Origin: Ischnura elegans
Lineage: Eukaryota; Arthropoda; Insecta; Odonata; Coenagrionidae
Reading direction: 5' to 3'
DNA length: 64,000 nt
NCBI RefSeq assembly: GCF_921293095.1
Contig: NC_060258.1
Location: forward strand, 8,756,607-8,820,606
Shown here: positions 1-64,000 of the stretch, in pieces
Numbering within the stretch: position 1 is the first letter of the stretch
How the letters are laid out: each line of letters opens with the position of its first letter
Translations under genes and position numbers: made by a program
The notes under the pieces: generated by a model
Seen by the model: the letters and a program-made list of their open reading frames with translations, nothing else
Databases searched by the model: none
What the model was told of the DNA's origin: nothing

Positions 1-892
1 CAGTGTAGCTTTCCAGTTGCTTTGAATGAATTAATTCCCCTCAAATTTTAATTGTTTTGATGATTTAAAAAAAACATTCAGAGATAACCGTTGAGTACCA
101 ATGGCACATAATGCCATAAATTTTCTCCATCATTTTCAAACAACAGCAGAGTCCCGATTATCCGGCTGTGGTTTAAGAGTGTTGCGGCTTGTCCCTGCAT
201 GAGCTTTGCACTTTTTCGATGTTTTCAGCGATCTTTAACACTGTGAGTGCCGGCTGCTAAATTGAAAGCCCTACTGAAAAATCCAGCCATTTTTTACTAT
301 ATTCGTACATTTTTTAAAACATTAGCATCAAAAGTATATTTATATCGATGTGCATTTCAATAAAAATGGACTTTGCTCTATTTTTATGAATGAGTTGAAT
401 AACTTTTATTGCTAATTTTAAAATATGTAATTTACAAATGAAAAACTACTGTTTTTGAAAAATAAAAAAGTTGTAACATATGATGTAACGCCATAACATG
501 CATAATAATTTTTTTAATACGCTCAATTTGAACTATTTAAAGCATGGAAATCATAAAAAAGCATTGTTCCGAGCAAAGTATTGTAAATCCTAGATGACAA
601 AAAGGGTCAATGCACCCTCAACGAACGGTCCATTGGCCCAAAGAATTTTCACACTAAGTGGCCTAAGATGAGGATGCCGGTAGCTACAGAGGACTTTTCG
701 TCCTCAAGACATAAAGTGAACTCTTTTTCCATCGAGCAGTTGATTTTTGAAAAAACAGAACCCCTAAGCAGTAAACTGGAAAAGTACCACGGGCGAAATA
801 TTACGGCTTCATGCGTACAAAGTCAATTAAATGGAAAGACGTAATATTACGTCCATGGCACGCAAAGTGTTAAAAAAAAAAAAATTAACAAA
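1..892. other. non-coding, one old repeat remnant
   Basis: No gene is seen. About 150-240 (TCCCGATTATCCGGCTGTGG and GATGTTTTCAGCG) recurs inverted at 9825-9912, and its start at 59465-59500; these look like ends of a Tigger-like family related to the palindrome at 35811. The rest is AT-rich without recognisable features. Confidence 0.5.
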
Positions 893-979
893 ATGGGTTT
901 GAGTGTAGTCCCCCCCTTAACTTTTATCATGGGCGTTTTTGGAAAAATAAAGGGGGAACTATATTCGGACAAATACGGT
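893..979. repeat. AGTCCCCCC repeat, short copy
   Basis: Inverted ends GAGTGTAGTCCCCCC and GGGGGAACTATATTCGGAC are related to the repeats at 4667-4825 and 5613-5783. It abuts the Tigger-like MITE at 983. Confidence 0.55.
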
Positions 980-982
980 ATA

Positions 983-1565
983 CAGTGGAACCTCGTTAAA
1001 GCGAGTACGGGCTATAGCGACACCCCCGCTATTACGAGAGATAGCCGATGCACCGTCAATGGACCCTATACTAAGCGTGTTAAAAAATTTGTTTTTACGA
1101 GACCCTTTCGGTGTTGGCTCTCGCCATAGCGAGGGTTTCACCGCCGGAAAAACTTACATCAAGACTTCTTAACCTCTGTAATTGCTAGCGATCTGTTAGA
1201 AATGAAGTTAATGGAGTGCTCAGTCTCAAATTTATGTGGTAAACTGTCGTTCGATAAATATGATGATTGACGAAACAATGCTTTGCATGATTTTTATTCA
1301 GTGCGGTGCTTATAAATTGTTTGAATAGTTAGTCGTAATTCGAGTAAGGAAATTTAGTGATGCAAAAAAACATCGCCTTTCGTCTGGATTTATGCTTACG
1401 TTTATCGGATAGATGTTTATCTGTCGCCGCACCACTCCTGTTCATGTATATCTGTTCGCAACAGGTATATTGGCATTATTTGCTCCACCTCCGGTAAAGC
1501 GACAATTCGCTATAGCGAGTGTTTATTAGTGCACCGTAGGGTGTCGTTATATCGAGGTTTCACTG
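983..1565 (+). mobile_element. Tigger-like MITE, CAGTGGAACCTCGTTAAAGC family, copy 1
   Basis: The ends CAGTGGAACCTCG and CGAGGTTTCACTG are flanked by TA on both sides, as in pogo/Tigger elements of the Tc1/mariner group. It is non-autonomous (583 bp). Confidence 0.85.
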
Positions 1566-2045
1566 TATATCGCTCTTTTGGAACGTTTACCCCTGATTAG
1601 TACGGAACTCAAGGGTTCGACCTTTGTGCATATTTTCCGGAACGCATAGTGTGGGGAAGTCTGGGACCGCCTGTAATTCCCATGTTTTTTTTTTTCACGG
1701 TCTACATGTCGTCAAATTCACGGTCTGTAGATGAGGTATTTTAGATAAAAATATTGATCACGTAACAATCATTGGCCACACGTTAGCGAAAAATTTAACA
1801 AACGCGATAGACACCGTGAATGTAAACAAAGCAGCAATGGAAGTGCTATCTCTCCTGACGTTACATATCGTTTGCAAAATTCAGCTCCAGCTAAAGGTAG
1901 TGAGAGGGGAAATAGAGGGACCAGGGTGCCAGGGAAGAGAAGGAGTGTCCGAATTTTTGCAATTGTTAATGAACACTTTGGTTACTAGTCTTCCGGCTTT
2001 GGTACGGGCTTAAGGTCAATGTGTCATCATGGCACACGGACCAAT

Positions 2046-2712
2046 AATAGGGTGGTTTCCTATTATTTTTTTATTGCCTAAATCGAAAGATTATTACTCC
2101 TGGAGTACATATTTCACGCTTTTAGATTTTTAAATGACGATATCTATTTTTCGCGATCAAATGAAAAGTGAAAAATTTCAAGCGCGCGAAAACGCGACGC
2201 GTAAGTAGGAATGAAGGGAAAAAGTCCGTACAACGCATTTCTGGTTCCCCCTCCCGCCTGGTAGGTGACCTTGATCGAGGCTCTGAGCGCTGATACGACG
2301 CAGGCTGCTAGCAGGTAGCTGAGTACCCTGCTGGCTGGTAGCGCTTGGCTTAAATAAGGATTATTAATGCCTTTCAAACGAAGAAAACTTTCCGTCCTTA
2401 GCCAGTTTTAATAGGTGATTATTAAGACATGTTTCCCTGAGCTCTGTGACTCATGCATGCATTGGTAGCCTCTGACGATGCATAACTCCTATCCTCTCGT
2501 GTAGAAACTAGGTCCCTGTGACGTCACGTGGAGTGGAATCGCATGGGCGCCAATCTGGCCTTTTTCAAATGAGGATAAAATTTGACCCTTGCCATTCGTG
2601 TAAAACGGTATTTCAAAAACCAAATAATTTGTGTATTATGAATACACTAATGGTGGGTAACGAATCGCAATCAATGCCTTTCGTTTTCTTTGATGAAGGA
2701 AACTACCCTATT
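2046..2712 (+). mobile_element. AATAGGG MITE, copy 1
   Basis: The inverted ends are AATAGGGTGGTTTCC and GGAAACTACCCTATT. This is the most repeated family here (ten copies of about 660 bp, seven in plus and three in minus orientation counting partial ones). The interior is conserved, including TTGCCTAAATCGAAAG near the left end and GGTGGGTAACGAATCGCAAT near the right end. There is no transposase. Short chance open frames in it are not genes. Confidence 0.88.
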
Positions 2713-2767
2713 GCGCTTAGAATGTAAATGTGCAGATAAATACAGAATATGCACATGCAGATAATCC

Positions 2768-3190
2768 TGGGGTCATGCTAGCTGTACCACTAGGCTATTC
2801 AAACTTCAAAAATGGGCCATCAGGATATTGATGGGTGTTAATAAATCTACTAGTTGTAGGCAATTTTTCAAAAAGCTCAATATCTTGACTCTTCCTTGTA
2901 TTTACATTTATTATGCTTCAATATATGTCAAAGAGCAGCACCTCACTTTGGGTTTGGTTTTAAATAACGAACTGCACCTGTACAACACCAGGAGGAGCAA
3001 AGACTTTAGAACTGTGTCACACAATCTTTCATCATATGCAAAAGGTCCTCCCTACGGTGGTTGCAAATTCTTCAACCACCTGCCATTGAATATTAAAGGT
3101 GTTAACTGCCTCCTAGATTTTAAAGTAAAGTTGAAAAGGTATTTGATATCTAATGCCTTTTATTCTGTGAACGAATTTCTTTCAATGTAA
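2768..3190 (+). pseudogene. LINE (CR1/Jockey-like) reverse transcriptase C-terminus
   Basis: An open frame of 141 codons includes LFKLQKWAIRILMGVNKSTS, LNILTLPCIYIYYAS, LHLYNTRRSKDF and FNHLPLNIKG, ending with a stop at 3190. These are the usual C-terminal motifs downstream of the RT thumb in CR1/Jockey-type LINEs. It is followed by a 3' tail ending GTGTCCTGGGATGATTAAAA and (ATT)n to about 3300. It is 5' truncated, as is normal for LINE copies. Confidence 0.8.
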
Positions 3191-3384
3191 TGTTTTTCAT
3201 TGTATTCTCTTCTTTATTTTATTTTGTTTATTTCTTTGACTTGTCCTATACATGTATAAGTGTCCTGGGATGATTAAAATTATTATTATTATTATTATTA
3301 ATGTGTGGACAGTGTCTACAAGTGACTGACCTTGAAATATGGTGAAAAATCGATTTTTCTGTAATTCCCTGCCACTGTTCCTAG

Positions 3385-3615
3385 GTGGTGTCCGTGCAAC
3401 CGGTGGAGCCCTCTGTTGATAAGGAGGTGAATGTGCACCCTGGGCACCGTTCCTCAATGGGGGAAGAGGCGATGATGCATTCTTCTGCTACGACAACTGC
3501 CATGGACGTGGAGGCTCCGTGCACGTCGAAGCTGGAAGAACGTCTACGGGAAACCAACACGACAGGGGAGGAAATGGACCACGACATGTCGGCACATGAA
3601 GAATTTCACGATGAA
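3385..3615 (+). CDS. C2H2 zinc-finger gene 1, acidic linker exon (first exon seen)
   Basis: This internal coding exon has 77 codons. It is preceded by a pyrimidine-rich acceptor ending TTCCTAG and followed by the donor GTTAGT, and both ends are phase 0. The peptide starts VVSVQPVEPS, is rich in Glu, Asp, Ser and Thr, has no zinc-binding pairs, and looks like the disordered region that commonly separates an N-terminal domain from the finger array. No start codon with a ZAD or other N-terminal domain is visible in bases 1-3384, so the 5' part of the gene is probably outside the window. Assignment to the same gene as the finger exons downstream rests on strand, compatible phase and the absence of another gene between them; it is an inference. 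The following intron is 6.3 kb and filled with transposons. Confidence 0.7.
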
Positions 3616-3713
3616 GTTAGTTTATTTCTATTTATTTATAAAAATTTTTTATTTCAATATAACTTCCAAAACAAAATTAACGGAAAAACTTGAGTAGGCA
3701 TAGAAATTCAACT

Positions 3714-4658
3714 CAGGGATGCCGACTTACAAAAAATATTGGGGGCAAGGCCGTAGCCAGGGGGGGGATCAAGGGGGATTGATTCCCCCCCCCGAAATGA
3801 AAAAAAATAAATAGACATTTAATGATCGCTTGGTGCTCACATGACGATATTATATAGCGGCGCAGTGACATCTAGTAGTCCAAGGCGACTCAAGTCAATA
3901 ATAATCTAAGCGAATTTGTAGGTGCAGTGTGTGTAGTTGTAGTGCAGTGTGTGAAATAATAGTGCTGTGAATTAGTAGGGAGGTGATTGACTTATGAGCC
4001 TCCTGAGGGACCGCAGAATTGACGTCGACACCGAGGAGTTAAAAAAAATTCACTAACTCTTGGTTAACTATGTGGTATTCCATTATTTCCTGGATATAGA
4101 CAGTTACTTATACCACTTATTTTATAAGAGCGCGACCCGGGTTTCAATGAGTAATCATCATCATCAGGCGCTAATTATAATTTGTTTATCTTGCTGTTAA
4201 TCTTGTTGTTACCGAGGAGTTAATCCATTTTTTCGCTGCAAAGACAGCTATAAGGCTAACTTCAATATTATAATAATATTTTTATACTTTCCTTTAAGGG
4301 TTTATAATAAATATGATTATTTAACCGTGTACGCTAGTTTATTTATCTTATAAAAATAATTTTATGTTTGTCTACTATTCCGTAAACCCCCCGAAAATAT
4401 TTTCTGGCTACGGCCTTGATTGGGAGGGGGCACAAACCGAGGATCTTACAGCGGGAAATTTTATAAGTATTGAGTTTTCAGTTTTTAAAGCATTTTAGGA
4501 GAGTCATATGATCAACATTAGAACCCTGATAACTCAATTCTCGATATCTGGACACTCCGAGGAAAATCGACAACCCGGACACATTTTTTTCTTCACACCC
4601 ATAACGAATTTTAGAGGGGGCTTGGGCCCCCTCAGGCCCAATGGAGTCGGCGCCACTG
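3714..4658. mobile_element. hAT-like element with CAG(T/G)G-GCCGACT ends, carrying a nested MITE
   Basis: The ends CAGGGATGCCGACTT and GGAGTCGGCGCCACTG are flanked by a perfect 8-bp duplication ATTCAACT (3706-3713, 4659-4666). A second hAT MITE (3746-4418) is inserted 32 bp from its left end. A diverged relative lacking the insertion is at 29570-29842. The duplicated segment at 5566-5612 preserves the pre-insertion target (ATTCCACT). Confidence 0.85.
3746..4418. mobile_element. hAT MITE with CAAGGCCGTAGCCAG ends, copy 1
   Basis: The termini CAAGGCCGTAGCCAG and CTGGCTACGGCCTTG are perfect inverted repeats. The 8-bp flanks are ATTGGGGG (3738-3745) and ATTGGGAG (4419-4426), with one mismatch. 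It is nested inside the hAT element 3714-4658. The interior includes a motif reading CTGATGATGATGAT...GAAACC on the minus strand, shared with the repeats at 24826-25196. Confidence 0.85.
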
Positions 4659-4666
4659 ATTCAACT

Positions 4667-4825
4667 ACCGTAATTGTCTGTACACAGTCCCCCCTTTTTT
4701 TTTCAAAAATGCCCATGGTAAAAGTAAAGAGGGGGACTATATTTAAACCCATTTTTTAAATTTTTTCCTGAAACTCAAGCCTCATAATTAGGGGGGGGGG
4801 GGACTATATTTGGAGAAATACAGGT
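4667..4825. repeat. AGTCCCCCC repeat, copy in left duplicate unit
   Basis: ACCGTAATTGTCTGTACACA and GGAGAAATACAGGT ends; internal CCCATGGTAAAAGTAAAG. It ends in a G-rich run (4791-4802). Confidence 0.6.
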
Positions 4826-4904
4826 GTTAGGCTGCGCATTAGAGGAAAACGGACACAGTAGTAAGGGCGTCAGGAAGCGAATTGAATAAGCAAAGGACGA
4901 TACC

Positions 4905-5565
4905 AATAGGGTGGTTTCCTATTATTTTTTTATTGCCTAAATCGACTACTCCTGGAGTACGTATGTCACGCTTTCAGATTTTTAAATGACGATATCTATT
5001 TTTTGCGATTAAATGAAAAGTGAAAATTTTCAAGCGCGCGAAAATGCGATGTGCAAGTAGGAATGTCGGGAAATCTCTCCGTGCGACGTATTTCTGGTTC
5101 CCGCTGCCGCCCTGTGAAGTGACCTTGAGGCGAAGCTGAGCGCTGATACGATGCAGGCTGCTAGCGGGTATCTGAGTACCCTGCTGACTGGTAGCGCTAG
5201 GCTTAAATAAGGATTATTAATACCTTATCAAACAAAGAAAACTTTCCGACCTTAGCCAGTTTTAAAAGGTGATTATTAAGACATGTTTCCCTGAGCTCTG
5301 TGCCTCATGCATGCATTGGTAACCTCAGACGATGTATAACTCCTATCTTCTCCTATAGAAACTAGGTTCCTTTGACGTCACATGGAGTGGCATCGCATGG
5401 GCACCAATCTGGCCTTTTTCAAATTAAGTTAAAATTGACCATTGCCATTGGTCTAAAATGGGATTTCTAAAGCCAAATAATTTGCATATTATGAATACAC
5501 TAATGGTGGGTAACGAATCGCAATCAATACCTTTCGTTTTCTTTGATGAAGGAAACTACCCTATT
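4905..5565 (+). mobile_element. AATAGGG MITE, copy 2
   Basis: Full-length copy with both ends intact, located between the two units of the segmental duplication. Confidence 0.87.
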
Positions 5566-5612
5566 CCAAAAAAAAATAACAGAAAAACTTGAGTAGGTAG
5601 AGCAATTCCACT

Positions 5613-5783
5613 ACCGTATATGTCTGAATATAGTCCCCCCTTTTTTTTCAAAAATGCCCATGGTAAAAGTAAAGGGGGGACTATATTTAAACACACTTTT
5701 TAAATTTTTTCCTGGAACTCAAGCCTCAAAATTTGGTGGGGGGACTATATTTTAGAGGGGTACTATATTTGGAGAAATACGGT
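5613..5783. repeat. AGTCCCCCC repeat, copy in right duplicate unit
   Basis: ACCGTATATGTCTGAATATA and GGAGAAATACGGT ends. It aligns with 4667-4825 as part of the segmental duplication. Confidence 0.62.
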
Positions 5784-5907
5784 ACTTAGGCTGCACATTA
5801 GAGGAAAACGGACACAGTAGTAAGGGCGTCAGGAAGCGAATTGCTCTAGCAAAGAAGGCGTTCATGAACAGGAAGGAGCTTCTGAGAGGATCGTAATGTA
5901 AGAGTTT

Positions 5908-5966
5908 GAACCCGAGCCTGCCAGGTGGGAAGCCAACACTATAGCCACCACACCAACCCAAACCCC
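5908..5966 (-). repeat. tRNA-like SINE fragment
   Basis: The minus strand reads GGTTGGTGTGGTGGCTATAG, then TTGGCTTCCCACCTGGCAGG and CTCGGGTTCAAACTC, giving box A and box B words at tRNA spacing. It is fused directly to the (ATT)n LINE tail. Confidence 0.45.
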
Positions 5967-5978
5967 TTAATAATAATA

Positions 5979-7190
5979 ATAATAATAAATTTTATTGGTC
6001 CTGAGACTGGTATGTTACAAGTATAGGACAAGTCAAATATAAATCTTAAATCATTTGTTACAATACACATACATATATCACAACATAGTACATTATTATG
6101 CATCAGAAACCCATTAGCACATATGAATGTAACTTACAATAATCAATTTCCTAAGAATTCATTTACATCATAATGCAGGGTTGATTGATTTAAATCACTT
6201 GATTTTTATTTTTAAAAATCAGGTGATTTAAATCATAATGTAATCTATATGTTTGATTTTTAAAGAGTCAAGAAAAGGAAGCTGTAAGTGTATAACTTTG
6301 ATTTTTATTTCTTAATTAATACAATGAATCGACAGTTATCAGCACAATGGTGGCTCTTAAATAGAAATGATACTGTAGGAATGCATGTAACATGAAAATT
6401 AAAAAAAAATGGCTTTAATTATAATACTAGTGCATCCGTTGAAAAAAATTGTTTTCTGATTTAACTTCTAACCTTAGGCACCATACAAAGTTGCAATTAC
6501 AGAATTTTTCTAAACTTCATATGCTTTACAACCGCATAATATAGCACATTTGATACTTCCAATGGCAATGTTATATTATGCTGGTGTAATTTTTAATTTG
6601 ATACCATTGGCATTTCCATAGTTCTCTCCCCTGATTGACTAAATGTTGTATTAAGTTTAGGGTATGTTGCCTCTTATTGTTTCTGCAAACGATCATTCTC
6701 CAATATATGCTGCCCAAATAGTTAGTTTTGCAAATAACTGAACTTTTGATGAATGGAGAATCATAAAAATCTCCTTTAAATCAATAAAATCCGATTTAAA
6801 TCAATAAAATCTGATTTAAATCAACAAAAATGATTTTTTTGAAAAAAAATCATGATTTTTATCAACCCTGTCATAATGACACTCGTTTATCAATAATAAA
6901 TTTACTCTTTTTTTAAATTTTCCCAATTTCTCTATTGATTTTATATTTTCGGGTAGTTTATTGTAGCACTTCAGTGCCATTTTGTATGGGCCCTTAAGGA
7001 GTAATTTTGTACGGCTTTGTGTGGTGTGAATATTTGCTTTACACCTTGTGTTGTAACTGTGTATATCGCAGTTCTTACAGAAAATATGATTGTGTATTTT
7101 TACAAATACAACAAGTTGTGAACTGTCATCATAGGCTGAGTACATACCAGAAGCAACTGATGATATCAACACAACAGCAACTCAACTGAG
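5979..7190 (-). mobile_element. LINE 3' end on minus strand, interrupted by a hAT element
   Basis: Reading the minus strand, the coding end (HSYNTRCKANIHTTQSRTKL ... CYNKLPENIKS) at 6880-7172 is followed, beyond a 695-bp hAT insertion, by the 3' UTR and an (ATT)n tail at about 5979-6000. It belongs to the same broad LINE type as the copy at 2768-3190 but is divergent. The copy is 5' truncated near 7190. Confidence 0.75.
6176..6870. mobile_element. hAT-like element, CAGGGTTGAT ends, copy 1
   Basis: The ends are CAGGGTTGATTGATTTAAAT and the complement ATCAACCCTG. A perfect 8-bp duplication TCATAATG flanks it at 6168-6175 and 6871-6878. The ends are packed with the hexad-like words GATTTAAATC and TGATTTTTA. 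No transposase frame is present, so it is non-autonomous. It is inserted in a minus-strand LINE. Confidence 0.88.
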
Positions 7191-7209
7191 TCAACTAGAG
7201 TTTCTTTGA

Positions 7210-7446
7210 AGGCCGTTTTACACAGGGCACAGAATTGCGCTGGTTAGAGCTGCATTAATTTCTGAAATGGCGTGGAATTGCGCGAATGCATGAACGAAAT
7301 TGGAACAGAGGCTATTTTGGCATCTCACGTCCATGCATTCTCGCATGTGTTCTAGCTATTCACCGCTTTCACACGACGCAATTTCGATTGCGCCTTCGCA
7401 TGTACGTCAGATTGCGCAATTCAGTACACTGTATGAAACGGCCTTT
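7210..7446. mobile_element. small TIR MITE, GGCCGTTTTACACAG ends
   Basis: GGCCGTTTTACAC pairs with CTGTATGAAACGGCC. It contains GAATGCATGAAC like the element at 23859-24095, so they are distant relatives. No target duplication could be fixed. Confidence 0.6.
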
Positions 7447-7525
7447 CGGTTTACGCCGCGTGTACATACAAAAGAAACCCAAGTTGACAAGTTGTCCAGT
7501 CACTCACACCGATTTTAGGTTAATC

Positions 7526-8065
7526 TTCTATATTATTTCCACAGCATAGATACCTTTTTCTCAACTTATTCGCAACCAAACTCTACAAATGAGGTACCAA
7601 AATGCGTAGAATTTGTCGGAGAATATGCGACGGCATATCTTACTTCCTAAATATTGCTAATGTTTCCTAAAATTGGTGTTTAAATAATGAAAAAAAAAAA
7701 CAAAGAAAAAACCTGTAAATATTCCTGACGTTAACGGCGCACAAACTGATACATTTGTTTATTTGCAACAATATCTTGCATTCTTTGCATAACTTTTATC
7801 AAAATGCGGCTGATTCCACATTGAAGTCTCCTGTTGATACGTAAGTATGAGTCATCATGTGCGTTTAACAGAGGATAGTGTAATTGCTTCCAAGGTTGTG
7901 TTTAAAGAGGTCCACTGGCCTCAATTTGTACGTGAACATTGCAGTTAAATTTGTACATAAGACCCTGCCCCTTTTTTTTCTACATTTTAAAATTAGAAAT
8001 GCGCCTATCCCTCTTGTGGACCTGCATTGAAAAGAGCGGGGGAAGCCCGCTGGGAGCAGGCACAT
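7526..8065 (+). repeat. dispersed 540-bp repeat, copy 1
   Basis: It matches 26503-27040 over its length (TCTTCTATATTATTTC...GAGCGGGGGAAGCCCGCTGGG). It ends in a small GC-rich hairpin GCGGG/CCCGC. The class is unknown. Confidence 0.75.
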
Positions 8066-8273
8066 CACGCTCGGCTATTTCAATATTTTAACTGTATTTC
8101 AGATACAAAGCTCAATAAAGAACTGTAATATAATAGTTTATAGAAAATAAACAAATTTGTTAACTTTGTTATCTTACCTGTTAGGTTAAAATCATATGCC
8201 CCAGCTTGCCCAGCTTCGTCTGCCACTACCTGTTTCTCGGGTTTCCAACCAGGTCAGGGTCTGCATTGTGTAC

Positions 8274-8336
8274 GCCAACGTTTCGTTGGGAGACTTTCCC
8301 AATATCCTCGGGGCTGATGATGCCGATGTCGCTGTG
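8274..8336 (-). ncRNA. hammerhead-ribozyme-like core, copy 1 (decayed)
   Basis: On the minus strand the same arrangement occurs with CCGAGGA in place of CTGAGGA (a core change), a stem TTGGGA/TCCCAA and GAAACG. The following CGTTGGCGTA could form a three-base-pair closing stem. It belongs to a repeat (8190-8420) that is the inverted relative of 9500-9740. Confidence 0.35.
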
Positions 8337-8468
8337 TTTTGATGTACCGTATAAGCGTGTGTAAGAGGCGCACCCCTATTTTGAGCATCGAAGCTATTAA
8401 GAAAAAAATTTTGCGGCATTTTTTTTAAACTATCGCGCGGTGTTGCAGACGTATGCCTGGAATTTCGA

Positions 8469-8524
8469 CAGTTATCGAAATTTCCTCTTTCAATACTATT
8501 TGAAAGAGGAAATTTTGATAACTG
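8469..8524. repeat. 56-nt hairpin
   Basis: The arms CAGTTATCGAAATTTCCTCT(TTCAA) and their complement match at 24 of 25 positions around a six-base loop. It lies inside repeat-derived sequence next to the 8190-8420 repeat. Confidence 0.75.
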
Positions 8525-8689
8525 CGGCGGTAATAACGGCATTAGAGGGAGGAGAAAGAGTTCCGATCCTCTCTTCGCATATGCGGTTGCTCTACGATGC
8601 TTGTCCTATTCACGAATAATTTTGTTTAAATGCTCTCGCAGGAGTATTGCAATAGAATTGCAGCCGTGGAAAATTTTAAGGCAACACAC

Positions 8690-9060
8690 GACAGGCACAT
8701 AGCATGAACCTTCCCAAGAGATTGGACAACAATCGGGGCAATCTCAGCGCCGTAGGATAATAACCACATCGTAGATTTAACGGAAACACACTCGGCCCTC
8801 CATCAGCCAATGCCTCTGCCATTTTTTTTTTCCTTTCAAAGACCCCACAGGAAAATATTAAGTTACAGGGGAACAATGGAAACGTGTTTCATCCCTACCC
8901 CATCTCACCAACTGACCTTGATCGATCTCCCAGTTTCTGGAGGCCAAATGCTAGGTGAGTCATCTACTGAGCCCAAAGATATCTCGATAGCTTTCAATAA
9001 TTGTATGACACGCACGAGGTTCAAAAAAAGATAGAGATCTAACGCGACACATATCTGACA
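8690..9060 (+). repeat. dispersed repeat with GGAACAATGGAAACGTGTTTC, copy 1
   Basis: Shared blocks with 31960-32180 and 43750-44100 include GAACAATGGAAACGTGTTTC, CACCAACTGACC, GGTGAGTCA and TGACACGCAC. Class unknown; no gene is encoded. Confidence 0.65.
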
Positions 9061-9644
9061 GAATTTAAGTTTTTTAAGCTGTAATTTTTTGACAGAAATA
9101 TTTATAGTTACAACAAGGCTACTAATATGCAAAATAGTCCAAACAGCACATTTTCGGAAGAAACAAGCTATATGCAGTATAAATGCCGCGGGATGCTCAC
9201 TCGTGGCAGTAAATTTAGCGCGCGCTCCGGAGCGAATCACCCCTCGCGATCTTTTCCATGCTCACCTCTGAGATACCGACGTGACGGCGTAATGCTTACA
9301 AGAAATTCAAACCGGAGCATTTTAATAATACGTCACTAAGGGAGAAACTCTCCGGCCTGCCGCTTGTTTTTGACCTAGGGTTTCACATGACTGAAAACCA
9401 AGGCCACTCAGTTCCCCTTGGACTTGCGACCAGCGAAGGGGAGGGGGGGAAGATAAGAAGTTTGTGTGAGAGACACACCCTCATTTTCGGCTGCAATATC
9501 TGGGAAAAAAAGGTGCACCTCTTACACGCGCTTATACGGTATACACCCTCCTCCTTCACCTAGGTGGTCTCTGATTGGTCCGGGATTTTTCTTCCTTTCT
9601 AGTCCTATTTATTGCCTGGTTCCAAGCGCTACTTATCGGCAGTC

Positions 9645-9703
9645 CTCAATCTCGGCATCATCAGCCCTGAGGATGTTGGGAAAGTCTCCCAACGAAACGT
9701 TGA
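9645..9703 (+). ncRNA. hammerhead-ribozyme-like core, copy 2
   Basis: CTGAGGA (9667-9673) fits the CUGANGA box. It is followed by one base and a 7-bp stem (GTTGGGA/TCCCAAC, loop AAGTC), then GAAA (9694-9697). A short hairpin GGC-ATCATCA-GCC precedes the box. Penelope-like elements are known to carry hammerheads, and a Penelope fragment is present in this window. The outer stems are imperfect, so activity is doubtful. Confidence 0.4.
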
Positions 9704-9958
9704 CCTACACAATGCAGACCCTAACCCGGTTGGAAATCCGAGAAGCTTTCATCCATGCTATTCACCGGGAAAAGCTCAGATTCTTCAAATTAAGATTAAA
9801 TTAATTATTAATTATTAAAAATAAAGAACGCTGAAAACATTGAGTGAGAGTGAAAATCATGCAATGGATAATCCGCAACCGGAATAAACCACAGCCGGCT
9901 AATATCGGGATGAGTCTGGTGTATGTAATCTTGACCAAAGGCCTTTCCTTTCCTCTAG

Positions 9959-10185
9959 GCGGACGTGAGCAGCGATGATGGTCGTTGGAAGGCTGAAGAT
10001 GAAGATAAGGAGTGGGACCAAGGAGTTGTGTGGCCACTGGTCGTCCCTGTCAAGAAACGTTCGAACGAGGGCGCGTTTGAATGTAGAACTTGCGGGGAGA
10101 ACTTCGTGTACAAGAATCGCTGGAAGGATCACATGAGGGAGCATGAAAAAGGCTATCCTTACCCATGCACATATTGCGACAGGAG
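9959..10185 (+). CDS. C2H2 zinc-finger gene 1, exon with finger 1 and first half of finger 2
   Basis: The exon follows the acceptor TTTCCTCTAG and ends at the strong donor AG|GTGAGT in phase 2. It encodes an acidic stretch (ADVSSDDGRW...), then finger 1 (FECRTCGENF through HMREH, spacing C-x2-C-x12-H-x3-H), then CTYCDRR, the cysteine half of finger 2. Finger 2 is completed only after splicing to the exon at 15350, where the joined spacing is exactly x12 between the second Cys and the first His. That match independently supports both splice sites. The product should be a nuclear DNA-binding protein; target and function are unknown. Confidence 0.92.
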
Positions 10186-10388
10186 GTGAGTGCAAATGGG
10201 CATGATCCCTGTGTCCCAGAATCCCAGTATAGTAAAACATCGAAATGTCTAGCACTGTTGACTCGAGTAAGATTCAAAAATGCGAAGAATAGTGTGGCCG
10301 GTGACGTCAACATCTACTTACGAGATCGAAACAACTTCTTGGCGTGCATTGAATAAACTTAAATTGTAAATGGAATGTGTGCTAACTA

Positions 10389-10971
10389 CAGTGGAACCTC
10401 GTTAAAGCGAGTACGGGCTATAGCGACACCCCCGCTATTACGAGAGATAGCCGATGCACCGTCAATTGACCCTGTAATAAGGGTGTTAAAAAATTCGTTT
10501 TTACGAGACCCTTTCGGCGTTGGCTCGCGCCATAGCGAGGGTTTCACCGCCGGAAGACTTTCATCAAGACTCCTTAACCTCTGTAATTGCTAGCGATCTG
10601 TTAGAAATGAAGTTAATGGAGTGCTCAGTCTCAAATTTATGTGGTAAACTGTCGTTCGATAAATATAATGATTGACGAAACAATGCTTTCCATAATTTTT
10701 ATTCAGTGCGGCGCTTATAAATTGTTTGAATAGTTAGTCGTTATTTGAGTAAGGACATTTAGTGATGCAAAAAAACATCGCCTTTCGTCTTGATTTATGC
10801 TTACGTTTATCGGATAGATGTCTATCTGTCGCCGCACCACTCCTGTTCCTGTATATCTGTTCGCAACAGGTATATTGGCTATTATTTGCTCCACCTCCGG
10901 TAAAGCGACAATTCGCTATAGCGAGTGTTAATTAGTGCACCGTGGGGTGTCGTTATATCGAGGTTTCACGG
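10389..10971 (+). mobile_element. Tigger-like MITE, CAGTGGAACCTCGTTAAAGC family, copy 2
   Basis: Near-identical in length and sequence to the copy at 983-1565, with TA flanks. It begins about 200 bp after the donor of the finger 1 exon. Confidence 0.86.
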
Positions 10972-11323
10972 TAATCTATTCCTTGTAAATACAACAATTT
11001 AATGTAATTTGAAACTACTGAAGTAATTGTAGGGTATTTTTTTTAATTCTTATACATCACAGTCAGGCACGCAGCTAGGAATTAAGTCTAGGGGGGCTTT
11101 AGGTGCAACTAATACAAGGGGGGGTATGGAGAACCTCCGGGGTCAGTATAAAAATTTTAATAAAAATGGTTCAAAATGGTGAGTTTTACGACTTCCTTAG
11201 GGATAGATTAGTAATCCTTACACTATTCTATAAGTAGTATTTATCCAATTAAGTAAAATGAAAGATTAAATTTTAAAATTTCTCTGAGTTCTAAGTTCTA
11301 AGTCTCTTCTTTTATCCCCCAAA

Positions 11324-11344
11324 CCCCCCCCCCCCCCCCCCCCC
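11324..11344 (+). repeat. poly-C tract (21 C)
   Basis: An uninterrupted run of 21 C in an AT-rich intron of gene 1. Such runs are prone to sequencing and assembly error. Confidence 0.85.
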
Positions 11345-11482
11345 GTCTCACCACTAATCACAGTATTCACGTAAGATTAACCTGGAATTTTTTCAATTTT
11401 CCCTGGAAAACTAAGAATTATGCATGAATTTTTCTGCTTTGATTCGGTTGACATCTTGTATATTAGACTCTAATACTATTAC

Positions 11483-11860
11483 AGTGAAACCTCTATGTAG
11501 TGAACCTCTTTACATCGTAAACCTCCATACTTCATACCACCCCCACGGTCCCGTCAGATTTACGTGTAAATTTATGGGAAAACCTCTTTGTATTAAACCT
11601 CTTTATCTCATAAAACCTCCATTTATCATACCAAGGAGACAACCCCGAGACATCCTAACTACCTCTGCAAATCGTACCAAGACAACTAGAGACCATTAAT
11701 GCAGCTGCGATTACGTACATGGAATGACCTTTTCAGCGACAAATGTTTCACCCTTATTTTTCTTATACACCTTTAATATGCTGTAATTTTCACGTTAATC
11801 ATTAGTTGTGGCCATTTTGTTCAATATGAGAGCATACCTATAAATCGTATAAGATACGTT
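11483..11860 (+). mobile_element. Tigger-like 5' end (CAGTGAAACCTCTATGTAGTG), copy 1
   Basis: It begins CAGTGAAACCTCTATGTAG after TA and shares about 350 bp with 14654-15000. Its far end was not located; the large inverted-repeat element at 12177 probably interrupts it. Confidence 0.6.
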
Positions 11861-12176
11861 AATCTACTGATTTTTAATTTCTTAAGAAATTTTTGCAATA
11901 TTTCCCAACATAAGGTGTCCATGATTGTTTCAATAATAAAATTTCATGCCTTGATTTAAGAATATTAAAGTCACTGTCCCTAAATGACTGACACAAAGCT
12001 TTTAAATGTTCATTTCTTTGTTGATATTTCCATTTAATTGCCTCATCCATACTATTAATAAGGGGTTGATTAGTGAAAATAAGACACTAATGTTTCATTT
12101 ATCACCCAAATGGAATTCAAATCATTAGTATCAGGATAATTAAGTAATCCTTGTTCCTAGTGCCTAAGTTTTCAGT

Positions 12177-13671
12177 AAAGGGTCTAGCAGGTTAAGATGG
12201 TGAAAAGTGCCCCCCCCCAATATTTTGAGAAATAAAAAATATACACTTAAAGTGCATCCAATATTATGTGTTTACCCAAAGTTTCAGGCCTCAGCAATGG
12301 AAAATAACCCCAGAAAAAATTGAAACACGATTTCTAGTTTTTTAACCATATCTCCAGTTTTTATTTTTGTAATATCATTTTCTTAATTTTAAATTGTGTA
12401 TACTGTTATGGTCTACCACCCTGATTTTTTAAAAAAATTTTGAACCGAAAACTAAACTTTTACATAAGTTTGAAAATTTCAAAATTAAATTAAAAATTTT
12501 AGAAAACAGAAGACGCGCCGAAAAAAATATATGATGTTACCCCTATCTTAAAGTATAATCTTAATTTTTTTCAGATTTTTAAAATTGGTGGAACAGGGTC
12601 AAAAACACGAATAACTGCTAAAAAACCCTAATCATATAGAATTCACATGCTAAAGTACATTACATATAATAATACTTAATAGCCTAAAGAGTAGATTAAA
12701 TTGCGCCTTGCTGGATCAGTGTGGAGCAGGATGACAGTGTGTATAGGGGTATAAGATATCATTTATGGGTTAGACTACACTAATAATGGTGCTAAGTTCA
12801 AAGGTGTATTACAGAGCCGTGATAAGAGTTAATTATGTTATTTTACATCTGTTCCTTTTAGGCACATTGCACCTGAACTCAGCAATTCCAATATTGAAAT
12901 ATGAAGTGAAACACTTTGCACTTTCCACATAAAATATTTTTATTACACACGAGTCATCATGTTTCACTGCACTGCAGCATTTTCAAGACTTTTCAAGTCT
13001 TGAAAATGCTGCAGTGCAGTGAAACATGTTGATTCGTGTGTAATAAAAATATTTTATGTGGAAAGTGCAAAGTGTTTCACTTCATATTTCATAATGGATC
13101 TCCACAAAGTATCTGCCTCATCCATCCAATTCATCAAATTCCAATATTGTTCCTAACGTAAGATTAAGTTAGTCTTCAAGCTGCGAGAAGTACAAAGTCT
13201 GCCAAAAATGATTTTTTAAATATCTCCTGACCCTAATTAACCATGTAGTTATCCACAGCATTTCAGCTGATTCCCTAATAATGCGAGAATATGGCTGAAT
13301 TTTCTGGGACCAGTTTTCGACGAAGCGATGACACTTAATCATTGTTGATGCCAACAATAGGCATTCTCTGATGCTTAATTTTAATAGATGAATGTAAAAC
13401 AATACCGACGAGTCAGGTGCAGCACAGAGAGATAAAATTATTCGGAGAAAATTGCTAAATGAGAGGCTGGTTTCCATGAATGTTCCGCTGCATATAAAGG
13501 AGCGTGTACGCTATTAGGGTCAGTCAAATTCAGTGGAAATAAGTTATTTTCCATTGTTGAGGCCTGTAACTTTGTGTAAACACATAATTTTGGATGCACT
13601 TTAAGTGTGTATTTTTTATTTCTTAAAACATCGGGGGGCACTTTTCACCATCATAACCTGCTAGACCCTTT
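12177..13671. mobile_element. 1.5-kb element with ~135-bp inverted ends
   Basis: The ends AAAGGGTCTAGCAGGTTA and ACCTGCTAGACCCTTT continue as inverted repeats through GTGAAAAGTGCCCCCC and ACTTAAAGTGCATCC to AATGGAAAATAAC. No target duplication was recognised and there is no transposase. Its interior holds the 195-bp palindrome at 12896-13090. Confidence 0.7.
12896..13090. repeat. 195-bp near-perfect palindrome
   Basis: Two arms of about 95 bp starting GAAATATGAAGTGAAACAC match their complements with about two mismatches and almost no loop. RNA from either strand would fold into one long hairpin. Confidence 0.85.
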
Positions 13672-14653
13672 GGACGGCCGGCATTGCAACTTATAAAGAC
13701 TCACTTATAGCTGTCACGGATTGTTTGAAAATGCATCCTAATTTTTATCCTCCTGCAATGTCTTCATAAATGGATGTTATTTCTGTTGTGTTTTCAAATT
13801 ATGTATACTAGTTGAAAAATAGTGGTACTTATGATGAAGAAAACTTAATACTCAACGCGTAAGTGGAAATCTCTGAAACCTCTCGATAGTGAATATGCAG
13901 GTATTGACCCATTTCGGAGAGTCATGACCGCTCACCTAAGTAAACTGACTATTGTCTCGCTTTAAAGTGGGATCTAATGAATCAGCTCTACGAGTAAACT
14001 ACTAATTCACGGAATAACTATAACAATAATTATATGGTAATATTTTTATCAGAATACTTGATCGAGTTTCCTACGAGATTCTACTTTATACCATCTAAGA
14101 ATTACACAGGTGAATATCCGATTAATTAATATGTTCACGAAGTTTATATTTCCAAACACTACACAGTCGGTACCCAACAGAATTATGCTTGTCTCGTGGT
14201 ACATTCATTTACCTGCTGACCTTTTTCTAGACGTGAAAAAGGCATGAATTTCGCTATAAAGCCATCTAAATACTCTCAATCTTGATTTTATGATCGTAAA
14301 ACTACGATTGACAGATCAAAAGATAAATGGATATTTCGGTCATATTTCAAGGTCAGTCACGCGCAGACATGGCCACGGATTTATATGGACACAAGTATAT
14401 ATTAGTAGTAGATGATATATATATTTGAAGTGCAATTATTGGTCCGTGTGCCATAATGACGACACATTGACCTTAAGCCTGTACCAAAGCCGGAAGACCG
14501 GTAACCAAAGTGTTCATCAACACTTGCGAAAACTCAGGCAATTCTTAACTTCCCTGGCACCCTGCTCTCTCCATTTTCCCACTCGCAACCTTTAGCTGGA
14601 GCTGAATTTTGCAAAAAGTCAGGAGAGATAGCACTTCCATTGCTGCGTTTGCT
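13672..14653. other. non-coding, mostly old repeat
   Basis: About 14330-14653 is an inverted relative of 1740-2040 (the CCGTGAATTTC family), sharing GTGCCATAATGACGACACAT-like words. For 13672-14330 I see nothing that can be named. Confidence 0.45.
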
Positions 14654-15321
14654 CTATGTAGTGAACCTCTTTACATCATAAACCTCCTTACATCATACCA
14701 TCTCTGCGGTCCACTCAGATTTACATGTAAATTTATGGGCAAATCTCTTTGCAGTGAACCTCTTTATACCGTAAAACCTCCACTTATCATACCAAGGAGA
14801 TGGCCTAACTACCTCTGCAAATCAAACCGAGGCAACTTGATACCATTAATGCAGCCACGATTACGTACATAGAATGGCATTTTCAGCAATAAATGTTTCA
14901 ACCTTATTTTTCTTATACACCTTTATTATGCTGTAATTTTCACGTTAACCATTAGTTGTGGCCATTTTGTTCAATAAGAGAGCATACCTAACAGTAAATA
15001 AGAACAAAAAGGTATCCAACTATCCTAATCATTTTAAGTGACTGTTGAATTGAGAGAGATCACATCGTTTTCTCTCGAATCATGGTAAAAATTAATTTTT
15101 CTTTCGGTAATTATTAAATAATAAATATATGTTCACTTATGTAAACATGTTTGTTTAAACACATGAATATTATTAATTTCAAAGGCAGTAGTGCCTTTCA
15201 TTTCCGAAGGATATGAAAAAATGGTGCCTATCACTGAAACCTCTCTACAGTGAACCTCCATACATCAAACTGCCCAAATTTTGGTCCCCTTCATTACGAT
15301 GTAAAGAGGTTTTACTGTGTT
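14654..15321 (+). mobile_element. Tigger-like element (CTCTATGTAGTGAACC), copy 2
   Basis: The left part matches copy 1. The right end CATTACGATGTAAAGAGG and TTTTACTGTG lies about 30 bp before the acceptor of the finger 2-5 exon. The left TIR is truncated. Confidence 0.6.
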
Positions 15322-15349
15322 ACTATTATTATTATTGTCTTTTCCGCAG

Positions 15350-15611
15350 GTACAAGGACCTGCCGTCTTTGAACTCTCACATTGTCACGCATTCGGACTA
15401 CAAGCCGTTCGAGTGTGAGTTGTGTTCCAAGCGCTTCCGTCGTCCCAAAGATCTCTTGGTCCACAAGAACAAGCACGAAGGCTTGCGGCAGCACCTGTGC
15501 GCAGACTGTGGGAAGGCCTTTGTTGACCTTGCGGGCTTGCTTCGGCACGAGAGAATCCACAAGAATCGGCCTGAGTTCATCTGCAACATTTGCAACAGGG
15601 AGTTCTCCCAT
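15350..15611 (+). CDS. C2H2 zinc-finger gene 1, exon with rest of finger 2, fingers 3-4 and half of finger 5
   Basis: The acceptor is CTTTTCCGCAG and the donor is CAT|GTAATT. The first base completes the Arg codon left in phase 2 by the previous exon. Residues YKDLPSLNSHIVTH finish finger 2. Finger 3 is FECELCSKRF...HKNKH, finger 4 is HLCADCGKAF...HERIH, and FICNICNREFSH opens finger 5. Linkers such as HSDYKPFE and HKNRPEFI depart from the canonical TGEKP linker. An open frame runs on past the donor to 15707, but that part enters a MITE and breaks finger 5, so the splice is preferred. Upstream, the exon abuts the end of a Tigger-like repeat within about 30 bp of the acceptor. Confidence 0.93.
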
Positions 15612-15671
15612 GTAATTATGAACTTGGCTAAAGTTAATCCTTTGGTTACCACTTGGCTGATACATTGGCCC

Positions 15672-16305
15672 AATCGGGTGCTTTCCTATTGTTTTTTTAT
15701 TGCCTAAATCGAAAGATTATTACTCCCTGAGTATGCATTTCTCGCTTTTAGATTTCCCAGCATTCATACTTAGCGTGCGAGAACGCGACGGCTAAGTATG
15801 AATGCTGGGGAAAGCCCATGTGATGTCAGTCTGATTCCCTGCTGTCGCTGTACGAGGTGACCTTGGTGCAGGGCTATGAGCGCCGCTAGAATGCAGGCAA
15901 CTAACAGGTAGCTGAGTACCCTGCTAGCTGGAAGCGCATGGCTTAAATAAGGATTATTAATACCCTATAAAACAAAGGAAACTTTCCGACCTTAGCCAGT
16001 TTTTATAGGTGATTATTAAGACATGTTTCCCTGAGCTCTGTGCCTCATGCATGCATTGGTAATCTCAGACGATGCATAACTCCTATCTACTCGTATAGAA
16101 TATATATCCCTCTGACGTCACGTGGAGTGGCATCGCATGGGCGACAATCTGGCCTTTTCCAAATGAGGTTGAAATTGACCATTGCCATTCGTCTAAACCG
16201 GTATTTCTAAAATCAAATAATTTGTATATTATGAATACACTAATGGTGGGTAACGAATCGCAAACAATGTCTTTCGTTATCTTTGATGAAGGAGACTACC
16301 CTATT
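15672..16305 (+). mobile_element. AATAGGG MITE, copy 3
   Basis: Diverged full-length copy (left end AATCGGGTGCTTTCC). Its left-interior segment has rearranged into a hairpin around 15765-15817 in which AGCATTCATACTTAG pairs with CTAAGTATGAATGCT. It lies 61 bp after the donor of the zinc-finger exon. Confidence 0.85.
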
Positions 16306-16559
16306 GAAATTTGTAATTCTGCTTAATGAACTAATAATTTATTCCTGTGAACATGTATCACTTCCACTATTTATTAATTACTGCCTGCCATTGTCTCCCT
16401 TTTTGAAACGTCATGAAGGAGTTCCACCATGTTTCACGTGACCCGATCGAATGTATCACTTTGCTGCATCATGATAAGGATAAACACGTTGAGTGCCACG
16501 TCAGTCATAGGTGACGGACACAGAGCTTTCTGTTCAGGCAGTATAGCATCTGGATTAAT

Positions 16560-16753
16560 GTGACGTCACGTGGAGTGGTATCGTATGGCCGCCAATCTGG
16601 CCTTTTCCAAATGAGGTTGAAATTGACCATTGCCATTCGTCTAAACTGGGATTTCTAAAACCAAATAATTTGTATATTATGGATACACTTATGGTGGGTA
16701 ACGAATCGCAATCAATGCCTTTCGTTTTCTTTGGTGAAGGAAACTACCCTATT
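16560..16753 (+). mobile_element. AATAGGG MITE, right-end fragment (copy 4)
   Basis: Only the last 194 bp of the family (from GTGACGTCACGTGGAG to ACTACCCTATT) are present. Sequence upstream is not MITE, so the copy is truncated. Confidence 0.82.
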
Positions 16754-17180
16754 ACAAGTGCTAAGAATTTCACCACCCAATTTATTTACCCACTTTTTGC
16801 AGTTGTAACTCGAGGGTCGTTTGATGAGTCCATGACTTTTTGAATTTCCCTCGTCGAATACTCCCGTTAAATATATGAAAACAACAATACTCCTGTTAGT
16901 TATCGTCAGTTAATAAACAGCAGTTAAAGTTTGAGCTAGTCCCGTCGTTTAGTTTGCTTTTGAGAGTCATTGAAAGCAGACAACCCTGTGAATTTTAACT
17001 AGTGATGTGCGAATAGTATCCGCAAATACTTGAATACTAGAAAGTATTAGATATTCGAGATTTCGAATTATTATGCTAAATGCGATGGTGGTTGGAGTAA
17101 CATAGTGGAACTCCTTCATGATGCTCAAAGGTTAAGAAAAAGACTTCGCTGTTCCACAAAACAAAATATATTTGCGACCG

Positions 17181-17234
17181 GTTTCGATACAGCGTATCAT
17201 CATCTGGCCAGATGATGATACGCTGTATCGAAAC
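17181..17234. repeat. perfect 54-bp palindrome without loop
   Basis: GTTTCGATACAGCGTATCAT followed by CATCTGG at 17181-17207 is exactly complemented by 17208-17234. A CCGGTCGC stretch left of it (minus strand) resembles the sequence often found after this motif in arthropod repeats. Confidence 0.9.
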
Positions 17235-17252
17235 TCAACTTTGATCCAGGAT

Positions 17253-17914
17253 AATAGGGTGGTTTCCTATTATTTTTTATTGCCTAAATCGAAAGATTAT
17301 TACTCCTGGAGTAAGCATTTCACGCTTTCACATTTTTAATGACGATATCTATTTTTCACGATAAAATGAAAAGTGAAAATTTTCAAGTGCGCGAAAACGC
17401 AACGGATAAGTATGAATGATGGGAAAAGCACGTGTGATGTCATTCTATTTCCCGCTGCCGCAATTGAGGTGACCTTGGGGCGAGGCTTTGAGCGCTGATA
17501 CGACACAGGATGTTGGCAGGTTGAGTACCCTGCTGGCTGGTAGCGCTTGGCTTAAATAAGGGTTATTATTCCCCTATCAAACGAAGGAAACTTTCCGACC
17601 TCAGCCAGTTTTAATAGATGATTATTAAGAGATGTTTCCCTGAGCTCTGTGCCTCATGCATGCATTGCTAATCTCAGACGATGTAAAACTCCTATCTACT
17701 CATACAGAAACTAGGTCCCTGTGACGTCACGTGGAGTGGCATCGCATGGGCGCCAATCTGGCCCTTTTCAAATGATGTTAAAATTTACCATTGCCATTCG
17801 TCTAAACTGGGATTTCCAAAACCAAATAATTTGTATATTATGAATACAGTAATGGTGGGTAACAAATCGTAATCAATACCTTTCGTTTTCTTTGATGACG
17901 GAAACTACCCTATT
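17253..17914 (+). mobile_element. AATAGGG MITE, copy 5
   Basis: Full-length copy inserted just right of a perfect 54-bp palindrome (17181-17234). Confidence 0.87.
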
Positions 17915-18118
17915 GAATGATCTCTTCATCTTTTCGGAGCTCTCCTCATTTTTTTGTCATTGAGTGAAAGCAGTTTTGTCATTGCTTGAAACAGTATTCA
18001 AGCTGGCGTCTGCAGATCAAAGTGCCGATATCGGTATTTTGGCTGTGCAAATGTAGCCCTCGTTCCTCACCAATACAATCCTGTGATTGGCTGGATTCTC
18101 TCTCTGAAACATCTAATG

Positions 18119-18842
18119 CATGGTTGATAAAAATCTTGATTTAAAAAAAATCATTTTTGTCGATTTTTTTGATTTAAATTGGATTTTATTGATTTAAATC
18201 GGATTTTATTGATTTAAATGAGATTTTTATGATTCTCCATTCATCAAAAATTCAGTTATTTGCAAAACTAACTATTTGGGCAGCATATTGGAGAATGATC
18301 ATTTGCAGAAACAACAAGAGGCAACATACTCTAAACTTAATACAACATTTAGTCAATCAGGGGAGAGAACTATGGAAATGCGAATGGTATCAAATTAAAA
18401 ATTGCACCAGCATAATATAAAATTGCCATTGGAAGTATCAAATGTGCTATATTATGCGGTTCTAAAGCATATGAAGTTTAGAGAAATTCTGTAATTGCAA
18501 CTTTGTATGGTGCCTACGCTTAGAAGTTAAATCAGAAAACAATTTTTTTTCAACGGATACACTGGTATTCTAACCAAAGCAATTTTTTTAAATTCTCATG
18601 TTACATGCATTCCTACAGTATCATTTCTATTTAAGAGCCACCATTGTGCTGATAACTGTCGATTCATTGTATTAATTAAGAAATAAAAATCAAAATTATA
18701 CACTTACAGCTTCCTTTTCTTGACTCTTTAAAAATCAAACATATAGATCACATTATGATTTAAATCACCTGATTTTTAAAAATAATAATCATGTGATTTA
18801 AATCGTGATTTAAATCAAAGTGATTTTAATCAATCAACCCCG
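18119..18842. mobile_element. hAT-like element, CAGGGTTGAT family, copy 2 (inverted)
   Basis: This is the reverse-orientation relative of 6176-6870, recognisable along its whole length. Its flanks are ATCTAATG (18111-18118) and ATGTAATG (18843-18850), an 8-bp duplication with one mismatch. It lies in the last intron of the zinc-finger gene 1. Confidence 0.83.
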
Positions 18843-19046
18843 ATGTAATGGTCGGTCTTTGAGTGTTGATTTAAAAAGTGTGGAAATTACCATCTGTGCT
18901 TTTATCGGTGTGGTAAGAGAACCTTTGCTGACTCTTGGAGATTGGACTCCTAGAAGCCAAGGATAAGAAACCCTTGATATGTTATCTCGTAGTCTTCCAC
19001 GGCGTCTTTCATCATGGACAGTTAGGCTTCTACAATTAATGCGGTA

Positions 19047-19814
19047 CAGTGAGTCCTCGTTCTACGTCACCCCGTTTAACATCATTTCGCGATAACGTCA
19101 CGAAAATTTTGAGACCGTCATTCGTTTGTCGCACCTTCGCTTCACGATAACGTCAAGGCTTTTAAATTTCGCGCGAGAAAGAAATGCGAAGCGGCGGGCG
19201 TTGCAGGTTCTTCGCTTTGTCGGCGGTAATGCAGTCAGTCTAAACGAAGTGTAAAACTGAGTGTTTATTGTTAATTGCGATTACGGTTTTAGCAAATTTT
19301 CTGAAAAATGAATTCTTAGGTAGGTGCGCAAGGTTTTACTTGACATAATGGTTTTCAGGAACCTAAAAAGTGATTTCAAGGAATTTTTCCGAGTAGAACT
19401 CGGGAGTTTTTGTCATCACTTTTTTCACCGTGTTCACAATAATTTTGGTTCTTGTAACTGCGACGATGTTTCAGCAATGATGATGCCCAGGCGACGCTCG
19501 CCCAGGCGACCACCATAGCGAAGCCAAAAAGCAAATGCTGGAAGATACAAAAATGGAGAAGGATTAATGTCAGTGCTGCTATTGTCGTCGATGAAGACAG
19601 GAACTCGTATTTATGCAATAGTTTGTTATTCCCACCGTAAAAAAAGCCCCATATATGATACGCTAAAATTTTTTCACGTAGGAATTGTGAGGTCTAGGAG
19701 CCGATATTCACTTTTTACATTGTTTCTTATGGGATATTATGTTTCGATTAACATCATTTCGTTTATCGTCACAGTTTTCAGGAACGGTAAGTGACGTTAA
19801 TCGAGGACTCGCTG
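19047..19814 (+). mobile_element. Tigger-like MITE, CAGTGAGTCCTCGTT family, copy 1
   Basis: The ends CAGTGAGTCCTCGTT and AATCGAGGACTCGCTG are flanked by TA. Both termini carry repeated CGATAACGTCACGAAA / TTTAACGTCA words. Small open frames inside are recurrent across copies but encode nothing recognisable. It ends 75 bp before the last exon of gene 1. Confidence 0.86.
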
Positions 19815-19889
19815 TATATTAATATCATTGCTTTTTGCTCATTACGGCATAACTCTAATGAGTTAATGTTTTTACTTTTTCCTCCGCAG

Positions 19890-20141
19890 AGCCACGGTTT
19901 GAGGTCTCACATGGAGGTGCATCAGAAGGACGAGATGTTCACGTGCGAGCTTTGCAGCAAACAGTACGCTTCCCGCAGGAAATTGGTGAAGCACCTCAAC
20001 TACATGCACGGACCGAAGAGAGAATTCCCGTGCGACGTCTGCAACAAAGTGTTTGCGTGCAAGGAAAACCTGTCGTACCACAGGAGGCGACACTTTGGCC
20101 TTCCGCCTCGCATTCGGAAACCTCGTGTCCCTGTCAAATAA
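19890..20141 (+). CDS. C2H2 zinc-finger gene 1, terminal exon, fingers 5-7 and stop
   Basis: The acceptor is TTTTCCTCCGCAG, in phase 0. SHGLRSHMEVH completes finger 5 with exact C-x2-C-x12-H-x3-H spacing across the intron. Finger 6 is FTCELCSKQY...HLNYMH (His spacing x4) and finger 7 is FPCDVCNKVF...HRRRH. A short basic tail (RIRKPRVPVK) precedes TAA at 20139-20141. Together the four exons encode 323 residues with seven fingers, uninterrupted by stops or frameshifts, so the gene looks intact where visible. The stop codon lies inside AATAAA (20137-20142), so a very short 3' UTR is possible. The acceptor is only about 75 bp downstream of a Tigger-like MITE. Confidence 0.93.
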   Translation, partial: SHGLRSHMEVHQKDEMFTCELCSKQYASRRKLVKHLNYMHGPKREFPCDVCNKVFACKENLSYHRRRHFGLPPRIRKPRVPVK

Positions 20142-20142
20142 A
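20137..20142 (+). promoter_or_regulatory. candidate polyadenylation signal overlapping the stop codon of gene 1
   Basis: The hexamer AATAAA contains the TAA stop of the zinc-finger gene. If used, cleavage would fall roughly 10-30 bases further on and give a 3' UTR of only a few tens of bases. Transcript ends are not visible here, so a downstream site remains possible. Confidence 0.4.
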
Positions 20143-20419
20143 AGAATCATCAAAACCAATTTTTGTGAAGGAATTTATTATCCATCTGCATGGTTCCCTT
20201 AAAAATTAACCCCTTGCGCTGAAGTGACGTGTTTAGCACATCATGAACTTCCCAAATGCCAAATCGTGAATGACGATTCTAGTTCGTCATCGAATTTCCT
20301 TAATTTTGTCACTATTTAGGGGAACAGTTTACATATTTTGAAAGTTAAACGATGTTAAAATATCCATAATGTACATAAAGAACTTGAATTTCATTAAATT
20401 CGATGCTTTGGAAGGAATA

Positions 20420-22170
20420 CACCCATGTCTCGTATAGCGCAAGGGATGCGTTCCTTGGGGTCTTTGCGCTATACGAATTTGCGTTATACGAGAGCGTTTT
20501 AACATTGGGAAGATAGGGATGCGTTCCTAGTAGCATAGGTCTTGGGTATTGAATTTCCTCTAAAACATATATATTCCCATAAATAGCCTTATAAAACATT
20601 ATTTATATAAATTTTTATAGTTTAAAACATCTTTAAAGGTAATATGCACGCATTTGAAGACTTTTATTCACGTTAAAAAATATTTTTACGTGCTTTTGAA
20701 ATTCCCTCCTGTCGTGCGGGTGGGCTAACACCTGCTATCTCAGGGGTTCGTAATGCCTTGCCGGCAGTTGACGATTTTTCAAACCAGTCTAAAAACAACT
20801 ATTGTGTCACCTAGGCCCTTTTGTCGCTCATCGAAATGACATGCAAATGCTACTTTGAATGCCATTTCATAGCTAGCGGAGTTTATAAAATGATAAATCA
20901 TTTTAATTTGAAGTCCTGCGAGTCATTATAACAGCTACGTGAAACAGTCTTTAAATGCCTTGAAACCTGACCCAGGTTTTCCTTCCCTGAAAATGAATGA
21001 ACGAGAATGCATTCTTTTCCAAAAGAATATCGTCTCGTCAACACTAAAAACTAGTTGAGGGGGAAAGGAGCCACTTTCAATCACAGCTTGGAGTTCATCA
21101 GAAAATTTTGTGGTGACTGCGCTATCAACACTTGCAGATTCACCTGATATCGCCGCACTGGAAATACTTGCTTGCCGTTAAATTCTGGAACCGACCGGAG
21201 CTTTCACTAAATGTCTCGGAGCGATTACCACTCTCGTCTTTTTGTACTGATTCACTATGAACTTTTCGTATGTGTAGACCACATGGTTGAAGTTGGTGCG
21301 GCCGAGGTCACTGATGTTTTAACTTAGTCTTTCTTCAGAATAAGGCATCCTGCGTTTAAACTTCCGCGCAATATCGCTTTGACGTTCTCCATTTTCAAAG
21401 CAATTGACCTATATCAATTTCTCTTCTAGGTTTATGGTTTTTCTTGATAAATTCTTGAGTTTTTCTACCCGCATTCCTATTTTTGCCATTTTCTCTTGGT
21501 TTTTACTCTGCATGGCTCTATCGAAATGACCTTCTACTGCTGAACTGTATTCTTGAGACGCAGAGGGCCTACGACTGCGGGGAGGGAACGAAGCTATTGT
21601 GTTTGATACTCAATAGCGGACCCTCTTATATGTTGATGCTATTCATGCGCAACTCGGCTACCGCTCCATTTATCCCCCGTGAATACCGATGACCTTGATC
21701 AAGGTTTCTTCAAGGATCAAGGCCTTCGAAGGCTTTAGCGCTGACTCTCTACCTGGAAGTCAACCGCCCGATAACCTATGACGGCAAAAATTACGTCTCA
21801 ACCAGTATTGCATTAAAAAAACTCATTTCCACTAGCCCCACGCTTAATTAATTATCTAACTTAACTCATTCTGTTAAGGAGACGAGATAAATTACTTCGG
21901 TAGGCCGGCTATCTGGACCCAATGGCGAGGAATACTTTTGGCCATTGCACAGCAATGGATTTCGATTAATATATAAACAAAAAAGAAGATTTGAGGCAAG
22001 CAATAATATTAATAAGCGTAAAATGATAGAAATTTCGTGTTTACTTAGCGCAAGTTCACGTTTTATCACGAGAGCGTTTAAGATTTTTGATTAGGCTACA
22101 CTGCGTTGCAATGTTTCCCCGAGGAACGAATTTGCGCTATATCGAAATTGCGCTATACGAGACATGGGTG
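20420..22170 (-). mobile_element. Tigger-like element, CACCCATGTCTCGTATAGCG ends, with transposase remnant
   Basis: The 23-bp inverted ends are flanked by TA. On the minus strand about 20939-21396 is a decayed transposase. ENGERQSDIARKF resembles the CENP-B-like helix-turn-helix, and further on PPQLVFSVDETIFFWKRM matches the first catalytic Asp region of pogo/Tigger transposases, followed by GFKAFKDCFT and a stop. Multiple stops and deletions make it inactive. Confidence 0.82.
20939..21396 (-). pseudogene. pogo/Tigger transposase fragment
   Basis: See the enclosing element. The Asp of FSVDETIFFW corresponds to the first residue of the DDE/D triad. Downstream catalytic residues are not found. 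The N-terminal and central pieces are in different frames. Confidence 0.75.
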
Positions 22171-22291
22171 TAAATGATTTTATGCTAGTCAGAGTTCGGC
22201 TAATTTTAATGCCGGTGTCCCTAGTTTTAAAGTATACCGGGGCTAGCCGCGGTGATAACTTTTACGGGAGTCACCCGCAATACACAATCGT

Positions 22292-22664
22292 GCGAAAGAT
22301 CCACAGAGGAAAAATCATTCGCCTTGACCAGGATTCGAACCCGGATCCCCCGATTTCCGGTCGAGTGCTTTATCCAGTTAAGCTACCAAGGCGTCATTCC
22401 TCCCCGTGGATATTTTCGGACACTACGGGACAAGGTGTTGCTGGACTGGCTCCGGCTATGGCACTGTGCGCACGATTTGGACTGCTTGTGGCATCATATG
22501 CTCAGCAGTCCAGCAACATCTTCTCCGGTAGTGTCCGCAAAATATCCACAGGGAAGAATGACGCCTCGGTAGCTTAACTGGCTAAAGCACTCAACCGGAA
22601 ATCGGGGGATCCGGGTTCGAATCCCAGTCAAGGCGAATGATTTTTTTCTCTGTGGATCTTTCGC
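22292..22664. repeat. foldback element with two head-to-head tRNA-like segments, copy 1
   Basis: Arms starting GCGAAAGATCCACAGAG mirror each other through the whole element. Each contains a 72-base tRNA-like sequence (22321-22392 minus, 22563-22634 plus). The spacer is itself inverted (GGACACTAC ... GTAGTGTCC; TGTTGCTGGACTG ... CAGTCCAGCAACA). The upstream GGTGATAACTTTTACGGGAG is shared with copy 2. Confidence 0.85.
22563..22634 (+). tRNA. tRNA-like sequence, half of foldback copy 1
   Basis: Same 72-base tRNA-like unit, slightly diverged (CTCAACCGGAAATCGGGG in the anticodon arm). Boxes A and B are conserved. It is treated as a tRNA-derived repeat, not as a functional tRNA gene. Confidence 0.5.
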
Positions 22665-22826
22665 CGGTGTCCCTGTTGAAATTGTTCTTTCCTTCTTTGG
22701 ATATTTGAATGGCTTCTCTGACCAGTCTCTGTTTTAAACCTTTTACTTTAACGGCGATTTTGGCTTCCCTTAGGACGATTGTGTGGCCTAGCATGCGTGG
22801 CCTTTGTTGAATGCCCCAGTCGAATC

Positions 22827-23359
22827 CAGGGTTCCCACTCTACCGTGACAACCTTAAAACCGTGAATAAGCCGTGAATTTCGTCTACCGTGAAAAAACCT
22901 GGAAATAGCCGTGAATTTCGTCGTAAAACCTTGAAAACCTCTCAAACTTATAGAAAAAGAACTAAATTGACAGATCAAAAGGAAGAAAAGATATTTAGAT
23001 CATGTTTCAAGGCCGAGCCACATACAGACACTGTCCACACATTTATCTCCGCACGTATATTCGAAGTGTAATTATTGGTGCCTTGTGCCGTGACGACACA
23101 TTGATCTTGAGCCTGTGATTGGAAGACTGGCAAACAAAGTGTTCATTAACCATGGCGAAAAATCAGACACTTCTTCTTTACTTCCCTCCCTCACTGCTCC
23201 CTCCATTTTGCCACTCACAACCTTAAGCGGTGATTGTTACGTCTGCAAAATTTCTTCCTAAAATGTCTTACATACAAACCGTGAATTTGATGACATTTAG
23301 ACCATGAAAACCTGGAAAAAACTGTGAATTTTATAATTTAGTTAAGAGTGGGAACCCTG
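22827..23359. mobile_element. 533-bp non-autonomous element with CAGGGTTCCCACTC ends
   Basis: Both ends match the 41415-46031 element. The interior shows the same CCGTGAATTTCGTC repeats at both termini. No clear target duplication was found. Confidence 0.72.
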
Positions 23360-23858
23360 CTAGTGGCGACATCTGCGATATCGATGTATTTAACTAGATA
23401 CTTTACAATAGGAAATAATAATAATTTTTTATTTCACTGTTATGTGTTGATTACAAACTACAATATATAATTCCATTGCCTACAATCTCATGTAAAAAGA
23501 GCCACAGAAGAAATAAATAGAGGATAGGAGCATGACATTCTGGAAATAAATGAGTTGGAAGGGGTCAAAATAATAAAATTCACAGTTTTTTCCAGGTTTT
23601 CACGGTCTAAACGTCGTGAAATTATTTTTCGCCGAGGTAACAGAGATAAGAAAACAACCTTTAAAAATTTAAACAATAAAAGCCTTGAAAAATGAAGAAA
23701 AAATATACTACGATGGTTGGGATATATTTATTATTTATTAATTGATTATTTGGGATTGCAATTGACACCTTTGCATACGAAGTCAAACACCTTAACCACT
23801 GAGTTAAAGCCAATATTTTGAAAACTGCTTTCAACAGAGCTTATCACTTGATTTCTTA

Positions 23859-24095
23859 AGGCCTGTTTACACGATACATTAACCCGTACGAGTTAATGAA
23901 CGTTTGCGTGAATGATTTTTGTGGACCGGAACGGAACATGTACGAATGCATGAACCAAATTAGAACACGTACTATTTTCTGTGCATGTATTCGCACAAGT
24001 TGGGTGGTTACACGGTGCATTTTGGTGTTCATTCTCGCGTTCTTACATTTAGACATTAACCCGTACGTGTTTTAATGTATCATGTAATCAGGCCT
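23859..24095. mobile_element. Harbinger-like MITE
   Basis: The ends AGGCCTGTTTACACGATACA and TGTATCATGTAATCAGGCCT are flanked by TTA on both sides, the TWA duplication expected for PIF/Harbinger. The interior repeats GTACGAATGCATGAACC-like words. A similar element of uncertain flanks lies at 7210-7446. Confidence 0.75.
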
Positions 24096-24735
24096 TTAGG
24101 ATCATTAATTGCTTTTTTTCTCGAAAATTTACAGAAGGTGCGACGTCTCACTTTGGTGTATTGAATTCATGCTTTTCACTCAAAATAAATTGTAAAATTC
24201 ACAGTTTTTTCCAGGTTTTCACGGTCTAAACGTCATAAAATTCACGTCCTGTAGATGAGTCATTTTAGACAGAAATATTCATCACGTAACAATCGTCAGT
24301 CGCATGTTAACTAGGTACAAAATGTATCAAATGCATCCAGAAATCGTGAATACAAACGCAGCAATCAAAGTGCTATCTCTCATGACGTCGCCTATAGATA
24401 GCAAAATTCAGGGCTGGCTAAAGGTTGTGAACAGTGGGAAAATGGCAGGAGCAGGGAAGTGAAGTAGTGTCTGATTTTTTTCAATGGTTACAGGTCTTTG
24501 GGCTTCGGGCTAAGGGGGTACCCAGGATCAAAACTGGAGGGGGGGGGGAAATTTTATGCATTGCTACTTCTGACCTGAAGACGCCAGCAGGATGGCTGGA
24601 GAAACTGTCGTCACTTATATGGACGTCTAAACGTGGGGGAACGCCCTGAAGCCAAGACTCGTATGAAGAAACGCCGCGGAAACCTCAGATCAAAAATGGG
24701 TTGACTTACATTAAGGGGTTGAAAAATCAACTTAC

Positions 24736-25480
24736 TTATCGCTTGAACAGACTCCAATAATGGTACAACATTATCTCAATAGTATGCGAGGCAATATTTT
24801 AATTTCAGGTACACTAGACAAAGTTTTTCCTGGATGTACACAATTACTAATACCACTTATTTTTTTTATAAGAGCGCGACCTGGATTTCAATGAATTATC
24901 ATCATCATCAGGCACTAATTGTAAAACTCTTGTCTCATGTTTCCGATGGATTGCAAAGACTGACTCTAATTGATACTGTTATTCCGGTTGTGACTGTGGG
25001 TATCTCTGTCAACATTTAAATAATTTGTATAAAATGAAAATAATAATATATTATAAAATTAAAATATATATAATATTATTTAATGAAAATAATAATATAG
25101 TATATTAGCGCCTGATGATGATGATAAGTCATTGAAACCCAGGTCACGGTCTTATAAAGAAAATAAGTGGTGTAAGTAATTGTGTATATCCAGGAAAAAA
25201 CTTATAATGGAATACCACAAAGTAAAGCAAGAGATAGTGAATTTTTTTTTAATACTGGACAAAATGTTTTGGACAAAGGTTCTGAAATACGCAAACGTCA
25301 CTGTGTTTGCAAACTAATTTTTCACGCTGCGATTTCCCATTATTATTTTAACTTGTGTTCCGCTATACCATCACTTATACTTATCGCTTGAACGGACTCC
25401 AATAATGGTACAAAATTATCTCAATAGTATGAAAGGCAATCTTTTTATTTTAGGTACACTGAACAAAATTTTTTGGACAA
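24736..25480. repeat. direct repeats flanking an inverted repeat
   Basis: The stretch TCGCTTGAACRGACTCCAAT...GGTACACT appears at about 24738-24820 and 25381-25460. Between them an inverted pair (24826-24920, 25108-25196) carries TAATACCACTTATTTT and a CTGATGATGATGAT...GAAAC motif also present in the MITE at 3746-4418. Confidence 0.65.
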
Positions 25481-25582
25481 AGGTTCCGAAATATGCAAAC
25501 ATCTATGTGTTTGCAAACTAATTTTTCATGCTGCGATTGCCCATTATTATTTCATGCGTGTTTAAATATTTAAGATAAACTA

Positions 25583-25917
25583 TGCTACGATAAGAAAAAC
25601 ATAAGAACAAATAAAATACAAAGATATACAATATTTTTACATAAATAAATGTCGCGATAGCATTTTTTACAGTAATATAATAAAATATATATATTTTATA
25701 TATATATAATATATGTGTATATATATTGTATATATAAAACAAAGATATAGAATATTTTTACATAAATAATGTGATAGCATTTTTTACAATAATATAATTT
25801 TTAAATATGTATTATATATTACATTATATTATTGTAAAAAAACATTTTAGCAACATTTATTTAAGTAAAAATATTGTATATCTTTGTATTTTATATTGTT
25901 CTTATGTTTTTTCTTTC
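25583..25917. repeat. AT-rich foldback with TA microsatellite
   Basis: AAAAACATAAGAACAAATAA and TACAAAGATATACAATATTT at the left recur inverted at the right. A partial direct third copy and (TA)n tracts lie between. Confidence 0.7.
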
Positions 25918-26083
25918 ATAGCTCTGATGATGATTTTAAATAAACAGGAACTTTGGCTATAACTTTTTTGCATAACATACATTGACCTAAACTCCACGAA
26001 ATATTTTAACATGTATTAAACGAGGTCAAAATAAGGAGAGAAAAAAAATTATTATTGAAGTTTGTGTTTGACTGTAAATGCAC

Positions 26084-26473
26084 TTAGCAATGATTGTTCC
26101 CCGAGTTGTCACGGCTGAGGGCTTGCAATTGGGAGTCTGCGTTCAACAAGGCAGAGTTTTGAGTCAGCCAGCCAAGGATGTCTTTGGCAGTCAAATATGT
26201 CCCATCTTCTGATGTCAGCCATTCCTCCATATTTTCCTTCAGCATGAGGTAGAAGGTTTTCGGCTCGCGGGTCGGACATATTTCTTCAAGGGTGAGCACG
26301 AGATCCGATGATTCAACGAGGGTGTATTCTGCAAATCGAAGTTTCTCTAAGAACTCGTGGATCAAGTCCTTCGATCGAGGATTGTGGTTACGTAACAGTG
26401 TACTGCTCCAGACTTCCTCGTCTTTCAGACGCCTAACTTGCAGCCAAGGGAAGACGTCCTCATTTCCTTCAAC
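26084..26473 (-). CDS. unrecognised protein, terminal exon of minus-strand gene 3
   Basis: The reverse strand shows an acceptor TATGTCGTTTCAG followed by VEGNEDVFPWLQVRRLKDEE and about 130 codons to a TAA at 26084-26086. The sequence is rich in Leu and charged residues, with a probable all-helical segment (KDLIHEFLEKLRFAEYTLVE), and I do not recognise it. The phase-0 start fits joining to SLAMQ of the upstream copy (27763-28050), giving SLAMQ|VEGNED, which is an inference. A MITE begins only 9-10 bp upstream of the acceptor AG (26486), so most of the intron's 3' end, including the region where a branch point would lie, is transposon sequence. Confidence 0.72.
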   Translation of the reverse strand, partial: VEGNEDVFPWLQVRRLKDEEVWSSTLLRNHNPRSKDLIHEFLEKLRFAEYTLVESSDLVLTLEEICPTREPKTFYLMLKENMEEWLTSEDGTYLTAKDILGWLTQNSALLNADSQLQALSRDNSGNNHC

Positions 26474-26485
26474 CTGAAACGACAT

Positions 26486-27712
26486 AATAGGGTGGTTTCC
26501 TATCTTCTATATTATTTCTACTGTATAGATACCTTTTTCTCAACTTATACGCAACCAAACTCTACAAATGAGGTACCAAAATGCACAGAATTTATCACAG
26601 AACATGCGACGGCATATCTTACTTCCTAAATATTGCTATTGTTTCCTAAAATTGGTTTTTAAATAATGAAAAAAAAAACAAAGAAAAAACCTGTAAATAT
26701 TCCTGACGTTAATGGCGCACTAACTGATACATTTGTTCATTTGCAACAATATCTCGCATTCTTTAAATAACTTTTATCAAAATGCGGCTGATTCCACATT
26801 CAAGTCTACTGTTGATACGTAAGTATGAGTCATCATGTGCGATTAACAGAGGATAGTGTAATTACTTCCAATGTTGTGTTTAAAGAGGTCCTCTGACCTC
26901 AATTTGTGCATGAACAATCCAATTAAATTCATACATAAGACCCTGCCATTTTTTTTCTACATTTTAAAATTAGAAACGCGCCTATCCCTCCTGTGGACCT
27001 GCATTGAAAAGAGCGGGGGAAGCCCGCTGGGAGCTGGCGTTTTTTTTTTTTTAATTTTTTTTATGCTCGTTTTGTTTTAATTGCCTAAATCGAAAGATTA
27101 TCACTCCTGGAGTACGCATTTCTCACTTTTAGATATTTAAATGACGATATCTATTTTTTGTGAGTAAATGAAAAGTGAAAATTTTCAAGCACGCGAAAAC
27201 GTGATGGTTCAGCATGAATGCTAGGGAAAGCCCGTGTGACGTTATTCTGGTTCCCGCTTCCACCGTGTGAGGCCACCTTGGTGCGAGGCAATGAGCGCTG
27301 CCACGATGCAGGATGCTAGCAGGTAGCAAGAGTACCCTGCTGGAAGGTACTGCTTGGCTTAAATAAGGACTATTAATACCATATCAAACGAGGAAAACTT
27401 TCCGACCTTAGCCAGTTTTAATAGGTGATTATTAAGAGATGTTTCCCTGAGCTCTGTGCCTCATGCATGCATTGGTAACCTCAGATGATGTAAAACTCCT
27501 ATCTACTCGTATAGAAACTAGGTCCCTGTGACGTCACGTGGAGTGGCATCGCAGGGGCGCCAATCTGGCCTTTTTCAAATGAGGATAAAATTGACCATTA
27601 ACATTCGTCTAAACTGGATTTTATAAACCCAAATAATTTGTATATTATGAATACACTAATGCTTTTGCAATCAATGGCTTTCATTTTCTCTGATGAAGGA
27701 AACTACCCTATT
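26486..27712 (+). mobile_element. AATAGGG MITE, copy 6, with internal insertion
   Basis: Both ends are present. After AATAGGGTGGTTTCCTAT the family sequence stops and about 540 bp of another repeat (26503-27040, also at 7526-8065) and a T-rich stretch intervene. The family resumes at TTGCCTAAATCG near 27081. It sits within 10 bp of the acceptor AG of gene 3's last exon. Confidence 0.85.
26503..27040 (+). repeat. dispersed 540-bp repeat, copy 2, inside MITE copy 6
   Basis: Same repeat as 7526-8065, followed by a T-rich stretch. It sits precisely between the first 18 bases and the remainder of an AATAGGG MITE. Confidence 0.75.
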
Positions 27713-27762
27713 CTACTAACATCCTATCCCTATCAAAAATTTTGGAATTGAAATTTTCAAAT

Positions 27763-28050
27763 TTATAGCGCAATGTGTTCTGCCTGCATGGCGAGGGAGA
27801 ATGGGTTGTCTTTTTCTGGGGTGCTTTGATGGTTTGCAGCACATATCAGCGCTAATGCAGGAGATATCACAATGACCAGTGATGATGAAGGTGAAGGTAT
27901 GTATTTAATAACCTCTTCAAGGCATTCCAATGATGACAATGCTTGCCCATCGCCAACTGTCACGAGTTTGAGCCGGTCTACATTCCCGCGGAAATCATCA
28001 CTCTTCACCATTTTCTCGTATGGGTTCAGGTACTTTTCCAGAGGGTATGG
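27763..28050 (-). pseudogene. duplicated partial exon of gene 3
   Basis: About 185 bases (27870-28050) are roughly 93% identical to 28769-28955 in the same orientation and encode the same peptide (MVKSDDFRGNVDRLKLVTVG). The copy then continues past SSLVI into VISPALALICAANHQSTPEK and DNPFSLAMQ, a tail missing from the larger copy. It ends at a stop near 27763 without an obvious GT donor; CAG|GCAGAA after SLAMQ could be a GC donor or a decayed GT. This may be the true 3' end of the first exon, displaced by tandem duplication and insertions, or a second decayed copy. Confidence 0.6.
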
Positions 28051-28084
28051 CCCTCACACAGCATGCTCATTACTATTTCCTTAA

Positions 28085-28672
28085 CCCTTAACCAGTGACG
28101 TGCAATTCATGTTACACTACCAGTGACGTGCGGTCTGGGAGACCGCAATAAATCAAAAATTCATAAAATATTGCAACGCCATTTTTATTGTTTTGTTTAA
28201 TTTTTCTTTGAATGCTTAACTATTTTAAAACTTATATTAAAATTTTTACACTCCCAATACGAACCAATCTGTCATAAAAAATTGCGATTTGAAGCAGGAT
28301 CAAAATACTGATGCCAAAAACACTTGAGTTATAATTATTATATTTTATGTATCAATATTTCGCCTGATTCAAAAAAAGGCCTTAAATGTTAAAGTTGGAA
28401 GGCTAAGAAGTAAGTAGCCATGAAATTTATCCCGCTTATTCCTTTTCTTGATGCATTCTTAGTAAGTGACGTGCGGTCTCACAGACCGCTAATCGAGTTC
28501 AATTGCAAATTTACAGAAATTGATAAAAGGAACGTTAAATTTTAAGAGTGGGTTGTCCTTGTTATGCAAAAATATGAAGCTAACGAGAACTATAGATATT
28601 TTGAAATCTTAATTTTGAAAATATTCATAATTTTAGAAACGCAGCAGTCTCTCAGACGTCACCGGTTAAGGG
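28085..28672. mobile_element. TTAA-flanked MITE (piggyBac-like) between duplicated exons of gene 3
   Basis: TTAA at 28081-28084 and 28673-28676 flanks ends CCCTTAACCAGTGACGT and GACGTCACCGGTTAAGGG. The subterminal repeat GTGACGTGCGGTCT is present twice more (near 28130 and 28467), followed by GACCGC so that each forms a small hairpin. Confidence 0.82.
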
Positions 28673-28768
28673 TTAAATGTCTTTTTTTGTAACTAAACAT
28701 TGGCGTGCCGTATATCATGGAACATGTATGTACCAAGATCTCCAGGCAAATAAATATTATTGTTATTA

Positions 28769-29430
28769 ATGACCAGTGATGATGGAGGTGAAGGTATGTA
28801 TTTATTAACCTCTTCAAGGCATTCCAATGATGACAATGCTTGCCCATCACCAACTATCACGACCGTGAGTTGGTCTACATTCCCGCCGAAATCATCACTC
28901 TTCACCATTTTCTCGTACGAGTTCAGGTACTTTTCCAGAGCGTATGGTCCTTGCGCAGCAGACAAATCGGTCATTGTCACCTTGTCCTGACCCTCTCCGC
29001 AGCCATCACACCCTGTTTCTCCCTCTGGCAGACTTATGATTGATGCCAGGGAATGCACTACGCCCGATCCTGCGTTGGGATCTGGATGTCTGAAGATCAA
29101 GTCTCCAAACCACCCAGCTGCCTGGACGTCATGGGCAACGCTGAAGTCGCCGCTACCCTTCAAAGCTCCGAGTACAGACTTCAATGCGAAGTTGAGGATC
29201 ACGGGTAGATTACATTCAGACCATTCATCTCCATCCTCCGCATCAGAATGGCCATCGTCAGTTGCTTCCACCTTCTTGGCAGTTTCTTTGATCGCTTGAT
29301 TGGGAGGACTTGGTGCATTGGTGCCTGCACCTATTTTCACTTCGTACTCAAAGCGAGAGACCTTGGCACCAGACTGATCTTTGCATTTTGGAGGCAAACT
29401 TTTACTCGAGTCGTCCCTTCCGCTGGCCAT
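28769..29430 (-). CDS. unrecognised protein, first coding exon of minus-strand gene 3
   Basis: An open frame starts MASGRDDSSKSLPPKCKDQS at 29430 and runs about 220 codons to SSLVI. There the frame passes into a LINE tail (INNNN...), so the native end is lost here and the homologous end is found at 27763-28050. Features seen are an acidic stretch (DDGHSDAEDGDEWSE), two Cys in GCDGCGEG, and a hydrophobic-helical C-terminal part (TVVIVGDGQALSSLECLEEV). There is no signal peptide and no transmembrane segment that I can see. I do not recognise the family. Length, GC content and the divergent start relative to gene 2 argue for a real exon rather than a chance frame. Confidence 0.7.
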
Positions 29431-30892
29431 GTATGTATTTAGCTGAAGGTTGTCGAAATCTATAAAAGATCAAAATCGATTCGAGAATTAGGGTGGGCAC
29501 TTCCATGAAAATGTCAACTTTTTCTCTAAAATTAAAATTTACTGTTTCTTACCATATCTGCTAATTGTGCTGGGGTGTTGACTTCTAAAAAATATTGCGG
29601 GGCCCACACCTGGCGTCTTGCCCCCGGGAAATTTTTAAAATATATGTGGTGAAATTTCAAGTTTTTTGAAGAATTTCAGAAGAGTCATTTATATAATCAA
29701 CATTAGAACCCCAAAAACTCGACCCTCGACAACTGGACACTCCGGGGAAAATTGACTAGCCTGACACATTTTTCCTTACCCCCCATGATGAATTTTTGAG
29801 GGGGCTCGTGCCCCCTCCAGCCCCATGGAGTCGGCGCCACTGTAATTGCGGAAAGGGATCGGGACACGATGTTGCACTCTGACGGGGAGTTTCATTAGAA
29901 ATTTATGTTAGCAATGTCTGTGTGATGAATATATACCTACACTAGTCCCAAAAATAAATTATAGGTCATTCACAGTCAAGAATGTGTATCTGGCAAAAAT
30001 GCTCTTGCAGGATAAAAAGAATTATGTGCCAAGAGGCGTTTGGTGATTACGTTGTTGATTAAGAGGCCACACGTGTACCCTCGTAATAACTCGTCAATTA
30101 GTTGTACATGCATCATTAGTTCAGGTTATAACTGAGCCTAAAGGATGTGCCATTTCTACTTTTAATTGTTCTATTTTTATGTTCCCTCAATTCTTATTGC
30201 TTAATTTTTATTCAAACTTAGCTCTCTTATCAATATTATAGAAAAGATTTGGACGTCAATGACCTTGATATCAAACAATAAGTTATTCTTACACAAAGTG
30301 AGCTCATATTTTAAAGTACTACCTTACCTTTCGGAGAATTCCAATGAAAATATGATGATGATTGGCTGGTAATCAAAAGAAGTTAAAAATTCAAATCATA
30401 CATAATAATTTGAGTTTGACACAGAAAATTTCCTCTTCATCTTTGTTTACAAAAACAAAGAAATTAATAGGTACCGCGGATTCTATCCAGATGCATTGTT
30501 GGTAAACTCTAGGAGGGAGATCATTGGCCTGCGGAAAATAAACATTTTTTTATAACAGCTGTTAGAATTTTACGCTTTGCGATTGTCAATTGCTAGTATA
30601 TATTGAATTATGGGGGACGGTAGGGTCAGTGAAACCGAGAAGCCGTGAATTTGGATTTCAAAGCCGTTGATTAAAAGTTTTTATTTCGTGTACATATGTA
30701 TTTTAGGCAGCTTTATGTTTAATCTAGATGTGCCTGTGGTAGGGTTGAATGTGGTAATGCCTATGAGTGCAGCTACAATTATGGCGGTTCTATAATCACC
30801 TTGCGTCCATTACCCATTGTGATCAAATTCTTTTGTATCTAATGATGCATTAACGACAGTTCCTCTTGAAGAAAGCTCTCTAACGCGATAAA
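29431..30892. other. shared 5' region of divergent genes 2 and 3
   Basis: These 1.46 kb separate the two start codons. The stretch holds a 273-bp hAT-like MITE (29570-29842) and otherwise unremarkable AT-rich sequence. No clear TATA box or initiator could be assigned for either gene, but both promoters and 5' UTRs must lie here if both models are right. Confidence 0.5.
29570..29842. mobile_element. hAT-like MITE with CTGGGGTGTTGACTT / GCGCCACTG ends
   Basis: This is a 273-bp relative of the 3714-4658 element without the nested MITE. The flanks TAATTGTG (29562-29569) and TAATTGCG (29843-29850) match at 7 of 8 positions. It lies between the divergent genes 2 and 3. Confidence 0.75.
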
Positions 30893-31024
30893 ATGGATGC
30901 CCGAAGGAAATTTACGTTTTGTCGGCTTTGTCTCTGTGAAAGTGAAGTTTTAATGGACATTTTTCAAGAAGATGAGAGACTGTACACTGCAGCAGAGGTG
31001 ATTGTTGATCTCCTGCAGTTACAG
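30893..31024 (+). CDS. ZAD-type zinc-finger gene 2, first coding exon (first half of ZAD)
   Basis: The start ATG opens MDARRKFTFCRLCLCESEV and the exon has 44 codons ending at CAG|GTAATC in phase 0. FCRLC supplies the first Cys pair (C-x2-C) of a ZAD, and the helix-like stretch ending VIVDLLQLQ matches the middle of the domain. The second Cys pair is in the next exon. ZADs are arthropod-specific N-terminal dimerisation and nuclear-localisation modules of C2H2 transcription factors; the name of this gene is unknown. The ATG is chosen because the ZAD conventionally starts within about 10 residues of the N terminus. The start lies 1.46 kb from the start of the divergent minus-strand gene. Confidence 0.9.
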
Positions 31025-31959
31025 GTAATCCCTGTTATTTATATTGAATGGATTCAAAGATTCTATTCGAATGCTTTGCGCAATTTTGCCCATCAAAGAG
31101 TTCAATTGCAGCTTTTCGTTTTGACAGTCAGGTGAACGTCTGATTTGTACCATGTTGCAAGGAGATTTAAATTAAAGATTGAGCCATTTAAAAACTATTT
31201 CTGGAAGTGATATGTTTACATCTACCCTTGATTTTTCACAAGTATCACATCCTCGTTGCGCGCGGTTTGGTTAAATCATAGCAAACAGTAAAGTCAAGTG
31301 TGAAATGGTCTTGTGTTCCTTAGTCCTATCATTACTTATGAAGTGGTTGATTTTATTGAGTTTGCCTTCTTGTCCTGTGTAACTTTATTTGTGATACTTT
31401 GGTTCGTTATTCATTTTGTGATAGTAACAGATGCGTCAATTAAAAAAAATATATGTGTAAAACTTATTCAAACATTTCATATAAGACTTTTGAACAAGAT
31501 AGTATAGTGTGTTGTTTCAGGCTTTATATGAAGGAATTTTTACGTATTAGTAAATGGATTGTTTATTGTGGAAAATGTGCAGTAGATTTAAATTTATTAA
31601 TTTGAGCATCTCTTACCTGGATGCAGAAATGCACTGTATTATTTTGTTAAATATTGACTTAAAAATAAGTTTTGTCCGAATTTCCTTTTGTGAATGATTG
31701 TCAGCTAATATGAATGGGATACAAAGCTACAAAATGGCATTGAGGTAAAACTAGCATTGATTTAACCTAACGTAAGTAAAAGCTGTCTTCTTACTACCGT
31801 GATTTATGGTGAACATCCCAAAGATATTTGGGAAAGTTGGAAGTATGATGGAAATATTTGGTGGTCTTCGTGTTTGTAATTTTTTTAATGTATTTAGTTT
31901 GTGACGGTGCTCAACCCATGCCTCAGATGTTTTTTTTCCTTTCCGAGACTACAGTCTAT

Positions 31960-32180
31960 TAATCATTATCTTAGAAAGTTAAAATATCAAGTTATACTGG
32001 AACAATGGAAACGTGTTTCATCCCTGCCCTGTCTAACTAACTGACCCTTTCTGGCTTACCAGCTTCTATTCTCGCTGTTTCTGAAAGCTAAGTGCCAGGT
32101 GAGTCACCTACTTGGCCCGAAGATTTCTCGTTAGCTTTCAGCCATTGGATGACACGCACTAGATTCATAAAAGAATTTGA
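31960..32180 (+). repeat. dispersed repeat with GGAACAATGGAAACGTGTTTC, copy 2
   Basis: Copy of the 8690-9060 repeat in the first intron of gene 2. Confidence 0.65.
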
Positions 32181-32369
32181 CCAAAGGTGAGTCATTCAAT
32201 TCAGTTTTTAGGTTTTTCAAGCTCTAATTAATTGACACAAAGCTTTCTAGTTACAACCAGGGATTGTTAGTGAAACGAAATGAAATTCAAAACCAGTAAA
32301 TTTTCAACAGTTTTGTTCCCGGGAGTGTAATGCAGAAGCGAAATGGATTTAAACCCGGGTAGCTACCCA

Positions 32370-33381
32370 CATAGCAGAAATACGTCTTGGATACGTCTCT
32401 GAGACGTCTCGAATATCGCATGTTACGACTCAGAGACATTCTGAGAGCTTCAGAGACTTCTCTGAGATGTCACTATGTCCAAAAAAATGGTCTCTGAGAT
32501 GTCTCATGGGAGGTCTCATATCCTACATAGCAACGAACCTCTCAGAGACGTCTCACTATGGTCTCGAATGACTCGAATATCACGTATGTCTCACAGATGT
32601 CTCGGAGATGTAATCGTGAGACGTTCAGGAATTAAAAAAAAAGAACGTATTTAAACGCCATCAATGCCTTCTATATATATTTTTCAGTGCAAATCTGCAG
32701 TTTTGATTATTAAAATCACTACATTTAATATGGGATTCTTATTTTCAAAAGGTGATCCATCACAAAATTTGTTGCTAAAAATGATCGAGAAAAGTAGGCC
32801 ATAACTGTGTAATTTAAATATAATTATTTTTTTGCCTAAATTTAAAGCATACCATAGTACAAAGTCTAATGTGACATCTCAGAGACTTATGTGAGACGTC
32901 TCAAGAGATGTCACATAGACCATTTTTTTGGACATAGTGACATCTCAGAGAAGTCTCAGAGATGTCTCTGAAGCTCTCAGAATGTCTCTGAGACGCAACA
33001 TGTGATATTCGAGACGTCTCAGAGACGTATCTCTGCTATGTGGGATAAGTCTCATGAGAGTTTGTACTACTGTATGCTTAATAATGAAGGCAAAAAATAA
33101 TTGAATGCAAATTATACAGTTATGGCCTACTTATCTCGATCATTTTTAGCGACAAATTTTTGATGGATGACCTTTTGAAAATAAGAAACCCGTATTAAAT
33201 GTCGTGATTTTAATAATCACAACCTCATAATTGCACCGAAAAATATGTATGGAAAGCATTGATGGCGTTTAAATACGTTTTTTTTTTAATTCCTGAACGT
33301 CTCACGACTACATCTCTGAGACATCTCTGAAACATTCGAGACCATAGTGAGACGTCTCTGAGGTTCATTGCTATGTGGGTA
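32370..33381. mobile_element. self-nested foldback MITE rich in GAGACGTCTC
   Basis: The outer ends CCCACATAGCA and TGCTATGTGGG are flanked by TA. A second copy with TCCTACATAGCA and TGCTATGTGGGA ends and TA flanks lies inside in opposite orientation (about 32520-33044). The result is the order A-B-A'-B', where A' and B' are complements of A and B. The termini are arrays of palindromic CAGAGACGTCTCTGAG-like words. Confidence 0.8.
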
Positions 33382-33390
33382 AACTCAGGG

Positions 33391-33640
33391 TCAAAATGTC
33401 TTTATCCTTGCTTTCTCCGCTGCGGTCATTGTCCATGCCTCACTTCCGTATAGGAGCATACTCCAGATGTAGGTTCTTATAAATTGTTTCTTCACTTCCA
33501 CATTTAAGTTTCCCGCTGTAAGCAGGTCTCTTTTTTGGTGGAATGCTCTCTTCGCCTGGGCTATTCTGCTGATAATTTCTTTCTTACTTCTCCCGTCACT
33601 AGTTATCTTGCTTCCCAAATAACAGAATTTATCCACCTCT
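33391..33640 (-). pseudogene. LINE RT C-terminal fragment (KFCYLGSKIT type)
   Basis: MDKFCYLGSKITSDGRSKKE, FHQKRDLLTAGNLNVEVKKQ, FIRTYIWSMLLYGSEAWTM: the conserved C-terminal block of a second LINE lineage common in arthropods. The fragment is cut off on the left by the foldback element at 33381. Confidence 0.78.
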
Positions 33641-33759
33641 ATAATTTTTTACTTCCCTATTTTAATGTTAGTCTTGACTTCTTCTCTTCTGCTGCATACT
33701 AAGATCTTGGTTTTCTTTGTGCTTAAAAAAAAAAAACCAAGATCTTAGCCATATCTTCC

Positions 33760-34428
33760 AATAGGGTAGTTTCCTTCATCAAAAAAAATGAAAGGCATTG
33801 ATTGCGATTCGTTACCCACCATTAGTGTATTCATAATACACAAATTATTTGGCTTTTGAAATACCGGTTTAGACGAATGGTAAGGGTCAAATTTTATCCT
33901 CATTTGAAAAAGGCCAGATTGGCGCCCATGCGATTCCTCTCCGCATGACGTCACAGGGACCTAGTTTCTACACGAGAGGATAGGAGTTATACATCGTCTG
34001 AGGTTACCAATGCATGCATGAGGCACAGAGCTCAAGGAAACATGTCTTAATAATCACCTATTAAAACTGGCTAAGGTCGGAAAGTTTTCTTCGTTTGATA
34101 AGGTATTAATAAACCTTTTTTAAGCCAAGCGCTACCATTCAGCAAGGTACTCAGCTATCCGCTGGCAGCCTGCGACGTATCAGCGCTAAGCCTCGCCTCA
34201 AGGTCACCTCACCGGGCGGGAGGGGGAACCAGAAATACGACGTACGGAGATATTTCCCGGCATTCATACTTAAGCGTCGCGTTTTCGCGCGCTTGAAAAT
34301 TTTCACTTTTCATTTAATCGCGAAAAATAGATGTTGTCATTTAAAAATCTAAAAGCGCGAAATACGTACTCCAGGAGTAATAATCCTTCGATTAAGGCAA
34401 TAAAAAAATAATAGGAAACCACCCTATT
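33760..34428 (-). mobile_element. AATAGGG MITE, copy 7 (inverted)
   Basis: Full-length inverted copy, inserted between two LINE-derived RT fragments in the first intron of gene 2. Confidence 0.87.
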
Positions 34429-34436
34429 TTTACGTT

Positions 34437-34950
34437 GTGAATAAACTTCAGCCTTCTCCTTCCCCTTCTTCTGACCCCTTCCACCGTTCCCTCCAAAGCT
34501 ACTTTCAAAATTCCATTCCCTCTCATTTAATGTCCCAGCCAGTTACCCTTCCTTTGATTTATTTTGTCCATCTCAACGTCCTTTTCTCATCTACCCTATT
34601 TATCACTTGTTCATTCCTAACTCTATGCGTCCACCGTATTCCCTCCATCTTCCTCCAAACCCACGCCTCAAATGCCCCAATCCTGTCCCTGTATCTCTTC
34701 CCCATCCTCCAAGTCTCACATCCATACATAAACACACTCCACACATAGCATTACACCAATCTCTTCCTCAATTTTAATTCCAGTGCCTTGTTGCACAAGG
34801 CTCTTTTCTTCTTCTTGAAAATTTCTTTCACCATTCCTATCCTTCTTTTTAATTCTCCTATACTTTTCCATTCTTCAGTTATCAAAGTTCCCAGGTAGCT
34901 GTAAGTTCTCACATTCTGTATTTCACCTTCTTTTGTCTTCACCATCTTTT
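34437..34950 (-). pseudogene. LINE RT C-terminal fragment (YSYLGTLITEE type)
   Basis: RTYSYLGTLITEEWKSIGEL and CNKALELKLRKRLV are followed by CYVWSVFMYGCETWRMGKRY and EAWVWRKMEGIRWTHRVRNE. It is homologous in layout to the fragment at 33391-33640 but a different subfamily, with a frameshift near 34750. Confidence 0.78.
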
Positions 34951-34979
34951 TCTTTTTTTCATCATTATACAGTGAAACC

Positions 34980-35446
34980 TCGGTTAGCGAACGCCTCTGT
35001 TAACGAACAATTCAGATAGCGACCAAAAATTTCGCCTAAATTAACGGCTAAAAATTTGCCTCGGATAACGAACAGATGTGTAGCGGCCATGTTTGTGTTT
35101 GGTGCTGTGCGATCCCAAATTGATACAAAGTAATGCCTCCATCTGCTCACGCTATCACATGGCAGTAAAAATGGTTGGATTTACTGTGTTTCCTTATGTT
35201 TAAATGCTTTCTTTAATGTTTTTATTTATACTAAACTCAGTTTGTACTGTATTATAACCATTTTCATTTAAAAAAGCATACCTATATATCCTGTAACTTT
35301 CATATAATAGCGAGTCAATAGGAGCTAGGAACAAATTATTCCTATTTCCTTTATTTCTTATAGAGAAAATTATTTCGGATAGCGATCATTTCAAACAACG
35401 ACCAGATTTCTGGAACGGATTGTGGTCGTTATCCGAGGTTCTACTG
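34980..35446 (+). mobile_element. Tigger-like MITE, CAGTGAAACCTCGGTTAGCG ends
   Basis: The ends CAGTGAAACCTCGGTTAGCG and TATCCGAGGTTCTACTG have TA flanks. The element is 467 bp and ends 63 bp before the second exon of gene 2. Confidence 0.83.
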
Positions 35447-35509
35447 TATAAACATTGACTAATGATGATGATGGTTAAATAATCAACTTTTTTATCTCTC
35501 CGTCTCCAG

Positions 35510-35698
35510 GTGACGGAAGACGATGACTACTCCAAGTTTGTGTGCTTGCGCTGCTTCGACAAGCTGTCCGACTTCAAACAGTTTAAGGAGCAGTGCATGG
35601 AATCAAAGGACACGTTCGAAAAGGAGTTCCTGCCCCTCTCTCAGCACTTCCCCCTACCCACTCCCGACGAAGACGATGGGCACGAGGCTAACGAATCC
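35510..35698 (+). CDS. ZAD-type zinc-finger gene 2, second half of ZAD
   Basis: The acceptor CCGTCTCCAG precedes VTEDDDYSKFVCLRCFDKLS and the donor is TCC|GTGAGT; both ends are phase 0 (63 codons). VCLRC gives the second C-x2-C, so joining to the exon at 30893 completes the four-cysteine ZAD. Helix residues DKLSDFKQFKEQC follow as in the family. The exon then becomes acidic (TPDEDDGHEANES). Codon use is GC-richer than the surrounding AT-rich intron, as expected for selected coding sequence. The upstream intron of 4.5 kb holds a self-nested foldback, LINE fragments and a MITE. Confidence 0.92.
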
Positions 35699-35810
35699 GT
35701 GAGTGACATTATCCAAGACTGTATATTGATGGCCAAGTTCTAACAACAGGCATCTCATAAATGGCAACTTTACAGGAGAGCAAATAAATGATTTGCTTTT
35801 TTTAATTGTA

Positions 35811-36950
35811 CAGTAGACTCCCGATTATCCTAATGGGCCAATGATGGGGAGAGACAGCGCGAATAATAACGGAAAACACGGATAACCCAAACTTTCACTT
35901 TAATGTCTCGTAACGTTAATAATTTACGTAAAACAAGCAATTTATTATCATTTATGCAGTTATTCTGTTATTTTAGAGTGCTTCCTGGACTCATTGAGAG
36001 CTTTCTTCGTTAGTTCGCAATCATTTTAGTGGCGATGACATGGTTTTACTCGTATTATTAATGCTCCATGTAAGGCCTGGTTACGAAAACCGCACATCCA
36101 TGGTTGTGTGATCATGGATACAGAAAAGTGGTTTGCACAAATGCTTCAAAACCACTGCTCGACGTCTTAAACTTCACAGTCAGGTACCACACCACGTAGT
36201 CGTGTCTCGCACAAGTTGCAATGCTTGCAACTGCTGCGGGACGTGTTTCCTGCAAGGCTTAGAAAAAAAGAACGCGGTGCTCCTGTGAATGCAGCTAGCA
36301 CGTGATTGCTTCCGATTTACAAAGAGGAATCTAACGGAATTAATAAGCCTGGTATATCCTAGAATTTGTATTTAGCAATGCTGGGATACACCGGGCTTAA
36401 TATTTCCATTAGATTCCCCTTTGTTAAATGGAAGCGATCGCACGCTAGCTGCATTCAAAGGAGCACCATGTTCCTGTTTTCCAAGCCTCCCAGTGCGCGA
36501 CCACGCTCCTTGATCACGGATATAAGTCCCGCAGCAGTTGCAACCCAGGCAACTTGTGCGAGGCGCGACTACGTGGCGTGGTGCCTGACAGTGTGGTTTC
36601 CGACGTCGAGCAGAGGTTTTGAAGCATTCGTGCAAACCACTTTTCTGTATCAGTGATCACGCAGCCACGGATGTGTGCTTTTCGAAACCAGGCCTTAAAT
36701 GGAGCATTAATACCTAATACGAGTAAAACCATGTTATCGCCGCTAAAAAGATAAGGAACTGGTGAAGAAAGCTCTCATTGAGTCAGGGAAGCACTCTTAA
36801 ATAACAGAATAACTGCATAAATAATAATGTATTGTTTGCATTTTTTTAAATTATTAACATTACAAGACATTTAAGTGAAAGTTTGGGTTATCCGATTATT
36901 TGTGCCGTCTCTCCCCATCACTAGCCATTGGGATATTCGGGAGTGTAATG
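35811..36950. repeat. 1.1-kb near-complete palindrome (Tigger-like ends, Harbinger-like core)
   Basis: The left end CAGTAGACTCCCGATTATCC and the right end GATATTCGGGAGTGTAATG are flanked by TA. The two halves, about 570 bp each, are inverted copies almost to the centre near 36365. Matching blocks include CATGGTTTTACTCGTATTA, ATTAATGCTCCAT, AAGGCCTGGTT and TGCAGCTAGC. A transcript through it would fold into a long duplex, and it lies in an intron of gene 2. Confidence 0.8.
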
Positions 36951-37382
36951 TATTTTGTATCTATGATTTTTATGATACTCTAATCGATTGAATTAGTTTC
37001 TGCCAAGATACTGTTTTTAGCACGGTAATTTAAAAAAAGAGACATGATAAAACTTAAACAGTTCTAAATAATGGTACATATAACAAAAAAGTTCCATTGT
37101 TCAAAGTAAAAAAAAAATATATTTTAAATAAAATATAATTTTATATTTATTATATTGTATTTTTATATTATGTATTGTATACCATATGATTTTTGTTTGT
37201 ATCATAGCAGGTGACTGGATGATCTAATTTATAAATTGGATTACGAATCCTTGTATATTTTGTATCCAAGACGAAGTATATGTATAGAACTGACTCTTTA
37301 TGCTGGTTTTCTGGCCTATAAAACTACCTTTTTTTATTTGAATATTATTAATAACAATGCCGTGGGTAATGACTCGTTTCAG

Positions 37383-37454
37383 GCCATCAAACCCATGGTC
37401 AAGACTGAGCCTCCGGATGGCGAACTGCTGGTCCCTCATGATGCAGATTTGGAG
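37383..37454 (+). CDS. ZAD-type zinc-finger gene 2, short linker exon with VKTE motif
   Basis: The exon has 24 codons, acceptor GACTCGTTTCAG and donor GAG|GTGAAT, phase 0 at both ends. The peptide AIKPMVKTEPPDGELLVPHD contains VKTE, a psi-K-x-E sumoylation consensus typical of linkers in zinc-finger repressors. Because of the symmetric phase the exon could be skipped without a frameshift. Assignment relies on splice sites, phase and the motif; a 24-codon exon is hard to prove from sequence alone. Confidence 0.72.
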
Positions 37455-37572
37455 GTGAATTTTGCTCTTAATCTACTACGTATTACACCTCAAGCCGCCT
37501 GAATGCAAAGACGTATGGCTGGTGGAGGCGTGGTTGTACACCAACTGTTAACATTCAATATGATTAGAGATA

Positions 37573-38340
37573 CAGTGAGTCCTCGTTTAACGTCACTTAC
37601 CGTTCCTGAAAAATGTGACGATAAACCAAATGACGTTAATCGAAACATAATATCCCATAAGAAACAATGTAAAAAGTGAATATCGGCTCCTAGACCTCAC
37701 AATTCCTACGCGAAAAAATTTTAGCGTATCATATTTGGGCCATTTCTTACGATGGGAATGCCAAACTATGGCATAAACACGAGTTCCTGTCTTCATCGAC
37801 GACAATAGCAGCACTGACGTAAATCCTTCTCCATTTTTGTATCTTCCCACATTTGCTTTTTGGCTTCGCTATGGTGGTCGCCCGGGCGGGCGTCGCCTGG
37901 GCATCATCATCGCTGAAACATCGTCGCAGTTACAGGAACCAAAATTATTGTGAACACGGCGAAAAAAGTGACAACAAAAACTCCGAGTTCTACACGGAAA
38001 AATGTCTTGAAATCACTTTTTAGGTTCCTGAAAACCATTATGTCAAGTAAAAACTTGCGCACCTACCTAAGAATTCATTTTGCAGAAAATTTGCTAAAAC
38101 CGTAATCGCAATCAACAATAAACACACCGTTTTATGCTTCGTTTAGACTGACTGTATTACCGCCCACAAAACAAACAACCTACAACGCCCGCTGCTTCGC
38201 CTTTTTTTTTCGTGCAATATTTAAAAGACTTGACGTTATCGTGAAGCGTAGGTGCGATAAACGAATGACGGTCTCAAAATTTTCGTGACGTTATCGCGAA
38301 ATTACGTTAAAATGGGGTGACGTAGAACGAGGACTCACTG
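37573..38340 (-). mobile_element. Tigger-like MITE, CAGTGAGTCCTCGTT family, copy 2
   Basis: Full-length 768-bp copy, TA flanks, in the third intron of gene 2 and inverted relative to copy 1. Confidence 0.86.
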
Positions 38341-38923
38341 TACGTGAAAATCGCACTTTCATTTTTATTTTATTGCGCTTTCATTAACAGTTTATCGCAT
38401 TTTTTAGCGTCTATTTTTTATTTTCATAATGAGGTAGATGACGATGAAATGTAATGAAACACAGTTATATGACAAAATACAGAATATTTTAAATAATTTT
38501 GTTGTAGAACAATTACAAATTGAGGAATATAAGACATATAGTGGCGGAGGTGTAGCTTGCCCGCACCCACTTGTAGTTCGCAGCCACGTAGATTCAGCCA
38601 GCCAACTAACAGCAGGCCAATCGCTCACGTGCTTTAAGCAATGAGTGTCGGCGGAGCATTTAAAACTGTGCTCGGCACGAAATGTACAAATTTCGCTGTC
38701 GAAAAGGCAAATTTGCGTAAAAATATCATAAAAGTCCGGTTATCGCATCTAAGTCGCATTTTTGTGTGCACATCGCATCTATTTAAGGCATTTATGGCAT
38801 TTGCGATTTTCTTTGCATCTCTAAATATGATATAAGAAAGATTTACATGTGTGTTGTATGAGATTTAACTGGCTGGATTTGGAATAGTCTTTGGTCGATT
38901 TCATTCTTCGATTCTATGCCGAG

Positions 38924-39583
38924 AATAGGGTAGTTTCCTTCATCAAAGAAAACGAAAGGCATTGATTGCGATTCGTTACCCACCATTAGGGTTTTCATAA
39001 TATACAAATTATTTGGTTTTAGAAATCCCATTTTAAACGAATGGCAATGGTCAAATTTTAACCTCATTTGGAAAAGGCCAGATTGGCACCCATGCGATGC
39101 CACTCCACGTGACGTCACAGGGACATAGTTCCTATAAGAGAAGATAGGAGTAATACATCGTCTGAGATTACCAATGCATGCATGAGGCACAGAGCTCAGG
39201 GAAACATGTCTTAATAATCACCTATTAAAATTGCCTATGGTCGGAAAGTTTCCTTCGTTTGATAGGGTATTAATAATCCTTATTTAAGCCAAGCGCTACC
39301 TGCTGGCAGCCTGCATCGTATCAGCGCTCAAAGCCTCGCCCCAAGGTCACCTCACACGGCGGCAGCCGGAACCAGAATTATGTCACTCGGGCTTTTCCCA
39401 GCATTCAAATATATCTGTCGCGTTCTCACACGCTTGAAAATTTTCACTTTTCATTTAATTCCGAAAAATAGATATTGTCATCTGAAATTCTAAAAGCGTG
39501 AAATACGTACTCCAGCGTGAAATACATACTGCTGATATGATAATGATTTAGGCAATAAAAAAGAAATAGGAAAGAACCCTATT
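38924..39583 (-). mobile_element. AATAGGG MITE, copy 8 (inverted)
   Basis: Full-length inverted copy, right end AAAGAACCCTATT slightly diverged. Confidence 0.86.
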
Positions 39584-40283
39584 GGAATCGAAAATTAGTG
39601 TTTTTCAAGGAGAGAAATCGATTCTGATTTCAGTGGTATTGCAACCACAAATTTATTGACGACCATGCTTCCAATAGTCATTTGAATTTTGGCCCCACGT
39701 AATCACAATAACAAAACACATTCGAATCACCATAGTGACCAGGGGCACAGTTAACACCTCTTGGTCCGGCACCCTTTAAACTAGACTAGCCATTGGGGCC
39801 GGTTACTTTTTGCATTTTTTCTAGGTAGGTAGGTTTTCAATATATGTTCAAACTATTATAACGTCGATAAAAAAGACGTCAATAAGAAAAACTTTCACAA
39901 AAACAAACAGTAAAGCTACCTGAAGACGCACAAACCAGAAGTAGGTCGAAATAGTTCCAAATAAATACGTAGAGGTCAGCAGGAGACTACACTGCATGAA
40001 AACGTAAAAACGCGTGATCGGCACATAAGCGCTGGCAGCGGAAACACGTAAAAACACGTGTGCGGACCATAATGTGTTAAGCATTAAGGCTACGGAGTGG
40101 TTTCAGGTACAACTAATACTGCGGGAGGGGAGGGGGGGTATGGTATACCTGCCAGTGTAAGTGAGAGGTGCGGGGGCCCTACCCCAGAAAAATTTTAAGT
40201 ATAATGGTTCAAAATGGTGAGTTTTATGGCTTTCTGGGGGATATTTCATTGATCCATACACTATTATATTAGTAATGCCAGCC

Positions 40284-40352
40284 CCAGTCGTGGTGGAGTA
40301 AAGTTTTTGCCTGCCAAGCAAGAGGTCGCAAGTTCGGGTCCCGTCGGAGTAG
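40284..40352 (+). repeat. tRNA-Gly-like SINE head
   Basis: GTGGTGGAGTAAAG, TTTTGCCTGCCAAGCAAG (GCC at the anticodon position) and AAGTTCGGGTCCCG follow the layout of tRNA-Gly(GCC) with decayed arms. It is followed by about 150 bp of unique-looking body up to a Tigger MITE at 40498. Confidence 0.55.
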
Positions 40353-40497
40353 ATTTCCTCTATCCAGGGCACGGTTGCTCATGAACGTGTCATTGTTAAA
40401 TTTGTTGAATACCCCGATTGTAAAATGGCCAATATGAGCTGTATTTGGTGGTTTGGGAATAAAATGAATAATATGAATCCAATTAAGTATGTACATA

Positions 40498-41267
40498 CAG
40501 TGAGTCCTCGTTTAACGTCACTTACCGTTCCTGAAAAATGTGACGATAAACGAAATGACGTTAATCGAAGCATAATATCCCATAAGAAACAATGTTAAAA
40601 GTGAATATCGGCTCCTAGACCTCACAATTCCTACGCAAAAAAACTGTTAGCGTATTATATCTGGGGCATTTTTTACGATGGGAATGCCAAACTATGGCAT
40701 AAATACGAGTTCCTGTCTTCATCGACGACAACAGCAGCAGTGACGTAAATCCTTCTCTATTTTTGTATCTTCCCGCGTTTGCTTTTCGGCTTTGCTATGG
40801 TGGTCGCCCGGATGAGCGTCGCCTGGGCATCATCATCGCTGAAACATCGTCGCAGTTACGGGAACCAAAATTATTGTGAACACGGTGAAAAAAGTGACGA
40901 CAAAAACTCCGAGTTCCACACGGAAAAATTGCCTTGAAATCACTTTTTAGGTTCCTGAAAACCATTATGTCAAGTAAAACCTTGCGCACCTACCTAAGAA
41001 TTCATTTTGCAGAAAATTTGCTAAAACCGTAATCGCAATTATCAATAAACACCACTGTTTTACACTTTGTATAGACTGACTATATTACCGCCCACAAAAC
41101 GAACAACCTACAACGCCCGCTGCTTCGCCTTTTTTTCTTGCGCGAAATTTAAAAGACTTGACGTTATCGCGAAGTGAAGGTGCGATAAATGAATGACGAC
41201 CTCAAAATTGTCGTGACGTTATCGCGGAATGACGTTAAACGGGGTGACGTAGAACGAGGACTCACTG
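40498..41267 (-). mobile_element. Tigger-like MITE, CAGTGAGTCCTCGTT family, copy 3
   Basis: Full-length copy with TA flanks, immediately after a tRNA-Gly-like SINE segment. Confidence 0.86.
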
Positions 41268-42246
41268 TATATGATTCTGATTATTATTTGAGAGATACGA
41301 TTAGGGGGGCATTGTGTATAGGTTTATGGATCCAAGGGGGTGGTGGCTCAAAAAAGTTTGGGAAACACTGGATTAAACTTAAAAATTTCTCTGAGCTCAG
41401 GAGAGGGAGTTAAACAGGGTTCCCACTCAACCGCGAAAACCTTAAAACCGTGAATTAGCCGTGAATTTCCTCTACCGTGAAAAAACCGGGAAATAGCCGT
41501 GAATTTCGTCTTAAAACCTTAAAAATCTCTCAATCTTGATAATAATACCTTCCCAGAAATTTTCATCTTCGTTCGTAGCTAGCGCACTTCTATTCATTGT
41601 GGCGAGCATCGTCGCATACGGTCGCATGGGTCAGAAAAGCGTGGGAACGAATGTTGCCTGAAGAAAAAAACATCTTTCCCCAGCGCAGGCCTTTTCTCTC
41701 CCCCTCCTGAAATATGACATCACTTCTCATCAGCTTGTTTACTTTCCTCAAATGGCTTGGTTTCCCCTCCCTCGGTCACTGCTTAGTCCCCCTTCCACCC
41801 AATTAGCCTTCCCACTGACTGCTGCGACCACTTTCGAAACTAAATCTAGATGGCCATTGTGTCGAAAAATTTGAACGTTTATTCAACACCCTCAATCCTA
41901 TGACTGGAAGACCGCTAGCCTTGACAACCTGCCATGCGCTGTGGACACTACGCTCCCTGCGTTTGAACAGGGTGACAGCGAGCTTTCGGCGTGACGTTAC
42001 TAATTCTCGCGCATTGCGGCCCTGAAAACGAGAGAAGATTTCCGCTTATGGCAACACAGCATTACACGATTGTCGCATGCGTCGACCTGGAACTTGCCAG
42101 TTTTACGTCGCAACCGGAAAGTTTGTGTGGAGTTATTTACTGTCGGTGGTGATCCAGTTCCTCCGCTTTGTGCTATCTAAGGTAATGCTGTTTGTTTGTG
42201 TCGTTAAAGCCTCAATGCCGTCGCAATATAAACTGCTACATAGTCT

Positions 42247-42298
42247 CACGAATACAAGGATCAAGAACTTTGCTATTTCCTTGATCCTTGTATTCGTG
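42247..42298. repeat. 52-nt hairpin with perfect 19-bp stem
   Basis: CACGAATACAAGGATCAAG pairs with CTTGATCCTTGTATTCGTG across 14 bases, inside the 41415-46031 element. Confidence 0.8.
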
Positions 42299-42603
42299 AT
42301 ATTATGGATTTCCTCCAAGTTACGCCCTCTACGATTAATTATGCTACATAGTCGTTCCATTTTTCCCAGAGCAACGGTAAGAAGGGAACATGATTTGCCT
42401 CTGATTAGAGAGATCGATTCAGTTTTGGTTTCAGAGTATTACAATAGCAGAGAAAAGAAGTCATTACACTGCCGCTTGCAAAAGAAAGTTATACGGTGGA
42501 ACCTCGATCTATCGTTCCCGCATTGATCGTTCGCCGTTTCTGGTCCCAAATAAAGTTCCTTATAGACAATTTAATTTTTTCCCGCATCTTATCGTTCCCC
42601 GAA

Positions 42604-43607
42604 GGGTGCGGTCCGTTGAACGCTACCAATGCTTCGGAGCGCCACCAAGCGGTCCGTTATTCGCTACGGAGCGCTACAGGCTAGGCTGTGACGTCACGGC
42701 AAACGTCATACACCCGTTTCCCGCCTCGCTCCGGACCAGCTCCAAACGCTCCCCTGAAAACTTGGGTCAGCGGAGGAGCGAGTCAATTTTTGGCGGAAAT
42801 TCGAAGGGAATGCACTGAGGCAATGGAGAGTTTACTCACGTTGCAGATGATGGACGCTGAATGTGGACGCCTTTCTCCTATATAAGTGACTACAAAGTAA
42901 CGGAGTAGACGCAATTAGTAAATAGATGTAAATTTAATTGTGATTTAAATAAATATATAGCAAGAACTAACTATCCGCAAACATTCTCGTATCTCCCCCA
43001 AAATGAACTCAAATGTCTTTGGAAGCAGCCTTTACATACAAAAGGAAACAAAAATTATTAAAAGGGGCATTTAATATAAAGAAAGGATTGTAAGAACATA
43101 TATCGACAAATTTACTCATTCCATAAATTAAAATCTGAAGAAAAATAGGATATACATGAAATAGATTAATGTTTTTTAATAGTCGTTAGCCATTATAAGT
43201 TAATATATTTCAACTGGGAAAACGGTAGAGTACCTACTTTTTCCTTTACTAGGGTAATGAGTTGCATTGAGAAGGGTAGGCGAGGGTTGGTCTGAGAAAT
43301 ACGGTCCAAAGTTTCTTCCTTTACTTTGTGGAGCATCGATATTGAAAAATAAAATTCATTTTAATGATATTCAAACATATTTATTAATATTCAATTACCA
43401 TTATCACCTCAATTCGCAATTAAAACCATATATTCGATTTCATAATCCCAGTTTACCAACCCTCGTTAATTTCCGCCATCTTGACTTCGCTCCTGACCGG
43501 TCCGAAAAGAAATTCTAGTAGCGAACGTAGCGCCTATGGACCGGTGCTCCGGAGCACTTCCGTCTGTAGCGTCTGGGAGCGAAAGTAGCATTCATTGGAC
43601 CGCACCC
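42604..43607. mobile_element. nested TIR element, GGGTGCGGTCC ends, 3-bp GAA duplication
   Basis: The ends GGGTGCGGTCCGTTGAACGC and GGACCGCACCC are flanked by GAA at 42601-42603 and 43608-43610. Removing it restores a continuous Tigger-like sequence (CGTTCCCC-GAA-GTATCG). The superfamily is uncertain; a 3-bp duplication allows Harbinger- or CACTA-type. No transposase is visible. Confidence 0.72.
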
Positions 43608-43749
43608 GAAGTATCGTTTCTCGCATTGATCGTTTGAAGATCGCGGTTCCGACGCAGAATTTTCCCGCATCCATCGTTTGACGAAAATGAGACGAAATAA
43701 ATACAATGTGTCATTTATGGCTAATAACGACAAGCACGTAGTTGGAATC

Positions 43750-44100
43750 CTCTCCAAGAGATGGAACTACCATTGGGAGAAGCTCAGTGCCGTGGGAAAG
43801 TAACATTAGAGCATTTCCAAAGAACCTTTATCCCCCTCCATTCACCATTCGCCTCCCCCCTTCTGACGCTTTCCTCTTCTTCAAAATAAAAACAGGTCCC
43901 AGCTCGCGCAGGGATCTTATTACGAAGACCTTAGCTTCGAAAAAAATATCGAGTTACACGAGAACAATAGAAACGTGTTTCGCGCTCCCCCCTCTTCTCA
44001 CCAACTGACCTTTTTCAGCCTAACTGCTTCGAAGATCCCTGTTTATGGAGGTCAACTGCTGCATGAATCACCTATTAGCCCAAAAGGTATCTAACAATGA
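43750..44100 (+). repeat. dispersed repeat with GAACAATAGAAACGTGTTTC, copy 3
   Basis: Third copy, inside the degenerate Tigger element, including the CCAAGAGATGGAACTACCAT-like 5' block seen at 8707. Confidence 0.62.
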
Positions 44101-44678
44101 TAGTCAGTAATTGCTATTATGCTTTTATTATATTGAAATGTTAGTAATTTGCACGTTAAAAAAAACGAGACCACACATGTTGTATTTTAAGCAAGGAAAT
44201 AGATGGAAAAATACGATGGTGATTTTTGGCGAAACGCGATATCCTCGTAGCTGAGCTTACGGCAGTTAATTCGGCATTTTGTTCCGAAAACATGATACAA
44301 GGTTGTTATCAGTTATCAATTTACGAGCTATACTACTACTAGTAGTCTCACTTGTCAGAGTTACTGACGAAGGGATATCTTCTCAGGATTTTTGTTTCTC
44401 CCTACTAACAATCCGAATTCATCTGATCACCTGGCGCTACGCTAATTAGAAAAGAATGGGCATCTTTAGGGTAAAAAATTTCATGGCTCAGTCATATGGT
44501 CACGCTTCGCCCTCTGCAGTGTGCTCTGCGTACCCCCGTACGCGATAGCATCAGTTCCGAACTTCACCTCGTACGAGTGGTTCCCTACTTTCCGGGGTGG
44601 CTGGACTTCGAACCACCAAGTGTTTTCCACGTGGGTTTAATAAAATCATTTCACTAGTTTAATTTTAGTCTTCCGACC
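44101..44678. other. non-coding, inside degenerate Tigger element
   Basis: No open frame or repeat was identified apart from its position upstream of the transposase remnant. Confidence 0.35.
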
Positions 44679-44806
44679 ATGGCCCCTCCGAAGAAACTAT
44701 TGAGAACTTTAAGAGATGGACTGAAAATAATTGAACATGAAGAAAAGAATCCGGGCTAGATGCGCGTGAATATTGCAGAGCGCCTTGGGTTGTCCGCTAG
44801 CACATG
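44679..44806 (+). pseudogene. CENP-B-like N-terminus of a pogo/Tigger transposase
   Basis: ATG at 44679 opens MAPPKKLLRTLRDGLKIIEH, followed by EEKNPG, an in-frame stop at 44757, then MRVNIAERLGLSAST in the same frame. The pattern K-I-I-x(5,8)-I-A-E-R-L-G-L-S fits the first helix-turn-helix of pogo-type transposases. The stop shows it is dead. Confidence 0.65.
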
Positions 44807-46135
44807 ACGGTAGGGGTGAGGGTAGAGTGAGCTACCTGGAGAAAACAAGTAGAGATATGAAGGCGAAGATCCAGGTGGGCGTGCCGCTGACGATTAACGC
44901 AACATTGTTCACGCTTTACACACTACCTCAATTGTATTGAAAATATATTCATTAGACAGGAACAATTCAAGTAATTGACTATTTTTGGCCTTCGTGATCC
45001 ATCTCACAACCAGTCACTGCACCGGCGAATGCGGTTGTTTTAGGCACAACATGCACATTGCTCTCGTGAATACGTGTACTGGAAATGGTGTTTGATGGAT
45101 AAGAATTTTTACATCTGACTGAAATCCATAATAGCAGTGTAAATGCCGAGTGGAGAGCAAACATTCAGAATTTTGAAAGAGATATGGGTCAAATCAACAA
45201 TATGACGTATGTGTCTTGATAAAGTACTACTATTCCTGTTATTATCTAAAATATTGTTTTGAAACCTTTAATGAATTTCTTAATTACTCGCCAAAATCCT
45301 GCGTTTCCTGGGACATAGGCAATCTAGCAAAAAAAATTGAGCATTGATCGTTTTTCCGCATTCATTTTATAATCGTATCGTTATTAATAAAGAAAAATTG
45401 TCCCCTAGTGGAGTTCCAAAAAAGGAGGGTAGTCTTAGAATCGTGTTCGTCTTAGATTCGTGCTAATACGGTGTATGAAATTGTTTTTCGATTTATTGTT
45501 CTATTAACAATTTTCATAAAATATTTTCCGCTGAATAAGAAAGAATCAATTTATTATATTCTATAAACAAATAAAATAAAATATTTTCCGTTAAATAAGA
45601 AATATTGGGGTGGGGGAAATTCGGTTACTGTGCAGTAATAACAACGTGCGCAAAAAACAATCTCTCAGCGAGGAATTAAAAAAGGACCTCGAGTGTCCGG
45701 ACGGAAGTAGGTCCGAAGGGTATTTGGCGTCCGGGCAAGAGCGCGGTTGGGCTGGTCCTTTAGTCGGCCCTGAATTTTGCAAACGATAGATCACGTCATA
45801 ACAGATATCACTTTTCATTGCGGCGTTAAGATTCACGGCCGTTTGTCGCATACGTTAATTTTCTGTTGATATACGGCCAGTGATTCTCTTATTGTTGGCT
45901 TATTAACGGACCGTGAATTTAGCAAAATTGAGAGCGTGAAAACCTTTAAAAAACCGTGAAAACGTGAAAAATAACCGTGAAAACCTGGAAAAAGCCGTGA
46001 ATTTCATTGTTCAGGTAGAGTGGGAACCCTGTTAAATCTCCCAAAACCCGTCTCCCTCGCTGTGCCAATGTTTCTTCCCTGCCGTACTCACCTTCTCTTC
46101 CCCCCCCATTCCCCTGAGGTCTGCATAAAGGAATC

Positions 46136-46632
46136 CAAGTCTATAGCCAGAAAATATTTTCAGGGGGGTTTATGGAATAGTAGACAAACATAAAATTATT
46201 TTTACTAGATAAATAAAATAGCGTTTACGGTTAAACATACATATTTATTGTAAACCCTTAAAGGAAAATATAAAATATTATTATAAAATTGAATTTAGCC
46301 TTCTAGCTTTTTTTTGCAGCGACCAAATGAATTAACTCCTCGGTGTCGATGTCAATTCTGCGGTCCCTCAGGAGGCTCATAAGTCACTCACCTCTCTACT
46401 AATTCAAAGCACTATTACTACACACACTGCACCTACAACTACACTCACTGCACCTGCAAATTCGCTTAGATAATTATTGACTTAAGTCGCATTGGACTAT
46501 TTAATGTCACTGCACCGCTATATAATATCGTCGTGTGAGCACCAAGCGAGCATAAAGTATGTATTTAATTCTTTTCATTTCGGGGGGGGCGGGATCAATC
46601 CCCCTTGATCCCCCCCCCTGGCTACGGCCTTG
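46136..46632. mobile_element. hAT MITE with CAAGGCCGTAGCCAG ends, copy 2 (inverted)
   Basis: This is an inverted copy of the 3746-4418 MITE with one eroded end (CAAGTCTATAGCCAG). The flanks AAGGAATC (46128-46135) and AAGGAGTC (46633-46640) give an 8-bp duplication with one mismatch. The exon of gene 2 begins 63 bp further downstream. Confidence 0.83.
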
Positions 46633-46695
46633 AAGGAGTCAGTTGTATATTGTGGTGGTGCCATGAATCCTGTACGATTTGCTCTTGCTTTTCAG

Positions 46696-46767
46696 ATGCC
46701 CATGGAGACAATCAAGCAGGAAGAGGATAGGGAGGACATTGTCGTGGAGGTTGACGTCTACCCACAG
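46696..46767 (+). CDS. ZAD-type zinc-finger gene 2, short linker exon with IKQE motif
   Basis: The exon has 24 codons, acceptor TGCTTTTCAG and donor CAG|GTGAGG, phase 0 at both ends. The peptide MPMETIKQEEDREDIVVEVD carries IKQE, a second psi-K-x-E motif, in an acidic stretch. Its length, phase and motif parallel the exon at 37383, so the two may have arisen by exon duplication or may be alternative linkers. The exon sits 63 bp beyond a hAT MITE, and a LINE 3' end begins within 30 bp of the donor. Confidence 0.72.
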
Positions 46768-46789
46768 GTGAGGAGTTATTATTATTCTT

Positions 46790-48290
46790 TAATAATAACA
46801 ATAATAAAATTTATGGTTCCGCTGGTCATGTGACATAGAACTCGTCAAATTGGAAACATACATATTGTATACAATACTAATACAATATACAAATTTACAA
46901 TATATGCAATACACAAAAAATCAATTAGAGAATATCTTCCAGGTATTCAGTCAAGTTGTAATACCGTTTGTTATAAAGAATTTTACATACAGGCGGTCCT
47001 CGACTTTCGTACACTCGACTTTCGTACAATTCGCACTTTCGTACGTTCAAAATTGACACCTTTTACTTGAGTTTCGTACGCTAAATTCGGACTTTCGGAC
47101 GTTGGTCTGTAATTTTTTTTAAATTCCCACGATGTTTATTGCGCATCCCAACATTCAATTGTTTCAAATGGCAGTACATATATGCGAACAATACGAACGT
47201 ATATAATGAAGGGAATTGTTGGTAGTTGACTCTAATCTAGGTGATTTATTTGGGAGAGAGACAGCCTGCTATAGGCTCCTTCATCAAGAGAAGAAGAAAG
47301 CCTTCATTGGAGAGATTTTTCAATAAAGTTGACTAGACATCATCAAATAGCTTTCAGCAAAACTAGTAAGATCTTCTTTCTAATTGTGTTTTTTCGTTTG
47401 AGTGCTGTTTAATTCATGTACACCTTCAGCAACGATATTGCACGAAATATCACCCGAATTCCGTTTGTCTTTTGTCTTTTTTGAATAACATGCGAAATAT
47501 ACGCGATCACGAATGTCACCTACCAAATGTCGAATTTTGGTGTACAAATTAAAAGGTATCCAGAGTGCGGGTTCAACAACTACATTTTGTTATGCTTCTT
47601 GATATGTCTTTTTATTTATAGTGGACGTAATAAGTGGAATGTCAACTTAAATGCCAAGAGGAAGTTTCACTCGATAACAAGTTCTTGTTTTTTAAACTTT
47701 TATTTGCATTTTCTGTGTATTTTCGAAAGAAATTAGATGATTTGAGGAGTTTTATTAATATATTATTAAAATTAAGTCAATTGAAATGAATTCCGTGAAA
47801 AAAAGGTTTTAGTACGTATATTCCGCTCTTTTGGAACGTAACCCCTAATTAGTATGGAAGTCAATGGTTCGACTTTCGTACATTCAACTTTCATACAAGT
47901 TTTTGGGAACGCATTGTGTACAAAAGTCGGGGACCGCCTGTAATCTGCTTTTGAAAATGGCCGGAGAAGAGACAGATTTTAAAGAACTTGGAAGCTTATT
48001 GTATATTTGTGAAGCTGGGTGGAAAGGACCTCGCCTAAAATACTCTAAATTGTGCCCAAATGCATGTGTATTGCCTCTACCACGTGTATTGTATGAATGG
48101 TAGTCACTCTTTGGTGGGAGTAGAGAAGGATTGTTTTTAACCAACATAGAGCATTGCAGAATATGTATACAAGGGAGTGTAAGAATGCCAAGAGCTTCAA
48201 ATATTGGCCTACCTGGAGTCCTAACGGACACACCTAGAATGGCCTGGAACATGTTACTACATGTATGGGACAAGTTAAACAACAAAAGAT
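46790..48290 (-). mobile_element. LINE 3' portion on minus strand, interrupted by a Tigger-like MITE
   Basis: The coding end at 47944-48285 (LGILTLPCIHILQCSML, YHSYNTRGRGNTHAF, IYNKLPSSLKSV) is followed after the MITE by a 3' tail reaching (ATT)n-like sequence at about 46790. It starts within 30 bp of the linker exon of gene 2. Confidence 0.75.
46990..47940 (+). mobile_element. Tigger-like MITE, CAGGCGGTCCTCGACTTTCG ends
   Basis: The ends CAGGCGGTCCTCGACTT and AGTCGGGGACCGCCTG have TA flanks. It interrupts a minus-strand LINE copy (46790-48290). Remnants of the same family lie at about 1570-1675 (3' end) and 56837-56880 (5' end). Confidence 0.83.
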
Positions 48291-48771
48291 AATATACAAA
48301 CGCAACTTGTGCATCAAAATCCTGTATTTTTTAAACAAGTATTAAACGGTTTTGACTGATGATGGACATTAATGTTAACCCTAGGAAGACTGAAAAAAAA
48401 TTATCGCGTAGTAGCCTGACTGGGTCCAATGGACCCTGAAACATTTTTTCCACAATATTACCAGTTTCTGATGAATTTAGACTGAGTTAAGTGATGGTTT
48501 CCATCTTATTTACATCCTCAACATATTTGTTCGTCTTTATTATAATTAAATTATTTTCTTTTAAGCTATTACTGCAGCGGAGAATAGTATTATCCCCTCT
48601 ACCAGAAATATCACTCCACCTTTCCCATTTTTATGAATGTTCATTAGCACAATAGCATTAACACAAATTACAAAATGGATTTTTTGTCAATGATAAATTA
48701 GATACATAACAAATTTAATGAAACAAAAGGATGATGAATTTACTAAAGTTATTAAAAACTGTTATGCTACT

Positions 48772-48905
48772 ACAGGCACTGATTGCAAAAAATTTCTAAA
48801 TGATCTTTGCATATAATTTGTGCACATTGTGAAGAGGATGTTCGTGTCTTTCTATCCTTTTTGTTGTTGCACTTACGACACTTATTTTCCTAGGTTGCTA
48901 AGGTT
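48772..48905 (-). pseudogene. piggyBac-like C-terminal cysteine-rich domain remnant
   Basis: The minus strand reads NKCRKCNNKKDRKTRTSSSQ, then CAQIICKDHLEIFCNQCL and a stop. The Cys pairs (C-x2-C, C-x4-C, C-x2-C) fit the C-terminal zinc-binding domain of piggyBac transposases and its usual place at the end of the protein. Confidence 0.7.
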
Positions 48906-49116
48906 GTCAAGGAGTGTGCCACATTTTCTTTTTCGCGATGTAAATTCTTCCGATAGTTGATTTTCTCTTAGATTCCACGAGATTAATGAGATACCACTTT
49001 GTTAGGAAATCCTGTAGCCTGTATGGCATTTACAGACGTGAGCTCGGGTGGAATCCCTCGTTTGTTTTACCTCATGATCTCTACAATCGCTAAACCTTTG
49101 GAAAGTATTGGGCTAC

Positions 49117-49455
49117 CTACTTATGTTCCTGGCTGATTGATCCCTGAACCATACGTGTAACTAATCTTTTCCCTTGATTGACCTCTCGACTTTTATGAGA
49201 TTCTCTACCTGCGTATACTTGGGCATTCCACTTGTATGAATCACTACTACGACTTGCAGCCAAAATTTTAATTCCATACTTTCCTCGTTTTGATGATACA
49301 AACTCTCTATAGGTACAGCGCCCACGGAACATCAATAACTGTTCGTCAACTGTCATGCAGGATCCTGGCTCGATTGCATATTTCAAATATTCATTCCGCC
49401 CATCAAATATCTCTCTAATAGTCTGCAACTTGTCTTCGCCTCTGCTTTTCCTCAT
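49117..49455 (-). pseudogene. piggyBac-like transposase fragment
   Basis: The 112-codon frame contains MTVDEQLLMFRGRCTYREFV and SKRGKYGIKI, the signature of the piggyBac transposase (DDE_Tnp_1_7) central region, which includes a catalytic Asp in VDE. Upstream and downstream parts are broken by stops. Confidence 0.83.
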
Positions 49456-51562
49456 TTCTGTCGCATTATCAAATCAAATAACCTGCAGTATTACTTTTGA
49501 CTCCATAAACTGTTGCATATTGGTCGCCCGTCTGGTTTACTCCAAAGTTGTGAAAAATTTTCATTTTTGACTAGTAAAAATGATATGTATTAGCAATGCC
49601 AGAACCTTATTTATTTCAGTCATCTTCTTCATTCTACAAAGTTTGAAAAACTATATGCCTTTCAATGTTGGTCCATTTTCTAACAACATCAAAGATGTTA
49701 GGACGCAAAATTAGCAAAAAAGCAGAAGACAGAATAAAAATTCCGCACGGCGCACGGGATATGACGCAAAATATTACGCCTTCGCATTCTACCCTTTTTA
49801 GTGGCATGAGGTTTTGTTTTCCACTCCTCTTTCAGATTGCGTGAAATAAAAATTTCTCCCGATAGGAATTCCCTATTTTCGCATTTCTATCATCTTCTCA
49901 GAAAGATGAAGAAAAATCGGCCAAGGTTCAGTTCTTTTCCATCCTTATTCAACATTTTAGGCTTCATCTCCACCGGAGTGACTACTACCCTCCTCCTGTT
50001 AGCGCTGTATATTTAGATGCTGAACACGTCGTTCTGCAATCTTTAGATGAATGCACTCCAAATGTGTGTCACTATTAGCAAGCCTGAGAATAAAGTGGCA
50101 ATGAAATTTATCAATTTTTCATTCCAAACTTTACTTAGATATAAATGGAAGATAACGTTTTGCGTGCTACTCCTTAGTTGTAAATTCAGGTAAAAATTAG
50201 AAACGCACTGTCTCGTATTATGTTTCTGATGTCATCAAGCAATTCAAAGAGTTCAATAGTTTTGCTAGAACAGCTAATTTTTTCAATAATTATAAACAAT
50301 CCTTTTTTCTTATTACCTAAAAAATTTTTTTGATGGTTATTTCGACTGTAATATCCAAATGGCGACGCCGACTTCTTAGCTCCTCAACTACACAGTCTAT
50401 CAATAGCCACTCTATGAATTCAGTCACATCAATATCTCACTACACAAAATTTGGTACCACCAAGCATCCTGTAAAGATAGGAATAATGACATTGCTGTGT
50501 ATCATAGTAGTTGAAAATCAATACACCACTTCATCTAACTAATCCATCTGAGGAGTAAACGATTTGGTAAATGAGGTAAATACTGAAGAAGTGCATTAGA
50601 TTGAAGGAATATAGTCTTTTATATAATCCCTAAAGTTTTGTACCTACCATGCATGGTATCAAAATGTAATGATGGAATTCAAATTCTTCGAGGTATTCAG
50701 TTAGATAGTTGGAATAACAGCAAATGTCGGCAGGCAGCGAGACCACTCCAGCTTGCACCTCTGACTGTCCACCACATAAGCACCGCAGACGCTATATGAA
50801 CAGTCTCACATATAAAACTAACAGATTATGGGACTGAATGTAGATAATTCACACTGTGTGCGCGTCCAACCAGAGAAAGTTGCAAAAACTACCCATTACG
50901 AAACGATGAGGATACATGTTTCTGACTGTGTCACTCTAAATGTGACATTAGAAGAGTATATGAAAGGCTTCAAGCCAATCCATAAAAAATGCCCACTAAT
51001 TGGTAATAACTATCGCCTACGACTTTGTTTATATCTCCATAAACATTGAATCTCCCAAAAATACTAAGTAAATAAGAAAATTGCTGATAAGTTGAAATGA
51101 ATTACCCATAGCATTGAAAATAGTCGACTGGGTCCAATGGACCCAGTCCGTCCACTATGTAACATTGTAGTATACAATAAAATGTAATGAGCCCATTCTC
51201 GTTATTTCTTGCTATGTTTTAGAGGACATATATTTAGGAAAAGCCACGGCATCAAAATCAGTTTCGTGCATTCTTGACATAATTATAAACTTTCAAAACT
51301 ACCAACTGGGTCCATTGGACCCAGCCCGTCGTTCTAGGGTTAAAAAGAGAAAATTTATTACTCTTAGCAAGAACCTAGGTACATCTGGGAGAGACTACTC
51401 ATATTCAGGCATGGCAATTCCTGAAAGTGGGCAGTGTAAATATTAGGTGCACATTTAAGTAAATAAAAGATCCACAAAATTTTGTGGAAAAGTGCTACGA
51501 TCTTTTATTTATTTAAATGTCTAATTTCCAACAATTGAAGCCTGATTCTGTTGAACTTATTA

Positions 51563-52301
51563 CAGTACAACCTCGATAAAACGAGACCCCACGGTGATCC
51601 AATAAACACTTGCTATAGTGAATTGTTGCTTTACCGGAGGTGGAGCAAATAACAGCCAATATACCTGTTGCGAGCAGTTATATAGGAACAGGAGTGGTGC
51701 GGCGACAGATAAATTTATATCCGATAAACGTAAGCATAAATCCAGACGAAAGGCGATGTTTTTTTTGCATCACTAAATTTCCTTACTCAAACAACGACTA
51801 ACTATTCAAAAAATTTATAAGCGCCGCACTAAATAAAAATCATGCAAAGCATTGTTTTTTGGCCATGGTGTCTGCCATCAAATGCTTTCTATTCACACAA
51901 CTCACGGACGTGCAGGTATGCTGCCGTCTGCTTTCTGCCGCCCTAGGAACAAAAGAAGATCAAGCATTCGCGAATGTTAATGCCACAATATTTTCACCAA
52001 AATGAACTACTTATTAATATCAAACAACAGTTTACTACATGAATTTGAGACTGAGCACTCCATGTTAACTTCATTTCTAACAGGTCTCAAGAAATTACAG
52101 AGATAAGGGACTCTTGGTGAAGGTTTTCCAGCGATCTCTCCGGCGAAACTCTCGCTATGGCGAGTGGCAACACCAAAAGGGCCTTGTAAAAACGAATTTT
52201 TTTACAGGCTTATTATAGCGTTAATTGACGGTGCATCGGCTATCTTTCGTAATGGCGGGGGTCTCGCAGTAGCCCGTACTCGCTTTAACGAGGTTCCACG
52301 G
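51563..52301 (-). mobile_element. Tigger-like MITE, CAGTGGAACCTCGTTAAAGC family, copy 3 (inverted)
   Basis: Inverted copy with TA flanks. About 150 bp near 51855-52000 are not shared with the other copies and look like an insertion. Confidence 0.82.
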
Positions 52302-52557
52302 TAGGTGCTCTACTTCCCGCAGTTTGTCAACAGATGGCTATAGCAGTGATTGCAGGACGATTTCAACTTATCGGAAACTTGATGAAGCAAGCTTATACAT
52401 TTGGTAAACAAACTGCTTCACGACAATAGTGAGTTTGTTATGTAGGCTCCATTTTCCGGGTCTCACCGCGTCGTGGTTGCGTTGGTGACAACAGTTTCTC
52501 CTGCATTCCAGCAGGCGTCTTCCGGTCGAAGTGATTATGCCGTGTTTTGGCCGCTGT

Positions 52558-53960
52558 TATATAATAATAAATAATAATAATAAATTCGTTTATTTCGTGG
52601 GCCTTGTGGCCCATGAAAAAATTATTTTACAACTTTTCCAAGTTCAGCGTGACATTACATTCATAGAGAAAAGAAAAAATGAAAAGAAATACAGAAGATT
52701 CACTCGTTGCAGACGGCTGTTAACTTACAGACAATAGGGTGGTTTCCTATTATTTTTTTATTGCCTAAATCGAAAGATTATTACTCCTGGAGTACGTATT
52801 TCACGCTTTTAGATTTTTAAATGACGATATCTATTTTTCGCGATTAAATGAAAAGTGAAAATTTTCAAGCGCGCGAAAACGCGACGCTTAAGTATGAATG
52901 TCGGGAAGTCTCTCCGCGTGACGTATTTCTGGTTCCCCCTCCCGCCCTGCGAGGTGACCTTGAGGCGAGGCTTAGCTCTGATACGACGCAGGCTGCTAGC
53001 GGCTAGCCTAGTACCCTGCTGGCTGGTAGCGCTTGGCTTAAATAAGGATTATTAATACCCTGTCAAACGAAGAAAACTTTCCGACCTTAGCCAGTTTTAA
53101 TAGGTGATTAATAAGACATGTTTCCCTGAGCCCTGTGCCTCATACATGCATTGGTAACCTCAGAGGATGTATAACTCCTATCCTCTCGTGTAGAAACTAG
53201 GTCCCTGTGACGTCACGTGGAGTGGAATCGCATGGGCGCCAATCTGGCCCTTTTCAAATGAGGATAAAAATGGACCATTGCCATTCGTCTAACCCGGTAT
53301 TTCTAAAACAAAATAATTTGTATATTATGAATACACTAATGGTGGGTAACGAATCGCAATCAATGCCTTTCGTTTTCTTTGATGAAGGAAACCACCCTAT
53401 TAGGCAAAACAATGCTAATGAAAGGTAAAATATCATACTGCGATATAACTGACTAATTATTACAAGAAATTAAGGCGACAATTTATTATGACAATAGTGT
53501 CACACAAACAATATTTTCTGAAAAGATAAATGACAGATTGGTATAACACTCTAATTTAACACAATTTTAAACTCAATTTTCTGCAACAATATGTTTGAGC
53601 CAAGAATATGTTTGAGAAGATTATTGTGCAACTTATACAAGTTCAGCGTGACATTACATTCATAAAAGAAAAGAAAAAATGAAGAGAAATACAAAAGATT
53701 CACTCGTTGCAGACCGCCGTTAACATACAGACAATTCGGCAAAACAATATTAACGCAAGGAAAAATATCATACTGCGGAATATCTGACTAATTGTTACAA
53801 GAAATTAACGCGACAATTTATTATGACAAAAGTGTCAAACAAACAGTATTTTTCAAAAAAAAATTAATAAATAACAAATTAATATAACACTCTAATTTAA
53901 CACAATTTTAAACTCAATTTTCTGCAACCATATGTTTGAGGCATTCGATTTAACAGCGTT
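52558..53960. repeat. LINE tail and ~330-bp tandem duplication holding MITE copy 9
   Basis: (AAT)n at 52560 is followed by TTCGTTTATTTCGTGGGCC (a LINE 3' end). The sequence from CAACTTTTCCAAGTTCAGCG to the AATTTTAAACTCAATTTTCT end occurs twice (about 52627-53590 with the MITE inside, and 53626-53960 without it). Confidence 0.75.
52733..53401 (+). mobile_element. AATAGGG MITE, copy 9, inserted in a tandem repeat unit
   Basis: Full-length copy with near-identical ends. The neighbouring repeat unit (53626-53960) shows the uninterrupted target CAGACAATTCGGC. Comparison with CAGACAAT-AGGG and CCCT-ATTAGGC suggests insertion into AATT with a duplicated AT. Confidence 0.88.
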
Positions 53961-54589
53961 TTAATTTTACTTCAATCAATTTTAAACAGACTTATACAGA
54001 CAATTATATAGGCAGCCCAGTGGTGTAGGCTCTCCCTGATTGGTCGCCTTGCGGCCAATAGCGTAGGGGTATAGGGCGAAGAGTCTCTTCCACGTACTGT
54101 GGAGTTGGTAGCTATCCTCTCGATTGAAATTATGAATGATTTATTCCTCGGAATTGTTTCAACGTACGAAAATTCCTAGATAGCCAAAAAATCAACCAAG
54201 AAATCCTACACCTTATATTTCAAGGAATTTGTCGTACGATTATTGCAAGCTGGTCAAAAAAAACCCTTAAGTTTTCCCATAAGAAAAGCATTGAAAGCGT
54301 TCAAAAAATAATAAAAAATACTAAATATATTAATTCTTCTCAATGGCAACCGTACCAAAAAATCGACCAAAAAATATACTTTATGCTCACTGTATATCAT
54401 GTAAATCAAACGTTTAAAAGTACAAAATAAAAGAGAAAAAGTTTTAGTCCCATAAGGCTCCCATGTTAATTCAAGTCGATATATCTCGAAATATAATCGA
54501 CTTTTTCAAGTTTTACGATTTTTCCTCCCGATGAATTTTTTTTTACTTTAACGTCCAATAAGCCAAATACCCTCACCTATCACAGTTTA

Positions 54590-55390
54590 TTAAATGTTTA
54601 GAAATTTCAATCGCCTCTCGGATGATCCTCGGAAAATATATCGGGATTCTCTGGCGATGACTTTTGTTTCTTCCGAGTTGATGTCATGTCCAGGTTCACT
54701 GAGAGTGTGCTCAGCCACAGCTGACAGATGGAATTGTTTATTTTTCACCGCTCTTCTGTCTTCTTGAATGCGGCACTTCACAGCTCTCTTAGTCTGTCCG
54801 ATGTATGACATACCGCAACTGCATTCAATTTGATAAACTCCCTCGTAGGCGTGAGAAGAGATACGGTCCTTAGGAGTCGGAAGAAGTTCTCCAGTCTTCT
54901 TTACACAGTTGAAGCGTGTTGTTACGTCGAATTTTTTGAGGAGTCTCACGATTTTTTCACTGGTGCCTGCCACATAGGGGATTGTCGCATAACCCGCTGC
55001 CTTGGGTTTCTCCGTTTTTGGACTTGGTGTCTTATTCTTGAGTTTTCTTTCTACCTTTGCGGTCCTTTTTAAGGACCATGTCACTGTGATATCCATTGCT
55101 GGCCAGGGCCGTCACCAAATGTCGTTTTTCGGAGGGAAGTGAAAGTTGGTCAGAGATGGAGTATGCTCTGTGCACTAATGTCGAGATTAGAGCTGCCTTC
55201 CGAGTAGGGTGGTGGTGTGAGGAGGCGTGCAGGTATCGGTCCGTATGTGTCGCCCTACGGTAGACTCCATGGCCGAGTTTTCCATTGCGTTTCTTCGTCA
55301 CCAGTACGTCAAGAAAGGGTAGGCAGCCGTCCTTTTCCACTTCCATGGTGAACTTGATTGAATCATGTTGGTTGTTGAGGTGTCGTAGTA
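54590..55390 (-). pseudogene. Penelope-like element, RT C-terminus plus GIY-YIG endonuclease
   Basis: Two overlapping minus-strand frames (55346-55032 and 55096-54590) form one protein end split by a frameshift. The first reads PFLDVLVTKKRNG...VYRRATHTDRYLH, the conserved RT/thumb region of Penelope-like elements. The second has GVYQIECSCGMSYIGQTKRA, the GIY-YIG endonuclease core (here GVY and YIG) with the downstream Arg and Glu region. It is 5' truncated and frameshifted, hence inactive. Confidence 0.87.
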
Positions 55391-55668
55391 TTTTCTAAGG
55401 CCCCAAGGCAGCTGTCAAATAAACAAAAATTGTCCTTCCTACATCGATAGGGGGATAGAGGAATGGAATGGCTTGCGGGAGGAAATTTTTTTTGAGCCCA
55501 TTCCAACTCACGCCACTATATTTATCTATAGGATGAATATAATTGAGTTTTGAGGGCTTTAAAATCGTATATTTTTTAAATTTGCTGTTTCTTGTCTTTT
55601 TTACTTTGGTCTTAGTTTATTATTTGTGTAAAAATGGATTTTGAGGGGAGTGTAAATGTAGACTTGTA

Positions 55669-56437
55669 CAGTGAGTCCTCGTTTAACGTCACTTACCGTT
55701 CCTGAAAAATGTGACGAAAAACGAAATGACGTTGATCGAAACTTAATATCCCATAAGAAACATTGTAAAAAGTGAACATCGGCTCCTAGACCTCGCAATT
55801 CCTACGCGATAAAATTTTAGCGTATCATATCTGGGGCATTTTTTACGATAGGAATGCCAAACTATGGCATAAATACGAGTTCCTGTCTTCATCGACGACA
55901 ATAGCAGCACTGACGTAAATCCTTCTCTATTTTAGTATCTTCCCGCATTTGCTTTTCGGCTTTGCTATGGTGGTCGCCTGGGCGAGCGTCGCCTGGGCAT
56001 CATTGCTGAAATATCGTCGCAGTTACAGGAACCAAAATTATTGTGAACACGGCTAAAGAAGTGACGACAAAAACTCAGAGTTCTATACGGAAAAATTCCT
56101 TGAAATCACTTTGTAGGTTCCTGAAAACCATTATGTCAAGTAAAGCCTTGCGCACCTTCCTAAGAATTCATTTTGCAGAAAATTTGCTAAAACCGTAATC
56201 GCAATTAACAATAAACACACCGTTTTACACATTAGTTTCGTTTAGACTGACTGTATTACCGCCCACAAAACGAACAACCTGCAACGCCAGCCGCTTCGTG
56301 TTTTTTCTCGCGCGAAATTTAAAAGACTTGACGTTATCGCGAAGCGCAGGTGCGATGAACGAATGACGGTTTCAAAATTTTCGTGACGTTATCGCGAAAT
56401 GATGTTAAACGGGGTGACGTAGATCGAGGACTTACTG
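55669..56437 (-). mobile_element. Tigger-like MITE, CAGTGAGTCCTCGTT family, copy 4
   Basis: Full-length copy with TA flanks, ending about 150 bp before the linker exon of gene 2. Confidence 0.86.
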
Positions 56438-56583
56438 TAACTGTATTAAAATTATTTAAATAAGTCATGGTTTGACAATCCTGGCAGTCCAATTATGTCG
56501 TGTATGCATAATAATTTTTTTTCCACAAATATAAATGTGTTGAGTGTGTAAACATTTTGGATTTTTTTCTCACATTCTTGCAG

Positions 56584-56652
56584 ATACCTTTGAGTCCAGC
56601 CAATCCTGAGGATGGTTCAAAAGTTAGCGAGAAAGAAGACTCGATGCTCCAG
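56584..56652 (+). CDS. ZAD-type zinc-finger gene 2, short acidic linker exon
   Basis: The exon has 23 codons, acceptor CACATTCTTGCAG and a consensus donor CAG|GTAAGT, phase 0 at both ends. The peptide IPLSPANPEDGSKVSEKEDS has no domain and resembles disordered linker. It lies about 150 bp downstream of a Tigger-like MITE and upstream of a remnant of another. The good donor and the conserved phase pattern support it. Confidence 0.68.
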
Positions 56653-56895
56653 GTAAGTTTTCCTTCATGACAATTGGATACAATGCATCAGCATTTAATG
56701 CTATGACCATCCCTTATAATAATAACTTTACTTCGATCCCATTTCTTCCTACAACAATAGTCCTTCTAACATGAGTGGATTTAGGGGGGTGCAGAGGCTC
56801 CTTCCCCCTCTATTTCACTACCATAATCAACTACAGGCGGTCCTCGACTTTTGCACGTTCCAATAGCGATTTTTGAAGACTAATTTAACTGAGCG

Positions 56896-57381
56896 GTGGG
56901 TAAATCTAATCTACTGGGCGACTGGAAAATCCTCCATATTAATAATAATAATACTCCACCATATTACAAATACCATCCACCCTTCTTACTAGAGACAGAT
57001 ACACACATTTTTTACTGGGATAGACCGATACTTACAGATAAAACCATAGATTACAATAGGCCTGATGTTTTATTGATCCACAAATTACAGCGAAGACCAA
57101 ACATAGTCGATGTAGCAGTGCCACTAAATCACAATGTTGAGTCTACGGAAAGAGAGAAAACACAAAAATATCAGAATTTGGCCGGTGAAATAAAAAATAT
57201 TTGGAAGTTGAAAGACTTCAACATACACCCACTGATAATCTCTGCCGAGGGAGTCTTGTCTAAAATATTCAAAAAAGAAGTCGAAGACCTGGGAATTAAA
57301 AAACAACTGATTAACTTCGGGCAAAAAGCTGTTTTACTACAGACCTGCCAGATCGTGAGACGATTCCTGGGTCGGGCATGA
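56896..57381 (+). pseudogene. retroelement C-terminal fragment with PD-...-DVAVP motif
   Basis: A 161-codon frame contains HIFYWDRPILTDKTI, NRPDVLLIHK and IVDVAVPLNHNVES, then REKTQKYQNL. This block recurs in insect non-LTR retroelement C termini. The spacing of PD and DVA resembles a PD-(D/E)xK-type endonuclease. The clade is uncertain. The first residues (LHINNNN) come from an (AAT)n tract, so the true fragment begins near 56955. Confidence 0.6.
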
Positions 57382-57490
57382 TCGGACAGTTTAGGATAGG
57401 GTGAATTCTCTTGACGAATTTAAGTATACTGGGACTAGCCACGGTGATAACTTTACGGGAGTCACCCGCAATGCACAAATTGTGCGAAAA

Positions 57491-57719
57491 ATCCACAGAG
57501 AAAAAAAAATCATTCGCCTTGACCGGGATTCGAACTCGAATCCCTCGATTTCCGGCCGAGTGCTTTAGCCAGTTAAGCTACCGAGGCGTCATTCTTCCAC
57601 AGGGAAAATTTCCACAGGGAAGAATGACGCCTCGGTAGCTTAACTGGCTAAAGCACTCGGCCGGAAATCGAGGGATCCGGGTTCGAATCCCGGTCAAGGC
57701 GAATGATTTTTTCTCTGTG
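57491..57719. repeat. foldback element with two head-to-head tRNA-like segments, copy 2
   Basis: Same structure as 22292-22664 with a much shorter spacer (57588-57628). The tRNA-like halves are 57516-57587 (minus) and 57629-57700 (plus). The conserved upstream block (GGTGATAACTTTACGGGAGT) confirms a common family. Confidence 0.86.
57629..57700 (+). tRNA. tRNA-like sequence (SINE/pseudogene type, anticodon position GGA)
   Basis: It folds as a cloverleaf. The acceptor arm GCCTCGG/TCAAGGC has one mismatch, the D stem is GCTT/AAGC, the anticodon stem is CTCGG/TCGAG with loop CCGGAAA, the variable loop is GGAT, and the T stem is a perfect CCGGG/CCCGG with TTCGAAT. Box A (TAGCTTAACTGG) and box B (GGTTCGAATCC) are intact. 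Against a working tRNA-Ser, position 33 is C instead of U, there is no long variable arm, and it exists as an inverted pair. The three other halves are 22321-22392 (-), 22563-22634 (+) and 57516-57587 (-). Confidence 0.55.
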
Positions 57720-58297
57720 AATTCTCTTCCTTAGCATCCGAGCCTAATCCTAAATTGATCTTGGGATAGGTGAATATTTCCAGCTGGTTTTAATCAGCTG
57801 AGAGAGTGCATAAACTCAAATAATAATAATAATTTTAATCATCCCAGGACACTTTAACATGTATAGGACAAGTCTAAGAAATAGAATAAAGAAGAGAATA
57901 AAATGAAACACATTACATTGAAAGAAATTCGTTTACAGAATAAAAGGCATTAGATATCGAATACCTTTTCAACTTTACTTTAAAATCCAGGAGGCAGTTA
58001 ACAACTTTAATATTCGAAGGCAGGTGGTTGAAGAATTTGCAACCAACGTAGGAAGGACCTTTTGCATATAATTAAAGATTGTGTGACACGGTTCTAAAGT
58101 CTTTGCTCCTCCTGGTGCTGTACAGGTGCACGTCGCTATTTAAAACCAAACCCAAAGTAAGGTGCTGCTCTTCGACATATATTGAAACATAATAAATGTA
58201 AATACAAGGAAGAGTCAAGATATTGAGCACAACTAGCAGATTTATTAACACCCATCAATATCCTGATGGCCCATTTTTGAAGTTTGAATAGCCTAGT

Positions 58298-59359
58298 CAC
58301 AGAGTATACAGAGAGGACAGAGGGCGCCCTAAGCTGTGATCGCGAAATGCGCTTCCGGCGATGTTCTAAGCGCGTTAATGATCCCAAGCATCGAGTCTTT
58401 TAGCGCGGTTTGAAGGCGTGAAATCCAGGATCTTATTCGTGTTTCAAAGTGCGAATCGCATACACATTTCATTATTTGGTGAGCACTAAATGCGATGGCG
58501 GATATTGAAAGGCGAGGAATGTTCTGTCTGAATGTCACTTGTTGTTCTGCAATTGATTGCAAGAATAACTCAGGAATGCCCAAAAGCGACCTAAGTTTTT
58601 TTCCGTTTCCCGAAAGATCTCGCAAGGTAAGTTATTTATGATATTAATATTATTTATGTTCCCATAATTGGACAACATCATGAGGTTCGATGCCATTGCT
58701 TATATTTCAGTGCATCATCTAATGCTGCCTTGGAAAAGATTGGTATCGTTGAGATATTAACTAACCTATGCTGAGGGATAAGGAGCAGAGTATTAATTTC
58801 TTGATGTTTTACATTGGATTTCTACATTATAACTGAATTATTGGTTATGGATTTCATCATTAGAAGCCAATGTTAAGTATAGTAGAAAAATGGCAGACTT
58901 GGGAAATACAGGCTCTACTCAACTTCAAGCCTTATTAGTTTCTTTGTAGCATAATTCTGTGTAAAAAATGTGCTTTGCTTCAAGTCTTCTGCTTACATAA
59001 GATTTTAAAGTCTGATAAATACTCGCAAGACGCAAGAAAAGCTATTGACGCGTTTGAACCCCTGCCACTTGTGCGAAGGGAAAGGTGTATTAATAATGGG
59101 GGAATAACTTTCCGCAATCGGGTTCAACTCCGAAGGATAGAAGGGCGTGGGAATAACGATTATAATCGGGAAATAAAGCAAAGACTTACTCACTTTATAA
59201 TCAGGGAATCGGCCGTGGACGTGATGGTTGCGAATCAGTGAATGGTATATTTGAACATGCGCCGTCTTTTGACGTGCTTAGAGCATGGCCGATGCGCGCA
59301 TTCCGCGTTACAAATTTTAAAGGGAGAAAATAGCTTTTGTCCTCTCTGTATACTCTGTG
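58298..59359 (+). mobile_element. P-element-like (THAP-bearing) TIR transposon, internally deleted
   Basis: The element has perfect 22-bp terminal inverted repeats (CACAGAGTATACAGAGAGG... at 58298-58319, complement at 59338-59359) flanked by a perfect 7-bp duplication GCCTAGT (58291-58297 and 59360-59366). It interrupts a minus-strand LINE whose two halves match the intact plus-strand copy at 2768-3190. The interior carries the THAP exon and an anonymous 88-codon frame (58975-59241). Perfect TIRs and TSD indicate recent insertion. Superfamily is inferred from THAP, TIR and TSD; at about 1 kb it cannot encode a full transposase. Confidence 0.75.
58495..58626 (+). CDS. THAP-type zinc-finger exon inside a transposon
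   Basis: ATG at 58495 opens a 44-codon frame ending exactly at a consensus donor AAG|GTAAGT (58627). The peptide begins MADIERRGMF. Cys17 and Cys22 (CSAIDC) form the C-x4-C pair, and LSFFPFPERS matches the conserved 'xSFxxFP' strand of the THAP domain. THAP genes often have an intron just after this point. The remaining ligands (C-x2-H) are not seen downstream, so the domain is truncated or the second exon has been deleted. It lies inside a 1,062-bp TIR element. P-element transposases begin with a THAP domain, so a P-like origin is inferred. Confidence 0.6.
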
Positions 59360-59559
59360 GCCTAGTGGTACAACTAGCATGACCCCAGGCAACCACCCTG
59401 TATTTAAGACTACTAAAAACATATGCATAACAAACAGATAAGGCCACATTGAGGTTGGTGATTGGAAGGATAAACCGCAGCTGGATAATCGGGAGCCTGC
59501 TGTATTTCACTGGCCAGAATTAAGGCGTACACTCAATATTCATGAAGGATATTTAGTGC

Positions 59560-60224
59560 AATAGGGTAGTTTCCTTCATCAAAGAAAACAAAAGGCAATA
59601 ATTGCGATTCGTTACCCACCATTAGTGTATTCATAATATACAAATTATTTCGTTTTATAAATGCCGGTTTAGACGAATGGCAATGGTCCATTTTTATCCT
59701 CATTTGAAAAGGGCCAGATTGGCGCCCATGCGATGCCACTCCACGTGACGCCACAGGGACCTAGTTTCTACAGGAGAGGATAGGAGTTATGCATCATCTG
59801 AGGTTACCAATGCATGCATGAGGCGCAGAGCTCAGGGAAACATGTCTTAATAATCACTATTAAAACTGGCTAAGGTCGGAAAGTTTTCCTCGTTTTATAA
59901 GGTATTAATAATCTTTATTTTAGCCAAGCGCTACCAGTCAGCAGGGTACTAGGCTACCCGCTGGCAGCCTGCGACGTATCAGCGCTAAGCCTCGCCTCAA
60001 GGTCACCTCACCGGGCGGAGGGGGAACCAGAAATACGACGTACGGAGAGATTTCCCATCATTCCTACTTACGCGTCGTGTTTTCACGCGCTTGAAAATTT
60101 TCACTTTTCATTTAATCGCGAAAAATAGGTATCGTCATTTAAAAATCTAAAAGCGTGAAATACGTACTCCAGGAGTAATAATCTTTCGATTAAGGCAATA
60201 AAAAAATAATAGGAAACCACCCTA
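59560..60224 (-). mobile_element. AATAGGG MITE, copy 10 (inverted)
   Basis: Full-length inverted copy ending 52 bp upstream of the last visible exon of gene 2, so part of that intron's 3' end is MITE sequence. Confidence 0.86.
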
Positions 60225-60276
60225 CATTTTTCTCAGACGGTACCTGTACTCAGTTACTTGCGCTCTCTGTTTCTAG

Positions 60277-60470
60277 GTTAGGGATCTGTCGCTGCCGAAG
60301 AACGCTCTGCCGAACCCATACCTCAGCCTGAAGGCGCGCAAGGAGAAGAGGAAAGTGGGGAGGGGAGGGTCTTCGTCATCGCCAACGCACAAGAGGGCGG
60401 CGACGAGGGCGCCGCCACTCCGACCGGATGAGGACAACGAGGACTCCGGTGAGGCCAATGTCAACTCAAG
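60277..60470 (+). CDS. ZAD-type zinc-finger gene 2, basic Ser-rich exon (last exon in window)
   Basis: The acceptor is CTCTGTTTCTAG. The peptide VRDLSLPKNALPNPYLSLKA is followed by RKEKRK (nuclear-localisation-like), GRGGSSSS and an acidic end (PDEDNEDSGEANVNS). The donor is ambiguous. AAG|GTCAGT at 60470/60471 gives phase 2, whereas TCA|GTGAGT at 60474/60475 gives phase 0 like every other intron seen in this gene. GTGAGT is repeated at 60479, 60483 and 60487. No later exon is visible to the window end, so the finger exons should lie beyond 64000. Across six exons, 242 residues are encoded without a stop. Confidence 0.8.
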
Positions 60471-60474
60471 GTCA

Positions 60475-60492
60475 GTGAGTGAGTGAGTGAGT
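60475..60492 (+). repeat. GTGA tandem repeat giving overlapping splice donors
   Basis: GTGAGT occurs at 60475, 60479, 60483 and 60487, directly after the last visible exon of gene 2. Each is a consensus donor offset by 4 bases from the next. Confidence 0.7.
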
Positions 60493-61329
60493 CGTCGTCT
60501 CATTGTCAGGTTTAATTTAGATCTCCATTGTAACATTACTCACCTTCCAATTTTTAGATTCAAAACACCCACAAACTCTTGAATAATGTGAAATACATAA
60601 TAAATCACAGTTGCAATACCATTAGCATGTTTAAAAATTTGTGTCCATGCTATTGGAAAGTATTTACTGGTTTTCAAACTTGTTAAGTGTGCATTTATTT
60701 GTTCCTCATTGAGATTTCAACTATTCATAATTAATGTTTTATAACATTAACCTCAGGTCTGTTTGAAATCAAATGCCATATTTGTTGGAGTAAATGATTT
60801 ATCATTATTCATGTTCTACTTATTTAGTTTTTTTCATGTTCTACCCTAAATGTTGTGCTGGGTATATGTGCATACTTAGGTTTTCTTGCTACGATTGTTT
60901 GAGTTAACTTCAAGGTTTCATTTTGTAAACAAGCTGCCATGCTGTTTATTTAAATGAATTAAATTAACAATAGGAGTGAGGAAGCAATAATGGTAGTGGG
61001 GGACGCAAAAAGAAAAAGGGGGGAGTCGGATTGTGATAGTTATGGCTCCCGAGTTTGTATCATATAAAGTGCAATAAAATATTTGTAAGTGAAGTGAAAC
61101 TAAGAGAAATTAATTAAAACGTTACAATTTCTATGCCTTGATGTGTTAGTTGTGCTGAATTCCATTCGGAAATATCTGATATATTTTGAACAAGTGTATT
61201 TTGTGATCCCTTTTGTATGTAATATTCATATTATGTTTTAATGGACATTTGTCCAAGAACAATAAATATTATTACTTTTAGATACTTATCTAAAAAAGTA
61301 CACGAAAAAATTATGACTCACTAATGATC
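60493..61329. other. non-coding intron sequence
   Basis: AT-rich. 61200-61280 resembles a LINE 3' end (ATGTTTTAATGGACATTTG then AATAAATATTATTAC). Nothing else is recognised. Confidence 0.4.
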
Positions 61330-61795
61330 TGGGGATAATAATAATAATTTTGTTTGCCAGCAGACACAATACACTGATAAGAACAGGGCATGTGTATAAC
61401 GCACGTCAAATAAACTAAAAGTACAAACCCCATCATCGATATTTACTCAATTAGTTGTAAAACACAGATATTCGTCTATGCTATAGAAACATTGTTCGAT
61501 TAGAAGTGAGAATACTGCTTTTTTAAATTTGGGCAGTCTCCTTTCATTCTTAATAGTCAAGGGTAAGTTATTATAGATTTTTGTACACATTGCCCTGGGT
61601 CCACTTAGTGTCAGAGATAAGTTAGATGGTCGGACATGCACATCATTACATCTCCTAGTTTTGTACGAGTGATATTTATCATTTAATTAAAAGTCAACCA
61701 TTTGCTTTTTAACGTACACTACACAATAATATAAATACGCACGTGGGATTGGAAGTATCTTAGAGTAGATAAGATGGTCCTTCCCAGAAATAGTG
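61330..61795 (-). mobile_element. LINE 3' fragment
   Basis: The minus strand encodes HYHSYKTRRCNDVHV-like residues, then GPRAMCTKIYNNLPLTIKN and QCFYSIDEYLC before a stop, with an (ATT)n tail at 61335. Confidence 0.7.
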
Positions 61796-61799
61796 AGTA

Positions 61800-62597
61800 C
61801 AGTGAGTCCTCGTTCTATGTCACCCCATTTAACGTCATTTTGCGATAACGTCACGAAAATTTTGAGACGGTCATTCGTTTATCGCACCTTCGCTTCGCGA
61901 TAACGTCAGGGCTTTTAAATTTCGCGCGAGAAAAAAATGCGAAGCGGCGGGCGTTGCAGGTTGTTCGTTTTGTGGGCGGTAATACAGTCAGTCTAAATAA
62001 AGTGTAAAACGGTGTGTTTTTTGTTAATTTAGATTACGGTTTTAGCAAAATTTCTGAAAAATGAATTCTGAAAAATTTCTGAAAAAAAAATGAATGAATT
62101 TAGGTAGGTGCACAAAGTTTTACTTGACATAATGGTTTTCAGGAACCTAAAAAGTGATTTCAAGGAATTTTTCCGTGCAGAACTCAGAGTTTTTGTCGTC
62201 ACTTTTTTCGCCGTGTTCACAATAATTTTGGTTCCCTTAACTGCGACGATGTTTCAGCGATGATGATGCCCAGGCGACGCTCGCCCGGGTGACCACCATA
62301 GCGAAGCCGAAAAGCAAATGCGGGAAGATACAAAAATGGAGAAGGATTTACGTCAGTGCTGCTATTGTCGTCGATGAAGACAGGATCTCGTATTTATGCC
62401 ATAGCTTGGCATTCCCATCGTTTAAAATGCCCCAGATACGATACGCTAAATTTTTTTCGCATAGGAATTGTGAGGTCTAGGAGCCGATATTCACTTTTTA
62501 CATTGTTTCTTATGGGATATTATGTTTCGATTAACGTCATTTCGTTTATCGTCACATTTTTTAGGAACGGTAAGTGAAGTTAAACGAGGACTCACTG
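61800..62597 (+). mobile_element. Tigger-like MITE, CAGTGAGTCCTCGTT family, copy 5
   Basis: Full-length copy with TA flanks and a small internal tandem duplication of GAAAAATTTCTGAAAAA near 62055-62090. It follows a LINE fragment. Confidence 0.86.
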
Positions 62598-63239
62598 TAT
62601 ATTGCAAAGGTTAAGTTCGTCCATGACGCGCTAAAGGGAGAACGAATAGGTACATTCAAAGCGGCCTACCAGGTGATTTTACCACAGGGTTCCCCCTCAA
62701 CCGTGAAAACCTTGAAACCGTGAATAAGCCGTGAATTTCGTCTACCGCGAAAAAACCTGGAAATAGCCGTGAATTTCATCATAAAAACCTTAAAAATCTC
62801 TCAAACTTATAGAATAGAATAGATTTATTTGCCTATAAGATACAATACTAAAGGTAGACCAAAGTAAGTACATAAGGCACGTCTTGGAAAATATATATAC
62901 ATAACTACAATCTAATGTGTATGTTCCGTAAACACAGGTATATTTAGTTCTTGTAACTGCCACCGGAGGGCGTAGTTGTATTACGATGTTCAATTTTGTG
63001 TGTGTGTGTGCTTACGACGAGTCGTCGTAATTCTCGAAGTTCAGTTGAGTCAGTGAGGCAGTCAGCGAGTGGAACTCATGGTGAAAGTGTGTGGTGCCAT
63101 CAGCTGCCCTGACCACTCCCCCAACCCCCCCCCCACCCCCAGTGCGCGCACATGTTGGCCAAACGACAGACAGGAGGATTTGCTGACTGACTGACGGGTG
63201 AAGTTGCCCCCACTATTGTACTGATTAGTGAAAGTCATT

Positions 63240-64000
63240 ATTATCCATTACTTTCTTGATATTGTTAAGTTGAGAATATATGTATTTTTTTGAATGTTTA
63301 AAAACTGTTTCTCTGGTCTTTCGGGTGATAGTTGAAGGAACATCGTTCCTTTTTGTCCCGCGACAGTGTAGATGCAAGATAGTCATTTACAGAGTAAAAA
63401 CATTTATCAAGAAGATAAGAGCCATCTTGTTTTTTGAACACCAAAAATCTTTTTTCCTTTTTAATCTTTAGTGGCAAATTATTATACAACTTTACACACA
63501 TTGCATGGGGCCCTTTCAAAGTCGTACTTAGGTTTGACATTAAAACATGCACATCATCACAACTTCTTGTCTTATACAAATGATAAAATTTATTTGTTTT
63601 AAAATCAGTAAGGTGTTTCCTAATATACAGCACAGCATTATAAATATACACAGAATGAAAAGTTAGAAATCCCAGTCTCTGAAAAAGAGGTTTACAATGT
63701 GCCCGATAAGACTCATTACACATGGACCTAATTAACTTTTTTTGAATTAAAAATATACTCTTTGCTCTAGAGGAATTTTCCCCAGAGTATGACACCATAG
63801 GAGATCTGGGAATAGAAGATACCGTAATACAGAGTTTTGAGTACATTTAGGCTGAGGGTATGCTTCAAAACAGATACAAGATAAAACACTGAGTTCAACG
63901 TTTCGGACTATTTCGTGACATGTGTATCCCACTTCAGATGCTTATCCACAAAAATTCCACACTTCCAGATCCACATTTCCTCAAAAGATCCACACTTCAG
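63240..64000 (-). mobile_element. LINE RT C-terminal fragment, running off the window
   Basis: From the window edge the minus strand reads IFVDKHLKWDTHVTK, the RT thumb region. After a frameshift come ENSSRAKSIFLIQKKLIRSM, LGFLTFHSVYIYNAVL, HLYKTRSCDDVHV and LYNNLPLKIKKE. This is the same subfamily as 61330-61795. Confidence 0.77.

Follow-up and report, generated by a model that had tools for sequence, protein, structure and literature searches.

A THAP-exon-bearing internal-deletion copy of a probable P-superfamily transposon, with full-length relatives, in the genome of Ischnura elegans

Deleted copies that persist beside their master elements are an already known kind of P-superfamily derivative, described from Drosophila, from zebrafish and, as MITEs, from Anopheles. 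The P element of Drosophila melanogaster is accompanied by deleted non-autonomous copies (PMC7776569), zebrafish carry a full-length THAP9-like gene plus deleted Pdre copies (PMC10983969), and non-autonomous P-MITEs with P ends lie beside their masters in Anopheles gambiae (PMC1562414). We find the same arrangement in the odonate Ischnura elegans (RefSeq assembly GCF_921293095.1, contig NC_060258.1), where the window analysed here, a stretch of 64,000 nucleotides taken as a whole, contains a 1,062-bp element (58298-59359) whose ends, target-site duplication, empty site, shared deletion junction and intact full-length copies can be observed directly (Table 1). Judged from its sequence, this element is very probably a cut-and-paste transposon of the P superfamily that lost its autonomy through an internal deletion and was mobilised in trans, its THAP exon travelling as a passenger.

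The inverted ends are complementary at every position, and the element is flanked on both sides by a perfect 7-bp duplication, GCCTAGT, as the preliminary description of this DNA had stated. A chance origin of the ends was considered and rejected: their 20-base core has no other match in the 64-kb window at up to three mismatches, and no match was obtained in 100 shuffles. Inside the terminal repeats, local alignment of the two subterminal regions revealed a further pair of inverted arms, scoring 29 in the window copy and 47 in the full-length copy L009; none of 300 simple base shuffles gave a subterminal alignment score as high. Copies of the host repeat in the window are about 90% identical to each other, and the second of them carries a single GCCTAGT. 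With a single GCCTAGT kept between the joined flanks of the element, the host repeat stays open across the join on its minus strand. The element is thus a clean transposon insertion. The preliminary description had placed this insertion inside a LINE, of which one part stands: the element does lie within a repeat whose minus strand is open, but no Pfam family was found for that repeat (searched with a 68-aa read across the joined site and a 141-aa frame at 2765-3187). The repeat looks like the end of a LINE reading frame, but the LINE label is unproven.

Table 1 Features of the element and of its insertion site in the window (L009 is a full-length copy elsewhere in the genome)
Feature	Position	Strand	Remark
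Left target-site duplication GCCTAGT	58291-58297	.	Present once at the paralogous unoccupied site
Left 22-bp terminal inverted repeat	58298-58319	+	22/22 complementary to right end
Left subterminal inverted repeat arm	58341-58378	+	Local alignment of both subterminal regions
Frameshifted remnant of transposase exon 1 (THAP, first half)	58495-58626	+	
Donor and remaining start of intron 1	58627-58670	+	
Internal deletion junction	58670-58671	.	L009 611-4033 (3,423 bp) without counterpart
Retained 3' non-coding part of full-length element	58671-59337	+	Match to L009
Right subterminal inverted repeat arm	59269-59307	-	Position by arithmetic
Right 22-bp terminal inverted repeat	59338-59359	-	22/22 complementary to left end
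Right target-site duplication GCCTAGT	59360-59366	.	
Paralogous unoccupied site in other host-repeat copy, one GCCTAGT	2789-2795	-	Position by arithmetic

The window holds several other features. Two head-to-head pairs of tRNA-like sequences (22319-22636 and 57514-57702), called as tRNA-Ser gga (Rfam tRNA) and 168 and 39 bp apart, share a palindromic repeat context and look like a tRNA-derived palindromic repeat; the pair at 57514-57702 lies close to the host repeat of the P element. A 162-aa frame at 56893-57378 (+), which carries a ..TDKTIDYNRPDV.. motif and has a weak, below-cut-off Pfam match to L_protein_N (7.9e-5), is perhaps a nuclease-like repeat protein. At 49120-49473 (-) a fragment, presumably of piggyBac type, matches Pfam DDE_Tnp_1_7 (1.9e-15), and a frame with C2H2 zinc fingers at 19791-20138 (+) is perhaps a host gene exon.

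The source genome (1.72 Gb, 110 contigs) was searched at the DNA level, and the 40 candidates scored, out of 73, yielded at least 44 matching stretches. We compared 33 loci, including the window's own (L001), two of which (L024 and L033) coincide in place, so that they represent 32 places. Seven full-length or near-full-length copies with both ends (L009-L014 and L020) measure 3.9-4.6 kb (4,481-4,482 bp in L009-L012, 4,596 bp in L013, 4,559 bp in L020 and 3,932 bp in L014), and all seven carry the 22-bp end on both sides with 0-2 mismatches per end. Identity is 99.46-99.96% among L009-L012 (99.89-99.96% for the three closest full-length copies), 99.13-99.29% between L013 and these four, and 95.47-96.80% between L014 or L020 and the other long copies. 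Six of the seven are flanked by 7-bp duplications and L013 by an 8-bp one. Among the 16 distinct insertions with both ends read, 13 have a perfect 7-bp duplication, two (L002 and L003) have 7 bp with one mismatch, and L013 has its 8 bp.

With respect to distribution, 7 of the 27 distinct insertions found lie on three contigs of 10-21 Mb (C13, C14 and C17), though these make up about 3% of the genome; the count comes from a lower-bound list, picked post hoc, in which duplicates were collapsed only where checked. These contigs, which hold L005, L007, L027 and L028, share duplicated segments that are 97-99% alike, flanks included. Separately, L029 (C7), L030 (C1) and L031 (C9) represent one short-copy insertion, 99.5-99.9% alike with short flanks, and each lies about 0.6-1.1 Mb from an end of a large contig, a pattern that suggests duplicated contig-end segments.

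For the full-length element, a three-exon model (element positions 205-323, 454-716 and 1208-3384 of L009) gives an uninterrupted predicted protein of 852 aa. This prediction is intact in four of the seven long copies (L009-L012), with L010, L011 and L012 differing from L009 at 1, 1 and 4 residues, respectively. The model rests on exact splice strings, and the remaining three copies are broken only as far as the model goes: in L013 it stops after 105 codons and the long frame is split into two, and in L014 and L020 its exact splice strings were not found. Pfam analysis of the spliced L009 prediction, the one tested, returned five matches, all above cut-offs: THAP (2e-14), P-type HTH (3e-8), RNaseH_N (4.9e-30), the GTP-binding insertion GBD (8.9e-21) and RNaseH_C (6.7e-10). 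The THAP residues of the L009 protein are C13, C18, P35, W44, C68, H71, F72 and P91. Searched against the PDB, the 728-aa last reading frame of L009 matches the Drosophila P transposase 6p5a (7.2e-38) and no other PDB sequence at E values up to 0.001. On this alignment, counted by hand and with the residue letters checked, D294, D383 and E612 stand opposite D230, D303 and E531 of 6p5a, which PMC7776569 gives as the catalytic residues of the Drosophila enzyme. The preliminary description had called the element P-element-like and THAP-bearing and had envisaged longer copies with the same ends; both expectations are borne out by the seven long copies, four of them intact, and by the full THAP and RNase H-like P-type transposase predicted from L009, and a non-P transposase in the full-length relatives is not what the examined copies show. 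Near-identical and intact as four of them are, the full-length copies were probably active recently.

Aligned to L009, the window copy falls into two parts of 373 and 689 bases that match the first 374 and the last 685 bases of the full-length element, the right part being 93.5% identical to L009 4034-4718 in a match that includes the right end. The interior is gone, the ends are the same, and the proposal that the element is an internal-deletion derivative is thereby supported. The junction reads CATAATTG/GACAAC. In a search that tolerated at most 4 edits over its 23 bases, it recurs with 0-1 changes in 16 of the 32 places, which reduce to 11 distinct insertions, the window's included, when duplicates (L005/L007, L017/L018, L027/L028 and L029-L031) are collapsed; the full-length 5' side of the junction (up to 4 edits) is present in 11 of the 32, and five places (six loci) have neither.

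These data are most simply explained by a single founder deletion that was then amplified, possibly with some exchange among the copies. It is improbable that several independent internal deletions converged on this junction with no single founder: short copies are not united in the 5' tree, which puts L004 among full-length copies (88/95) and leaves the window copy without a resolved position, but the junctions of the 11 distinct insertions agree to within one change over 23 bases, their breakpoints have no microhomology evident by eye, and the 3' tree groups the short copies at 91/92, in a star-like arrangement below the star threshold of 95/80. Because short copies do not form one group in the 5' tree, exchange between copies, or more than one origin, is possible. 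Under the founder account, an older full-length element would have lost its interior at one junction, and with it exons 2 and 3, both intron acceptors and the transposase, while the terminal and subterminal inverted repeats of both sides were kept. Transposase supplied in trans would then have spread the deleted form, and one such copy would have landed in the host repeat, making the 7-bp duplication.

The preliminary description had also reported a 44-codon exon with the first half of a THAP zinc finger, ending exactly at a consensus donor. The 44-codon frame and the GTAAGT that follows it are present, but the frame is shifted, and the Pfam THAP match of the window exon (16.3 bits, E 0.017, profile positions 1-27 of 87) is below the cut-off of 23.9 bits, as is likewise the match of the intact exon 1 alone (21.5 bits). 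In the intact copies exon 1 (119 nt) reads MADYERRGGYTWCSAINCKNNSGMPKSDLSFFRFPKDLA and ends in phase 2, the version in L012 having N at 4 and P at 38. In the window copy it reads LSFFPFPERSRK, ends in phase 0 and is 13 bases longer than in the four intact full-length copies. An additional T in the run at 58596-58602 accounts for one of these 13 bases, and the other 12 lie elsewhere; downstream of that run the window codons have therefore left the ancestral frame, and the donor, in phase 2 in the intact copies, has moved to phase 0. LSFFPFP, which had been read as a THAP motif, was accordingly rejected as partly a frameshift product of the extra T, the intact copies having LSFFRFPKDLA or LSFFRFPKDPA at this place. 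The T run slips repeatedly, for the same frame-shifted FFPFP reading is found in L005, L006, L007 and, among the near-full-length copies, L014; exon 1 of the near-full-length L020 is in another frame.

A derivative of the KP repressor type has to encode the complete THAP domain as well as a dimerisation region. That the short element here makes a THAP-derived peptide competing with the full transposase, in the manner of KP, has even less to recommend it than independent deletions and is highly improbable, although the window copy does have a start codon followed by 44 codons up to a donor, and in L002 and L004 (2 of the 11 short copies) exon 1 can still be read through in the ancestral frame. 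According to PMC7776569, repressors can be encoded by short P elements in Drosophila, KP being a 207-aa protein. Against such a peptide, 4 of the 11 short copies (the window copy, L005, L006 and L007, among which L005 and L007 are duplicates) have a frameshift inside the THAP core, exon 1 of L028 has a stop, and in four more (L003, L008, L025 and L027) the exact start or donor string was missing, so that no exon was read and they were counted as misses. Furthermore, the C-x2-H ligands, together with W, F and the last P of the THAP domain, are encoded in exon 2, which is deleted in short copies.

Exon 1 of the short copies also evolves no more slowly than the rest of the element. Substitution rates against the column majority are 0.0405 in exon 1, 0.0412 in the 5' non-coding part, 0.0330 in the 3' part and 0.0363 over the whole element, where the rates include the duplicate pairs L005/L007 and L027/L028 uncollapsed as well as the half copy L025, and where the majority includes the window copy itself and leaves out L025. 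Indel events per site are 0.0061 in exon 1 versus 0.0031 over the whole element, and differences in exon 1 number 9, 23 and 21 at codon positions 1, 2 and 3, with no excess at the third position over the second. The left-end rate (0.083) is above average, probably through the altered or shifted ends of L005, L007 and L008. Given the frameshift, the deleted C-x2-H and an exon 1 rate no lower than elsewhere, a DNA-binding peptide from short copies appears very unlikely, and we retain neither the suggestion that the element still carries a DNA-binding half-domain nor the one that it competes with the full transposase. As part of a non-autonomous copy mobilised in trans, the THAP exon would be a passenger relic without protein function, and any effect on transposition would arise through DNA ends that take up transposase, that is, by titration.

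Least probable by far, and ruled out by the repeated copies and intact transposase models, is that the exon belongs to a host THAP gene and that its inverted ends arose by chance: THAP domains occur in host genes too, as PMC7776569 notes, but the element recurs elsewhere in the genome, again with these ends and with 7-bp duplications, intact transposase genes are present in full-length copies, and the copies examined do not bear out a host gene of this kind, which the preliminary description had named as a contrary outcome.

Divergence from the short-copy majority amounts to 35 of 1,044 sites (3.35%) for the window copy and to 1.98-4.91% for the ten remaining short copies. At the divergence of the window copy, the chance that all 44 end bases stay unmutated is 22%, so the perfect ends say little about age and the earlier view of a recently mobilised element loses its footing. 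Sequence comparison suggests recent activity of the full-length copies, not of the window copy. As a tentative reading, to which we would give somewhat less than even weight, a currently active autonomous P lineage with short ends and 7-bp duplications may exist beside an older, trans-mobilised deleted subfamily, with insertions of the latter piling up on a few small, duplicate-sharing contigs; in that case, these contigs would possibly be a non-recombining or accessory chromosome.

The case documents a P-type transposon with intact copies in a genome where deleted derivatives persist. The full-length family could offer one more P-type transposase to test and helps annotation; the general picture of P-type transposons is unchanged. 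Assignment to the P superfamily holds on the features that can be read from the DNA, namely a THAP domain, a P-type HTH, an RNase H domain split by a GTP-binding insertion and DDE catalytic residues in the L009 prediction, along with terminal and subterminal inverted repeats and a 7- or 8-bp target-site duplication; a member of this superfamily would also be expected to excise and integrate.

Compared with the P element of Drosophila melanogaster, the domain set of THAP, HTH and split RNase H with GTP-binding insertion, the DDE residues and the presence of terminal and subterminal inverted repeats are the same, whereas the canonical 31-bp ends and length of 2.9 kb contrast with 22 bp and 4.5 kb here, and the 8-bp duplications described in PMC7776569 contrast with 7 bp in 13 of 16 distinct insertions. 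Unlike a derivative of the KP type, the short copy, having lost exons 2 and 3, encodes neither a complete THAP domain nor the dimerisation region. Galileo, a Drosophila member of the P superfamily, is described in PMC4168063 as having 7-bp, occasionally 8-bp, duplications and the same eight THAP residues (C2CH plus P, W, F and P) as the L009 protein, but its ends are long and Foldback-like, whereas those found here are 22 bp long and followed by an imperfect subterminal arm. Zebrafish Pdre2/THAP9 likewise combines short ends with subterminal repeats, although the 13-bp ends and 8-bp duplications given for Pdre2 in PMC10983969 differ from the 22 and 7 bp of our element. Finally, the Anopheles gambiae P-MITEs, as portrayed in PMC1562414, have 8-bp duplications and a central region unrelated to P, whereas the interior of the Ischnura elegans copy is plain P sequence with a clean deletion.
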